Notes: a model not told the origin generated them from the letters alone. A stretch of DNA of 48,966 bases from a bacterium (GCA_028821235.1 JAPPGV010000126.1:1-48966), one strand, 5' to 3'; counted from the stretch's first letter, positions 1-48,966 are shown. A program made the numbers and translations.

Positions 1-6
1 CCAGGG

Positions 7-47
7 TGGGGAAATTCGCTGACCAACTCTGGGGAATTTCGCTGATC
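7..47. repeat. Two imperfect copies of an IS21-like terminal repeat
   Basis: Two 18-nt copies, TGGGGAAATTCGCTGACC (7-24) and TGGGGAATTTCGCTGATC (30-47), differ at two positions and start 23 nt apart. Multiple terminal repeats of the TGGGGAATTTC type are known from ends of IS21-family elements. No IstA/IstB coding sequence lies in the window, so the body of any element would be to the left. The open frame of the following nuclease-like gene runs into this block with no start codon, which supports a junction near position 46-52. The IS21 assignment rests on remembered consensus and is tentative. Confidence 0.4.
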
Positions 48-756
48 GCCATCACTCCGAGCAGAACCCCAGGAGTATTGGGAGACAGAACGCAGGGCCG
101 CACGTGTCGACACTCGACCATTCATAAAGCACGGCGAAACACTCTACATACTTCCCTGCACTTCGTCGATGACACTGGCTGTGCTATCCACGTATCTCGA
201 CGATGGTCGCCTGCCGTGGCCACCCAGGACACTCCCCGAGAATGTCAACCAGGCACTCAATAGATACCGACAGGAGAGGAACGACCAGTTCGAGAACGAC
301 TGCTACAACGCCCTCTCAATCCCAGGTCTCATAGTCCGCAAGAAAATACGACCTAGGAAAGCCAAACACCTAGGAATCGACTCCCTCTCCGGCGAGATTG
401 ACCTGTTGTGCATCAACCCAGCCCAATCACACATCTGGGTAATCGAAGCAAAGGACCCCTACATCCCATTCTCAGCTCATCGGATCAGACAACTGATAGA
501 AGACTTCCACCAACCCGGCGGATACGTCGACACATTGCTACACAAAGTCGAAGACATCCAACGAAACATCCCATCCCTCACGAGCTCCCTGAACATCACA
601 CAACCCGACAAGGATTGGCACGTCCGCGGTCTACTGGTGACCAGAACGACCAACCCAGCCGCCTTCAAGCCGAACAGCAGCGTACCCTTCAGCAACCTAG
701 CCGAACTCAGAAGCGTGATCTTGCCCGAGGAGCGTTGCGGCGAGGATCGGGGCTAG
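46..756 (+). pseudogene. 5'-truncated PD-(D/E)xK nuclease-like gene
   Basis: The first ATG is at 169, but the same frame is open back to position 46 and reads as convincing protein upstream of it (for example RPFIKHGETLYILP at about 115-156). The real start therefore lies further left and was probably lost when the IS21-like end inserted. Numbered from the ATG at 169, the C-terminal part has E42, D78 (in GEIDLL) and E93-A-K95 (in WVIEAKD), spaced as in PD-(D/E)xK nuclease folds. The frame ends with TAG at 754-756. The family and partners are unknown. The neighbourhood contains other nuclease-like genes, so a defence role is plausible. Without its N-terminus it may be inactive, or it may be expressed as a fragment from 169. 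Confidence 0.55.
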
Positions 757-920
757 TTCGTGATCCCTACACGCACACGAGACCGGCTAGGCCCGGTACC
801 AGCAGCTTTGGGCGATTGGCACCGACGTTCTCCACAGAGCCTCGGCTCCCGCCAGTGGATGGACTGGCCGCCGCACGTTACTGAGTGAGTTGAGACGAGC
901 TGGTCATGTTCAGACGGTCT

Positions 921-3461
921 CTACGAGTTGTTTCTCAACTCGGACTCAACCGCCTGGTCGTATCTACCGAGAATCTCGTCGACGGACTGGTGGAGATACA
1001 CCCTGTCGTCGTCTACCATAAGGTACCTATCTCCGATGACAGCTTGGATGCCCTTCAGGACCGCTAGAAGTCGGCTCGGTTGGAAGCTTATGAACTCCGA
1101 CTCCGGGAGACGGACTCGGGAGATCGTTGGAGCATCGTAGGGATCCTCTTTCTGAGCCTCGAGCCTTTCGAGAAGTTGGCGGACCGGTACTCGCGCCTCA
1201 GCGCTTCCGAGCTCAGACTCGAGCCACTGGAGCCAGGAGAGCACGTCTTGTCGACTGAAGTGCCCCTGTTGGTCGGAGCCGCGTTGATCCGTGCCCCTGT
1301 AGGGCCCCGCAAAGAGTTCTCGCATCGTTGGTAACGGAATGCCAAAGGACGCGTGCAAAAGAAGCAAGCGTTGCAAGTCGCTCGTCGTGAGAACAGTCGC
1401 CTGTTCCGCCTTTGCTTCTTCGTTAATCGCCGACTTGTCGTCATCTTCTCCTTGAAACTTGTCGGCGATGGCGAAAGCAAAGTCTGCTTTCTCAGTACGC
1501 TGGAATCGGTGAAGAGCGTCGAAGCGAACCCTTTCGTTTGGAACCGCTCCGCCGCACGTCTTAGCGTCGAATACAAGCTTGAAGCTTGTTCGTACACGGG
1601 ACCCCGGCGATACGCCAAGGTTGGCTTCGAGCACACCGTCGGTTCCGCCGCGACTCCCACCTCGCTTCTGATAGTCGAACCCGAGTGCTTCGAAGGCGGC
1701 TCCGGTTGCCCGTTCCATAGCAGTCTCATCGGTGCCAGCCACCGCGAGGAGACCTAGTATGTCGCCAATCACGGCCGGTTGGTCTTTCAAGAGGATTCTC
1801 AGAATCCGATCCCTGAAACGGAGCAACTGTTCTGTCTCTTGATGGGGGAGGCCGATGGCTTGGGCGAGCGCTTCCAAGAGAAGCTCTGATGCAGCGAATA
1901 GTTTCCATAGGGTCGGGCCTCGACTATGTTGAATCACATGGGCGACGTAAGGATGCTCTCGGTTTGTATGGAGGACTCTCGTTGTCGGTTCGTAGGATGC
2001 AACCGGGGCGTTTCGGCCTGCTTCTGCTAGGACAATGTCACTGATGGGTTCGTTCGCCGCGGCGGTCTCAAACTCAGCGACCCAAGCATCTAGGTCGGTG
2101 GCTTCTCCCTCGGCAGGACGTCGCAGGTAATACATCTGTGAGGAGGGGTCGGTTATGCCCCTGCGCACTGCGTCGATGAGCGGGTTAGTTACGAATCGTG
2201 ATGGAGCTTCAGCGACTAGTCGGTGAATCTCATCGCCAACCAACTGTTTGTCTAGGTACGCATTGTAGGTCCGTCTACACCTCAGGAACTTCTCTTGGAG
2301 ATACTGCTGCAGAGTGCGGGTTTCTCGCGTTTCCCTTACACCCTCACGGGAGGACTGGAGGAACTCGGTAAGTCCATCTGCTTCTACTCTGATAACGGTT
2401 CGGTGCCAGGCGGCGTGGTTTTGTACAGGAAGCCCGAAGGTCTCGTCTTCGAGGTTGACGATGCGCTGGCGAATCTTGACGAAGATGCCGTAGCTGCGTG
2501 AGTACCGGTCGGACTTGCCTCCTTCGAGCGGGCTCGGGTATACAGCTGCGTATCCTTTGATAACGCCTTTAATCCCGTCGATCGATACACTGTCTGCTGT
2601 TGCTTCGATGGAGTATTTCTCCTTCTTGAGTTTCTCCACTTCGGGGTCCTCACCGCCAAACGTGAAGCACTCGAGTGGTTCAAGGTCGACCTTAGGGCTC
2701 ACGAGGATCGAGCCATTCAGGATGATGTGGAAGTCGGTCAGGATGGGTAGACCGGTTCGGAGCACCCAACGCAGGGTGCCTACCTGAAAGTCGTCCATTA
2801 GAGGCTTGAACTCGCTCAAGGCCGCAGCGGTCCAAGTTGGCTTGGCGTTATTGCCAAAGAGATTGGACCAGACTTGATCGTCATCGCGGTCAGCGATCTC
2901 GTGGAGTAGCTCCATCGCCTCGTCCTCGGAGAGCTTTCGCAGTTGGACCTTGATTTCTCTCGATTCTTCCCACTGGTGGTGTTCCCTCACACGAGTGAAA
3001 TCCATGGACGTGGCGAGGTAGCGAGAGTCGTGTTTTGAGATGTGTGTCAGTCGCTCGGCTAGTACGTAGGCCGCAAGTTTTCCGATCCCGAACTGTCCAA
3101 TAGCGACTCGACCTTCAATGCCTGTTTCCGGATCCTTGGACTTACGCGGGTCTGCGACGTGCCACAGGTTCTCAAAACCGTGGCTGTCCATGCCTGAACC
3201 GTCATCGACCACCCATAGGGAGTCCTCGGGGTACTCTTCTCTGGGTGTGAAGATCCAGACACGCTCGGCACCAGCGTCGTAGCCGTTTGTTACCAACTCT
3301 TCCACCGCTTTGTGCGGGCTCTGGTAGAGCCCCTCAGAAAAGAGCCGGATGATCTCGTAGCTCATTCGGACGGGGATGTCATCAACCACCTCACCTGCGT
3401 CCAAGGCGAGCGGTGTGAGGCGACTTCTAGAGTGGTCGGTTGACGCGGTAGGTGTTTCCAT
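921..3461 (-). CDS. GHKL/Hsp90-like ATPase fused to a PD-(D/E)xK-like domain
   Basis: The protein has 846 residues. The N-terminal third is a GHKL ATPase: N-box EELVTNGYDAG at 54-64, G1 box DDGSGM at 86-91, and glycine-rich lid GQFGIGKLA at 122-130. The middle resembles the transducer part of Hsp90/MutL-type proteins. Near 582-665 a second domain is visible, with E583, D608 in GGTDGV and D632-A-K634 in VFDAKT, followed by an alternating hydrophobic strand (ADFAFAIAD). This order fits a restriction-endonuclease-like fold. The last 150 residues are unassigned. ATP-driven conformational change coupled to DNA cleavage is my inference. The ATG at 3461 has TATTAT about 7 nt upstream, so transcription could be leaderless. 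It lies on the opposite strand to the methyltransferase at 4446, with a decayed transposase between them. Named systems such as Mza use GHKL ATPases, but I do not recognise this architecture in one. Confidence 0.75.
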   Translation of the reverse strand: METPTASTDHSRSRLTPLALDAGEVVDDIPVRMSYEIIRLFSEGLYQSPHKAVEELVTNGYDAGAERVWIFTPREEYPEDSLWVVDDGSGMDSHGFENLWHVADPRKSKDPETGIEGRVAIGQFGIGKLAAYVLAERLTHISKHDSRYLATSMDFTRVREHHQWEESREIKVQLRKLSEDEAMELLHEIADRDDDQVWSNLFGNNAKPTWTAAALSEFKPLMDDFQVGTLRWVLRTGLPILTDFHIILNGSILVSPKVDLEPLECFTFGGEDPEVEKLKKEKYSIEATADSVSIDGIKGVIKGYAAVYPSPLEGGKSDRYSRSYGIFVKIRQRIVNLEDETFGLPVQNHAAWHRTVIRVEADGLTEFLQSSREGVRETRETRTLQQYLQEKFLRCRRTYNAYLDKQLVGDEIHRLVAEAPSRFVTNPLIDAVRRGITDPSSQMYYLRRPAEGEATDLDAWVAEFETAAANEPISDIVLAEAGRNAPVASYEPTTRVLHTNREHPYVAHVIQHSRGPTLWKLFAASELLLEALAQAIGLPHQETEQLLRFRDRILRILLKDQPAVIGDILGLLAVAGTDETAMERATGAAFEALGFDYQKRGGSRGGTDGVLEANLGVSPGSRVRTSFKLVFDAKTCGGAVPNERVRFDALHRFQRTEKADFAFAIADKFQGEDDDKSAINEEAKAEQATVLTTSDLQRLLLLHASFGIPLPTMRELFAGPYRGTDQRGSDQQGHFSRQDVLSWLQWLESELGSAEARVPVRQLLERLEAQKEDPYDAPTISRVRLPESEFISFQPSRLLAVLKGIQAVIGDRYLMVDDDRVYLHQSVDEILGRYDQAVESELRNNS

Positions 3462-3654
3462 CCTCGGAATAATAGACGAGTGCGCCCGGTCGTAGATCTT
3501 GTTCGTTCGCGAGTGTTGGGGCTGCCAGAACCAACGGTTCTAAGTCGAACTACTGTGTTCCTCTTCAGAGAAATTAGTGTTTAGTAACATACAGCAATGG
3601 AGAATCGGTAGATATCGTATGTAATGGAGATTCGGTGCTGCGGCCCAACGTCGG

Positions 3655-4013
3655 ATGTGTGGAGCAGAGACGAAACCATCGGCGGGCCCGTCGGTAGTCG
3701 AAGCCGACCGATACCACCGATCCCACGCCATTTGCGACTTTGCCGTCCGTGACCTCAAAGGCTCGGCGGGTCTCGCCCACCTCCCGTCCGGGATGTTCGC
3801 CGCTAACGCTGCCTGGCTAGCGTGCGACGCCCAGCCACAACCTCTACCGCTGGATAGCACTCGCCGGACGGACTCAACCCCCCGAAACTCGTCTACGGAT
3901 CCACCATCCGCACTCGCCTCTTCGGTTTGCCCGGACGGATCGTGAACCGCAGCGGCCTCCACATCCTACGCGTACCGTCCGATGGTCGGAACCTACCGAA
4001 CCACCCTCGGTAA
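3655..4013 (+). pseudogene. Decayed IS1380-family transposase, C-terminal remnant
   Basis: Three consecutive reading frames together spell the C-terminus of an IS1380-type transposase. Frame 1 has CDFAVRDLKGSAGLAHLPSG and then FAANAAWLACDA (about 3727-3830). A shift to frame 2 gives HNLYRWIALAG (3836 on). A shift to frame 3 gives TIRTRLFGLPGRIVNRSG and ends at TAA 4011-4013. The motif order, AIRDLK-GxGL-xxxPSGxFxANxAWL, HNLxRW, then LPGRxVNRSG, is that of the family as I remember it. Two frameshifts and the missing N-terminal two thirds show it is dead. It marks an old insertion between the GHKL-ATPase gene and the methyltransferase gene. Confidence 0.7.
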
Positions 4014-4056
4014 CCTCCGGGCTCTTCCCCAACTCTGCTAACCCGAACTGCCCCCT

Positions 4057-4108
4057 ACTATTGAATCAACCAGATCTATCCCACTATTGAATCAACCAGA
4101 TCTATCCC
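4057..4108. repeat. Perfect 26-bp tandem duplication
   Basis: Positions 4057-4082 and 4083-4108 are identical head-to-tail copies that start ACTATTGAATC and end ATCTATCCC. They lie just downstream of the decayed transposase. Perfect identity indicates a recent slippage or duplication event. I see no coding role. Confidence 0.85.
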
Positions 4109-4445
4109 AACGCCCCGCATTGTAACAATACGTCAATCTACCAAAACCCAAGATAACTCCCAGACCAGACCCCCCATCATCCATCGAGGCCTTCCGAATC
4201 AACCCACCCAGAACCCCTCGACCACCCCGACACCGCTCCCGAACCAACTCCGAGGCAAGCTAATTGGTGGATTCAGGCCTAGGGTCTGCCTGCGGCCCTT
4301 GCGACCGTCTGGCGGCCGCGGAGGTTGTGGGGAGCGCAGACTCTCGCCTAGGGCGATTGTTCTTGCAGGCAACCTTGCCGGCGGATCACCTCTCGCGTCA
4401 GAGAACAACGGGTAGCCAAGGGAGGCCCGCTACTGTCAGGTACCT

Positions 4446-5627
4446 ATGGCTGTGCGGACTATCCATCCCTTCCCGGCGCGCATGGCGCCGGAGATTGCTC
4501 TTGACTGCATCCCGGGGTCCGAACGCGGAAGAACGCAGAGGATTCTTGATCCAATGTGCGGCTCCGGGACGGTGCTCTCTGTCGCCGCCCAGCGGGGACA
4601 CCACGCGATTGGGGTTGACCTTGACCCACTGGCGATTCTGATGACGAGGGTGGCCACCAGCCCCCTTGACACCTCGCAATGTGAGCAACTGCGTGAACAG
4701 GTGGTTAACGCTGCGGCGTCGGATGGAGACGTCGAACTCCCATGGAGCGATGCTGAGACAACGCGCTTTGCCAAATACTGGTTTGCCGACGGGCAACGGA
4801 TACAGCTCGCGAGGCTTTCAAGGGTGATTAACGACCTTCCCGCAGGCCCGCTTCGCGCACTAGCCCAGATATCTCTAAGTAGGACTGTAATAACGAAAGC
4901 ACCCAAAGCGTCTCTCGCAGCTGATACCTCTCACAGTCGACCCCATCGAGTGTCGACCACATCCGACTACGACGTGATCGCCGGATTCTCGCTGGCTATT
5001 GCCGACCTCGCCAGGCTTCTTGAGGGTCGCCGCTTGACCGGTTCCACGGAGGCCCACCTTGGCGATTGTCGCGTTCTTGACCGTGTAGCGTCGGCAAGCA
5101 TAGATATGGTCGTCACATCACCACCATACTTGAATGCGATTGATTACATACGGGGACACAAGTTTGCGCTGATCTGGCTTGGATATTCGATTCCTGAGCT
5201 CCGGGCTATCCGCTCATCAAGTATCGGGGCTGAGCGAGCCCTCGACTGTCCAGCTGAGGCTGAGGCCGGTGCACTCGTAGCTCGGATAGAGCGCGATGCG
5301 GTTGACGCCGCCCGGCTACCGATGGGAATACTGACTCGCTACGCGCACGATATGCTCCTCTTTGCCAGGCAGATGAAGCGTGTTCTGAGACCGGAGGCGC
5401 GACTGATACTGGTGGTTGGGAATTCGACGCTCCGCGGAAACTTCATACGTAACGACTCGCTCGTAGAACGGGCCTTGCAGCACTATGGGTTCAGCACCGA
5501 GCGGAGCACGGAACGGACTCTGCCTGAGAACAAGCGCTACCTCCCGATTAGAACGGCTGAGCCTTCCTCATCCATAACTCGGCGGATGCGCACGGAGACG
5601 ATTCTGCACATGGTTGCACCCAAGTGA
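4446..5627 (+). CDS. Site-specific DNA amino-methyltransferase (N4-cytosine or N6-adenine type)
   Basis: The protein has 393 residues. The SAM-binding motif I is DPMCGSGTV at 35-43, followed by the acidic GVDLDPLA at 56-63. The catalytic motif IV is TSPPYLNAIDY at 224-234. The roughly 180 residues between them could hold the target-recognition region. The N-terminal HPFPARMAPE (8-17) is typical of a family of TSPPY methylases often found in restriction-type loci. It should transfer a methyl group from SAM to an exocyclic amino group in DNA. The specificity cannot be read from sequence. No clear Shine-Dalgarno precedes the ATG at 4446. It may protect DNA from the GHKL-nuclease protein encoded divergently, or it may be an orphan left after the IS1380 insertion. 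Confidence 0.85.
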   Translation: MAVRTIHPFPARMAPEIALDCIPGSERGRTQRILDPMCGSGTVLSVAAQRGHHAIGVDLDPLAILMTRVATSPLDTSQCEQLREQVVNAAASDGDVELPWSDAETTRFAKYWFADGQRIQLARLSRVINDLPAGPLRALAQISLSRTVITKAPKASLAADTSHSRPHRVSTTSDYDVIAGFSLAIADLARLLEGRRLTGSTEAHLGDCRVLDRVASASIDMVVTSPPYLNAIDYIRGHKFALIWLGYSIPELRAIRSSSIGAERALDCPAEAEAGALVARIERDAVDAARLPMGILTRYAHDMLLFARQMKRVLRPEARLILVVGNSTLRGNFIRNDSLVERALQHYGFSTERSTERTLPENKRYLPIRTAEPSSSITRRMRTETILHMVAPK

Positions 5628-5759
5628 CGACCGAGAGGCCGCCGTCAACCGTGCCTTGGTCGATGTGGGACAGAGTGTGGGGCGGATAGTGTTGTTATGA
5701 CTATCTACCTGGGGTTTTAGACGGACTCATAAGCTCCGCGCCGTGGGGCAGCGAGTTCT

Positions 5760-5922
5760 AGGACCGGTCCGCTCGTGCTTCGGGGATCCGACTCGTGGAG
5801 GCTGGTAGCGACCAAGAAGGGTCAATTGACTCCGTTCTCTGGGTGGAGCGTCGAGCCCGACTAGTTGAATGGCCGTAGATGGGATCGCAAGGTCGAGCGC
5901 ATCCGAGAGTTCGTCGGCTTTG
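5760..5922 (+). repeat. Diverged long direct repeat, copy A
   Basis: This stretch aligns along its length with 8407-8566. Shared blocks include GACCGGT, TGCTTCGG, GCGACCAA-AAGGG, GTTCTCTGGG, AGATGGGAT and GGTCGAGCGCATC. I estimate by eye roughly 70% identity with small gaps. The copies bracket the lipoprotein and vapBC genes. Its 3' part (GGTCGAGCGCATCCGA and TTCGTCGG) looks like the D-arm and T-stem of a tRNA with the anticodon arm lost. Confidence 0.6.
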
Positions 5923-6208
5923 GGTTGGATTGGCGGACGATCCGGTTAACGGTGTGGGCGGGACTACGTTTGTCTGTGGCCTCACCTTGACCAATAACTG
6001 GAGGCCTCCGCGTGCGTGTAGGAGACGTTCGGGCGTTAGGCTCCCCGCCGGAGATCCATGGATCGGGTGGTGTCAGTAGTCCGGCCGACAGCGCCGAGCA
6101 GGAGGGCTGGACCCCAGACTCGGCGGTTTCATTCGAAGTCGCTATAACACTTGAAGTAACATTCAACGAAAGTTAAAGGCCCTCTGACCTCGGGTTATAG
6201 GGGTATCT

Positions 6209-6235
6209 GGCGGTTCGAGCCCGTCAACGCCCACA
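6209..6235 (+). other. tRNA 3'-end-like remnant
   Basis: GGCGG-TTCGAGC-CCGTC has a 5-bp stem (one G-T pair) around a 7-nt TTCRANY-type T-loop, followed by AACGCCC-A, as in the acceptor strand of a tRNA. No matching 5' acceptor strand lies within about 100 nt upstream, so it is not a functional tRNA gene. Such 3' pieces are typical of tRNA-targeted integration sites. A similar 3' end (CCCGTCAATGCCCACCA) occurs at 8578-8594. Confidence 0.35.
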
Positions 6236-6332
6236 GTGGTCCACGGCCGGGACCTGTCCCGTCGATGCGGAACAGCACGCTCACGGCGATGTTGTCTCCT
6301 CCGACGCCGCCGGGTGGCTGATGCGGGGTGGT

Positions 6333-7223
6333 TCAGCCTTCTGGGCTTTCGGGGCCGCTCAGCAGGGCCATCTCTTCTGGTGTGAGGCATCCGAGCATCG
6401 CGGCCACGATTGTCTGTTCCGCGGCCATAGCGGCGTCAGCGTTGTTCTCGTCGGTGCCGTTTTCGTCGGGTGCGGTCTCGCTGAGGGCGTCGACTTGTTC
6501 CGCTACACACGCGGCGCTCTCTGGTGAGACCCCAACCGAGATCAGTTGTGCTGCTGTGAGCCTGCCAGCCGCTGTCTCGGCTTGGGAAGCGCCGGTCTGA
6601 GGCAGACAATCCGGAGGCAGCACCAGATTGAGGACAACCCCGAGATCCCCGCCGAACAAGGCGACGTCTGCGGCGACCCGGTCGGTCTCTGCGCTGGGGG
6701 CCGCTGCCTGGGCGCATTCGAGTATCGCCGGTGGCACATCGGGGAGGTCTTGCAGCGAGTCAAGGATGGTCTGTGTCCATGGCAGGCACCCGACGGCAGC
6801 GTCGACGATCCGATCACGTTCGGAGTCCGAAACGACACCGGCGGGCAGCACACCGTAGGACGGCCCGGCGAGCGCAGCGACGACTTCTGAGAGGCGCTCC
6901 TCGTCGAGGGTGTCGACTGTCGCGGAGGCCACACACGTGATCTGTTCGTCGCTGATGCTTTCGGGAGCGTCCTCCGCTAAGCGGGCCGCGACGGCGAGTT
7001 CTGCTTCAGCGCGCACCAGCGACGGTTCCCCGACCGTCGTGGTGGTGGTGCTCGCCGGTGGTGCTGCGGTGGTGTTGGACACGGTGGCGGCCGTGGTGGT
7101 CGCTGGTTCGATCACCTCCGGCTGGGACGGTGGCACCGTAGACGGTTGAGGCTCCGTGTCGCCGCCACACGCGGAGACTGCAAACACGGCGACAACTGCT
7201 ACGCGAAGGAAAACATGCTTCAT
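6333..7223 (-). CDS. Putative secreted lipoprotein of unknown function
   Basis: I chose the ATG at 7223 (296 aa) because MKHVFLRVAVVAVFAVSAC is a lipoprotein signal peptide. The upstream extension to 7295 adds an unlikely N-terminus. The lipobox VSAC has Cys19. A low-complexity Pro/Thr/Ala linker (about 21-65) follows, as in many actinobacterial lipoproteins. The mature part has repeated short blocks with paired acidic residues and single cysteines (for example ITCVAS, VGCLPW, LECAQ, PPDCLP, AACVAE, LGCLTPEE), suggesting a repeated helical unit with disulfides. I do not recognise the family. It should be anchored on the outer face of the membrane. It converges on the methyltransferase gene and is not linked to the catabolic genes. 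Confidence 0.7.
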   Translation of the reverse strand: MKHVFLRVAVVAVFAVSACGGDTEPQPSTVPPSQPEVIEPATTTAATVSNTTAAPPASTTTTTVGEPSLVRAEAELAVAARLAEDAPESISDEQITCVASATVDTLDEERLSEVVAALAGPSYGVLPAGVVSDSERDRIVDAAVGCLPWTQTILDSLQDLPDVPPAILECAQAAAPSAETDRVAADVALFGGDLGVVLNLVLPPDCLPQTGASQAETAAGRLTAAQLISVGVSPESAACVAEQVDALSETAPDENGTDENNADAAMAAEQTIVAAMLGCLTPEEMALLSGPESPEG

Positions 7224-7550
7224 ACGGCGACTATAGAGACGTGTCGACGCGTAAGTGACGCGGGAAGGTAGCCCGTTGCGGATGGTGACGGCCACTCTGA
7301 GCAGGATCTCGCGTACCAGGTCCCGGGCGAGCGCCTTGCAAGTTGCTTCTGGTGGTCCCGGGACGGGCCTCTCGTAGACGCATCCCAGCCGTGTTGGCTT
7401 TGAACACCCTCGAAACGCCAGCTCCCCCGAACCCGCACCGACACTAAGTTCCGAGCCCAGACACTGAGGTCTTACGCGGTCTGTCAGTCATCCCTCAGTT
7501 ATCCCGAAAGCCCATGACAGCAAGGCATCACTTGATGCTATGCTGTCAGA
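7224..7550. promoter_or_regulatory. Divergent intergenic region between lipoprotein and vapB
   Basis: About 330 bp separate the divergent lipoprotein gene and vapB. No gene is visible. The only clear element is the vapB operator at 7515-7548. No strong promoter or Shine-Dalgarno can be picked out for the lipoprotein gene. Confidence 0.4.
7515..7548 (+). promoter_or_regulatory. vapBC palindromic operator overlapping a leaderless promoter
   Basis: The 16-nt arms TGACAGCAAGGCATCA (7515-7530) and TGATGCTATGCTGTCA (7533-7548) are inverted repeats with 14 of 16 pairs matching, around a 2-nt centre. The right arm contains TATGCT (7539-7544), a -10-like hexamer 6 nt before the ATG at 7551, and ATGACA at 7514-7519 is a -35-like hexamer. 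The transcript would then start at or near the ATG. VapB-type ribbon-helix-helix antitoxins bind such palindromes as autorepressors, so this is the expected autoregulatory site. Confidence 0.7.
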
Positions 7551-7805
7551 ATGCGGACTACAGTCACACTTGACTCCGACACAGAACAGATCGTCCGCCA
7601 GCGCATGACCGAACGTCGGGTCTCTTTCAAGCAGGCATTGAACGACCTGGTCCGCGAGGGCCGGGGTTTTGCTGATGGGCTCCACCAGTTCAGAACAACG
7701 ACCCGGCCGATGGGACGCGCCAAGGTCGATCTCGACAAGGCGCTACGTCTCGCCGGCGAGCTCGAGGACGGCGAGGTTGCCAGGAAGCTAGAGACCGGAT
7801 CTTGA
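7551..7805 (+). CDS. vapB: VapB-type ribbon-helix-helix antitoxin
   Basis: The protein has 84 residues. The N-terminal MRTTVTLDSDTEQIVRQRM is a short beta strand followed by helix, typical of ribbon-helix-helix DNA binding. A second helix (about 26-38, FKQALNDLVREG) completes the fold. The C-terminal tail from about 45 should wrap around and inhibit VapC. The ATG lies 3 nt after the palindromic operator, so translation is probably leaderless. The stop overlaps the TTG start of the toxin gene by 3 nt within TTGA, indicating translational coupling. Confidence 0.85.
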   Translation: MRTTVTLDSDTEQIVRQRMTERRVSFKQALNDLVREGRGFADGLHQFRTTTRPMGRAKVDLDKALRLAGELEDGEVARKLETGS

Positions 7806-8230
7806 AGCTCGTAGATGCCAATGTCCTGTTGTACGCCGTCAACCGAGACGCTCTCCGGCATGCCTCGGCCCGGAGCTGGCTTGACGAGGCGCTCAGCGGC
7901 GGCGCCCGGGTGGCGTTCTGTTGGGTGGTGCTGCTGGCGTTCCTGCGGCTGTCCACCAACGGACGCATCTTCGACGAGCCGCTGTCCGCAAGCGAGGCGA
8001 TCGCACAAGTCGAGGACTGGCTGGCTCAGCCCTCGGCCGTAGTTGTAGAGCCGACGGCACGCCACCTCGGGATCGTCCAACAACTGCTGGCCCCGCTTGA
8101 GACAGGCGGCAACCTCGTCAACGACGCCCACCTGGCTGCCCTCGCCATCGAACACCGATGCGCAGTCGTGTCCTACGATACGGACTTTCTGCGCTTCCAC
8201 AGCGTGAAGCTGGAGACCCCAACAACCTAA
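7802..8230 (+). CDS. vapC: VapC-type PIN-domain ribonuclease toxin
   Basis: The protein has 142 residues and starts with TTG at 7802. The PIN motifs are D5 in KLVDANVLLYAV, D108 in LVNDAHLAALA and D126/D128 in VVSYDTDFLRF. LLAFLRLSTN (44-53) occupies the place where many PIN domains carry a conserved Glu. The A46 found here is, as I recall, common in one actinobacterial VapC subfamily, so I do not call the toxin dead. It is expected to cleave RNA in a Mg2+-dependent way when freed from VapB. It is coupled to vapB by a TTGA overlap. A diverged direct repeat lies downstream (8407 on). Confidence 0.88.
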   Translation: MKLVDANVLLYAVNRDALRHASARSWLDEALSGGARVAFCWVVLLAFLRLSTNGRIFDEPLSASEAIAQVEDWLAQPSAVVVEPTARHLGIVQQLLAPLETGGNLVNDAHLAALAIEHRCAVVSYDTDFLRFHSVKLETPTT

Positions 8231-8406
8231 GAAACCAGCAAGGTGTCATGCCGAGTTGTCGGTATATCCACCGGCGAGTCCTGGGACGGGAGTCTTCCCC
8301 GCCTTGAGACGAGCGTCCACTCAACGGGTCAACCTCACGCTGACACCGGCGAGAGTTTGTTTGCTAGCTGCGTCCTTCCCCAAAGGCAGCAACGCGCAGA
8401 GTCTGA

Positions 8407-8566
8407 CCGGACCGGTTCATTCCTGCTTCGGAGGAGCCCACTCCTGGGCTGATCGCGACCAACAAGGGCCCCTTGATCTCGTTCTCTGGGCAGACAACGA
8501 GGCCGACCAGTAGGGCGGCCGCAGATGGGATGGCACGGTCGAGCGCATCTGAGATGTCGTCGGTTC
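8407..8566 (+). repeat. Diverged long direct repeat, copy B
   Basis: This is the homologue of the copy at 5760-5922, in the same orientation. The shared blocks are listed there. The two copies are about 2.6 kb apart and flank the lipoprotein and vapBC genes. Confidence 0.6.
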
Positions 8567-8594
8567 AAGTAGGATCTCCCGTCAATGCCCACCA
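8535..8594 (+). other. tRNA-like remnant with broken arms
   Basis: GGTCGAGCGCATCTGA (8538-8553) resembles a tRNA D-arm and the start of an anticodon stem. GTCGGTTCAAGT (8559-8570) resembles a T-arm. CCCGTC-AATGCCC-ACCA (8578-8594) resembles the T-stem and acceptor end with an encoded CCA. The anticodon loop is missing and about 8 nt interrupt the T-arm, so this cannot be a working tRNA. It shares its 3' end with 6221-6234 apart from one base. Confidence 0.35.
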
Positions 8595-8680
8595 GCCTTG
8601 TTCCCGCTTGACAGGGCGTTTTCGCCTGTTTCGGGGTATCACCTACTGAACCATCCAACTCGTGAGAAGGGACCATCCTT

Positions 8681-9721
8681 ATGGCCGCTGACAGCAGGGA
8701 CTCTCTTCTAGCCCACCTGGCCGGGAAATTCACCGGGCAGACCGAGACCCTCGCCACCGAGGCGCTCGGTTACATACTCTCTCGATCTGGTGCTGCTCGA
8801 GAGGCCCTGCGGGAGATGCTCCAGGACGGCGGCGCGGACGTGGGGGCTCTTAAAGAGGTGGCGACCGAGGTCATCGGAGAGCAAGGGGAGCGGGTGGATC
8901 TGGTCGCTTCCGACGAAAAGGGCTCGGAGCGGGTACTCATAGAGGTGAAGTTCTGGGCCGGCCTCACCGACAATCAACCCAGCACGTATCTGAAGCGTCT
9001 TCCAACAGACGGAGACCCCGCCGTTCTGCTCTTCGTCGCGCCGGAACAGCGGCTGGTGACCCTCTGGGTGGAGATTTGCGGTAGGGCCAGAGAGGCCCGT
9101 TGGGACTTGGAAACCGACGCAGGCACGGAGGAGTTGAAGAGTGTCACAGTCGGTGGCGGCCCACGCAGATTGATGCTCACGAGTTGGCGGACGTTGCTAG
9201 CCGCGATGTCGTACCGCGCCGGTAAGGGCAGCGATTCAGCCGCCGAGCGGGACATCCAGCAATTGGCGGCGTTGTGCGAACGCCAGGACCGGGACGCTTT
9301 CCTGCCGTTGCGTTCGGACGAGTTGGCACCCGCATTCCCCAGACGGATGCTGGACATGGAGAGGCTCTGGAAGGATGCTACGGCACGGGCGGTTGAACGT
9401 GGACGGGAGCTCGGACGTCCATTCGTGAACACGGACGGAACGGCTGTCGCTCCCCAGTGGCACGGATCCGGTAGACACATTCAGATCGGGAAGGAGGACG
9501 CCTGGTGGGGTGCTTGGTTTGGTGTTCACTACGAACTCTGGGTCCGGGAGAGAGAAACCCCTCTCTGGCTTACCTTCTGGGATGATCATGCGCCGGCGGC
9601 GGAGAAGAAGCTGGGCAGTCAGAACTGTGGTTTCACGCTGCCTGTAGATGTGGAATACGGCAGGGTCCTTGATTCCGTCGTAGAAGAGTTGCAGAAGATA
9701 GCGCACACGCTCAGCAGTTGA
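8681..9721 (+). CDS. PD-(D/E)xK nuclease-superfamily protein
   Basis: The protein has 346 residues, with an ATG preceded by AAGGGA 7 nt upstream. The N-terminal 170 residues fit a PD-(D/E)xK fold: E22/E27 on the first helix, D73 in GERVDLVA, E88-V-K90 in VLIEVKF, then N98-Q99 in DNQPSTYLKRLP. The second half (190-346) has conserved-looking aromatic patches (EDAWWGAWFGVHYELWV) and may be a target-recognition or partner-binding region. I do not recognise it. Families of this layout occur as stand-alone genes in defence islands. The EEP-family gene follows 92 nt downstream on the same strand. No methyltransferase is adjacent. Confidence 0.7.
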   Translation: MAADSRDSLLAHLAGKFTGQTETLATEALGYILSRSGAAREALREMLQDGGADVGALKEVATEVIGEQGERVDLVASDEKGSERVLIEVKFWAGLTDNQPSTYLKRLPTDGDPAVLLFVAPEQRLVTLWVEICGRAREARWDLETDAGTEELKSVTVGGGPRRLMLTSWRTLLAAMSYRAGKGSDSAAERDIQQLAALCERQDRDAFLPLRSDELAPAFPRRMLDMERLWKDATARAVERGRELGRPFVNTDGTAVAPQWHGSGRHIQIGKEDAWWGAWFGVHYELWVRERETPLWLTFWDDHAPAAEKKLGSQNCGFTLPVDVEYGRVLDSVVEELQKIAHTLSS

Positions 9722-9813
9722 AGGAGCGTCCGACGAGCCAGGTGGGTTGGCCTGTCACACCCGGTGGATAGGCTCGGGGTGGAGTAGATCCTTGAGCGAG
9801 CCAGGAGGCTGAG

Positions 9814-10677
9814 GTGGGTACGACCGTAGTGTGTTGGAACATCGCCAAGCGCCACAACGCGTGGCGCGAGTTGGTGCAGATGGACGCTGACGTGGCTCTG
9901 TTGCAGGAAGCAGGCCGATACCCCGCTGACATAGTCTCGAAGGTGGACATCGGCCCCCGCGAACACTGGGACTCCCACTACTGGAACTCGGAGTGGTACG
10001 GAGACAGGTTCCGGTGGCTGCTGGAGCGGTGGCCGATGGTGGTGAAGCTGTCGGACCGGGTCGAGGTCGAGTGGTTCAAACAGGTCAGCCCGATCAGCAT
10101 GACAGGCGAGGACGAGATCGCGGTCAGCGGGATCGGAACCATCGCCGCCGCGCGTATCGTTCCCCGAGATGCCGAACCGTTCATAGCGGTGTCCATGTAC
10201 GCCCGCTGGATGAGCCCGCACCCGTCCACCAAGACCTCATGGAAGGTGGGTTACCCCGACGGGTCGGCGCACCGGATCATCTCGGACCTCTCGGCCTTCA
10301 TTGGAGGCACGGACCCCAGCACGCATCGCATCCTGGCCGCCGGTGATCTCAACATGGCGTTCAGCGGCAAGGACGACGACCCGTTCGTACTGCGAGAACG
10401 TACAGTGACCGACAGGATGGATGTGCTCGGCCTCGAAATGCTTTACGCGGAAGGCCGGAAAGCAGACCCGACCCCCGATGACCTCCCGGCCGACACCCGC
10501 AACGTGCCCACCTATCACACCACGAGCCAAACTCCAGCAACCGCCACGAGTCAACTCGACTGGGTGTTCGCCTCACAGGGCTTCCACAACGGCATCACCG
10601 TGCGCGCCCTCAACGAAGTCGAAGAGTGGGGGCCAAGCGACCACTGCCGGCTCCTCATCGAATTCGCCGGCGACTAA
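9814..10677 (+). CDS. Endonuclease/exonuclease/phosphatase (EEP) family protein
   Basis: The protein has 287 residues and begins with GTG at 9814 behind a strong AGGAGG (9803-9808). The EEP catalytic set is complete: N9 in CWNIAK, E32 in LLQEAG, D178 and N180 in AGDLN, D249 in SQLDWVF, and D276-H277 in GPSDHCRL. Members hydrolyse phosphodiester bonds in DNA or RNA, or phosphate esters, using Mg2+. There is no signal peptide, so it acts in the cytoplasm. The substrate cannot be inferred. Together with the preceding PD-(D/E)xK gene it forms a possible two-nuclease unit at the edge of the accessory region. It ends 52 bp from the convergent SDR gene. Confidence 0.82.
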   Translation: MGTTVVCWNIAKRHNAWRELVQMDADVALLQEAGRYPADIVSKVDIGPREHWDSHYWNSEWYGDRFRWLLERWPMVVKLSDRVEVEWFKQVSPISMTGEDEIAVSGIGTIAAARIVPRDAEPFIAVSMYARWMSPHPSTKTSWKVGYPDGSAHRIISDLSAFIGGTDPSTHRILAAGDLNMAFSGKDDDPFVLRERTVTDRMDVLGLEMLYAEGRKADPTPDDLPADTRNVPTYHTTSQTPATATSQLDWVFASQGFHNGITVRALNEVEEWGPSDHCRLLIEFAGD

Positions 10678-10729
10678 CTCGTAGGCATCGAAGGGCGTCG
10701 GTCAGCGGTCCCGTAATCACCGCCGAGCG

Positions 10730-11515
10730 TCAGATCTTGTAGCCGCCGTCGACGTCCAGTACTTTCCCGGTGATGTACGCCGCCTCATCGGAGGCGAGGA
10801 AGCAGACAGCCCGGGCCACGTCGTCAGCCGTACCCGGCCTGCCCAAGGCAATGTTCCCGGAGGCGTCGGCGAGCATCTCCTCGGTGAAGTCGCCCCGGGC
10901 GACGAGCTCGTGATACATGCCGGACGCCATCAAACCGGGGCCGACAGCATTTGCGCGGACCCCGAACCGACCTTCTTCGGCTGCTATCGCCCGGATGAGG
11001 GCCTCCACCGCCCCCTTGGGAATCGCCGATAGCGAGTCTTTGACCGGATACCGTCGCACGGCCATCGACGTGACGGCGACGAACGATCCCGACGACTCGC
11101 GAACGTGGGGCAGCGCGGCCCAGACCAGATGGAATGCTCCGAAGAGGTCGACGTCCACCTTCTCTCGGAATAGCTGAGGATCGATCTGGCTGACGTATCG
11201 CATCGGAACGTACGGCCCCGCTGCGGAAACCGCAGTGTGGATGCCACCGTGGAGTTCCGCAGCCGAGTCGACGAAATCCTTGACGGCGTCGGCATCGGTG
11301 ACGTCCACCTGGCCGACCGTGACCCTCGAGCCGGCAGCCTCGACGGCCGCAGCGACCTCTGCAGCAGCCGCCTCGTTCCGGCCGTACGTGAAGGCAATGT
11401 CGCTGCCGCGCGACGCCAGCAGCGTGCACACGGCCGAGCCGATGCCTCCCGAGCCGCCCGTAACCACGGCGGTCCCTGGCCGCCCGGAGAAGTCACTCGC
11501 GGTCCGCGGTGGCAC
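10730..11515 (-). CDS. Short-chain dehydrogenase/reductase lacking the catalytic Tyr
   Basis: This is a 261-aa protein if translation starts at the GTG at 11515, whose first base is the last base of the upstream stop codon (TAGTG). A start at 11563 would overlap the upstream gene by 49 nt. The Rossmann motif TGGSGGIG is at about 19-26, and the C-terminal VLDVDGGY is typical of classical SDRs. In the active site the usual YxxxK reads SAIPK, so the catalytic Tyr is replaced by Ser while the Lys stays. The Ser-containing TSMA stretch is present. It is either a non-oxidoreductase member or uses altered chemistry. It is the last gene of the long minus-strand run. Confidence 0.8.
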   Translation of the reverse strand: MPPRTASDFSGRPGTAVVTGGSGGIGSAVCTLLASRGSDIAFTYGRNEAAAAEVAAAVEAAGSRVTVGQVDVTDADAVKDFVDSAAELHGGIHTAVSAAGPYVPMRYVSQIDPQLFREKVDVDLFGAFHLVWAALPHVRESSGSFVAVTSMAVRRYPVKDSLSAIPKGAVEALIRAIAAEEGRFGVRANAVGPGLMASGMYHELVARGDFTEEMLADASGNIALGRPGTADDVARAVCFLASDEAAYITGKVLDVDGGYKI

Positions 11516-12234
11516 TATGGATTCTCCAGTGCTGCGATCAGGCCGTTCGCGCCCGCCAACCATGCCGCGACGCCGGCGAACGGTATGGCGCAGGCCACCG
11601 CTTCGGTGAGCTGGCCCGGCGTCGCGCCGCCCTTGAGGGCGAAGCGGGCATGGATCTCTACGAAATCGTCGCGGAACTCGGCCGCGTTTATTGCACAGAG
11701 CATGAGATCCGCCAACCGGTTTTCGAGCGGAGACTCCTCCAGAGCCGCCTGACGCATGAGGTAATAAGCGATTACGACTCCGGGAGCATGCTGAGCACCC
11801 AGGGCGACATTGGCGGGAACCTCACCGTAGAGCCCCCGGTAGTAGTCAAGGAGTTCGTCCATCGAGACCTCGGTCTCGAAAGGCGGTCCAGGGCTCACAC
11901 CGACGTCACTTATCGCCGCTAGAGCCTCGGTCAAGGCTTGGTAGCCCGGAATTCCGCGTGATATCAGCACGTTGAGTGCAGCCCCGTGGACCTCATCGGG
12001 TGTCATACCGCGGTCCATCGCAATGGTCAGGTACTTGGAAGTCACCTCGGGAAGCCGTTTCACGGCACCTATCACGGCGGCACAAAGGGCCTTGTCCCGG
12101 GCCGGCAGGGCTCCGTCGGAATGGATCACGTCGGCCGCACTCGCCAGTCCTTCGGCAAACTTCGGTGATCCCGCGACCAGTCCTTCGGCCCAGGCCGCCG
12201 GACCCAGCATCTCGATCAGTCGTTGTGTGTCCAT
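11515..12234 (-). CDS. Carboxymuconolactone decarboxylase/AhpD-like family protein, two repeats
   Basis: This is 239 aa from the ATG at 12234 (MDTQRLIEMLG). The reading frame is open further upstream but reads as non-protein. Two helical CMD-like halves are visible: about 40-105 (ARDKALCAAVIGAVKRLPEV, EVHGAALNVLISRG) and about 150-235 (ENRLADLMLCAINAAEF, AVACAIPFAGVAAW). The AhpD-type CxxC is absent, so a peroxidase role is unlikely. A similar two-repeat protein is encoded at 33329-34087. Members of this family often sit in catabolic clusters with poorly defined roles. It is followed by the SDR with a 1-nt stop/start overlap. Confidence 0.75.
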   Translation of the reverse strand: MDTQRLIEMLGPAAWAEGLVAGSPKFAEGLASAADVIHSDGALPARDKALCAAVIGAVKRLPEVTSKYLTIAMDRGMTPDEVHGAALNVLISRGIPGYQALTEALAAISDVGVSPGPPFETEVSMDELLDYYRGLYGEVPANVALGAQHAPGVVIAYYLMRQAALEESPLENRLADLMLCAINAAEFRDDFVEIHARFALKGGATPGQLTEAVACAIPFAGVAAWLAGANGLIAALENP

Positions 12235-12364
12235 GGCTGACCTTTGCGAACGATGTCGCCCCGAGGATATCCCACCGGGCGGTCCGGCCAGTACGCATAC
12301 AAGGCGATGGAACTCTTGCGGTGGCCACGGCGCCGGCTCGGCAGACGCATTGCGTAGAGTCGAG

Positions 12365-13162
12365 TCAAAGGCTCCGGCGCTCTCCGGCGACCACCCGTCG
12401 GGCGCGCCGGGCTCCGTCGGCTCCGTCGAACTCGATCGACCGCAAGTCGTCGGGATCCACCGAGGCAAGTGCCTCAAGCTCAGCCGGTGTCGGGTGGGCA
12501 ACGGTCGGAACACCGGAGGCCACCCGTATGGGGAACCCGCCGGATGCTACCACATCAGCCGCCCCGACATCGGGGAAGAGACAATCGGCCCTCCACCCAT
12601 GGTGCGAATCGAGCGTGAATACGCCGAGCCGCGTGATGAGCCTGCGGATCCGCTGCGGGGAAGGCGGAGGCCCTGAGACGAAGTCGACCCGGTCGACGAG
12701 GGTGCGGGCGGCATGGTCGGCGACGAGGTACCAGACACGTGAAGGCGAGTCGTTGTTGTCCGGCAGGCCGCGACTCCCCGGCAAGGCAACTCGCGGAGCG
12801 GCATGGGTGCCGGCGATGTGAGAGAGGTTGGTGGCCCCTCGACTGTCGAGCTGGCCAGGGGTCACCACGACGCCGACCAGGCCGCGCGCCACGGCCACGA
12901 ACGTGTCGCTGACCGGTCCCCGCGGCGAGGCTCCGGCCCGAATGGCCCTCTCTCCGAGAGAGAGCGCAGGCCGCGGCGCGGCGTCGAGCGTCCCGAAGCC
13001 GGGTGCGATGGCGAGATCGGAGGCCCCCAAGCGCCGGGCCGCCAGGGCCGCGACGAGGCTCGCCGTGGTCGTGACGGCGATGACCCGAACACCGTCATCG
13101 GCCGCGGCGGTGGCGAACTCGCGAGCGAGCACTGTGGTGAACAGGTCCCCGAGCGTGCTCAC
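12365..13162 (-). CDS. CoA-transferase-fold beta subunit, IpdB-like (pair 1, divergent)
   Basis: This is 265 aa from the GTG at 13162, which overlaps the stop of the alpha subunit (GTGA). The frame runs on upstream to 13636, but that part is antisense noise. The N-terminal LGDLFTTVLAREFATAAADDG matches the start of IpdB-type subunits. The loop that reads AQIDRFGN in pairs 2 and 3 is changed here to GQLDSRGAT, making this the most divergent beta subunit in the window. The C-terminal VDFVSG, HHGWRADCLFPDVGAADVV and PTPAELEALASVDPDDLR segments follow the family. Acting with the alpha subunit at 13159-13932, it should handle a CoA-thioester, either as a transferase or, as in IpdAB, as a C-C hydrolase. 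Confidence 0.78.
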   Translation of the reverse strand: MSTLGDLFTTVLAREFATAAADDGVRVIAVTTTASLVAALAARRLGASDLAIAPGFGTLDAAPRPALSLGERAIRAGASPRGPVSDTFVAVARGLVGVVVTPGQLDSRGATNLSHIAGTHAAPRVALPGSRGLPDNNDSPSRVWYLVADHAARTLVDRVDFVSGPPPSPQRIRRLITRLGVFTLDSHHGWRADCLFPDVGAADVVASGGFPIRVASGVPTVAHPTPAELEALASVDPDDLRSIEFDGADGARRARRVVAGERRSL

Positions 13163-13932
13163 GAGGCCTTCTCCAACAGGTCCGGTGTGAGGCCCTTGGA
13201 CCCGGCCCACGCGGCGACGACTCCGAGGTCCACCAGAGCGTCGGGGTGGCATTCGGTCGGCCAGGACCCGCCGGCCGCACGTACAACCGCGTCGATCCAT
13301 AGCCTGGAAATCGCTGCAAGCGGAGGATCGGCGGGAGCCTGCCGTTCGAAAGAGACGATCGTCGTCTTCGCGGCGCGGGCGAGCAAGCCATCGAGACCGA
13401 GGTCCCCGTCGACGTAGATATTCCCGTGGGAATCGGCTGCCGGGGCGTGGATCAGGGCTATGTCGATTGCGAGAGCGGTGGCAAACACGGTCGGTATGCC
13501 GGTTGGTGGATCCTTGTAAACGCCCAGTGACGGGTTGTGCTTGACGACGTCCGAGCCGGCCGCGGTGGAGCAAGGCATAGACGGCAGGCCGCGTGCCGTG
13601 GCTTCGACGGCCGCAACCATCGACGCCTCGGACCATTCGATGAACCGGACGGTTTGCTGCTGCCGGGCGGCGCGGAATGCGGGCGCCAGGCCGAATCCGT
13701 CCAGAGAAACCCCGGCGGAATGAAGAGCCGCCACTGCGGCGGAAGCCAGCAGGTATTCGACGTCGACGCTGCCGAGAAAGCTCACGATGTTGAGGTCACG
13801 GACTCCTCCGGCCACGATCCCCTTGAGGAGGGCCATCGGCTTCCGGTTAAGTCCGGTGCCCCCGACGGCGACGGTCGCGCCCGGCGGAATCAGCTCGGCA
13901 ACTGCTGCCGGCGAGGAGAGGGTCCGCACCAT
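13159..13932 (-). CDS. CoA-transferase-fold alpha subunit, IpdA-like (pair 1)
   Basis: The protein has 257 residues. The family features are the glycine-rich GATVAVGGTGLNRKPMALL (18-36) and VRDLNIVSFLGSVDVEYL (44-61). FIEWSEASM (97-105) carries the E-x-S-E motif shared by all four alpha subunits here. Its second Glu (E102) aligns with the Glu proposed as catalytic in mycobacterial IpdA. The HAPAADSHGNIYVDGDLG segment resembles the acyl-site region. It starts 8 nt after the TetR gene stop and overlaps the beta gene by GTGA, so it is the fourth gene behind the operator at 16171. Confidence 0.82.
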   Translation of the reverse strand: MVRTLSSPAAVAELIPPGATVAVGGTGLNRKPMALLKGIVAGGVRDLNIVSFLGSVDVEYLLASAAVAALHSAGVSLDGFGLAPAFRAARQQQTVRFIEWSEASMVAAVEATARGLPSMPCSTAAGSDVVKHNPSLGVYKDPPTGIPTVFATALAIDIALIHAPAADSHGNIYVDGDLGLDGLLARAAKTTIVSFERQAPADPPLAAISRLWIDAVVRAAGGSWPTECHPDALVDLGVVAAWAGSKGLTPDLLEKAS

Positions 13933-13939
13933 GGGCCAT

Positions 13940-14569
13940 TCAGGCCTTGCCGGTCCAGCCGGGGCAACGAACGCTGTTCACCGCCATGTCCGCAAACTCG
14001 GAGGCGATCTCCTCGATCGTGTTCGGACCTTCAGGTCGATACCACTGGTAGGTCCAGTTGATAGATCCGAGAATCGAGAACGACGCGAGCCGGGGGTCGA
14101 TCGTCGCACGAACGCTTCCCTCGGCCTGACCCGCTGCGATGAGCGCTCGCAGGTGGCGGTCGTAGACATCGCGCGCCTCGATGATCTCAGCTCGGAGTTC
14201 GGGGCCGAGCGATCGAAAGTCGTGGAGAAAGACGGTCATCTTGGCAAGATTGCGAGCGTTATAGGTGATGTGCCGCTCGACGAACGACCGGATGCGATCG
14301 AGGGCGCTGCCGTCGCGTCTGCCACCTTCGAGGTTGGCCAGCCCCCCCTGGTGGACCTCCTGGATCACCTCAAAAAGCAGTTCTTCCTTCGACTTCACGT
14401 AGTAATACAGCGAGCCTTTGAGGATGTCGACGGCTTCGGCCACGTCCCGGATCGACGTCGCTGCATAACCCTTCTCGGAAAAGATGGCTGCAGCCGCGTC
14501 GATGATCTCCTTCCGTCGATCTACGGAATCCCGCCTCCGCCGACCCGAGGCCGGCGCGGTGTCGGTCAC
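13940..14569 (-). CDS. TetR-family regulator, KstR2-like
   Basis: The protein has 209 residues. The N-terminal helix-turn-helix covers about 38-64 (TSIRDVAEAVDILKGSLYYY then VKSKEEL). The C-terminal ligand domain ends with TYQWYRPEGPNTIEEI, closely like the SVRWYRPGGPLTAQQV I remember for M. tuberculosis KstR2. KstR2 represses genes for the late, ring-degrading steps of cholesterol catabolism and is released by a CoA-thioester. The gene starts inside the stop of the CoA-transferase beta gene (ATGA) and lies two genes behind the ACCAAAC inverted repeat at 16172, which would give autoregulation. The likely targets are that site and those at 23494 and 37963. The assignment to the KstR2 subfamily is an inference from a few motifs. 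Confidence 0.8.
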   Translation of the reverse strand: MTDTAPASGRRRRDSVDRRKEIIDAAAAIFSEKGYAATSIRDVAEAVDILKGSLYYYVKSKEELLFEVIQEVHQGGLANLEGGRRDGSALDRIRSFVERHITYNARNLAKMTVFLHDFRSLGPELRAEIIEARDVYDRHLRALIAAGQAEGSVRATIDPRLASFSILGSINWTYQWYRPEGPNTIEEIASEFADMAVNSVRCPGWTGKA

Positions 14570-15357
14570 GATGTCACCCTTCTGTCTCGACCTGGTGGAT
14601 CGGGGACCTCTTCGTCACGTCTGCGGCGTGGATCGACCAGATCCAGCGCTTCCAATTCATCAGGGGTCGGCTCCGGCGTTGGCGGTGCATCCTCGGGCAG
14701 CGAGAGTTCGAAGCCGGTGTTCTCGCCCACCGTCGAGGCATCGCTCCATGGATGGATCGACTCTACCCGGCCACGTCTCTCGACGAACTCGATGACGGCG
14801 AGGTCAGTGACCACGGCGACCGTCCCGGCAGCTTTCCGGGTGTTGCCGGCCCATCCGTGACCGCTGCCGGTGATCCAATCCACCTGGGCGGGCAACGAGC
14901 GAGGCCGGTGATCAGGGTGGTAGGCGATCACCCGCGGCAGTAGCGCCGGCACATCCGCTGTGGCCAGGCCGCCGCTGAACCGAGCCGTCGGGGCCGAGCG
15001 AACTCCGATCCGACTCGTATTCAGGTTTCCGAACCGGTCGATCTGAGCCGGGCGCAAGAATTGCAGAGTCATCGCCTGGCGCTCGGCCATATCCATCGAG
15101 TCGAGATGCGGAATGAAGCCGGGGGTCAGGCTGAGCTGGTCTCGAGGATCGCGCAGGTGGGACTCCACGCCGCCGTTAACGTCCAACGCACCACCGGCTA
15201 GTACATGTACGCCATGCTGTGTCGTGTGCTTGGCGACCAGGGCTGCGACGAGGGCGATTGGAGTCCCGAGTCCGACCCCGACGACGTCGCCGGCCACGAC
15301 CATGCGGGCGAGCGCAACAACCATCAGGTCCGCGATCTCACCCCTCGAGGCAGTCAC
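14566..15357 (-). CDS. CoA-transferase-fold beta subunit, IpdB-like (pair 2)
   Basis: The protein has 263 residues. It opens with EIADLMVVALARMVVAGDVV and GVGLGTPIALVAALVA. The family loop is PAQIDRFGNLNTSRIG (about 126-141). VDWITGSGHGWAG matches the VDFxSGxGxG segment of IpdB-type proteins. A Pro/Glu-rich stretch (PPTPEPTPDELEALDLVDPR) closes the conserved part. It overlaps both neighbours by ATGA: the alpha gene upstream and tetR downstream. It should form a heteromer with the product of 15354-16160. Confidence 0.82.
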   Translation of the reverse strand: MTASRGEIADLMVVALARMVVAGDVVGVGLGTPIALVAALVAKHTTQHGVHVLAGGALDVNGGVESHLRDPRDQLSLTPGFIPHLDSMDMAERQAMTLQFLRPAQIDRFGNLNTSRIGVRSAPTARFSGGLATADVPALLPRVIAYHPDHRPRSLPAQVDWITGSGHGWAGNTRKAAGTVAVVTDLAVIEFVERRGRVESIHPWSDASTVGENTGFELSLPEDAPPTPEPTPDELEALDLVDPRRRRDEEVPDPPGRDRRVTS

Positions 15358-16160
15358 GATGGCCGCGCAAAGTTGAGAGTCCCCGATTCTCCACCCGACG
15401 ACACGTACGCGCTGATGGCCCCTTCATCGACATCATGTTCCGGTGGCGAGCTCGTAGGCCAACTGCCCCTCTGAAGCTCGACAACCATGTCCACTTCGAA
15501 TCCGAAGAGACGAGTGTGCTCCGGGATCGACGCGATCTCTTCCTCGGACACGATCTGATCGACGCCGATGATGACGCGATCGGCGGCCCGCGCCGCGAGC
15601 ACGTCGATGTCCCACAGGTGTTGGGGGGGAAAAGCCATCTGCACGTGTCCGCTGGGGCTGGCTCGCCATGCGTGAAGCAGCGTGATATCGGGTTGAAGCG
15701 GCGGGAGAGCGACATAGGTATCACCGGAGTAGGGGTCGGCTACCGAGGCGAAGTCATGGATGGCCAGGGTCTCGCTGCCCGTTCCAGCCCTGGTCGGCAG
15801 AAACGGTATGCCCATCGATGCCGCTCGAAGCCGCCCGAGCAGGCTCCACTCGGAGTATTCGAGATCATCAAACGTTCCGGCCTTGACACCTGCAACGTAC
15901 TGCGGCGCCGGACCGAATCGACCAAGCCCCACGTAGGCGGCGGCAACGCTGCGGACGCTGCCGGCGGCGACGAGGAGTTCTATCTCGAGGGATCCGGCGA
16001 AGGTGACCACGTCGAGGTCCCGCCTTCCCGCTCTGATGAGCGCCCGGGTCAACTCCATCGGCTTGCGGTCGAGAACGGTCCCGCCGAAGTACACTGTGTC
16101 GCCGTCTTGGACCGTGTCGGCGGCTCGGGACGCATCGACGAGCTTCAGGTTCGGGGCCAC
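15354..16160 (-). CDS. CoA-transferase-fold alpha subunit, IpdA-like (pair 2)
   Basis: The protein has 268 residues and a GTG start at 16160. DTVYFGGTVLDRKPMELTRA (21-40) and RRDLDVVTFAGSLEIELLVA (46-65) are the family N-terminus. EYSEWSL (101-107) contains the conserved E-x-S-E. LPTRAGTGSETLAIHDF follows, as in IpdA. Only about 10 nt separate the start codon from the inverted repeat at 16172-16189, leaving no room for a normal ribosome binding site. Transcription may therefore start at or next to the GTG and be blocked by the TetR protein. It heads the alpha-beta-tetR-alpha-beta-CMD-SDR block. Confidence 0.82.
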   Translation of the reverse strand: MAPNLKLVDASRAADTVQDGDTVYFGGTVLDRKPMELTRALIRAGRRDLDVVTFAGSLEIELLVAAGSVRSVAAAYVGLGRFGPAPQYVAGVKAGTFDDLEYSEWSLLGRLRAASMGIPFLPTRAGTGSETLAIHDFASVADPYSGDTYVALPPLQPDITLLHAWRASPSGHVQMAFPPQHLWDIDVLAARAADRVIIGVDQIVSEEEIASIPEHTRLFGFEVDMVVELQRGSWPTSSPPEHDVDEGAISAYVSSGGESGTLNFARPS

Positions 16161-16171
16161 CCGACGAGCCT

Positions 16172-16189
16172 ACCAAACGGTTGTTTGGT
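16172..16189 (-). promoter_or_regulatory. Putative TetR operator, split inverted repeat
   Basis: ACCAAAC (16172-16178) and GTTTGGT (16183-16189) are perfect inverted arms with a 4-nt spacer GGTT. The arms match the sites at 23494 and 37963, where they abut with no spacer. It lies between the DUF35 gene stop (16199) and the GTG at 16160. The wider spacing makes it a weaker or altered site for the same protein. Confidence 0.6.
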
Positions 16190-16198
16190 GCCGATATC

Positions 16199-16615
16199 TC
16201 AGGCCGGGACGAAGGCTGCGATCGCCGTGATCTCGGGGACCGGCTCGGGAGACCATCTTGGCACCAACTCCATGCCCACCTGAAGACCTGACGGCTCGGC
16301 GTCGACGATATGGAGCATCACGGTGTCAGCGCCCCTGATCCGGATCAAGCCGTAGGTTCGCGTGACTCCTTGGATCGTCGCGGTCGACCAGGTTTCGAGT
16401 GTTCCCTGCGGTTTCATGTCCATCGTTTCCCCGCTGTGCGCTGAGCATTCCGGACAGAATGGCCGGGCCGGTACCGCCACCGTGGGGCACGCTGGGCAGC
16501 GGGATCCCACTATCCGCCGGTTGGCCAACCCGTGGAGGAATGCCTTGTGAAAGTCGCCGGCCGTATACCGGTATGGCAGGTTGATCTTCTGATGCAGGAT
16601 CGTCGGCTCACCCAT
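16199..16615 (-). CDS. DUF35 OB-fold/zinc-ribbon protein (second copy)
   Basis: The protein has 138 residues from the ATG at 16615. Earlier in-frame codons lie inside the upstream gene. A rubredoxin-like zinc ribbon is visible as CPACPTVAVPARPFCPEC (about 42-59), followed by a DUF35 OB fold (GTLETWSTATIQ, YGLIRIRGADTVMLHI). DUF35 proteins bind acyl-CoA and partner thiolase-like proteins. In steroid side-chain degradation the ChsH2 DUF35 domain activates the aldolase Ltp2. It overlaps the first DUF35 gene by 8 nt, and the two DUF35 proteins probably pair with the two thiolase-like proteins encoded just upstream. Confidence 0.85.
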   Translation of the reverse strand: MGEPTILHQKINLPYRYTAGDFHKAFLHGLANRRIVGSRCPACPTVAVPARPFCPECSAHSGETMDMKPQGTLETWSTATIQGVTRTYGLIRIRGADTVMLHIVDAEPSGLQVGMELVPRWSPEPVPEITAIAAFVPA

Positions 16616-17102
16616 CGGCTGCCGGCTCCTCCGCACGAAAATGAATGATGTCCGCCAGGGTCCCGTCGCGTTCGTGGGCCGGCTTGAAGACGGCCGTGAT
16701 GCGCATTCCGATCGAGATCCGGTCGTGCCGGCTCTCCTCGAGGAAGTGATAGATGTTCGTGTCCGCTCCGTCGAGGCGGACGAACGCAAAGCCATAGGGA
16801 ATCGGCCGCTTGATGCCGGTCATCGGATCGATGAAGGGCACCTCGACCACGGTGTAGCCCGTGATCACTCCGCCCGGCCCGACGTCGACCCATTCCGCCG
16901 TTCGTTCCAGGCAAAGACCGCATACCGGCCGGGGAGGCACCAGGACTTTGTCACAGGCATCGCACCTCGTTCCCTGGATCCTTGCCTCGGTCCGGAGCGC
17001 GTTCATGAATCGCGACGCGAACTTTCCGGCGGCGTATGAGTACTCGAAGTCCGCCACGTACTCGAGCCTCAGGGCGGAGTCAACCGGCGGAGTCGGGCTC
17101 AC
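16608..17102 (-). CDS. DUF35 OB-fold/zinc-ribbon protein (first copy)
   Basis: The protein has 164 residues from the GTG at 17102, which overlaps the thiolase-like gene stop (GTGA). The zinc ribbon reads CDACDKVLVPPRPVCGLC (about 47-64). An OB-fold with GVITGYTVVEVPF and YGFAFVRLDGADTNIYHFLE follows. An N-terminal helical arm (YSYAAGKFASRFMNALR) is typical of DUF35 proteins that clamp onto a thiolase partner. It should act as the acyl-CoA-binding accessory subunit of the adjacent thiolase-like enzyme. Confidence 0.85.
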   Translation of the reverse strand: MSPTPPVDSALRLEYVADFEYSYAAGKFASRFMNALRTEARIQGTRCDACDKVLVPPRPVCGLCLERTAEWVDVGPGGVITGYTVVEVPFIDPMTGIKRPIPYGFAFVRLDGADTNIYHFLEESRHDRISIGMRITAVFKPAHERDGTLADIIHFRAEEPAADG

Positions 17103-18262
17103 GGCGCGGTCCCCTTGAGGACGACAGCCTCGGTCCATGCGTTACCCCCGTAGCCGGTGGCCAGGGCGGTCTCGACCCCGGGAATCTGACGATCTCCCGC
17201 CTCGCCCATGACCTGGAGGGCCGCCTCCGCAACCCGGATCAGTGCGGTGGCGCCGACCGGGTTGGTCGAGAGCACCCCTCCGGACGGGTTGACCGGGAGT
17301 TCACCCTCCATGAGGGTGACTCCATCGTCGATGAGGGACCCACCCTCCCCCCAATTGCAGAAACGCAGACTCTCGTACATCGCCAGCTCCGCATAGCTGG
17401 CCGGTTCATAGATCTCAGCGACGTCGAGCTCAGCCCGGGGATCGACGATGCCGGCCTTCGAGTAGACCGAATCGGAGGCGGCGATGAGGCTGCGCATCCG
17501 CGCCAGGCGCTTGGGTGAATCACCCATGAACTGCGTGTCGTGCGCCGTCTCGGTGGCGGCAACCCACGCCGGCCTCGGGGTCATCTCACGGGCGCGGTCG
17601 GGTGCGGCCATCACCACAGCACAGGCGCCGTCGCTGCTCGGACACATGTCGAGCAGCCGCAGCGGCGCCGCAAGCATGCGGGAGGCGAGCACTTCCTCAA
17701 CCGTGATGTCGGGGCGCTGTAGATGCGCATGAGGGTTGAGACAGGCATTGCGGCGGGCCTTTACCGTCACCTTGGCGGCCTGCTCCGCGGTGACGCCGCT
17801 CTCGGCGACGTATGTCGAGGCCATCACGCCGAAATTCCCGATGGCCCCCGCCATCACCGACCGCTCCCACGCAGGATCGCCGACCGTAGTTATCGCCGAC
17901 TGCGTCTCACCCTCGGACTGCTTCTCGTAACCGATACCCAGTACCACGTCGTAGAGCCCGGAAGCGACGAGGTGAGCCGCTGCGACGGCCACGCTTGCCC
18001 CGACCGTACCGCCGTTGTTGAGTTTGAAGAGTGGTTTGCCCGCTGCGCCGATGGCGGATGCCATCCACAGCTCGGGAAAGTTGATTCCCTCGAACAGCTC
18101 CATGTTGCCGACGACGACCGCATCGACCTGGCCCGGGTTCAGGTCTTTCGATCCCAGGCAGCGATCGACAGCCTCCCTGACCATCTCGGGTATCGACACG
18201 TCGAGACGTCTCGACACGTGGTCGGTCTGGCCGGCGGCAACGATCGCGGCGTTCCTACCCAT
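17099..18262 (-). CDS. Thiolase-superfamily protein without the thiolase Cys/His, aldolase-like
   Basis: The protein has 387 residues from the ATG at 18262 (MGRNAAIVAAGQTDH). The SCP-x/thiolase fold is clear from AVVVGNMELFEGINFPELW, EIYEPASYAELAMYESL and NPSGGVLSTNPVGATALIR. At the nucleophile position the thiolase CASG reads NNGG, and the later GHPxG reads TNPVG, so the Claisen-type active site is missing. Ltp2-type retro-aldolases also lack it. Together with the DUF35 genes that follow immediately, a retro-aldol cleavage of a beta-hydroxyacyl-CoA is a reasonable proposal. It overlaps the upstream thiolase-like gene by 8 nt. Confidence 0.82.
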   Translation of the reverse strand: MGRNAAIVAAGQTDHVSRRLDVSIPEMVREAVDRCLGSKDLNPGQVDAVVVGNMELFEGINFPELWMASAIGAAGKPLFKLNNGGTVGASVAVAAAHLVASGLYDVVLGIGYEKQSEGETQSAITTVGDPAWERSVMAGAIGNFGVMASTYVAESGVTAEQAAKVTVKARRNACLNPHAHLQRPDITVEEVLASRMLAAPLRLLDMCPSSDGACAVVMAAPDRAREMTPRPAWVAATETAHDTQFMGDSPKRLARMRSLIAASDSVYSKAGIVDPRAELDVAEIYEPASYAELAMYESLRFCNWGEGGSLIDDGVTLMEGELPVNPSGGVLSTNPVGATALIRVAEAALQVMGEAGDRQIPGVETALATGYGGNAWTEAVVLKGTAP

Positions 18263-19355
18263 CAATCCCCGTTTCGAGGGTGGCGACGAAATGAGACTGC
18301 GCGCCGAGGCCGGCCACGCCGTGAGCGAGGGCGCGTTGTGCATCGTGATGCTGTCTCGGGCCCGCCTCGCCACGAAGCTGGTGCACGCATTCGGTCACCC
18401 TCGAGAGCCCCGAGACCGTCACCGGGTTGCCGCCGTGCCAGCCACCGGACGGATTCAGAGTCCCTCCTGCTTCAGCCAGATCGGCACCGAGACTCGTTGC
18501 GAACTGACACAGTTGGTGGGCGTACTGAGCCGAGACCTCGAACACGTCAGGGACATCCGTGCCCCAACCGGTCATGGCCACCGCACTGTCCCGGGCCCGG
18601 TCGAGGGCGCTTAGATCGCCGGGATGCCGATCGGTCCAGTACTTGCCCGTGGCGGTTCCGACGCCTGCGATCCACACAGGGTTCTCGGAGAGGTCCCTTG
18701 CCACCTCCTCGGTGGCGAGGATCACCGCGCATGATCCGTCACGGTTCGGCGCTCGATCGAGTACACCCAGGGGAGTCGCCGACCGCGGCGCGTCCAGAAC
18801 ATCGGCGACTGTCATGGCTTCGAGCGTCGTGACCTTGGGATTCACCGCGCTCGCCGCCCTCGCCGCTACAACCAGGGCCGCGGCATCCGCGGGAGAAAAC
18901 GCCCCGGAAGCGTAGATCTGCCGAGCACCCAGACCGGCGACGACGTCTGCGTCCGCCCCGAGGCGCCGCTGGACGAAGGGATCGAGGGCGGCGCCCTCGA
19001 TGGTCGCGAGATTGCCTTCCGACTCCTTGCAATGCGCGGTCACCAACCCGACCCGGTGGTCGCCGTCGGCTATGCGAGCCCACCCGTATAGGAGAGCGCC
19101 GATTCCGTCCGAGCATATCCGGCTCTCCGGCTTCAAATAGGAGCCGACGACATCGGCAACAGCCATGTTGGCGATGGTCCGCCCATCGTAGAAGTCCAGG
19201 CTCGCCGTGACCGCATTGTCGACGTCGGACAGCCCGATACCGGCGTCGTCGAGCGCCTCGTCAATGGCTTCGAGTACAAGCTCGGCGTAAGCGACGTCAT
19301 TGCGGTCTCGTGCATGAACGCTCTGGCCGACACCGACGATCGCGACACGCCCCAA
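18255..19355 (-). CDS. Thiolase-superfamily protein (lipid-transfer/SCP-x type)
   Basis: The protein has 366 residues and a TTG start at 19355 behind GGGAGA. The thiolase fold is seen in VAIVGVGQSVHARDR, the IANMAVADVVGSYL segment and NPSGGWHGGNPVTVSGLSR. A Cys is present at the nucleophile position (RICSDGIGAL), unlike its neighbour, but the GHPxG His is again replaced (GGNPVT). The two proteins may form a heteromer or two separate DUF35 complexes. MaoC genes lie upstream, which fits hydratase followed by aldolase chemistry. Confidence 0.8.
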   Translation of the reverse strand: MGRVAIVGVGQSVHARDRNDVAYAELVLEAIDEALDDAGIGLSDVDNAVTASLDFYDGRTIANMAVADVVGSYLKPESRICSDGIGALLYGWARIADGDHRVGLVTAHCKESEGNLATIEGAALDPFVQRRLGADADVVAGLGARQIYASGAFSPADAAALVVAARAASAVNPKVTTLEAMTVADVLDAPRSATPLGVLDRAPNRDGSCAVILATEEVARDLSENPVWIAGVGTATGKYWTDRHPGDLSALDRARDSAVAMTGWGTDVPDVFEVSAQYAHQLCQFATSLGADLAEAGGTLNPSGGWHGGNPVTVSGLSRVTECVHQLRGEAGPRQHHDAQRALAHGVAGLGAQSHFVATLETGIDG

Positions 19356-19427
19356 TAGATCTCCCTCGTTACGCCGGCTGGGCTGGATGGTAATCCGGCG
19401 CCATCACCCGGAAACTGTCGGATTCAC

Positions 19428-19865
19428 TCACTTTGCTGGTGTTTCCCCGGCGGCTTCGCCGGCCTCGAGAGCGACGGTCGCCGACCCTGCCAGCGCCCGG
19501 GGCCCACCTACGACATCGAGCCAGACGTCACACTCTGCGACCTGGTATTGCCCGTCCCCGGCCACCGACGTGACGATGCCGCCGGCGACGACTCGATCTC
19601 CACCCCGGACGTTGTCGAGAAAACGAACCTTCAGAGACTGGATCCGCGCCGGGTCGCCGGCCCAGGCCACCAGCATGTCCACGACATATGCCATGTTCGT
19701 CGGACCTTGGTTGATTACTCGATCCCCCATACCGAGGGCGGCCACCACGTGGGGGTCGAAGTGGATCGGGTTCGGATCTCGCAGCAGGACGGCCATGGTC
19801 TTCATGGCGGCAGCCCGAACCTCGACCTCGTACACGGGAAGCTCGGTGCCCGCGGACACTCTCAC
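19428..19865 (-). CDS. MaoC-like hydratase, catalytic subunit (ChsH1-like)
   Basis: The protein has 145 residues and a GTG start that overlaps the stop of the preceding gene (GTGA). The hot-dog-fold hydratase motif is intact: D30-P-N-P-I-H35-F-D in the order of the MaoC signature, followed by NQGPTNMAYVVDML. It should hydrate a 2-enoyl-CoA. In steroid side-chain degradation ChsH1 and ChsH2 form a heteromer in which only one partner carries the Asp/His pair, and the gene upstream encodes a MaoC-like protein without it. The pairing is inferred from order and size. Confidence 0.82.
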   Translation of the reverse strand: MRVSAGTELPVYEVEVRAAAMKTMAVLLRDPNPIHFDPHVVAALGMGDRVINQGPTNMAYVVDMLVAWAGDPARIQSLKVRFLDNVRGGDRVVAGGIVTSVAGDGQYQVAECDVWLDVVGGPRALAGSATVALEAGEAAGETPAK

Positions 19866-20320
19866 GCTGCCCTCCTCGGGAAGACGAACGAGTTGGTCGA
19901 CACCGCAGCCACGGTGCCGGTCGAGTCGATTACACGAAGCTCGAACGAGACAATGTCGAACACGCCCGCTCGCTTGCCGGTCTTGCGAGCCGCACCGGTG
20001 ATACCGCCTTCGACTCGATACGTCTCGCCGACCCGCATCACCTCTCGGAACTCGAGCCCGGCTTCGCCGAACATCGGGCCGTCGGCCGCCGACGACCCGA
20101 CCATCGCAAACAGCTCGTCCAGCGTGAGTCCCATGCCGCCCAGCGCGGCGTAGTAGGCGTACATCGGGTGGGCCACACCGGCGGGGAGAGGCGGCGAGCC
20201 GATGGCATCGGCCGTCAGCCAGTGCTCGTACCCCTCGATGGTGAACTCCCCGACCGGAAACTCGACACCTACCAGTCGCTCCAGGTCGTCAAGCATCATC
20301 GGGCGATCCATCGCATTCAA
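19862..20320 (-). CDS. MaoC-like/hot-dog protein, likely non-catalytic partner
   Basis: The protein has 152 residues. FTIEGYEHWLTADAIGSPPL with LPAGVAHPMYAYYAALGG is typical of the N-terminal, substrate-binding half of double-hot-dog hydratases. FREVMRVGETYRVEGGITGA and RVIDSTGTVAAVSTNSFVF form the core sheet. The D-x-N-x-x-H signature is absent. It overlaps echA-like upstream by ATGA and the catalytic MaoC gene downstream by GTGA, so equal amounts of the two partners are expected. Confidence 0.78.
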   Translation of the reverse strand: MNAMDRPMMLDDLERLVGVEFPVGEFTIEGYEHWLTADAIGSPPLPAGVAHPMYAYYAALGGMGLTLDELFAMVGSSAADGPMFGEAGLEFREVMRVGETYRVEGGITGAARKTGKRAGVFDIVSFELRVIDSTGTVAAVSTNSFVFPRRAA

Positions 20321-21102
20321 CGACCTTCGAAGCGGGGCGGTCGCTTCGCAAGAAAGGCGGCGACGCCCTCACGGCTGTCGTCGGAGAGCAACGCCGTCAC
20401 GACGGCCGTTCTCTCCAATTGGAGACCGCGATCGAGATCGCGGTCAAGACCCTCGTTCACGGCCTGCTTTATTAGCCGGACGGCAAGGGGCGCCTGGTCG
20501 GCGAGCCGGGCTGCAAGCTGACGAGCCTGACCCACGGTGTCTTCGGAGTCGCTGCCCACCGCCGTCACCAGCCCGGCGGCGAGGGCCTCGTCGGCGTCGA
20601 GTCGGGATCCGAGCATAAGCAGCTCCAGAGCCTTACCGCGGCCGACGAGCCTGGAGAGCCGCTGGGTGCCGCCGCCTCCCGGAACCAAACCGAGGTTGAC
20701 CTCGGGAAGTCCGATGGTCGGCCCGCCGCGCATCATGACCCGGAAGTCCAGGCACAGCGCGAACTCGCAGCCACCGCCGAGGGCATGGCCTGTGATCGCT
20801 CCCACGGTTGGCTTTGCGAGGCGCTGAAGCCGCAAGAACGTGCTCTGAGCCTTGTGAACCCGCTCGGTCATCGGACCGGGGGAGCGGTCGTAGCTCTCCA
20901 TGTCCTTGATGTCGGCGCCGGAGATGAAGAGCTTTGGATGGGCCGAGGCGAAAACGATCGCTCTGACACTGTCATCTTCTTCCAGTCGGCCGAACAATGA
21001 CGTGATCTCGTCGTAAAGAGCGAAGTCGAGGGTGTTTGCCGGGGGCTTGTCGACAGTGACAATCGCCACCCGATTGTCCTTTGCGATCCGGAAGAACTCC
21101 AC
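20317..21102 (-). CDS. Enoyl-CoA hydratase/isomerase (crotonase) family protein
   Basis: The protein has 261 residues. The crotonase motifs are SGADIKDM (61-68, first oxyanion-hole strand), GHALGGGCEFAL (105-116) and LPEVNLGLVPGGGGTQRL (132-149). Both glutamates used by hydratases are present (E113 and E134). It should hydrate 2-enoyl-CoA or, like EchA20, act on a ring-derived CoA-thioester. EchA20 is a KstR2-regulon crotonase, which makes the second option worth testing here. The amidohydrolase-fold gene ends 10 nt upstream. Confidence 0.87.
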   Translation of the reverse strand: MEFFRIAKDNRVAIVTVDKPPANTLDFALYDEITSLFGRLEEDDSVRAIVFASAHPKLFISGADIKDMESYDRSPGPMTERVHKAQSTFLRLQRLAKPTVGAITGHALGGGCEFALCLDFRVMMRGGPTIGLPEVNLGLVPGGGGTQRLSRLVGRGKALELLMLGSRLDADEALAAGLVTAVGSDSEDTVGQARQLAARLADQAPLAVRLIKQAVNEGLDRDLDRGLQLERTAVVTALLSDDSREGVAAFLAKRPPRFEGR

Positions 21103-21112
21103 GCGAAGGTCG

Positions 21113-21970
21113 TCAGCTTCCGCCGAGGCCGAACACCTCAGCGGCGGTGGTGCGCAACAACTTCTGCTTCGCGCCTGGCTTCAGACCGAGCTCGTCGACC
21201 TGGCGCAGGGACTCCCCATGTTGGATGAGCGGATAGTCCGTGCCCCACATCACCTTGCCCTGGCCCCTGCTATTCAGGAAGTGCACGAGGGAGCGGTCCC
21301 AGTATTTCGGAGCATGGCCCGACATGGCAACGTAGACGTTGGGGTGTTTCCATGCCATCGCGACCATCACCTCGCACCATGGCCAAGCCTGATGGGCGCC
21401 CACCAGCTTCAACTCCGGGAAGTAGATCGCGACGTCATCGAGGAGTAGGGGGTGCCCGTGCTTGGAAGGCATGAACTCGGCAGAGTGACCGGTCTGGAGC
21501 TCGACCGGCACCCCGAGCTCGGCGCACTTGGCATAGAAGGGATAGAACCGGGCGTCATTGATCGGCGTGTCGAATCCATACGGATGCACGTGCCCGCCGA
21601 CGAAGCCGTATTGCGTGACCGCCAACTCGAGTTCTCTGACGCCCTTCATCCCGGAGAAGGGGTCGATTCCGTAGAGCCCTGAAATCCGATCGGGGAATCG
21701 CTCGACGACTCGGGCGACAGACCCCCACGGGACGCGCACGAGCTGACGGTCTCGATAGAGATACTGCTGAAGTGCTGGAACGACCACCCTCTCGACACCT
21801 GCCGGGTCCATCTTCTGTTCTATGAACTGCTCAGGCTCGTAACCGACCATGAGGTCGTGCCTTCCCCACTGGTCGCCCATCATGAAGGACACCTCAGGGT
21901 TCTCGGTAAAAACGATCCTGATGCCTTCTTCGGTGAAGAAATTACACCAGGCGTCAATGGCACCACTCAT
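21113..21970 (-). CDS. Amidohydrolase-2 (ACMSD-like) family protein lacking the HxH motif
   Basis: The protein has 285 residues. The TIM-barrel amidohydrolase pattern is seen in VGGHVHPYGFD, ELQTGHSAEF, VGAHQAWPWCEV and VMWGTDYPLI (the strand-8 Asp). The usual N-terminal metal ligand IDxHxH reads IDAWCN, so both N-terminal histidines are missing. Related metal-poor members exist in this superfamily. It may bind a single metal or none. It could be a decarboxylase or lyase of a ring-derived acid, but the sequence does not say. It overlaps the PaaK-like ligase gene by ATGA. Confidence 0.75.
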   Translation of the reverse strand: MSGAIDAWCNFFTEEGIRIVFTENPEVSFMMGDQWGRHDLMVGYEPEQFIEQKMDPAGVERVVVPALQQYLYRDRQLVRVPWGSVARVVERFPDRISGLYGIDPFSGMKGVRELELAVTQYGFVGGHVHPYGFDTPINDARFYPFYAKCAELGVPVELQTGHSAEFMPSKHGHPLLLDDVAIYFPELKLVGAHQAWPWCEVMVAMAWKHPNVYVAMSGHAPKYWDRSLVHFLNSRGQGKVMWGTDYPLIQHGESLRQVDELGLKPGAKQKLLRTTAAEVFGLGGS

Positions 21971-23322
21971 GGTTGGGGACTCGACTTCTCTGTCTGGATC
22001 TCTAGAAGCTTCTGCTTGTGGGTGCTTCGCGGCAACGAGCCCACCGCTACGAACTCGACACGGGGACGGACGGTGAGCCGATGATGCATTGCCAGGCTAA
22101 TCCGGTCGGCCAGGTGAGCCGCTGCTTCGGCGTCGCCAGCGACCGGCGACTCGACCTTCACGCGCAAAGGGGGTGTCACACGAGGTGGGGGGCCGTCGAG
22201 CACTATCCGGAGCTCGCCGCTGACCTCAGGGACGAAGCTGCTGACCAGGTCCTTCACGGCGGCCGGATAGAGCTTTACCCCTTTTACGATCAGAAGGTCG
22301 TCGACACGCCCGAGCACTTTGATTCGCTTCCCCCCGATGGGTCCTTCCGGGGCAGGTGCGGTGAATACCTCATACACATCTCCGACCGAGTACCTCAGAG
22401 GAGGGGTACCTCCCCATTCGAGGGACGTTTTGACCCGCTCACCGATCGCGCCGTCGGCTTCTTCGACGGGCTCCCGGGTGGCCGGATCGACCAATTGCGT
22501 CGAGACCGAAAAATCATCTCCCAGTACGTACATGCCGTGGTATTCGTCGGTTGGAGCCGACGCCATCATGATTCCATGGGCGCCGCCGAGTAGGTCGAAG
22601 ACTCTCCCGCCCCAGCCACTCTCCAACCTCGACCGCACCTCAGGCAGGCCCGCTCCCGGCTCCCCTGCACAAACAATCAACTCGATCCCCAAGTCGGCAG
22701 CATCCATTCCCAGCGCCTCCGGCACGCGCTCCATCAAGTGCTCGGCGTAGCTCGGGGTGCAGGCGAGCACCCTGGGGCGGGTCAGCGTTAGAAGCCCCAA
22801 CAATCTCTCGGTGCCGGCCTCGGCACCGATCGCTATCGGCAGCGCGCCCATCCGCTCCAGTGCTCGCACCAGCGGGAGGCCGGCCAGGTACATCGAGAGG
22901 CCGAACCCCAGAAGTACCCGGTCGCCGGGTCGAACCCCGACGAAACGTAGCGCTCTCTGCCAGAGCAAGTCGGTTGTCTTGACATCGCGCCTAGTGAAGG
23001 GATAGAACGTGGGAGAACCCGTCGTCCCCGAGGTGGAGCTCAGAGCCACGATCTTTGCCGGGTCGGCACAGAGGAATTCAGAGAAGGGGTGTCCGTGTGC
23101 CTCGAGGGACTTTTCTTGGGATTGCCGGTGGATGTCCGGTGTCACGAACACGGGCAAGGACGCAAGGTCGTCGACCGCCCGGATGGTCGCAGGATCCACG
23201 CCTGCGGCCTCGAAGCAGTTCCTGTAGAACGAACTCTTGAGACAGTACGCGATCTGGCGGCGCAACTTGGCGCTGCGTTCCTCGTCCGACGGGATGGAAC
23301 CGGCCAATGTCTCTGGCTTCAC
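21967..23322 (-). CDS. Phenylacetate-CoA ligase-like (PaaK family) acyl-CoA ligase
   Basis: The protein has 451 residues and a GTG start. The AMP-binding P-loop is SSTSGTTGSPT (95-105). LRYSVGDVYEV and KVLGRVDDLLIVKGVKLYP form the A8 hinge, and the C-terminal domain carries RSTHKQK as the likely catalytic Lys region. Length and the short N-terminus fit PaaK rather than FadD enzymes. It should activate an aromatic or alicyclic acid to its CoA-thioester with ATP. It is the first gene downstream of the operator at 23494, so it may be the entry step of the cluster. Confidence 0.87.
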   Translation of the reverse strand: MKPETLAGSIPSDEERSAKLRRQIAYCLKSSFYRNCFEAAGVDPATIRAVDDLASLPVFVTPDIHRQSQEKSLEAHGHPFSEFLCADPAKIVALSSTSGTTGSPTFYPFTRRDVKTTDLLWQRALRFVGVRPGDRVLLGFGLSMYLAGLPLVRALERMGALPIAIGAEAGTERLLGLLTLTRPRVLACTPSYAEHLMERVPEALGMDAADLGIELIVCAGEPGAGLPEVRSRLESGWGGRVFDLLGGAHGIMMASAPTDEYHGMYVLGDDFSVSTQLVDPATREPVEEADGAIGERVKTSLEWGGTPPLRYSVGDVYEVFTAPAPEGPIGGKRIKVLGRVDDLLIVKGVKLYPAAVKDLVSSFVPEVSGELRIVLDGPPPRVTPPLRVKVESPVAGDAEAAAHLADRISLAMHHRLTVRPRVEFVAVGSLPRSTHKQKLLEIQTEKSSPQP

Positions 23323-23493
23323 TCCGCGCCCCGATCGCCCCGGTTCGGTTCAGGAGCATGGAAGGCCTGATACGTCGCCATGATGTAGCCCGTGCGATCG
23401 ACCCTGCGGCAAAGTCGGCCAGCCGGGTTCCGATCCGCTCGTGATAAGTCGGTCATGCGGCTGCTTTCAGCCCGAAACGATGTTCCAAACAAT

Positions 23494-23511
23494 CTACCAA
23501 ACGTTTGGTAG
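23494..23511 (-). promoter_or_regulatory. Perfect 18-bp palindrome, putative KstR2-like operator
   Basis: CTACCAAACGTTTGGTAG is its own reverse complement. Its inner 14 bp, ACCAAACGTTTGGT, fit the KstR2 consensus AnCAAGnnCTTGnT as I remember it except for one symmetric G/C to A/T change. It lies about 170 bp upstream of the PaaK-like ligase start. A second copy of the 14-bp core is at 37963. Confidence 0.8.
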
Positions 23512-23570
23512 TTTTTCGTGGTAGGTCTGCGTTGCGGGCGGCGTGATCTGGACCGCCATCAACGCCTCTG

Positions 23571-23608
23571 GCTGCGTCCTGCCTCCTCAACGTACCCTGC
23601 GGGTACGC
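23571..23608. repeat. Dispersed repeat with hairpin, copy 1
   Basis: This 38-nt stretch matches 48927-48964 with three mismatches. It ends in CGTACCC-TGC-GGGTACG, a 7-bp perfect stem with a 3-nt loop (23591-23607). Two copies in one window suggest a REP-like family in the genome. Confidence 0.75.
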
Positions 23609-23715
23609 ATTCGTCAGCGAGTCCTTGCCACAGACGCCGCTGGCGGCGCCATATCCCACCGCCGCCCCACAGACCCACCACGGTGCCGCGGTCGCGCATC
23701 GGATTGCGGTCGTGT

Positions 23716-24516
23716 TCAGGCGAACTCGCGGAGCCGGCTGCCTGTGGGATCGACTACGTCACGTAGGATGCTCAACTCGGCCGGAGTCGGTAGGTCGGTC
23801 TCTGCGACCGTGCCGCGGGGCATCGCCACCTCGAACCCCGTTGCGCTCTGAATGTCACCGATGGTGACGCCGGGATGCACCGAGCGGAGGCGCATCGCCT
23901 TGGTGTCAGGGTGGAAGTCCATTACGCACAGGTCCGTCACGCACAGCTGCGGACCTCCGCCGAAGCCGAGCCGGCGACGGTGGTCGCCGCCGTCACCCCA
24001 ACCGAGACCGCTGCGGAAGTCGACCTTCTCGACCAGCGTGCGGGGATTGTGCGTCGTCGTCCAGAGGTACACGTTCGGGATCATGCCGCCGAGATCCGCC
24101 ATCCCGCCTCCTCCAGGCAGACGGACCTTGGGGTTGGCGTAGGAGCCGATGACCGTGTTGTTGACATTGCCGAACCTGTCGATCTGCGCCCCGCGAAACG
24201 CGAACGTGTTGTACCGAGCTCCTTGGGCGTAGGCCCAGAAGTCGAACGGGGAGTTGGATAGCATCGTGGCGCCGTCCCAGAGCGCGTCCGACAGGGTGGA
24301 CTCCGGAATAGCGGGAGGATCGGCGTCGATCGCGATCGAGCTGGCGGCCCACACGAGGCCGGGTGCGTGCGTCTTGCGCGCCAGCCGGTATGCGCAGACC
24401 GGTATGAAGCTCGCGGCGCCGTTGAAGGCGCGCGTGTCGTTGGTGAACTCGCGAGCAAGCGTGACGACCATCAGCTCGTCGACCGTGCAGTCGGCTCCAG
24501 GTATTTCGCGACTCAC
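23716..24516 (-). CDS. CoA-transferase-fold beta subunit, IpdB-like (pair 3)
   Basis: The protein has 266 residues, with a GTG start overlapping the alpha stop (GTGA). CTVDELMVVTLAREFTND opens the protein. THAPGLVWAAS and GAQIDRFGNVNNTVIGSYAN (about 107-126) are strongly IpdB-like, as is VRLPGGGGMADLG. The VDFRSGLGWGDGG segment follows. Of the four beta subunits here, this and pair 4 look closest to mycobacterial IpdB. With its alpha partner it is a candidate for CoA-dependent C-C bond hydrolysis of a cyclic beta-diketone-type intermediate. Confidence 0.85.
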   Translation of the reverse strand: MSREIPGADCTVDELMVVTLAREFTNDTRAFNGAASFIPVCAYRLARKTHAPGLVWAASSIAIDADPPAIPESTLSDALWDGATMLSNSPFDFWAYAQGARYNTFAFRGAQIDRFGNVNNTVIGSYANPKVRLPGGGGMADLGGMIPNVYLWTTTHNPRTLVEKVDFRSGLGWGDGGDHRRRLGFGGGPQLCVTDLCVMDFHPDTKAMRLRSVHPGVTIGDIQSATGFEVAMPRGTVAETDLPTPAELSILRDVVDPTGSRLREFA

Positions 24517-25409
24517 GAGGCCCTCCTCGTGATCGCGAGGATCGTCGCCGCGCCACCGTTGGCCTCGAGAAATCCTGCCTGGTCGTCCGGAGCGGTGATC
24601 CGGTCGTTCCAGAACCGTGCAAAACGGTCGCGGTGGCGCGAAGCACCCAGGTATTCCTGAATGAAGTCTTCATGGTGGGTATAGGACGGGTAGTTAGATG
24701 TCGGGTAGGCGCCCCAAGGTGCGTGAACCACGGCGTCGATCATGAAGCGCGGGTAGGTAGTGCGCTCCGGGGCATCCGTGAACGACCTGCGCGGTGCGAC
24801 CGCCTCCACGGTCACGACGGTCGCCTCGGCGGCCCTCACGAGGTCGGAGTCCATCCAGATGAGCTTCGGGTCGACACGCGTGTTTCCGTCGGCGTCCGCA
24901 GCATGGGCATGAACGACGGCGACGTCGATCGGCAACGGTGTACACGCTACGTAGGCCTCTCCCGTTACCCGATCGGTCTCCAGGCGGGTGGTGTCAGGGT
25001 GCAAGGCGAGCACATCGGTACCGATCCCGGCCTTGGTCGGGACAAAGGGGAGGCGGTGCGCGGCCGCCTGGAGCCGGCAGATCAGAAGATGCTCCGAGTA
25101 CTCCTCGACCTCGATGTCACCTGCTTCGGCCGCTCTGCGGAAGTTCGGAGCCAGACCGAGGCCTTCGAAGCTGACCAGTCCGGTGACCACTTTGTTCACC
25201 TTGCCCGAAGCTACGAGCCAGTCGACCGCCATCGACCCGACGATCGACACCACGGTCAGGTCCCGGGCATCGCTCCGAATCAGTTCACGTACAAAGCCCA
25301 TGGGAGCGCTGTTCATCGAAAGCCCACCGATTCCGATGGTCGCACCATCAGGAACGAGCGACGCAGCCTCTCGCATGGAACGAATCTTCGACACCTGCCC
25401 CCCAAGCAT
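24513..25409 (-). CDS. CoA-transferase-fold alpha subunit, IpdA-like (pair 3)
   Basis: The protein has 298 residues. GATIGIGGLSMNSAPMGFVR (22-41) is the family start. EEYSEHLL (102-109) carries the E-x-S-E motif, and ICRLQAAAHRLPFVPTKAG is close to the CGLQAAAQRLPFLPIRAG I remember from M. tuberculosis IpdA. This is the pair I would most readily call IpdAB. I do not give the symbol because four such pairs exist in the window and orthology cannot be decided by eye. It begins 138 nt after the stop of the MFS gene. Confidence 0.85.
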   Translation of the reverse strand: MLGGQVSKIRSMREAASLVPDGATIGIGGLSMNSAPMGFVRELIRSDARDLTVVSIVGSMAVDWLVASGKVNKVVTGLVSFEGLGLAPNFRRAAEAGDIEVEEYSEHLLICRLQAAAHRLPFVPTKAGIGTDVLALHPDTTRLETDRVTGEAYVACTPLPIDVAVVHAHAADADGNTRVDPKLIWMDSDLVRAAEATVVTVEAVAPRRSFTDAPERTTYPRFMIDAVVHAPWGAYPTSNYPSYTHHEDFIQEYLGASRHRDRFARFWNDRITAPDDQAGFLEANGGAATILAITRRAS

Positions 25410-25547
25410 CGGGCGCTAGCCCTGATTCTTCATGGTTCCCGTCACACTTACGTACATTAGGCACGTCAATTTCATCGATTGACTCCTGCCACTCCAACAC
25501 CGGGCAGGTGAAGGTCGCGCCAAGTGTTGCGGTTGGCAGGATGCCGG

Positions 25548-26774
25548 TCAGCCTCCGGCGCCGGACCGATCCGCACCGACTTCGACCGCCGCCGCACCCT
25601 CCTTGCTCATGCCGGTCAGCTGCCATCGGGCCGCCAGCATGGCGACCGCCGAGATGCTCGACATCGCAGCGGCGGCCAGCCAGGCGGCCTGAAAGGAATA
25701 GATCTCGATGATCTGACCCATCACGATCGGGCCGAGCGAAGCACCGATGTACGTACCCGTGAGCGCAACGCTCGTGGCTCGCGCCGGAGCCCGCGGGAAG
25801 TGCTTCACAACGCTGTAGTTGAACAGCCCGTTCCAGCCCCATCCTGCCCCGAAGGCGAGCATCGCCGCAAGCGTGAGCATCCAAGTCCCGGTGCCTGTGA
25901 GCGCTCCAAGGCCTGCGGAACCGACCACAAGAAGCAATGCGACCCCTCCGAGCCCGCCCGCCTTGCGAGCGTCGGCCCACCAACCGGCCAGAAGCCGGAC
26001 TACCAGTCCCGTGACGCTTGCCGCGGCGAGGATCAAACCACCTGCTCCGGGGCTGACACCCGAGTCGACGACGGAAATCACCAGGAACGCGCTGAGGGCC
26101 GACGCCACCGATGCTGCCAGAAATGCACCGACCGCCATGAACACGAGCGGCCGCATCTCCAGTTCCACCTTTCCGGATGAGCGTCTCGAGGCCACGTCGG
26201 CGGAGGCGCGCTGCGATCCGGGCACCGCCAGGGCCACGCCGCCCGCGATCACGCCCGCACCGACGAACACCCCTCGCCAATCGCCGTTGACAGCGAACAG
26301 CGGCACTGCAAGGCCGCTCAGCATGGCCGCAGCCGGTATCGCCGAATGTTTGATGCCGAAGACGAACCCCTGACGGCTCGCCGGCACTTCTCTGGCGAGG
26401 GCCAGATTCACCGCAGGCTGGCCGATCGCCATGGTGAGGCCTCCGAGCGAGATGAGCGCTGCGAACGAGAGCCAGGAATGGGCGAGTGCCGCTATTCCGA
26501 ACATCGTCACCGCGCTCATCGCCGATGACACCCGCATCGCGGCCGGCCAGCCGATCCGGTCGGCAAGCCCGCCGATCGTGACCGAGCTGATGGCCGACAG
26601 GCCGAAGAATCCGCCCAAGGCGATCCCGAGGGAGCCGGTGTCGAACCCGAGCTCGGGGAGGATCCTAAATGCGAGCGCGCCGGCGAGAAAGGGCGGGAAG
26701 GTCATGACCATCGTGACCGCAAGCGCCGGGAGGAGGACTCGTACCGAGCCGATTCGTTCGCGCCGGCTGCTCAA
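25548..26774 (-). CDS. Major facilitator superfamily transporter
   Basis: This is 408 aa if it starts with the TTG at 26774, which overlaps the permease stop (TTGA). The upstream frame overlaps that permease gene and lacks protein character. About twelve hydrophobic segments are visible. The MFS loop motif GGLADRIGWPAAMR lies between helices 2 and 3, and its counterpart AGWWADARKAGG lies in the second half. It should move a small organic compound, probably uptake of the cluster's substrate or efflux of an intermediate. The coupling to the ABC genes suggests it belongs to the same transcript. Confidence 0.82.
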   Translation of the reverse strand: MSSRRERIGSVRVLLPALAVTMVMTFPPFLAGALAFRILPELGFDTGSLGIALGGFFGLSAISSVTIGGLADRIGWPAAMRVSSAMSAVTMFGIAALAHSWLSFAALISLGGLTMAIGQPAVNLALAREVPASRQGFVFGIKHSAIPAAAMLSGLAVPLFAVNGDWRGVFVGAGVIAGGVALAVPGSQRASADVASRRSSGKVELEMRPLVFMAVGAFLAASVASALSAFLVISVVDSGVSPGAGGLILAAASVTGLVVRLLAGWWADARKAGGLGGVALLLVVGSAGLGALTGTGTWMLTLAAMLAFGAGWGWNGLFNYSVVKHFPRAPARATSVALTGTYIGASLGPIVMGQIIEIYSFQAAWLAAAAMSSISAVAMLAARWQLTGMSKEGAAAVEVGADRSGAGG

Positions 26775-27565
26775 AAGGCTGCGGCGGCACCACCACCGAT
26801 GGTTTCCGGGCTCCGTCCGAGCAACCGGGGACCGTGTCGGGCGATGACGAGGGTCGCGATCAGCGAGATGACGGTGACCACGAGGCACGTCGTGAACGTG
26901 CCGGTGAGGTCGAGGCCCCCTGTCGATGAGACGATCAGGAACCCGAGTCCCTTGCTACCGATGAAGATCTCGGCGACTATCGCGCCGACCAGCGCATACG
27001 GTGCCGCGATCATCATCGCCGCCAGGATGAAGGGAACGATGGACGGCAGTATCACCATCCGGATCACCTGGAAACGCGTCGCCCCCATGACGCGCATGCT
27101 TGCAACCAGGTCGCCTTTGACACTTTCGACACCCGCCCTCGTGTTGTAGAAGAGCACGAAGAAGGTCATCAGGACGACGAGTGCCACCATCGGCCTGAAC
27201 CCGAATCCGAACCAGAAGAGCACCACCGGGAGGAAGGCGATCCGGGGCATCGTGTACGCCCCGCCGAGGATGGGGTCGAGCAAACGTGACAGCGATCGCT
27301 GCAGGCCGAGCATGATGCCGCACACCACGCCGATGGCCGTTCCGATGAGAAGGCCGAGCCCGGCGATCTGGAGAGTTGCGAGGATATGCGGGTAGATGAA
27401 CCCGCTGGAGAACCACTCGAGCGTCCGTTCCGCGATCAAGGAGGGCTTGCTGATCCAGAGGGTTCGAATGTACCGATCTGACACCCACTCCCAGCCGCCG
27501 AGGAACACGCCCAGCACTATCAGCTGGTAGAGACGGATCCGCCACATGGGGGCCCGCTCGATCAT
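26771..27565 (-). CDS. ABC transporter permease (SsuC/TauC type), second
   Basis: The protein has 264 residues from the ATG at 27565, overlapping the first permease gene by ATGA. The in-frame extension upstream is antisense noise. Five to six membrane segments are visible. The EAA loop that docks on the ATPase reads MRVMGATRFQVIRMVILPS. The importer class is nitrate/sulfonate/taurine-type. It forms a heterodimer with the permease encoded just upstream. Confidence 0.87.
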   Translation of the reverse strand: MIERAPMWRIRLYQLIVLGVFLGGWEWVSDRYIRTLWISKPSLIAERTLEWFSSGFIYPHILATLQIAGLGLLIGTAIGVVCGIMLGLQRSLSRLLDPILGGAYTMPRIAFLPVVLFWFGFGFRPMVALVVLMTFFVLFYNTRAGVESVKGDLVASMRVMGATRFQVIRMVILPSIVPFILAAMMIAAPYALVGAIVAEIFIGSKGLGFLIVSSTGGLDLTGTFTTCLVVTVISLIATLVIARHGPRLLGRSPETIGGGAAAAF

Positions 27566-28350
27566 CGCTGCATCGCCGCGGCTACATCGACGCCGGCGGA
27601 ACGCCATGGCAGCACGGCACGCTCCAACCAGCTCACGAGAGCGTTGAGCCCCACACCGACGACGAGCAGAACCGTGAGTGCGGCAAAGAGGCCGGCGCTG
27701 CTGTAGGAGCGCGCAGATGTGAGTGCGAGGAAGCCCAACCCTCTCACCGAGGCAATGAACTCGGCAAACACGGCCGCGCGCAGCGCGAACGGCACGGCGT
27801 GGCGCAGCCCGGTGATCAGGAAGACTGCGCTGGCCGGTAGGACCACGATGCGGAACACGTCCAGGCGCTTCGCTCCCATGACGCGCATGGCTGCGACGAG
27901 GTCGCCTTCGACGTTCTTCACACCTTCGAACGTATTGAAGAACATGAGGAAGAAGACAACCACGGCGACCAACACGACCTTGGGCATGAGAAACACCCCG
28001 AACCACAGGATATAGAGAGGGATCAGAGCCACCTGGGGAAAGCTGTAAGCCACCGTCGCGAACGGACGGAACACCGCAGCGAGGGTGGGGCTGGAGCTCA
28101 GTATCACGGCGACGAGCACTCCGAGAACTACCCCGATGACCAGGCCATATACGATCTCAGCCATCGTGGTGAGGACATGCTCGACGATGTAGCCGGTCGA
28201 CACCCATTCCCACAGCCGCTCGGCGACGTCGGAAGGCCGGCTGATGTAGAACGGCTCGATGATCGTACGGCCGGCGAGGTCCCAGGCGACGACGATGCCG
28301 GCCACGATCAGGAAACGCGCGAATGTGGTCCCTGACCTACTCGACAGCAC
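27562..28350 (-). CDS. ABC transporter permease (SsuC/TauC type), first
   Basis: The protein has 262 residues and a GTG start. It has six predicted membrane segments and the EAA loop MRVMGAKRLDVFRIVVLPAS, nearly the same as in its partner. The two permeases are paralogues from a tandem duplication. The ATPase gene lies 23 nt upstream, the second permease overlaps by ATGA. Confidence 0.88.
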   Translation of the reverse strand: MLSSRSGTTFARFLIVAGIVVAWDLAGRTIIEPFYISRPSDVAERLWEWVSTGYIVEHVLTTMAEIVYGLVIGVVLGVLVAVILSSSPTLAAVFRPFATVAYSFPQVALIPLYILWFGVFLMPKVVLVAVVVFFLMFFNTFEGVKNVEGDLVAAMRVMGAKRLDVFRIVVLPASAVFLITGLRHAVPFALRAAVFAEFIASVRGLGFLALTSARSYSSAGLFAALTVLLVVGVGLNALVSWLERAVLPWRSAGVDVAAAMQR

Positions 28351-28373
28351 CTGCGGCTCCAGTCGGATGTGTA

Positions 28374-29162
28374 TCAGCGACCTTCACCGCTGGCTTCTTC
28401 CTGGCTGACGACCTCATGGCGTAGCGTCGCCCAAATCCTGTTGTACAGTTTCAGGAATTCGGGTGAGCTTCGGATGGTGTCGAAGTCGCGGGGACGCTCG
28501 AGTTCGACCGGCAGGTCGAGCACTATCCGGCCGGGACGCTTACTGAACACCACGATGCGGTCGGCGATGCTGATCGCCTCGGTCAGATCATGGGTCACAT
28601 ACACCACGGTGGCTCGCGCCTCACTCCAGATCCGGAGCAGTTCTTCTTGCATCACGAGTTTGAGCAGTGCGTCCAGGGCCGCGAACGGCTCATCCATCAG
28701 CAGCGTGTCGGGCTCGTAGATCAGCGTCCTTGCGAGGAGGACCCGTTTGCGCATACCGCCCGAGAGTTCGTCCGGGTGATGACGCTCGAACCCTCCGAGC
28801 CTGACCTTCTCGATGGCCTGCGACACCAGGGCGGCCCGCTCGGACTTCGGGACGCGCCGGATGTCGAGCGGCGCCGAGATGTTGCCCTCCGTCGTGCGCC
28901 ACGGGAGGAGCGAGTCCTTTTGGGTCATGTAGCCGACGGAGGTGTTGATGGCCGTGACCCGTTCGCCGTTGTACTCAACGACGCCCTCTTCAGGTGCGAG
29001 CAATCCCGCGATCAGGTTGAGAACCGTCGACTTGCCACACCCGCTCGGACCGATGAGTGCTACGAACTCGCCGTCGTTGATCGTGAGCGAGAAGTCCTTG
29101 ACCGCGTCGATTTTCTCGCCGTCTTTCTCGAAGGACTTCGACACGCCCGTTATCTTGATCAT
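28374..29162 (-). CDS. ABC transporter ATP-binding protein (SsuB/TauB type)
   Basis: The protein has 262 residues. Walker A is GPSGCGKST (38-46), the Q-loop is GYMTQKDSLLPW, the signature is LSGGMRKR, Walker B is LLMDEPFAALD and the H-loop is YVTHDLTEA. It energises the two permeases. It is preceded by two strong hairpins in the gap to the binding-protein gene, which may set a lower ATPase level than that of the binding protein. Confidence 0.93.
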   Translation of the reverse strand: MIKITGVSKSFEKDGEKIDAVKDFSLTINDGEFVALIGPSGCGKSTVLNLIAGLLAPEEGVVEYNGERVTAINTSVGYMTQKDSLLPWRTTEGNISAPLDIRRVPKSERAALVSQAIEKVRLGGFERHHPDELSGGMRKRVLLARTLIYEPDTLLMDEPFAALDALLKLVMQEELLRIWSEARATVVYVTHDLTEAISIADRIVVFSKRPGRIVLDLPVELERPRDFDTIRSSPEFLKLYNRIWATLRHEVVSQEEASGEGR

Positions 29163-29228
29163 GGATACCTCACAGCAACGCGAGCAGGTCGCAGCCGCAG
29201 GCTACGAAGGCTGGTCCCCACCGGTGTC

Positions 29229-29261
29229 GATGGGAGCCGGCGCCGAGCGCCGGCTCCCATC
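29229..29261 (-). terminator. Strong hairpin between binding-protein and ATPase genes
   Basis: Arms at 29229-29242 and 29248-29261 pair perfectly over 14 bp (GATGGGAGCCGGCG with its complement) around a 5-nt loop. No U-run follows on the minus strand, so it may be a transcript-stabilising or partial-termination element rather than a classical terminator. Confidence 0.7.
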
Positions 29262-29264
29262 ATC

Positions 29265-29280
29265 AACCCTCTGGAGGGTT
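29265..29280 (-). terminator. Second hairpin next to the binding-protein stop
   Basis: AACCCTC-TG-GAGGGTT is a 7-bp perfect stem with a 2-nt loop, 9 nt after the stop of the binding-protein gene. It stands in tandem with the larger hairpin at 29229-29261. Confidence 0.6.
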
Positions 29281-29289
29281 ACCGGCACG

Positions 29290-30540
29290 TCACTTGACGT
29301 CTATACCCAGTTCCGTCGCGGCTGCGATCACTAGTTCATTGGTGACGACCGCGGTCATCAGGGTTGTGTTGTGCTCTTCTTCGGGTTTACCGATGTTGAG
29401 GATGTATCTTCCCTTTTCGAAGCCGTCCTCGCTGAAGAGGATCGACGGCTTGAGCGAGTCGTAGTCGATCTGGAACGACGCGTCGAACGCCGCCTGCTCG
29501 AGGTCGGGGAACCGTGCCCGGGCGATAGCGCGGGCGTCGTCTTCGTTCGCTAGGGCCCAATCCCGGGCGCTGAGGACCGCCCGCAGGAACGCCTGTACGG
29601 TGTCTGGATGCTCCAGGATGTAGCTGTCGGTCGTGAAAAAGCTCGCCCAGTTGACGGCTTCGAGCTCGGACAGAACCCGGAAATCGATCGTCACCGCCCC
29701 CGGTTCCAGAGCCGCTATCTGCGTCTCGGGAGGAATCCAGAAGAACGCGTCGATCTCACGAGCCTGGAACGCGGGCAACAAAGCGCTGCCCCTCCCCAGG
29801 GGAACCAACTCGACCTCAGATGAGGTGTCGATGCCTCGTTGCTCCATGGCCCCGATCGCCAGAGTCGTCGTCGTCGACCCGGGCCGGCCCGTGCCGATCT
29901 TGAGGCCCCGCAGCGCTTCGAACTTCTCATCGATCGTAGAGTCCTCGGTTATGCCCGCAGCAGCGGCAGCCTCGGGCGAGATGATGCCGAACTCGTTCGG
30001 GCCATGCGAGAAGCCGAAGATACCGCGGAAGTCGAGGCCCCTCGTCACCGCTCTGATTCCGTGCTGGGTGCCCAACTGGGTGAACGCGACCGATCCGCTG
30101 GCAAGAGCAGAAAACAGGTCAACGCCGCCTCCCAACTCGATGCGCTCCAACTCGAGACCCTCAGCCTCGAAGAAGCCGGCATCCTCCGCTACGAAGAACA
30201 ACAACTCAGACATACCACCAAAACCGGCCCAGCGCACCTTCGGCTCGGACAGGGGCACCGGTGGCGGTGGCGGCGCCGTCACTTCGACCTCTACGGTCTC
30301 GGTGACGACCTCGGTGACGACCTCGGTAACGATTGAAGTCACGGTGATGGTCTCGCCCGGGACCTCGACCTCGACTATCTCGGTGACCGTCTCGCCCGGG
30401 ACCTCGACCTCGACCTCGACAATCGAAGTGACCACCACAGTCTCCGGAGGCGCATCGTCGCCCCCGCAGGCCGCGGCCGCCAAAACGAACGCAACTCCCA
30501 GGATCAAGAACCTCCAAGGACCTCTGATTCTCCTAGACAT
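29290..30540 (-). CDS. ABC transporter substrate-binding lipoprotein (SsuA/NMT1-like)
   Basis: This is 416 aa from the ATG at 30540, chosen for AGGAG 9 nt upstream and for the signal peptide MSRRIRGPWRFLILG onwards with lipobox AAAC (Cys25). A striking low-complexity linker of Val-Glu-Val-Pro-Gly-Glu-Thr units spans about 34-95, ending in a proline run. The periplasmic-binding fold then starts at VRWAGFGGMSELLFF. Domain features of the NMT1/SsuA type include LRGLKIGTGRPGSTT and FWIPPETQIAALEPG. The ligand is probably an organic acid or sulfonate-like molecule. It is the first gene of the transporter operon. Confidence 0.87.
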   Translation of the reverse strand: MSRRIRGPWRFLILGVAFVLAAAACGGDDAPPETVVVTSIVEVEVEVPGETVTEIVEVEVPGETITVTSIVTEVVTEVVTETVEVEVTAPPPPPVPLSEPKVRWAGFGGMSELLFFVAEDAGFFEAEGLELERIELGGGVDLFSALASGSVAFTQLGTQHGIRAVTRGLDFRGIFGFSHGPNEFGIISPEAAAAAGITEDSTIDEKFEALRGLKIGTGRPGSTTTTLAIGAMEQRGIDTSSEVELVPLGRGSALLPAFQAREIDAFFWIPPETQIAALEPGAVTIDFRVLSELEAVNWASFFTTDSYILEHPDTVQAFLRAVLSARDWALANEDDARAIARARFPDLEQAAFDASFQIDYDSLKPSILFSEDGFEKGRYILNIGKPEEEHNTTLMTAVVTNELVIAAATELGIDVK

Positions 30541-30600
30541 CAATGTCGTCTCCTTCCCTCGTCTTCCATACTTCGGCAACCATTCCCATTCCGTTCTCCC

Positions 30601-30918
30601 TCACTTGCGCGGATCGTCTGCCTGAAGGATTCTCATGATCCGGCGATTCGTCGCCGGTCGGAACTCGGAAGCCAGTGTGTCGAGCTTCTGCCTGGCATCA
30701 CTGTCGATGTAGGCCTGAGCGGCGGCTTCGGTTTCCCAGAACGTAAGGCTGACACCCTCTCGGGCGTCCGGGTCGTCGAACGTGTAGACAGCCACGAACC
30801 CAGGAATCTCCTTCAGTTTCGGCACGAACTCGGGCCACAACTCGCGCCGGGTGTCACCATCGGGATCCACACCGTACTGATGCAGAATCACGTACTGAGG
30901 CACACCCGATTCAGTCAC
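30601..30918 (-). CDS. Small dimeric alpha/beta-barrel protein (ABM/EthD-like)
   Basis: The protein has 105 residues and a GTG start, overlapping the DRE-TIM gene by 8 nt. YVILHQYGVD, GFVAVYTFDDPD and GVSLTFWETEAAAQAYIDSD form the beta-alpha-beta pattern of antibiotic-biosynthesis-monooxygenase-like domains. Members bind or oxygenate small ring compounds, or simply dimerise. The function here is unknown. It lies directly before the transporter genes. Confidence 0.65.
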   Translation of the reverse strand: MTESGVPQYVILHQYGVDPDGDTRRELWPEFVPKLKEIPGFVAVYTFDDPDAREGVSLTFWETEAAAQAYIDSDARQKLDTLASEFRPATNRRIMRILQADDPRK

Positions 30919-32224
30919 TGGCCCCCAGCACCCCTTCCACTATGAGCTTGAGCTCACCGATAGTGATATAACCCTCGGCTCTGCCCATAAGAGCATCCTT
31001 GGTGCGGTTCCGCACCTCTTCAAGGTCTTCATCGGAGCACTCGAAGCCGAGCTCTCCAATGAAGTCAGCAATGATCTCTTTGTGCTTGTGCAGGCCCTCG
31101 GGCTGGATGTAGTGGATCTTGCCGAAGACGTTCGGTCCTATCACGCTTTCGAATGGTTTGCCTAGTACCTCACCGGCAATCGCCATCGGGCTCTCCGGCG
31201 GATCGTCGGGGTCGCGGTGGCCGTACCCCTCCTCCATGTTCGCCTGCCAGCCGATGATGGGCTTGATGGCGTCGCTGATGTGGCCGCCGAAGGCCTTCTC
31301 GACCTCCTCGGCGAGCGGAAGCAGCTTGTCGAGGCGCACTCCGGCGTCCCAGCCGTATGCATAGAGGGCGCATGCCACCTCTTCGAGGGCCGCCGTGCCT
31401 GAGCGGTCGCCGACACCATTCATCGCCGCGTCGATGAAGTCCGCGCCGGCTTCGGCAGCCGCGAGCGAGTTCGCCGTCGCCATCCCGAGGTCGTTGTGAT
31501 GCTGGACGTACAGGTTCACGTCGCCGATCGTTTCCTTGATCTCGCGGCAGATGAGATACGAGGCTCTCGGGTTGCTCTGGCCTCGGCTGTCGTAGATGTA
31601 GATACCCATGGCACCCGCGTCCACTCCGGCCTTGCAGAACAGTTTGATGGTCTGGATGCTGTGCCGGAACGAGTCGGGGAAGCTGAAGATGATCTGAGCG
31701 TCTCTCTCTACGCCGTAGCTCACGGTCTCGTGGATCGCGTCGACCACCTGACTCTTGGTGAACGGGCCCTTTGTGAAGTCGCTCCAGTAGCTGATCTGCG
31801 GGTAGTAGGGGAACGTGACGAAGGTGTCCGCTTCGCACGCGAGGTGATCGTCGTACCGCTTCTTCCAGTCGCCCTGCTCGAGAGGCAGCACGTGGGCGAT
31901 CAGCTTGTCGCAGATAGGCGTCTCGATGCCTCCGCGCTTACAGGCTCTCACCCAATCCTTGAGCTCTCGCGGTGACAGTCCGATCGGAGTCGTGATCTCG
32001 CCGACACCGAGTTCGTCGAGCAGGTGCGCCAGGCGAATGCGCGCCGCCCACGAGAGGTGTCGGCCAACCATGTCTTCACCCTCACTGAGGGTGCAGTCGA
32101 TGATCTTGACCGACCGCCCCTTCGCAGCAATTGCGTCCTGGATCTCCGAATCCCAATACGCCGGTACTGAGAAGTACTCGCGTGGTTTGTGCCAAGGTCC
32201 CCAAGAATGGTCCTGCAACGTCAC
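30911..32224 (-). CDS. DRE-TIM metallolyase-superfamily protein with altered active site
   Basis: The protein has 437 residues. The family's first motif, normally DxTLRDGxQ, reads DCTLSEGED (43-51), so the catalytic Arg is Ser47. The metal motif HxHND reads QHHND (241-245), keeping the second His but replacing the first by Gln. NSLAAAEAGADFIDAAMNGV and GDRSGTAALEEVACAL match the rest of the LeuA/HMG-CoA-lyase-type TIM barrel (GxGxRxGNxxxE). A C-terminal helical region (about 330-437) follows. It may catalyse an altered aldol, retro-aldol or hydrolytic step on a CoA substrate. A substrate-binding-only role is possible. Confidence 0.75.
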   Translation of the reverse strand: MTLQDHSWGPWHKPREYFSVPAYWDSEIQDAIAAKGRSVKIIDCTLSEGEDMVGRHLSWAARIRLAHLLDELGVGEITTPIGLSPRELKDWVRACKRGGIETPICDKLIAHVLPLEQGDWKKRYDDHLACEADTFVTFPYYPQISYWSDFTKGPFTKSQVVDAIHETVSYGVERDAQIIFSFPDSFRHSIQTIKLFCKAGVDAGAMGIYIYDSRGQSNPRASYLICREIKETIGDVNLYVQHHNDLGMATANSLAAAEAGADFIDAAMNGVGDRSGTAALEEVACALYAYGWDAGVRLDKLLPLAEEVEKAFGGHISDAIKPIIGWQANMEEGYGHRDPDDPPESPMAIAGEVLGKPFESVIGPNVFGKIHYIQPEGLHKHKEIIADFIGELGFECSDEDLEEVRNRTKDALMGRAEGYITIGELKLIVEGVLGASD

Positions 32225-32481
32225 TACCTCTCCTTCTCCTTCCGCGCTTCCCGCTAAACCTCAGTTGGGCCGTCCGGCACTCCGGCTGGTCCAGTGACCT
32301 GCTCGGGGGCGCGGGACGGACTCGGCATCAGGATATACCTGCATGGGTCCACTAGGTCGGGCTGGCAGCCTTTTTCGCGGTCTCTCGCGTCCCCGAATCG
32401 GGAGACGCTCAAACATCTCGCCGTCGAACAGACCGATACTTCAGGGAGAGCCCTCGCTCAGCACCGGTGCGCCGACGAACG
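32225..32481. other. 257-bp gap upstream of the DRE-TIM gene
   Basis: It lies between two minus-strand genes and should hold the promoter for the DRE-TIM/transporter block. AGGAGAAGGAGAGG-like purine-rich sequence (minus strand, about 32227-32241) could be the ribosome binding site. No ACCAAAC inverted repeat is present. Confidence 0.4.
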
Positions 32482-33216
32482 CTAGCCCTCCAGTTCGGCG
32501 GGGCGAGGTAGCAGCTCGAGGAGCGCCGCGCTCAGCCCGCCATCGACGTAGATCGTTTCTCCGTTTATGTACGAAGCCGCGTCGGAGGCGAGAAAGGCGA
32601 TGAGTCCGGCGACGTCTCGAGGTGTGCCGATCCGGCGTGAGGGAACGGCCGCGGCGCGCGCCGCACGTCTCGCAGGGTCGTCGTAGATGGCGGCAGTACC
32701 GGGAGTGGCGATGAGACCGGGGGCCACCGCGTTACACCTGACGCCACGAGGCCCCCATGAGATGGCTGTTTGCTCGGTCAGGGCCACCACCCCCGCCTTC
32801 GAGGCCGAATAGGACCCCGCGCCCGAACCGACCACGGACGCTGCGATCGAGGCCACGTTGACGATCACCCCGCCCCTGCCCAGCATCGCGGTGCCGAAGT
32901 AACGGGTGCAGTGGAACGTTCCGCGCAGGTTCACGTCGAGCACTCTCTTGAATTCGGCCGGATCCACTTGCTCCAGCGGGGCAAACCGCCAGATGCCCGC
33001 GTTGTTGACAAGAACATCTACGGGCCCGATCGCATCAGCGGCTCGCTCGACGGCCGTGGGATCCGCTACGTCGCACTCCCATATCCCGGGACCGGGCTCC
33101 AGGTCAAGACGGAAGACCTCGTAACCCTCCCCTTCGAGAACTTCGGCGACGGCCATGCCGATTCCGCGGCCGGCACCGGTAACGACTGCCTTCTTCGGTA
33201 CCACGGTCCCTCCCAT
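32482..33216 (-). CDS. Short-chain dehydrogenase/reductase
   Basis: The protein has 244 residues. TGAGRGIG (about 13-20) binds the dinucleotide. NNAG, the catalytic Ser (ASIA) and Y-S-A-S-K are all intact. The C-terminal GETIYVDGG is classical. It should oxidise or reduce a hydroxyl/keto group of a CoA-bound or free substrate. The divergent gene at 33329 encodes a two-repeat CMD protein, so both could be expressed from one control region. Confidence 0.88.
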   Translation of the reverse strand: MGGTVVPKKAVVTGAGRGIGMAVAEVLEGEGYEVFRLDLEPGPGIWECDVADPTAVERAADAIGPVDVLVNNAGIWRFAPLEQVDPAEFKRVLDVNLRGTFHCTRYFGTAMLGRGGVIVNVASIAASVVGSGAGSYSASKAGVVALTEQTAISWGPRGVRCNAVAPGLIATPGTAAIYDDPARRAARAAAVPSRRIGTPRDVAGLIAFLASDAASYINGETIYVDGGLSAALLELLPRPAELEG

Positions 33217-33328
33217 CTTCGAGGACTGCCGAATCGTAAGCCTCGAGCGAGCGCTCCACCACCCGAGGACTGTAGGTTCCTCCTAAGAGGCGGCGGCGAG
33301 AATGAACCGTCGATCCGGAAGGAGGAAG
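33217..33328. promoter_or_regulatory. Divergent promoter region between SDR and CMD genes
   Basis: This 112-bp gap separates divergently transcribed genes. The ribosome binding site GGAAGGAGG (33317-33325) lies before the plus-strand start. No operator of the ACCAAAC type is present. Confidence 0.4.
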
Positions 33329-34087
33329 ATGGAGGCGACATCGCCGGCGGGCGCCGATCGGCTGCAAACTTGGTTGGGCTCCCCGGACTGGCTCGAGGGC
33401 CTCGTCGCGGCCCATCCGGTCGCCGCCGAGGGGCTCGCCAGACTCACCGATGCCGCAACCGGCGACGGTTCGTTGCCGGCCCCGGTCAAGTGGCTCTATA
33501 TGGCAGCCATCGGATCCGTGAAGCTGGAAGACGATTTGATCTCTGTCTGCCTGGAGCAGGCGTTCGCGTCGGGCTTGAGCAGGGACCAGGCCGATGGCGC
33601 CGCGCTGACCCTTCTGGCCTCGCGCGGGATTCCGCCCTACCGGAGGTTCATCGCCACGGCCGATCAGCTGGTTCCTCGCCACGGGGCCGGAACGAGCGAA
33701 CCACCGGCCGGCACGGTAGATGTCGACGAGGCGAAGGCATATGCCTCGTCCGTGTACGGAAGGGTGCCCGATCGTATCCGGCTGATGGCCGATGAGATCC
33801 CCCGCGCTCTTGAGGGCCACCTGATGCTGCGGCGTTCGGGACTGCGTGACACCGGCCTCAGCCCGTTGCACACCGAGCTCTTGCTCGTGGCCATCAACAG
33901 CTCTCTGCAGGAGCCGGAGTTCGTCGCTGCGCATGCGGCCGCCGCCCGAAGGGAGGGCGCCTCGGATACCGAGCTGGCGGAGGCGGCTGCAACGGCGGTG
34001 CCGTTCGGAGGGTTGGCAGCGTGGCATGCGGGAGCTGCCGGCATCGCGGCATCACGCGGCCGGCCCGAGCAGGGGGCAGGCGCCTGA
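33329..34087 (+). CDS. Carboxymuconolactone decarboxylase/AhpD-like family protein, two repeats
   Basis: This is 252 aa from the ATG at 33329, behind GGAAGGAGG. A start at 33302 is possible but has no Shine-Dalgarno. It resembles the protein at 11515-12234 throughout: WLEGLVAAHPVAAEGLARL, SRGIPPYRRF, AYASSVYGRVPDRIRLMADE and AAATAVPFGGLAAWHAG match its counterpart segments. No CxxC is seen. Both lie next to SDR and CoA-transferase-fold genes, which suggests a shared role with those enzymes. It is one of the few plus-strand genes in this part. Confidence 0.75.
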   Translation: MEATSPAGADRLQTWLGSPDWLEGLVAAHPVAAEGLARLTDAATGDGSLPAPVKWLYMAAIGSVKLEDDLISVCLEQAFASGLSRDQADGAALTLLASRGIPPYRRFIATADQLVPRHGAGTSEPPAGTVDVDEAKAYASSVYGRVPDRIRLMADEIPRALEGHLMLRRSGLRDTGLSPLHTELLLVAINSSLQEPEFVAAHAAAARREGASDTELAEAAATAVPFGGLAAWHAGAAGIAASRGRPEQGAGA

Positions 34088-34126
34088 CACACGGGGCAGG
34101 TGCTGTCGGATAGCTATACTTCTAGG

Positions 34127-34942
34127 TCAGGGCGCTCGAAACTCGCGCTTACGCATCCCATCAGGGTCGATGACCTCACGGATGAGGCGTACCTGCTCTT
34201 CGGTCGGCTCCGGGGTGGTCGGCACATCGGTCGGGATGACCAGTTCGAACCCGGTGGCGGCGCGTATGTCGTCCACGGTGACGCCTCTGTGGGCCGACCT
34301 GAGGCGCATCCGCTTGCTCTCCGGCTCGAAGTCGAGGACGGCGAGGTTGGTGACAACCGCCTGTGGCCCCCCCGTCAGGCCCACATCCTCGCGCTCGTCA
34401 CCCCCGCCCAGATACCCGGCTGCCGAGATGAAATCGACCTTCTCGACGAGGCTGCGAGGGCTGTGATTCGGGTTCCAGTAGTAGAGGAGCTTGCCGAGCG
34501 ATCCCATGTCGCCGAGGCCCGCCGTACCGGGCAAACGCACCCTCGGAGCGTGAAAGTCGGCACCGATCACCGAGTTGTTGGCGTTGCCGTACATGTCGAG
34601 CTGAGCGGCTCCCACACAGAACTTCTGCAGCCATCTCCCGTTCATGGCGTAGTTCCAGAAATCACCGTATTGCTCCATGTACATGACCGAATCGCTCCAG
34701 AGTTGCGATTCGAGAGTCGAGGCGGGCACCCTCGCCGGTTGCGGGTCAAGACCTGTGGCCGACGCCAGCCACACAAGGCCGGGTGCGTGCGTGAGTCGGG
34801 CCAGCATGAAGGCAGACACCGGTAAGAACGATGCCATTCCGTTGCATGCCTGATCGCCGTCCTCGAAGAAGCTCGAGAGCACGCTGATCATCAGCTCGTC
34901 GACCGTGTAGTCGCGCGCCCTCTGGTGCGCCTCCCCGCTCAT
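34127..34942 (-). CDS. CoA-transferase-fold beta subunit, IpdB-like (pair 4)
   Basis: The protein has 271 residues. YTVDELMISVLSSFFEDGD, THAPGLVWLASATG and AAQLDMYGNANNSVIGADF run parallel to pair 3. VRLPGTAGLGDMGSLGKLLY and VDFISAAGYLGGGDER follow. The family loop has MYGNANN where pair 3 has RFGNVNN. It overlaps the alpha gene by ATGA. Confidence 0.85.
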   Translation of the reverse strand: MSGEAHQRARDYTVDELMISVLSSFFEDGDQACNGMASFLPVSAFMLARLTHAPGLVWLASATGLDPQPARVPASTLESQLWSDSVMYMEQYGDFWNYAMNGRWLQKFCVGAAQLDMYGNANNSVIGADFHAPRVRLPGTAGLGDMGSLGKLLYYWNPNHSPRSLVEKVDFISAAGYLGGGDEREDVGLTGGPQAVVTNLAVLDFEPESKRMRLRSAHRGVTVDDIRAATGFELVIPTDVPTTPEPTEEQVRLIREVIDPDGMRKREFRAP

Positions 34943-35868
34943 ACGCCCTCCTTGCCACGCAAGTGGCTCATCATCGCCACACCCCCGGCGGCGCTGAGGT
35001 ATTCGGCGTGTGACCGCGGGCCGAGTACGTGCCTGCGGAAGAACTCCTGCGCCGCGCCGTCGTCCCGCGATACCTTTGCCCAGGCGAGATGGAAATCGGA
35101 GTCGTAACGGTATTCGGGGAAGAACGAAGTGGGGTGGGCACCGTACGGAACCTCGACGACGGCGTCCACGACGAACCCCGGAAGCACCGTGCGGTCCGGG
35201 TTGCGTCTAAGAATGTCGGATGAGACGATCTCCTCGGCCGTCACGATGACCTTCCTGGCGGCCTTCGGGAAGATGCCTATATCCGGCCAGAGGGTCGTCG
35301 GTTTGTATTGCACGTTGCCCTCGGCGTCGACACGGTGGGCGTGGACGAGCGCGACGTCCGGAACGAGGGCGCGGCATGCCACGACCGCAGTACCGCCGAA
35401 CGGATCCTCGACCAGCCGGAGGTTGTCGGGGTTCTGGCTGATCAGATCGGTTCCGATCAGGCCGCGGGTCGGAAGATACGGCAGGTTCCGGGCGCCGGCG
35501 CCGAGGCGGGCGTTCAGTGCGGTCTCGGAGAGCTCTTCGACGCGCACCCGGCCGGCTTCCACGGCCTTGCGGTAGCGCTGACACAGCCCGAACTGTTCCA
35601 TCGTCACCGCGGCGCCGATCAGCCGGTCCATGACACCTGCGAAGGAGAGCCAATCGACGGCGATGCCCCCGACCAGGACCACGATCCCCAAGCCGCGCTT
35701 CTCCTGTCGTATGAGTTCACGCACCGCCGCCATCGGTGCCGCCTGGGTAGCCATGTTCTGCAATGCGACGACGTCGCCGTGCTGCACATGGGTAGCGATC
35801 GCCTCTTCGATCGACGTGACCTTGTTACTCGCCAATTCCCACGCTCCTCGAACAGCCTCGTCGCCCAA
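34939..35868 (-). CDS. CoA-transferase-fold alpha subunit, IpdA-like (pair 4)
   Basis: The protein has 309 residues and a TTG start at 35868, 10 nt after the SDR stop. An N-terminal extension of about 12 residues precedes the usual start of the fold. GDVVALQNMATQAAPMAAVR (31-50) occupies the position of the GxGG(x)nRKPMA segment and is rather changed. EELSETAL (111-118) carries the E-x-S-E motif. LVHAHRVDAEGNVQYKP is the family's HAHxADxxGN segment. It follows an SDR and an acyl-CoA dehydrogenase on the same transcript behind the operator at 37963. Confidence 0.82.
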   Translation of the reverse strand: MGDEAVRGAWELASNKVTSIEEAIATHVQHGDVVALQNMATQAAPMAAVRELIRQEKRGLGIVVLVGGIAVDWLSFAGVMDRLIGAAVTMEQFGLCQRYRKAVEAGRVRVEELSETALNARLGAGARNLPYLPTRGLIGTDLISQNPDNLRLVEDPFGGTAVVACRALVPDVALVHAHRVDAEGNVQYKPTTLWPDIGIFPKAARKVIVTAEEIVSSDILRRNPDRTVLPGFVVDAVVEVPYGAHPTSFFPEYRYDSDFHLAWAKVSRDDGAAQEFFRRHVLGPRSHAEYLSAAGGVAMMSHLRGKEGV

Positions 35869-35878
35869 CTATCTGCGC

Positions 35879-36685
35879 TCAGACCACCTGGATGAACTCG
35901 AGGCCGCCGTGCACCTCCAGCACCTGGCCGGTGACATAGTCCGACTCGCTCGAACTCAGGAACGCAACTGCTGCCGCGACATCCTCCGGAAGCCCCGGCC
36001 GCCCTATCGGAATCTGTGCCTCGATCTTCGGAATCACTTCCGCGGGGATTCCGAACCGCCCGGCGTCGTCGCGGGGACCGGAGAGACGGGTGCCCTTGAT
36101 GTACCCCGGCGCGATTGCGTTGACGTTGATCTTCTGCCCTGCCCACTCCCGAGCCAGGGACTTGGTGAGTCCGATGACACCGGCCTTGGCCGCCGAGTAG
36201 TTGACGTTGGCCGCGGCGCCGTAGATCCCGTTGATCGAGACGATGTTCACCACTTTCCGGTGATAGCGGATCTCGCGGGCGTCCTTTCGAAGCAGCCTCG
36301 CCGCCGATCGGCACACGTTGAACGTCCCGGTGAGGCACACGTCCACCACGAGATCCCACGTCTCGTCCGGCATCCGATGAAGCCAGTCGTCTGCGGTCAG
36401 GCCGGCGTTGTTGACGACTATGTCGAGCCCTCCGAACAGTTCGCCGGCAGCGCCGACCATCGCCTCGGAATCTGTCGGGTCGGTAACGCTGCCACCCACA
36501 TCGCCGGCAGCCCCTCCGGATCGCCTTATCTCGTCGGCGGCTCGGCGGGCCACGTCGGCGTCGCGGTCATTGATGACGACCTTGCAACCTTCCGAGGCGA
36601 GGCGCGACGCGATGCTCAAGCCGATGCTTCGCCCGCCACCGGTAATCAACGCCACCCTTCCCTCGAGGCCTCGGAGGCTGCTCAT
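35879..36685 (-). CDS. Short-chain dehydrogenase/reductase (FabG/IpdF-like)
   Basis: The protein has 268 residues. TGGGRSIG (about 15-22), NNAG, VSIN with Ser and Y-S-A-A-K are intact. The C-terminal GQVLEVHGG closes the fold. In KstR2-type regulons the SDR IpdF oxidises a hydroxyl of the ring-derived CoA-thioester, and a similar role is possible here. It starts 3 nt after the acyl-CoA dehydrogenase stop. Confidence 0.88.
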   Translation of the reverse strand: MSSLRGLEGRVALITGGGRSIGLSIASRLASEGCKVVINDRDADVARRAADEIRRSGGAAGDVGGSVTDPTDSEAMVGAAGELFGGLDIVVNNAGLTADDWLHRMPDETWDLVVDVCLTGTFNVCRSAARLLRKDAREIRYHRKVVNIVSINGIYGAAANVNYSAAKAGVIGLTKSLAREWAGQKINVNAIAPGYIKGTRLSGPRDDAGRFGIPAEVIPKIEAQIPIGRPGLPEDVAAAVAFLSSSESDYVTGQVLEVHGGLEFIQVV

Positions 36686-36688
36686 CGG

Positions 36689-37852
36689 CTAGAAGGATCT
36701 CGGCATTCCAAGAGCCTCGGCGATGGAATTCCTTGCCATCTCGTTGGCGATAGGGCCTATGCGGTAGAGCCTTGCATCCCTCCAGTAGCGCTGAGGGTTG
36801 GTCTCGTACGCATACCCCATTCCTCCAAACATCTGCAGGGCCAGGTCGGCACACTTGCCGGCGTTCTCCGAAGTCACGACCTTGGCCATGTTGGACTCGA
36901 GACCACATTCGAGGCCCTCGGATTGGCGCCAGGCCGCATTGAATGTCATCAACTCGGCCTGGGACTGCATCATCTTCATGTCCGCGATGTAGTGCTGGAG
37001 TACTTGCAGCTGCTCCAGCCTCTTGCCGAACACCTCTCGGGCCGCCAAGTAGTCCAGGGCGTCTTCCAGCACGCCGTCGATGATCCCGACACAGAGCGCG
37101 GCGAGCATGATCCGTTCGTTGTTCAGCGTTCCGAGGCTCTGTTTGAACCCGTTCCCCGGCTCGCCGAGAACCAACTCGTCGGGCACCCACGCGTCGTCCA
37201 GCCACACCTCGCACGACCCGACCGAGCGCATCCCGATCTTCGGGATCTGGCGCGTCGTCACGCCGTCCTGTTTCCCGGGCACCAGGAAAAGTGTGGTACC
37301 AGCGCTCTTCTTAGCGGTGACAGGCGCGGTGCGAGCCAGTAGCAGCAGGTAGTCCGCAACGTGGGCCGCGGTGGACCAGATCTTCTGGCCGTTGATGACC
37401 CACCCGTCGCCGGCGCGGACCGCGGTCGTCGTCATCGCGCCGAGCAGGTCGGTGCCGCCCGCAGGCTCCGTGTATGCAATGGCGAACTTGATCTCGCCCC
37501 TGGCGAGTCGGGGAAGGAGCTCCAGCTTCTGCTGCTCTGAGCCACAGAGCCCGACCGACTTAGCCCCGGAGAACGAGGAGATGCCCCACACCCACGTCAA
37601 GCCTGCCAGGGAACGGGCCAACTCGCGGCAGAGAATCATCTGGCTGATGATGTCTCCGCCCTGGCCGCCGTACTTCTCGTCGATCCCGATCGCATGGAAT
37701 CCCGCCTCGGTGAACTTGTCCCACAGCTCGTGGGGAAACTCGTATTCCTGTTGTTCGAGGCGGTTGGCATACTCTTTGGGTATCTCTCTGTCCACCCAGT
37801 GCCGCATCGATCTACGGAAGAGCTCTTGTTCTTCGGTATAACCGAAATCCAC
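36689..37852 (-). CDS. Acyl-CoA dehydrogenase
   Basis: The protein has 387 residues and a GTG start behind AAGGAAGG. FAIAYTEPAGGTDLL (about 123-137) is the FAD/substrate signature, and QMFGGMGYAYETNPQRYWRD is the second signature. The stretch after it reads GPIANEMAR in place of the usual GTNEI, so the C-terminal contact to FAD is slightly changed. It should introduce a 2,3-double bond into an acyl-CoA using FAD. It is the first gene downstream of the palindrome at 37963, about 110 bp away. Confidence 0.9.
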   Translation of the reverse strand: MDFGYTEEQELFRRSMRHWVDREIPKEYANRLEQQEYEFPHELWDKFTEAGFHAIGIDEKYGGQGGDIISQMILCRELARSLAGLTWVWGISSFSGAKSVGLCGSEQQKLELLPRLARGEIKFAIAYTEPAGGTDLLGAMTTTAVRAGDGWVINGQKIWSTAAHVADYLLLLARTAPVTAKKSAGTTLFLVPGKQDGVTTRQIPKIGMRSVGSCEVWLDDAWVPDELVLGEPGNGFKQSLGTLNNERIMLAALCVGIIDGVLEDALDYLAAREVFGKRLEQLQVLQHYIADMKMMQSQAELMTFNAAWRQSEGLECGLESNMAKVVTSENAGKCADLALQMFGGMGYAYETNPQRYWRDARLYRIGPIANEMARNSIAEALGMPRSF

Positions 37853-37962
37853 GTCAGCCTTCCTTACCGGCTATCGATCCCCATCGAGAACTGCCCGGCC
37901 CTCCATCAAACAGCCGGGCGGAGATCGCCGTCACTCACTCGTCCAATCTACATTCGTAGCCT

Positions 37963-37976
37963 ACCAAACGTTTGGT
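37963..37976 (-). promoter_or_regulatory. 14-bp palindrome, putative KstR2-like operator
   Basis: ACCAAACGTTTGGT is perfect and identical to the core of the palindrome at 23494. The left flank CT continues the longer palindrome, but the right flank is TG rather than AG. It is 110 bp upstream of the acyl-CoA dehydrogenase start and 16 bp from the stop of the CMD gene. Confidence 0.75.
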
Positions 37977-37991
37977 TGGTAGTCCTGGCAG

Positions 37992-38327
37992 CTAGCTCTC
38001 GTGACCCTTGAGAGCGGCTGCGATGTGGGGCGCCGACGCGATGAGCCGGGGTACGCCGACAAGGGTGACGCCGGCGGCGACCGACCCCCACACGTCGTCT
38101 ACCGACGCGCCGGCGGACAACGCCCGCGTGACATGAGCCCGGAACGACGCCGCAGGCGCGCCCAGCGCGACCAGGGTGGCGATCCGGACCAGTTCGATCT
38201 CCCGCTCGTCGAGGGAACTGCCGGCCTCGCCGGCGACTCGCGCGTCGCGTAAGGCTGAGATCAGGCCCGGAACGGTGTCGAGGCCTTCCAGCTCGGTGGG
38301 GACGGCAATCGGCGTCGCTTCTGACAC
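37992..38327 (-). CDS. Carboxymuconolactone decarboxylase family protein, single domain
   Basis: The protein has 111 residues and a GTG start. LDEREIELVRIATLVALGAP and FRAHVTRALSAGASVDDVWG are the two core helices of a CMD domain. No CxxC is present, so it is not an AhpD-type peroxidase. It is about half the size of the two-repeat members at 11515 and 33329. It lies upstream of, and in line with, the acyl-CoA dehydrogenase gene, separated from it by the operator. Function unknown. Confidence 0.75.
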   Translation of the reverse strand: MSEATPIAVPTELEGLDTVPGLISALRDARVAGEAGSSLDEREIELVRIATLVALGAPAASFRAHVTRALSAGASVDDVWGSVAAGVTLVGVPRLIASAPHIAAALKGHES

Positions 38328-38590
38328 GTTGGGTACGATATCAAACGCGATTCGAGCCGGAGGCAGTGTGCTGGCGCAGCAATCCGACCGCTCTCAGCAA
38401 CCCGTACACGGTCTGAGCCTGGCGGTCTCGGAGGGTACTGAAGAATGTCCAGATGGCCCGATAGCCGGAACGGAACCCCGGGTAGGAGCTCCGCGGGCCA
38501 ACCAATCCCCGTCTTTTTCAGCACCCTCCTCGTGGACGTCGGCCTTACCGAAGGATCGGCCGGCGACACAGCCGGGAACAGCGCACGGGC

Positions 38591-39124
38591 GTGGTCGCTT
38601 GGGATCCGGCGATCGCTGAGGCTCCCGCGCTTTCGTTCGACCACATCGCTCTCGCGGTTCGGTCTCTTGACAAGGCGGTAGTTCTCGTTCGGGATATCTT
38701 GGGCGCGACCTTCGTCAGCGGGGGAGACGACGAGAGGCTCGCCATGCGATCTCTCCAATACAAGCTCGCTCCGGGAACCAAGATCGAGCTTCTCATGCCG
38801 CTCGACGACGAAGGGGTGATCGCGCGGTTCATCGATAGATACGGCGAGGGCTTTCACCACGCCACCTTGTTCTTCGAGGACATCGAGGCGCTCCTACCGC
38901 AACTGGAGTCGGCAGGTTTCGAGGTCACCGGCACCGACCTTTCGAGGCCCACGTGGCGCGAGACGTTCCTCCGCCCGAAGAGCGGCTTCGGCGCGTTGTT
39001 CCAGTTTGTGGACAGCAATCTCGACTGGGGCACCCCGGTCCCGGGCATCACGGAGGAGGCCGTCCTGAGCGGGAAGGTCGTCTGGAAAGGCAACCGGCCG
39101 GTTCTCCGAGGCTCCGCCGGATGA
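38591..39124 (+). CDS. VOC-superfamily protein (glyoxalase/methylmalonyl-CoA epimerase-like)
   Basis: The protein has 177 residues and a GTG start. FDHIALAVRSLDKAVVLVRD (16-35) is the first beta-alpha-beta-beta-beta module with a metal His. YGEGFHHATLFFEDIEALL with a second His, and the acidic ligands in KIELLMPLDD, fit the metal site of methylmalonyl-CoA epimerases. It may isomerise or open a CoA-thioester. The stop overlaps the acyl-CoA ligase start by ATGA. Confidence 0.8.
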   Translation: MVAWDPAIAEAPALSFDHIALAVRSLDKAVVLVRDILGATFVSGGDDERLAMRSLQYKLAPGTKIELLMPLDDEGVIARFIDRYGEGFHHATLFFEDIEALLPQLESAGFEVTGTDLSRPTWRETFLRPKSGFGALFQFVDSNLDWGTPVPGITEEAVLSGKVVWKGNRPVLRGSAG

Positions 39125-40803
39125 TGCGAGGCCCCCCGGTTGAGGTGACGACCTGGGGAGGTCTCCTCGTGGCGGCGGCGCAGCGGTGGCCGGACCACGT
39201 GGCCCTGGCCTTTCCCGACAGTCGCCTCAGCTACTCGCAGCTGCTCACGAGGGCAACCCGGCGGGCCCGGTCACTCCGTGCGCTCGGGATCGCGGCCGGG
39301 GATCACGTTGGATTGTTCATGCCCAATCTGATCGAATACGTAGAGATTCTCTTCGGCGTTGCCCTCCTCGGGGCCGTTACCGTTCCGATCAACGCCAGGT
39401 ACAAGGAACACGAACTCGGTTACATCATCGAGAACGCGGATCTCGACATCCTCATTACCACTGACGTGGCTGCTGATCGCGTCGATTTCGTCGAGCTGGT
39501 GCGAGTGAGCCTTCCCGGGATCGGCGAGATGGCCGACGCCACGGAACTCCATGTCTCCTCCGCGCCGCGCCTGCGTTCGGTTGTGGTCTTGGGGGCATCC
39601 CAGCCGCAAGGAATGCTCTCGCAGCGACAGTTCGAAGCGGCCGCAGAGGGCATCAGCGAGGAGGAAATCGAGCTGCTCGCAGCGAGGGTGGCGGTGCGCA
39701 GCGTGTGCATCATGATCTACACGTCAGGGACCACCGACCTTCCGAAAGGCTGTCCTCTTACTCACGAGGCCCTGGTGCGTAGTGGTCGCGCCATGAGCCG
39801 GCAGCGCTACCTGTTGACCGCCGACGATGTGTTCTGGGACCCGCTACCGATGTTTCACATGTCGGCGATTCTGCCGATCACCGCCGTGTTCGATGCCGGC
39901 GCCACTTTCCTGTCGATGACGCATGTCGAACCCGACGCCTCGATCAACCAGATCGTGGCGGAGCGACCGACCGTGTTGTTTCCTTCCTTCCCGACGCTGA
40001 CCACGGCGCTCATACACAATCCGAGATGGGGAGAAGTCGACCTGACCCGAGTCAGGGTGGTCAACAACGTGGCCTCGCCCGACATGCTCAGGGCGTTTCA
40101 GGCCGCATATCCCGACGCCGTCCAGGTCAGCGCGTACGGTCTTACCGAAGCCGCCGGGGTGGTCTCCTTCAACGAACTGACAGATACTCTCGACCAACGC
40201 TCGACCACGTGTGGGCGTCCTTTCTCGGGGATCGAGATCCGTGTCGTGGACCCGGAAACGGGCGTGCCACGAGGTGTGGGCGAGCATGGTGAGATCAACA
40301 TCCGGGGTTACTGCCTCTTCGAGGGCTACTACCGGGACCCGGTCAAGACGGCGGAAACGATGGATGCCGACGGGTGGCTTCACACGGGAGATCTCGGCAG
40401 TCTCGACCTCGACGGGCGTATCAGCTACCACGGGCGCCTCAAGGACATGCTCAAAGTCGGAGGTGAAAACGTCGCCGCTGTCGAGATCGAGTCGTATCTC
40501 GGCACACACCCGGCGGTGAAGATCGCGCAAGTCGTGTCTGCGCCGGATCCCAAGTATGTGGAGGTACCCGCAGCCTTCGTCGAGCTCCATGACGGCTCCG
40601 AGATGACGGCCGACGAGCTCATCGAGTACTGCCGCGGCAAGATCGCCGGCTTCAAGGTGCCCCGCTACGTGCGCTTCGTAACCGAATGGCCAATGTCCGC
40701 GACGAAGATCCAGAAGTACCGGCTTCGGGAGTGGATCCAGGGCGAACCCGATCGTGGGGAACACTCAGCGCTAGGATCCTCCCGCACAGATCGAGGAGCG
40801 TAG
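39121..40803 (+). CDS. Acyl-CoA synthetase/ligase (AMP-forming), first of a tandem pair
   Basis: The protein has 560 residues from the ATG at 39121. The in-frame stretch before it lies inside the VOC gene. The AMP-binding loop reads YTSGTTDLPKGC, with Asp where most family members have Gly. YGLTEAAG, the A7/A8 segments (GWLHTGDLGSLD, YHGRLKDMLKVGGENVAAVEIE) and the C-terminal catalytic Lys region SATKIQKYRLRE are complete. It should activate a carboxylic acid to its CoA-thioester with ATP. FadD3 in the KstR2 regulon has this role for the steroid-ring acid. Confidence 0.9.
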   Translation: MMRGPPVEVTTWGGLLVAAAQRWPDHVALAFPDSRLSYSQLLTRATRRARSLRALGIAAGDHVGLFMPNLIEYVEILFGVALLGAVTVPINARYKEHELGYIIENADLDILITTDVAADRVDFVELVRVSLPGIGEMADATELHVSSAPRLRSVVVLGASQPQGMLSQRQFEAAAEGISEEEIELLAARVAVRSVCIMIYTSGTTDLPKGCPLTHEALVRSGRAMSRQRYLLTADDVFWDPLPMFHMSAILPITAVFDAGATFLSMTHVEPDASINQIVAERPTVLFPSFPTLTTALIHNPRWGEVDLTRVRVVNNVASPDMLRAFQAAYPDAVQVSAYGLTEAAGVVSFNELTDTLDQRSTTCGRPFSGIEIRVVDPETGVPRGVGEHGEINIRGYCLFEGYYRDPVKTAETMDADGWLHTGDLGSLDLDGRISYHGRLKDMLKVGGENVAAVEIESYLGTHPAVKIAQVVSAPDPKYVEVPAAFVELHDGSEMTADELIEYCRGKIAGFKVPRYVRFVTEWPMSATKIQKYRLREWIQGEPDRGEHSALGSSRTDRGA

Positions 40804-40849
40804 GTCCCGCCGATCCGGGGACCTGGCAGTGAGACGAAGGAGCTTGACC

Positions 40850-42490
40850 GTGCAGTATCGGGAGGTCTGCACGGCAGGTGATCTGATCGTTCGAGGCGCC
40901 GTGCGCGTCCCCGATCGCGACGCGCTGGTCTTCCCCGGCGAGCGGCGCACCTACTCACAGTTGCTGGACCGCTCCGTGAGTGCGGCGCGGTCACTGCGCG
41001 GGCTCGGTGTGCGCCACGGCGACAGAGTCGGAATCCTCCTGCCGAACTCGTTGGAGTATCTCGAGGCATGGTTCGGAGCGATGTTGATCGGAGCGATCGT
41101 CGTGCCGATCAACGGAAGGTTCCAATCGCGCGAGCTGCAACACGTCGTGCCCGACGCGGGCATTCGGGTGCTGCTCGTGGCTGAGGAGAGTGGAGCGGTC
41201 TCGTACGTCGAGCGGATCAGCCGGGCATTCCCCGACCTCTCCAACGAGGGCGAGGCCGCCGGTGGGGCCAGGCTCGATCTCGCGGCCGCACCCGGTCTCG
41301 ATCATGTCGTCGATCTCAGCTCTTCTCGAGCCCGAGGATTCCTGCCCTCGGCTCTATGGGACGCCGCCGGACGGAGTGTGGCTGAAGAGACGGTCGAGCG
41401 CACCGCGGCGCGGGTTGCTGTGGGCGACCCGGCGACCATCTTCTATACGTCCGGTACCACCGCCCTGCCGAAGGGTTGTGTTCTCACCCACGAGGCCATG
41501 GTGCGCCAGGGCCAGGAGACGGCTGATCGATTGGGTATTCGAGAAGGTGATGTTCTGTTCGGCCCGTTGCCCATGTTCCACGTTGGCTGCACCCAACCGC
41601 TGTTCGCCATGCTGTGGAGGCTCGGTACATACTGTTCGATGCCTACCTTCGATCCGGCCGTTGGGCTTCGATTGATACGAGAAGAACAGGCCACGACGCT
41701 GTTTACGGCGTTCCCGCCTATTACCAACGCACTTGTCGAGGCCGAGGGTTTCGACGCGGGCTCGTTCGGCCACGTGCGTACGGTCATGAATGTCGCGCAT
41801 CCCGACCAGCTGCGGGGCCTCGAGAAGAAGCTGTTCGGAGCACGAGTGGTCACAGGATTCGGCATGACCGAGGTCGCCGGCTCCATGGCTCTGTCGGACC
41901 CCGACGACCCGATCGAGCGGCGCGTTCTGCCAGGTTTGGTGCTCCATGGCGCCGAGATCGAGGTTCGCGACATCGCCGATGGTTCGAGGGCGCCGGCGGG
42001 GGTCGAGGGTGAGATCGTGCTGCGAGGTCCGACCCTGTTCTCGGGATACCACGGGCGCCCCGACTTGACCGCGGAAGCGTTCGACGAGGACGGGTGGTTC
42101 CACTCCGGCGACCTCGGCATGATCGACAGCGACGGGCTCCTCCACTATCGGGGCCGCCTCAAGGACATGCTCAAGGTCGGTGGTGAGAACGTCGCGGCGA
42201 TCGAGGTCGAGTCACACCTCATGGTCCATCCCCGGATCGCGATGGCAGCTGTCGTCGGCCTGCCCGACGGGCGATTGGGAGAAGTGCCCGTCGCATACGT
42301 CGAGGTAGTGCCCGAGACCGAATTGTCCGTCGAGGAGGTGATCGCTTGGTGCGAAGGCATGATCGCCTCGTTCAAGGTTCCTCGTCATGTGCGGTTCGTC
42401 ACCGACTGGCCCATGTCGGCGACCAAGATTCGAAAAGTCGACTTGCGGCGGCGTATCGCCGATGAATTCGGACTGCCGCCTCCCCCTTGA
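40850..42490 (+). CDS. Acyl-CoA synthetase/ligase (AMP-forming), second of a tandem pair
   Basis: The protein has 546 residues if it starts with GTG at 40850, 7 nt after GAAGGAG. GTG at 40829 and TTG at 40844 are less well placed. The AMP-binding loop is YTSGTTALPKGC, again without the usual Gly. GFGMTEVAG, GWFHSGDLGMID, YRGRLKDMLKVGGENVAAIE and the Lys in SATKIRKVDL mark a complete ligase. It is a paralogue of the preceding gene. The two probably activate different acids of the same pathway. Confidence 0.88.
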   Translation: MQYREVCTAGDLIVRGAVRVPDRDALVFPGERRTYSQLLDRSVSAARSLRGLGVRHGDRVGILLPNSLEYLEAWFGAMLIGAIVVPINGRFQSRELQHVVPDAGIRVLLVAEESGAVSYVERISRAFPDLSNEGEAAGGARLDLAAAPGLDHVVDLSSSRARGFLPSALWDAAGRSVAEETVERTAARVAVGDPATIFYTSGTTALPKGCVLTHEAMVRQGQETADRLGIREGDVLFGPLPMFHVGCTQPLFAMLWRLGTYCSMPTFDPAVGLRLIREEQATTLFTAFPPITNALVEAEGFDAGSFGHVRTVMNVAHPDQLRGLEKKLFGARVVTGFGMTEVAGSMALSDPDDPIERRVLPGLVLHGAEIEVRDIADGSRAPAGVEGEIVLRGPTLFSGYHGRPDLTAEAFDEDGWFHSGDLGMIDSDGLLHYRGRLKDMLKVGGENVAAIEVESHLMVHPRIAMAAVVGLPDGRLGEVPVAYVEVVPETELSVEEVIAWCEGMIASFKVPRHVRFVTDWPMSATKIRKVDLRRRIADEFGLPPPP

Positions 42491-42650
42491 CGGGTATCGC
42501 TCGCTCGGACGCTTGGAATCGCGGCCACGGTCGAAGTCCGCCGCAACTGGTTGAGGCGGCCTGGTCCGTGTCGGTGTGCTGGGAAAGTGAGAAGCCGGGG
42601 CTAGCATCCGGCTGCGGCCGCTTGGCGTGCGATCGCAAGGATTGACGATC

Positions 42651-43766
42651 TTGGACATCCAACTCGGTGCCCCCGGCCAGATCACCCCGCCTGTCGATCG
42701 CGGCGTGGCTCTCGGTGTCAAGATGGATCAAGCCGGCTACGACGCCGTGTGGTGGCCGGACCACCTCATGGGATGGCACCCGGACACCATGTGGACCGAG
42801 GACTTCACGCCACTTGCAAGGCATCAACCTTCGGGCCACGTCTACGTAGATCCCTTCGCGATGATGGCGGCAGTCGGTGCGCAGACCGAACGGATCCGCC
42901 TCGGCACGTGTGTGACCGATCTGCTGCGCCGTCATCCCGCGTCAGTTGCCCAGACGATGCTCACACTGGACCACGTGACGAAGGGTCGGGCGATTCTGGG
43001 AATCGGCTCAGGCGAACAACTCAACATCCAGCCGTACGGGATCGAATGGGATCGGCCCGTCGGCAAGCTGGCCGAGGGGCTGGAGGTGATCCGGCTGCTA
43101 ATGAACGCCGGCACCGAGACCGTCGACTTCGAAGGCGACCACTTCCGGCTGGAGGACGCGGTCATGGGCCTTGACCCGTACGGCGACAGACCGCCGGAGA
43201 TCTGGATGGCCGCGCACGGACCGAGGATGCTCTCGCTCACCGGCCGGTACGCCGACGGGTGGCTCCCCACGAAGATGTCGCCCGAGGCGTACCGTGCTGC
43301 GTTGGACCGGATCCTCGCGGGCGCCAAAGATGCAGGGCGGAAGCTCGATCGATTCACACCCGGGATGCTCGGCTATGTGCTGATCGGACCGGATGAGCGG
43401 TCCGTGGCGCGACTTCTCGCTTCTCCGATGATCCGGATGATCTGCATCCTCATGCCGAATCGGGCCTTCGAGAGCCTCGGGGTCACGCCTCCGCTGGGCG
43501 AAGCCGGGGGTTTCCATGACTTCATCCCGAGCCGGGTCCCGGTCGAGGAGGTGAATCGGATCGTGGAGGCGATTCCTCCAAATGTGTCGGCGCACTATGC
43601 CTTTGCGGGCACTGTGGAGCAGATCGCCGCTCAGATCGGCGACTATCACGCGGCGGGTTTGCGCCATCTGGTGATGTGGAACGTCACCGGTCTCGCCGAC
43701 CCCGACCTGGCACGGTTCAGCTTCGAGGCCATGAACGACCTCAAGGACCTGCTCAAGTCCGCTTGA
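42651..43766 (+). CDS. Luciferase-like (LLM) flavin/F420-dependent oxidoreductase
   Basis: This is 371 aa if it starts with TTG at 42651 (MDIQLG), 9 nt after AAGGA. GTG at 42627 gives 379 aa. The TIM-barrel features are GYDAVWWPDHLMGWHP, RIRLGTCVTDLLRRHPAS, GRAILGIGSGEQLNIQPYG and PPEIWMAAHGPRMLSL. In high-GC actinobacteria such proteins often use coenzyme F420, and the methylene-H4MPT-reductase-like subgroup is closest. The substrate is unknown. It closes the plus-strand ligase block and converges on the FAD oxidoreductase gene. Confidence 0.85.
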   Translation: MDIQLGAPGQITPPVDRGVALGVKMDQAGYDAVWWPDHLMGWHPDTMWTEDFTPLARHQPSGHVYVDPFAMMAAVGAQTERIRLGTCVTDLLRRHPASVAQTMLTLDHVTKGRAILGIGSGEQLNIQPYGIEWDRPVGKLAEGLEVIRLLMNAGTETVDFEGDHFRLEDAVMGLDPYGDRPPEIWMAAHGPRMLSLTGRYADGWLPTKMSPEAYRAALDRILAGAKDAGRKLDRFTPGMLGYVLIGPDERSVARLLASPMIRMICILMPNRAFESLGVTPPLGEAGGFHDFIPSRVPVEEVNRIVEAIPPNVSAHYAFAGTVEQIAAQIGDYHAAGLRHLVMWNVTGLADPDLARFSFEAMNDLKDLLKSA

Positions 43767-43792
43767 GTAGCCGCCGTCGCTGAGCCCCCAGT

Positions 43793-43827
43793 AGTCGGTA
43801 GTCGGTAGTCGGTAGTCGGTAGTCGGT
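43793..43827. repeat. Five perfect tandem heptamers (AGTCGGT)
   Basis: Five head-to-tail copies of AGTCGGT occupy 43793-43827 in the gap between two convergent genes. They are followed by an AT-rich stretch up to the stop at 43857. It is a minisatellite-like locus likely to vary in copy number. Confidence 0.9.
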
Positions 43828-43856
43828 ATAATTTAACAGCAACTAGTAACTAACAA

Positions 43857-45257
43857 CTAATAACGCCAGCCCTCATCGAGCGGCCACAGTCGGCGTCCGA
43901 GAATGTCCTCGGCGCACGTCAGCCCGGCTCTGGCGGCTCGATCGACCCCTATGCCGCGCGATTTGAAGGTCTCGCTTGCGAAGTAGAGACCCGACACGTT
44001 GGGGGCCTTCCAGTGCGGGCGGAATCGGCCGACCAGGCCCGGTTTCTGGATTACACCGAACGAGGGGTCGAAGGTGTAATGGCGCCGCTTGAAGACGTGA
44101 TTCCGCAACGCCGGCCACATGATCTCGATGTCTCTTTCGAGCTCGTCGAACTTCTGTCTGACGAAGTCGATATCACGGGCTCTGTTGAACCGGTGCAGCA
44201 TCGAACCCATGACGTAGAGGTGCCGGCCTTCGGGGGCCACCGAGGGGTCCATGGCGGTCATCTCGAACATGAACCCGGAGGTACGTCCGACCGGGCTGTG
44301 CAACCAGGTCGCGATCTCGTGCCGGTCGATGACGGCAACGGGCTCTTCGGTGGCGATATAGAGCCCTGCCCAGGATATGCGCCAGCGGTCCTGGGCTAGG
44401 TACTTGATCTGACCCACGTACCAGTCCGGTAGCTGCTGCTCGGGCACGATCTGGAGAACATGCCACACCGGCAGGGTCGAGACCACCACCGGGGCGGTGA
44501 CGATCTCGTCGTGGAAGATCTCGTTCGGCAGGACTGCATCCGGTCGGGCCAATGCGATCCCCTTGACCTCGCCTCCGGCGATCAGCACGCGGCTGACCCG
44601 CCTCCCCAGCTGAACCTCCCCACCCCGATCGACAACAACGTCTCGCAGAGTGGTGAAGATTCTGTCCCAGCCTCCCTCGGGCCAGAAGGAGTAGGCCGCC
44701 ATGCGCCTCTCGGAGTAGTGCATCTTTCGATTGAAGAGGTTGTCGCTCGCCGAGTGGTCCCACCAATCCTCCGTCATGCACTCCATCACGCTGATGAACT
44801 CGAAAAGGTCGCTCACGCCCTCGTGGTCGGTGTGTTGGGAGATCCAGGTGCGCATCGGCCGATCGTCCCATTGCTCGAGCTCTTCGTACGGGGTGGCCAG
44901 CAGCGCGTGGATTACCTTCTTCAGCTGATCCTTGTCCCCCGAGTAGCGGTCTCGAATCGATCCCCATGCTTCCGTTACGTGATCCCAAACCGGCATGTCG
45001 GTGTTGTGCGGTCCGTGGCGCAACTCCTTCCCGACATGCTGGAAGATCCTCGTTATCCCCGAGCCGGGGTCCTCGAGGAGATGCGCCCCGAGGTTCAGTT
45101 CGTAGCCTTCGTCGTTGGTGGCCATGCCGCGGCCGCCCAAGAAGTTGCTTCGCTCCACGACCAACACACGCTGCCCTTCGGTAGCCAGCAGGGCCGCAGC
45201 ACTGAGGCCGGCGGCTCCTGCTCCTACCACTATGGCGTCGTAATCGGTCACCGACAC
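43857..45257 (-). CDS. FAD/NAD(P)-dependent oxidoreductase (phytoene-desaturase-like)
   Basis: The protein has 466 residues. The N-terminal dinucleotide motif VVGAGAAGLSAAALLATEG (10-28) ends in VVER (34-37), followed by GGRG (42-45). VSTLPVWHVLQIVP and the C-terminal GLYFASETFKSRGIGVDRAA complete the FAD site. The size and the GGR motif fit the CrtI/amine-oxidase-like group, many of which work as desaturases or isomerases. The substrate could be a lipid or terpenoid ring compound. It follows the VOC gene at 45283 with 25 nt between. Confidence 0.85.
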   Translation of the reverse strand: MSVTDYDAIVVGAGAAGLSAAALLATEGQRVLVVERSNFLGGRGMATNDEGYELNLGAHLLEDPGSGITRIFQHVGKELRHGPHNTDMPVWDHVTEAWGSIRDRYSGDKDQLKKVIHALLATPYEELEQWDDRPMRTWISQHTDHEGVSDLFEFISVMECMTEDWWDHSASDNLFNRKMHYSERRMAAYSFWPEGGWDRIFTTLRDVVVDRGGEVQLGRRVSRVLIAGGEVKGIALARPDAVLPNEIFHDEIVTAPVVVSTLPVWHVLQIVPEQQLPDWYVGQIKYLAQDRWRISWAGLYIATEEPVAVIDRHEIATWLHSPVGRTSGFMFEMTAMDPSVAPEGRHLYVMGSMLHRFNRARDIDFVRQKFDELERDIEIMWPALRNHVFKRRHYTFDPSFGVIQKPGLVGRFRPHWKAPNVSGLYFASETFKSRGIGVDRAARAGLTCAEDILGRRLWPLDEGWRY

Positions 45258-45282
45258 ACCTCCGGGTGGCCCTGGCGCCTGG

Positions 45283-45831
45283 TCAATCTTCGCCGAAGGG
45301 GGCTTCGTCCCAACGCTGCCGAAGCTCCGCAGCGAGATGGTCGTTCTCGGCGTTGCCGGGATGGGGGTACCAGCGATCGCCCACGGCTTGGTACCGGGTA
45401 GCGAGTTCGATCAGCACGCCGTGCGCTTTGTCCTCCCCGATGAAGTTCCACTGGAGCCATGGGATGTTGGGGGGACCGCTGTTCTCGTCGAGAAGAACCG
45501 GTAGTCCGGCTTGACGGCATTGCTCGACCGTGTGACCGAAGTCGTCGGAGAGGAATGCGATGTGGTGGACGAACTCGCCGCGGCGGTCGAGCAGTTTGTC
45601 GACCCAGGTTCCCGGCATTCCCGGCGCCCACAACTGGATGCTGACGCCGAGGGGATCGGGATTCTGGAAAGTCGCCCACACCATGTGAACGCCGTCGGCC
45701 GTGCCCTCACCCCGGGTCAGCTGCAGGGTGTGCTCCGGCGAGAGAACTTCGAGAATGTCGTGCCAATCGGCGATCGCCGTTTCCAGATCGCGCACGCACA
45801 TCGCGACGTGATCAATGTGGACAGCCGGCAT
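45283..45831 (-). CDS. VOC-superfamily protein, first of three
   Basis: The protein has 182 residues from the ATG at 45831. HIDHVAMCVRDLETAIADWH opens module 1. GEFVHHIAFLSDDFGHTVEQ opens module 2. HGVLIELATRY contains the C-terminal acidic ligand. It is similar to ring-cleaving or isomerising VOC proteins, but no specific reaction can be named. The frame open upstream of 45831 is not protein-like. Confidence 0.8.
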   Translation of the reverse strand: MPAVHIDHVAMCVRDLETAIADWHDILEVLSPEHTLQLTRGEGTADGVHMVWATFQNPDPLGVSIQLWAPGMPGTWVDKLLDRRGEFVHHIAFLSDDFGHTVEQCRQAGLPVLLDENSGPPNIPWLQWNFIGEDKAHGVLIELATRYQAVGDRWYPHPGNAENDHLAAELRQRWDEAPFGED

Positions 45832-45929
45832 TCGTTTGCCCCTCGGACGGTTCGACGGCAATCTAACAGGGCCCCCTAGTCCACTCCGGCAACGACGACT
45901 CGAACCGAACCCGCCGGATGTCGCCGCCG

Positions 45930-46394
45930 TCAGCGAAGGTCCCCTCCCGCAAACCAGCGCTCGAAGGCGGCCCGCGCCGCGGCGTCCACCAGTTCGACTC
46001 TCAGCCCGTGGGCCGAACGGTGGTAGGTGAATCCGGAGGGTTGCTTGCCTGATCTGCTGAGGCCGGCCATCTCGAGAGCCATCCCTGCATGCTCCAACTG
46101 CGCGGCGTCGATCTCGAGCTGGTGGCTCCACAGTCCGATGTGATGTAGGCCACTCACCGGCGCCCAGATCGTGTCCGCGGCGCCCTCGATGAGCTCGAGG
46201 TGGGGAGGACCTTGCCGGGAGTACGTGAACCGGATCTCCGTAGTCAGGTCACCGGCCGCGGCCCGGATGCTGACTGCTCGTTGCTGGGGGCGTGCCCATG
46301 TCAGGCCGAGCGCGTTCCCGTACAGGCTCATCGCAGCATCGAGGTCGGGCACCGCGAGCGCGGTATGGCTGATGCCCGCGATATCGAACGACAT
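45930..46394 (-). CDS. VOC-superfamily protein, second of three
   Basis: The protein has 154 residues. GISHTALAVPDLDAAMSLYG and VSGLHHIGLWSHQLEIDAAQ are the two modules, and LRVELVD gives the acidic ligand. YSRQGPPHLELIEGA is shared with the next VOC gene (YSIEGPPHLELIGEA), so these two arose by tandem duplication. The function is unknown. Confidence 0.82.
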   Translation of the reverse strand: MSFDIAGISHTALAVPDLDAAMSLYGNALGLTWARPQQRAVSIRAAAGDLTTEIRFTYSRQGPPHLELIEGAADTIWAPVSGLHHIGLWSHQLEIDAAQLEHAGMALEMAGLSRSGKQPSGFTYHRSAHGLRVELVDAAARAAFERWFAGGDLR

Positions 46395-46460
46395 GGTCGG
46401 CCTCCTCGTACGGATGGATCGTATACATCGGTCGCGGTCGCGCAGTCCCCGTATCCCGGC

Positions 46461-46922
46461 CTAGCCCGGCCCGCCCGCAAGCCAGTCATCGAACGACTGC
46501 CGGCGAGAGTCATCGAGGATCTCGACCCGGAATCCATTTGCGTCGGTGAAGTATGCAAAACCGAGCAACCCGCCGTCCTCGGCGTCATAGGTGGCTTCGA
46601 GCCTCATCCCGGCCCGGGCCAGTTCGAGGCCGGTGCCGCGCAGATCCTGAACCCAGAACCCGGCGTGGTGTATGCCTCCTCGGGTGGGTTCCCACGGCGA
46701 GCCTCGGGCTTCGCCGATCAACTCCAGATGCGGCGGGCCCTCGATCGAGTAGGTGAGTCGGAGGTCGGTCGTCACCAGCCGGCCGAGGTGGCGCACGATG
46801 CGTTCGCCGTGCCGTATCGGCGCCCACGTGAGGGCCATCTGGCTGCTCAACTCCTTCATCGCACCATCTAGATCCGACACGACGATCCCGATGTGGTGCA
46901 TCTGCGACAACCCGATGCTCAA
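46461..46922 (-). CDS. VOC-superfamily protein, third of three
   Basis: The protein has 153 residues. MHHIGIVVSDLDGAMKELSS opens module 1, GGIHHAGFWVQDLRGTGLEL opens module 2, and FRVEILDD carries the acidic ligand. Metal-site residues appear complete. It overlaps the LLM gene at 46919 by ATGA, so it is co-translated with it. Confidence 0.83.
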   Translation of the reverse strand: MSIGLSQMHHIGIVVSDLDGAMKELSSQMALTWAPIRHGERIVRHLGRLVTTDLRLTYSIEGPPHLELIGEARGSPWEPTRGGIHHAGFWVQDLRGTGLELARAGMRLEATYDAEDGGLLGFAYFTDANGFRVEILDDSRRQSFDDWLAGGPG

Positions 46923-47830
46923 TGCGCGCCCCTCCCGACGAGATCCTTGAGGGCGGCGATGCCGAGAACCATCTCGTCCCAGGCTCTCGCGCCGCGAACT
47001 ACCGGTGTGACAAGGACATGGTCGAGCCCGGCCTCCGCGTAGCCGGCCAGAAGTTCTGCGACATCCTCCGGACGCCCGGTCACCGGTCGCCGATCACCGT
47101 AGCCGTCACCGACCGACGACCAGCCCGAGTAGTCGAGACCGTCACCGATAGTGACCTCCATGTGGATCGACACGGTGACCTCCGCACGATGGCGCTCGAT
47201 CTTCTCCATCTCGGCGAGGAGCATCACGACCCTTCGCTTGAACTCGTCGAGCGGCGCCCAGGTGCCGTGCCAGCCGTCACACCATGCGGCTCGGCGCAAC
47301 GCACCCGCTGATGAACCACCTATCCAGACGGGGATCGCCTCGGACGGCCTTGGTTTCACTCTGACCGCCTCGAACGAGAAGTATCGGCTCTTGAATTCCG
47401 TGGCTCCCGCCCAGAGGGCCCTCCACCCTCGGATGTAATCGTCGAGTCGCTCGCCTCGGCCCTGCATCGGAACGCCGACGGCGGCAAACTCCTCCGTCAG
47501 CCACCCGGCGCCGACCCCCAGAATCGTGCGTCCGGGCGCCAGCCAATCCAGCGTCGCCCACTGCTTGGCGAAGTGCATGGGATTCCGGTAGGCAGGAACG
47601 ATGACGCTGGTTCCGAGGCCGACCCGGCGTGTGTGAGCCGCCGCAAGGGCCAGCAGCGGAACCGGCTCCGGGAAAAACGAGGGCATGCCTTCGATCGACG
47701 TCGGGACCGCCACGTGATCCGACGCCCACACATCGGCAAAGCCGAGGTCCTCGGCGGTAGCAGCTGCGGCCCCCACCCTCTCGGGCGAAGCCGCTCTGCC
47801 GAGCTGGGGGAGGTGCAGACCAAACTTCAA
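46919..47830 (-). CDS. Luciferase-like (LLM) F420-dependent oxidoreductase
   Basis: The protein has 303 residues and a TTG start at 47830 that overlaps the stop of the dehydrogenase gene (TTGA). FGLHLPQLGRAASPERV, GFADVWASDHVAVP, RVGLGTSVIVPAYRNPMHFA, ILGVGAGWLTEEFAAVGVP and IPVWIGGSSAGALRRAA are the standard F420-LLM segments. It probably oxidises or reduces a small alcohol, ketone or ring substrate with F420. Pairing with a zinc dehydrogenase and VOC genes suggests one small pathway branch. Confidence 0.87.
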   Translation of the reverse strand: MKFGLHLPQLGRAASPERVGAAAATAEDLGFADVWASDHVAVPTSIEGMPSFFPEPVPLLALAAAHTRRVGLGTSVIVPAYRNPMHFAKQWATLDWLAPGRTILGVGAGWLTEEFAAVGVPMQGRGERLDDYIRGWRALWAGATEFKSRYFSFEAVRVKPRPSEAIPVWIGGSSAGALRRAAWCDGWHGTWAPLDEFKRRVVMLLAEMEKIERHRAEVTVSIHMEVTIGDGLDYSGWSSVGDGYGDRRPVTGRPEDVAELLAGYAEAGLDHVLVTPVVRGARAWDEMVLGIAALKDLVGRGAH

Positions 47831-48867
47831 GGCGTCACCACGATCTTCAGCGCCCCCGTCGACTTGTCGGCTGCCGCGACGAACGCCTCAGCCGTCTCCT
47901 CGAGAGCGAATCGGTGTGAAACGAGACCGCCGAAGGCCTCCGGATCCGACTCGAGGAGTTCAAGCGCGACCTCGAAGTCGTGACGGCCGTCGATGACCCC
48001 GTAGGTCATCGAGAAGAACAGGCGCAGTTCGCGAAACAAGGCCCGGCGCGTGTCGAGGTGCGTCGGATCGTCGAACAGCCCCAGCACCAGCACCTCACCG
48101 CCCGGATTCACGGTTCGGACCGCGAGGTCGAAAGTCTCCGGCCCTCCCCCGACTGCCTCGACCACGACGTCGGGCGCGAACCTGCGTATACCGGAGACCA
48201 CATCGTCAACGACGGGATCCAAGACGTCGAGCGCCCCGAGGGTCTCGGCCGCCGCAGCCTGCCGGGGGTAACGGGCCACGCACAGCAGGGCATCGGCACC
48301 GAGGCGGGCACCAGCGGCGATCGCGAGCAGTCCGATTGCGCCCCCTCCGATCACTGCGATCTTGCGACCGGCAAGCGTCCCGTCCTGCGCGGCGAATGTA
48401 TGGCTTGCCCGGTAGGCGTGAACTGCGCACGCAAGCGGCTCCGTGAGGATCGCCAATTCGTCGGCCATTCCGTCGGGAACGTCGAACAAGCTCGAGGCGT
48501 TGACCGCCATCCGCTCCGAGAATCCCCACGACCGGAGAGCGGCGCGGTCGCTGCAGAACACCGCCTTGCCGGAAAGACACGCCCCGCACTTCCCGCAACT
48601 CCCCGCCAGATTCGGCTCGACGACAACTCGGCGGCGGCGCCCTCCATCAACTCCTGGTGCCCGGGCGACGACTTCGTGTCCCCCCATGCCGGGGATCGAT
48701 GGTTCGATCTGCCCGGCCATCAAGTCCGGACGGCGCCATCGGTGAAGGTCAGAACCGCAGATCCCGCAAGCGACGACGTCGATCTCGACGAGATCGCCTT
48801 CGGCCGGGATAGGCGGTACCTCGCGAACTGTGATCTCCTCCGCTCCGTCGAGGAAGGCGGCGCGCAT
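47827..48867 (-). CDS. Zinc-dependent medium-chain alcohol dehydrogenase
   Basis: The protein has 346 residues. The catalytic zinc site starts with CGICGSDLHRW (34-44) and GGHE (62-65). The structural zinc loop has CGKCGACLSGKAVFC (91-105). The Rossmann motif IGGGAIGLLAIAAG follows at about 173-186. NAD(P)-linked oxidation of a secondary alcohol or reduction of a ketone is expected. It is the first gene of the block ending at 43857. Confidence 0.92.
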   Translation of the reverse strand: MRAAFLDGAEEITVREVPPIPAEGDLVEIDVVACGICGSDLHRWRRPDLMAGQIEPSIPGMGGHEVVARAPGVDGGRRRRVVVEPNLAGSCGKCGACLSGKAVFCSDRAALRSWGFSERMAVNASSLFDVPDGMADELAILTEPLACAVHAYRASHTFAAQDGTLAGRKIAVIGGGAIGLLAIAAGARLGADALLCVARYPRQAAAAETLGALDVLDPVVDDVVSGIRRFAPDVVVEAVGGGPETFDLAVRTVNPGGEVLVLGLFDDPTHLDTRRALFRELRLFFSMTYGVIDGRHDFEVALELLESDPEAFGGLVSHRFALEETAEAFVAAADKSTGALKIVVTP

Positions 48868-48926
48868 TAGTAGTGGTCTGTCTGCGAAACAGCCAGGTGT
48901 GCTCTGGCGGTCATCGGCGCCCCGTC

Positions 48927-48964
48927 GCTGCGTTCCGCTTCCTCAACGTACCCTGCGGGTACGC
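48927..48964. repeat. Dispersed repeat with hairpin, copy 2
   Basis: This matches 23571-23608 with three mismatches in 38 nt and carries the same CGTACCC-TGC-GGGTACG hairpin (48947-48963). It lies upstream of the dehydrogenase gene near the window's right edge. Confidence 0.75.
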
Positions 48965-48966
48965 CT

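Follow-up and report, generated by a model that had tools for sequence, protein, structure and literature searches.

Does the pairing of a GHKL ATPase-nuclease fusion protein with a DNA methyltransferase at one bacterial locus represent a restriction-modification (R-M) system, and if so, of what kind? The question is raised by a 48,966-nt stretch of bacterial DNA (GCA_028821235.1, JAPPGV010000126.1:1-48966; hereafter the window), in which the genes for an 846-aa protein and a 393-aa methyltransferase are found on opposite strands with a spacer of 984 bp between them (Table 1). The initial annotation of the sequence had proposed a candidate restriction-like system for which no comparable system could be named. 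The first part of the proposal remains the best reading of the pair, based on the predicted nuclease fold and the co-occurrence of the two genes, whereas the second part was too strong, since GHKL-nuclease fusions are known (paraMORC3, PMC2292703; VcSduA, PMC12137116), as is the BbrUII/HgiDII family. We propose that the two genes probably encode an ATP-dependent, Type II-like R-M system of a little-described kind that would defend against foreign DNA, best filed as a variant of GHKL-type restriction-modification whose component parts have precedents in VcSduA, HgiDII/BbrUII, and the paraMORCs.

Table 1. Features of the locus (positions counted from the first nucleotide of the window)
Feature	Position	Strand	Basis
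GHKL-S5 ATPase / PD-(D/E)XK nuclease fusion, 846 aa	921..3461	(-)	ORF; HATPase_c_3; AF2; 37-member family
Helical/β-hairpin C-terminal region, residues 717-846, possibly a DNA-binding winged helix (weak)	924..1313	(-)	AF2 secondary structure
PD-(D/E)XK nuclease region, residues 562-716, with E583, D608, D632-A-K634	1314..1778	(-)	AF2 order; HindIII profile match; Mrr_cat in relative L010
GHKL ATP-binding domain with N, G1, and G2 boxes	2955..3320	(-)	Pfam match, residues 48-169
IS1380-family transposase fragment (3' part) between the genes	about 3697..3945	(+)	tblastn
α-class-ordered amino-methyltransferase, 393 aa	4446..5627	(+)	N6_N4_Mtase/UPF0020; PADLOC MTase_II; AF2; family profile

Domains of the 846-aa protein

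The N-terminal part of the 846-aa protein matches the Pfam domain HATPase_c_3 (E = 8.5e-20) and contains the three boxes of a GHKL ATPase, which had been described as intact and which are invariant in the alignment of 37 relatives: the N box (E54 E55..N59..D62 A63), the G1 box (D86-x-G88), and the G2 box (G122-x-F-G-x-G-K-L129). An AF2 model was built on the 37 aligned relatives (pLDDT 79.6); its global pTM is low (0.48), and the arrangement of the domains was therefore not taken from the model. When the model was compared with solved structures, residues 32-409 were assigned to the GHKL+S5 fold, with MORC3 as the best match (Z = 17.4, rmsd 5.1, 303 residues aligned) and with MORC4, SMCHD1, MORC2, and Hsp90 ranking after it within about 1-1.5 Z; the scores for MORC3/4 and Hsp90 are Z = 16-17. 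Structure libraries matched the protein through this module only. With all three boxes and the S5 domain present, the protein belongs to the GHKL superfamily and carries a MORC-like GHKL+S5 module.

In the C-terminal part, a D-x23-D-A-K pattern of restriction nucleases had been pointed out, and it is indeed present as D608-x23-D632-A-K634. E583 and K634 are invariant (37/37 relatives), and the two acidic positions are always D or E (position 608 is D in 22 and E in 15; position 632 is D in 30 and E in 7). This motif is kept across the 37 relatives and is thus not a chance occurrence. The AF2 model places a helix at residues 579-592, strands at 596-599, 609-617, and 624-633, a helix at 647-656, and a strand at 661-666, and the order predicted for residues 579-706 (helix, three strands, helix, strand, helix, strand, helix) is that of PD-(D/E)XK nucleases. 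A nuclease-domain profile covering residues 562-716 and built from 32 members found HindIII as its sole significant PDB match (E = 2.4e-4), with the D-A-K of the family aligned onto the D-A-K of HindIII. A nuclease fold in this part of the protein, offered initially as a point to be checked, is consistent with both the predicted topology and the profile similarity, which support the assignment of the domain as a predicted active restriction fold.

One further profile match bears on the kind of restriction to be expected. Pfam Mrr_cat, which also occurs in modification-dependent enzymes, reaches the nuclease domain of a single member among 37 (relative L010), and weakly (E = 0.0012). This match could be taken as a sign of Type IV-like restriction, in which the nuclease would cut foreign-modified DNA and the methyltransferase would serve some other purpose. 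We regard this explanation as very unlikely, because HindIII, which gave the stronger profile match, is a Type II enzyme blocked by cognate methylation, and because the nuclease gene is tightly linked to one methyltransferase family (see below).

Residues 717-846 are poorly conserved; WH_MCM3_C matches this region weakly (E = 0.06) in relative L008, and no separate DNA-recognition domain was identified for the predicted restriction enzyme. A small PD-(D/E)XK-like ORF at positions 169-756 of the window was also considered, and it gave no alignment with the nuclease domain of the 846-aa protein.

The methyltransferase and its pairing with the GHKL-nuclease gene

The neighbouring ORF encodes a methyltransferase with DPMCGSGT and TSPPY motifs, in agreement with the initial annotation, which had recognized the TSPPY sequence. 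The protein matches N6_N4_Mtase/UPF0020 in Pfam and MTase_II in PADLOC (E = 7e-25), and its AF2 model has a pLDDT of 90. Motif I (DPMCGSGT, residues 35-42) and motif IV (TSPPY, residues 224-228) are separated by ~185 aa, and motif I precedes the target-recognition region, which in turn precedes TSPPY, as in the α class of amino-methyltransferases. Between the two motifs, W112, S145, K151, S156, D160, and R165-P166-H167 are invariant in the methyltransferase family; we mention only as a suggestion that such a conserved region could mean a common target.

The sole near-characterized relative found is a methyltransferase on plasmid pCP1 of D. radiodurans, which matches the family profile (E = 1e-33) at about 26% identity to the window methyltransferase and which, judged by its location and motifs, is probably M.DraR1 (DR_C0020). 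M.DraR1 is encoded on a small plasmid, shares the α-class motif order with SPPY, and makes C4mCGCGG (PMC6712171), although the enzyme paired with it, R.DraR1, is of the GIY-YIG type and not a GHKL-nuclease (PMC10855626). On the basis solely of the SPPY motif and the similarity to the probable M.DraR1, the product of the window methyltransferase is probably N4-methylcytosine.

A neighbourhood survey had been suggested as a check on the co-occurrence of the two genes. About 85,000 species genomes were scanned with the methyltransferase alignment, and 143 relatives were found, of which 80 were kept; these 80 loci are the best-scoring ones and not a random sample. A full GHKL-nuclease gene lies directly beside the methyltransferase gene in 35 of the best 80 relatives, and a gene for a shorter GHKL/histidine-kinase protein in another eight. 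The adjacent genes are on the same strand in 34 of 35 pairs, and they overlap or are separated by a gap of ≤5 nt in 24 of 35. According to record titles, several of which denote MAGs, the 35 pairs span about nine phyla-level groups (Actinomycetota, Pseudomonadota, Gemmatimonadota, Planctomycetota, Chloroflexota, Spirochaetota, Rhodothermales, Verrucomicrobiota, and Bacillota). Among the genomes sampled, about 1% contain the GHKL-nuclease (4/346, 1/398, 2/277, and 5/281, the centre genome being counted in the last three samples), yet this nuclease adjoins the methyltransferase at the frequency given above, and chance adjacency is therefore excluded. In a reverse test, six GHKL-nuclease genes were found without regard to the methyltransferase: two adjoin this methyltransferase family, two adjoin a related one, and the remaining two have no methyltransferase within short flanks. 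A restriction-fold nuclease gene adjoining a DNA methyltransferase gene, the arrangement that characterizes Type II R-M systems, is what we find in this family.

The methyltransferase-anchored search recovered relatives where a nuclease-only query did not: a contig scan with the nuclease as single-protein query and a viral scan with alignment A1 each returned zero relatives, probably because back-translated patterns are unsuited to such divergence.

Comparison with known GHKL systems and a proposed mechanism

The closest precedent for the nuclease gene as an independent unit is VcSduA (GHKL Shedu, type I-D; formerly paraMORC3), a fusion of a GHKL ATPase and a DUF4263 nuclease with experimentally demonstrated anti-phage function that requires both activities (PMC12137116). 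Like the 846-aa protein, it is a single protein with an N-terminal GHKL domain, a clamp-like middle domain, and a C-terminal PD-(D/E)XK nuclease, and it is described as working without a methyltransferase. The GHKL-nuclease could by the same token be a stand-alone anti-phage nuclease that senses a feature of phage DNA or replication, with a separate or accessory methyltransferase that does not set its specificity. Four relatives from outside the methyltransferase-anchored sample (L010, L102, L117, and L118) do have a GHKL-nuclease without this kind of methyltransferase alongside, and the methyltransferase family is elsewhere joined to quite different modules. We consider a stand-alone nuclease unlikely, however, in view of the adjoining and mostly overlapping genes found in the survey. 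Furthermore, the nuclease of VcSduA is of the DUF4263/SduA_C type, whereas SduA_C (PF14082) matches none of the 37 members of the present family at E ≤ 0.01, and a Shedu profile, itself weak with three sequences, failed to align with the family nuclease.

The BbrUII/HgiDII family (NCBIfam NF050001) resembles the present pair in having an N-terminal GHKL-type ATPase within a Type II restriction enzyme that is accompanied by a partner methyltransferase. Against the 846-aa protein, NF050001 scored 52.6 bits, compared with a curated cut-off of 550 bits, and the match covers residues 45-172 only, i.e., the GHKL part. In addition, the partner methyltransferases of BbrUII/HgiDII are m5C enzymes (PMC5867850), whereas the 393-aa protein is an amino-methyltransferase with TSPPY and an N6_N4_Mtase match, and no C5 methylase motifs were found in it. 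The passages on paraMORC1-5 in Iyer, Abhiman, and Aravind (2008, PMC2292703) describe GHKL+S5 ATPases located beside methylases in R-M operons, among them paraMORC3 with a C-terminal E-D-ExK nuclease after GHKL+S5. The 846-aa protein likewise carries an E-D-(E/D)xK nuclease domain C-terminal to GHKL+S5, the likeness being one of architecture alone, but those passages make no mention of two-gene loci that combine such a protein with a methyltransferase of this family. Defence loci of Mza and other MORC/Z1 systems also encode a MORC-like GHKL ATPase, and a Z1 helicase is encoded near some of the relatives studied here; the 846-aa protein differs from Mza in that ATPase and nuclease are fused, and no Z1 protein was found in positions 1-10500 of the window. 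The names Shedu, BbrUII/HgiDII, and Mza were accordingly not adopted for the pair.

For the proposed R-M system, we envisage that the methyltransferase would mark the recognition sites of the host, probably as N4-methylcytosine, and that the 846-aa protein would act as the restriction enzyme. On the model of MORC, Hsp90, and VcSduA, the GHKL heads would dimerize upon ATP binding, and the S5 part would close as a clamp on DNA; the closed clamp may in turn gate the HindIII-like PD-(D/E)XK nuclease. The gated nuclease would then cut site-specifically at unmethylated sites in DNA without the mark, while the host would be protected by its methyltransferase. Of the elements of this model, the domains, the catalytic residues, and the recurrent pairing of the genes come from sequence analysis and structure prediction, and the clamp, its gating of the nuclease, the modified base, and site-specific cutting at unmethylated sites are inferred. 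If this is true, the family would represent a compact and widespread ATP-gated restriction enzyme whose HindIII-like nuclease is controlled by a clamp of the Hsp90/MORC type and not by a helicase motor, and MORC ATPases, which act in gene silencing in eukaryotes, would be tied to a simple, testable bacterial enzyme.

Rearrangement of the window pair and exchange of partners

Two features of the window had escaped the initial annotation: an IS1380 transposase fragment in the spacer, and the rearrangement and apparent recombination of the pair. In tblastn searches, the fragment matched transposases annotated as IS1380 on plasmids of actinobacteria (E down to 3e-9), and no second copy of it was found in the genome. 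No Rfam family was found in positions 1-12000 of the window. In phylogenetic trees, the window methyltransferase has its place within a clade of actinobacterial enzymes (54% identity to Streptomyces), and the window nuclease groups with the clade of relative L057, a canonical pair of overlapping genes from Actinomadura nitritigenes (40-41% identity, support 100/100). A tree uniting the window nuclease with the partner nucleases of this actinobacterial methyltransferase clade was rejected by the AU test (p = 7e-62), in which some branches are long and the nucleases of the actinobacterial clade are themselves split in the nuclease tree. Since R and M of the window derive from different sub-lineages, the pair looks as if it had been assembled by recombination, and taken together with the opposite strands and the 984-bp spacer with its IS remnant, this suggests that the two enzymes may not be cognate.

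An extension of this argument is that the family is a true R-M family, but that an IS1380-linked rearrangement left the window with a remnant that is either broken or non-cognate. Such an origin would fit the transposase fragment between the genes, the opposite strands (versus 34/35 adjacent pairs on the same strand), the different clades of the two enzymes, and the alteration, mostly conservative, of six near-invariant nuclease positions. The two reading frames are nevertheless complete and have lost none of their catalytic residues, and near-invariant positions are retained at 85/86 in the methyltransferase and 62/68 in the nuclease. It is also expected of R-M systems in general that a free nuclease will be lost quickly if no methyltransferase protects the host from it. 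On balance, a remnant seems to us an improbable account of the window copy.

The partners of the methyltransferase family are not limited to the GHKL-nuclease. Among its other neighbours are (a) a Z1 helicase (PADLOC Helicase_II, E = 3e-48), often together with a protein of ~150 aa; (b) a GHKL/histidine-kinase (paraMORC) protein accompanied by a second methyltransferase and one further gene; and (c) a sigma-like protein with an M78 peptidase and a HerA-like ATPase. When the presence of the GHKL-nuclease was mapped as a label on a quick tree of the methyltransferases, 14 changes were counted, at least seven of them forced by well-supported branches, which indicates that partner exchange is frequent. 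It is conceivable, though we put it forward tentatively and with some doubt, that a methyltransferase family with a strongly conserved target-recognition region writes one self-mark for at least four interchangeable effectors to read (the GHKL-nuclease; the Z1 helicase with the small protein; the histidine-kinase paraMORC with a response regulator; and the HerA/sigma-like set), so that effectors are swapped while the mark is kept; on this view, parts of this kind would have been newly recombined in the window. The repeated exchange of partners around a single methyltransferase family offers a way of testing whether distinct defence effectors read the same DNA mark. The GHKL-nuclease was absent from the phage records searched; a Mu-like viral contig (L114) carries both R and M.

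Gene settings of the methyltransferase family

Relatives of the window amino-methyltransferase adjoin three other sets of genes. At loci L020, L021, L023, L030, L039, L041, L056 and L089, the neighbours are a partner of approximately 410 aa and a GHKL protein that has, at its C terminus, a second HATPase resembling that of histidine kinases, an arrangement that resembles the HEF_HK/Response_reg_2 loci (PMC8011034). At L033, L034, L035, L042, L049, L076, L080, L084 and others, the methyltransferase belongs to a conserved set whose other genes encode a sigma-70-like protein, an M78 peptidase, two proteins of ~140 and ~415 aa, and a HerA-like ATPase that also matches mad8; the set is perhaps a MADS-related defence system. 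In the third arrangement (L060, L064, L066, L068, L071, L075, L083, L085 and others), a Z1 helicase and a ~150-aa protein of unknown function are encoded immediately upstream, the latter with conserved motifs K-x-S-x-x-R-x-x-P-W and C-G-x-D-G (alignment A8).

GHKL genes on a viral contig and at a contig end

The viral contig L114 carries a GHKL-nuclease and methyltransferase pair (see table), and its neighbours, judged by eye, have a Mu-like appearance, with GemA-like and portal/terminase-region proteins. At L009 (G040 C63), a related GHKL protein is present as its N-terminal portion at the end of the contig and adjoins Vsr-like, C5 methylase, NaeI-like, Z1 and DUF4420 genes, a neighbourhood resembling an Mza-type locus.

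Other features of the window

The small ORF and the PIN-domain gene are predicted from sequence to be a VapBC-like toxin-antitoxin pair. The 195-aa ORF, which weakly matches HEC-02B and Upx, is possibly the end of a larger gene, broken or truncated, and the 346-aa protein is a possible further nuclease of the same region, judging from its domain match. The tandem duplication lies downstream of the transposase fragment.

Coordinates of the features on L114 and in the window
Feature	Location	Strand	Remarks
GHKL-nuclease + methyltransferase pair	L114, 3374-5998 and 5995-7143		viral contig
PD-(D/E)XK-like ORF, 195 aa	window 169-756	+	GEIDLL...VIEAKD; at contig edge
Tandem duplication, ~27-bp unit	window 4057-4111		actattgaatcaaccagatctatccc x2; in spacer between the GHKL-nuclease and methyltransferase genes
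Small ORF overlapping PIN-domain gene	window 7551-8230	+	PIN, E 5.8e-16
346-aa protein	window 8681-9721	+	PDDEXK_4, weak match, E 0.00056
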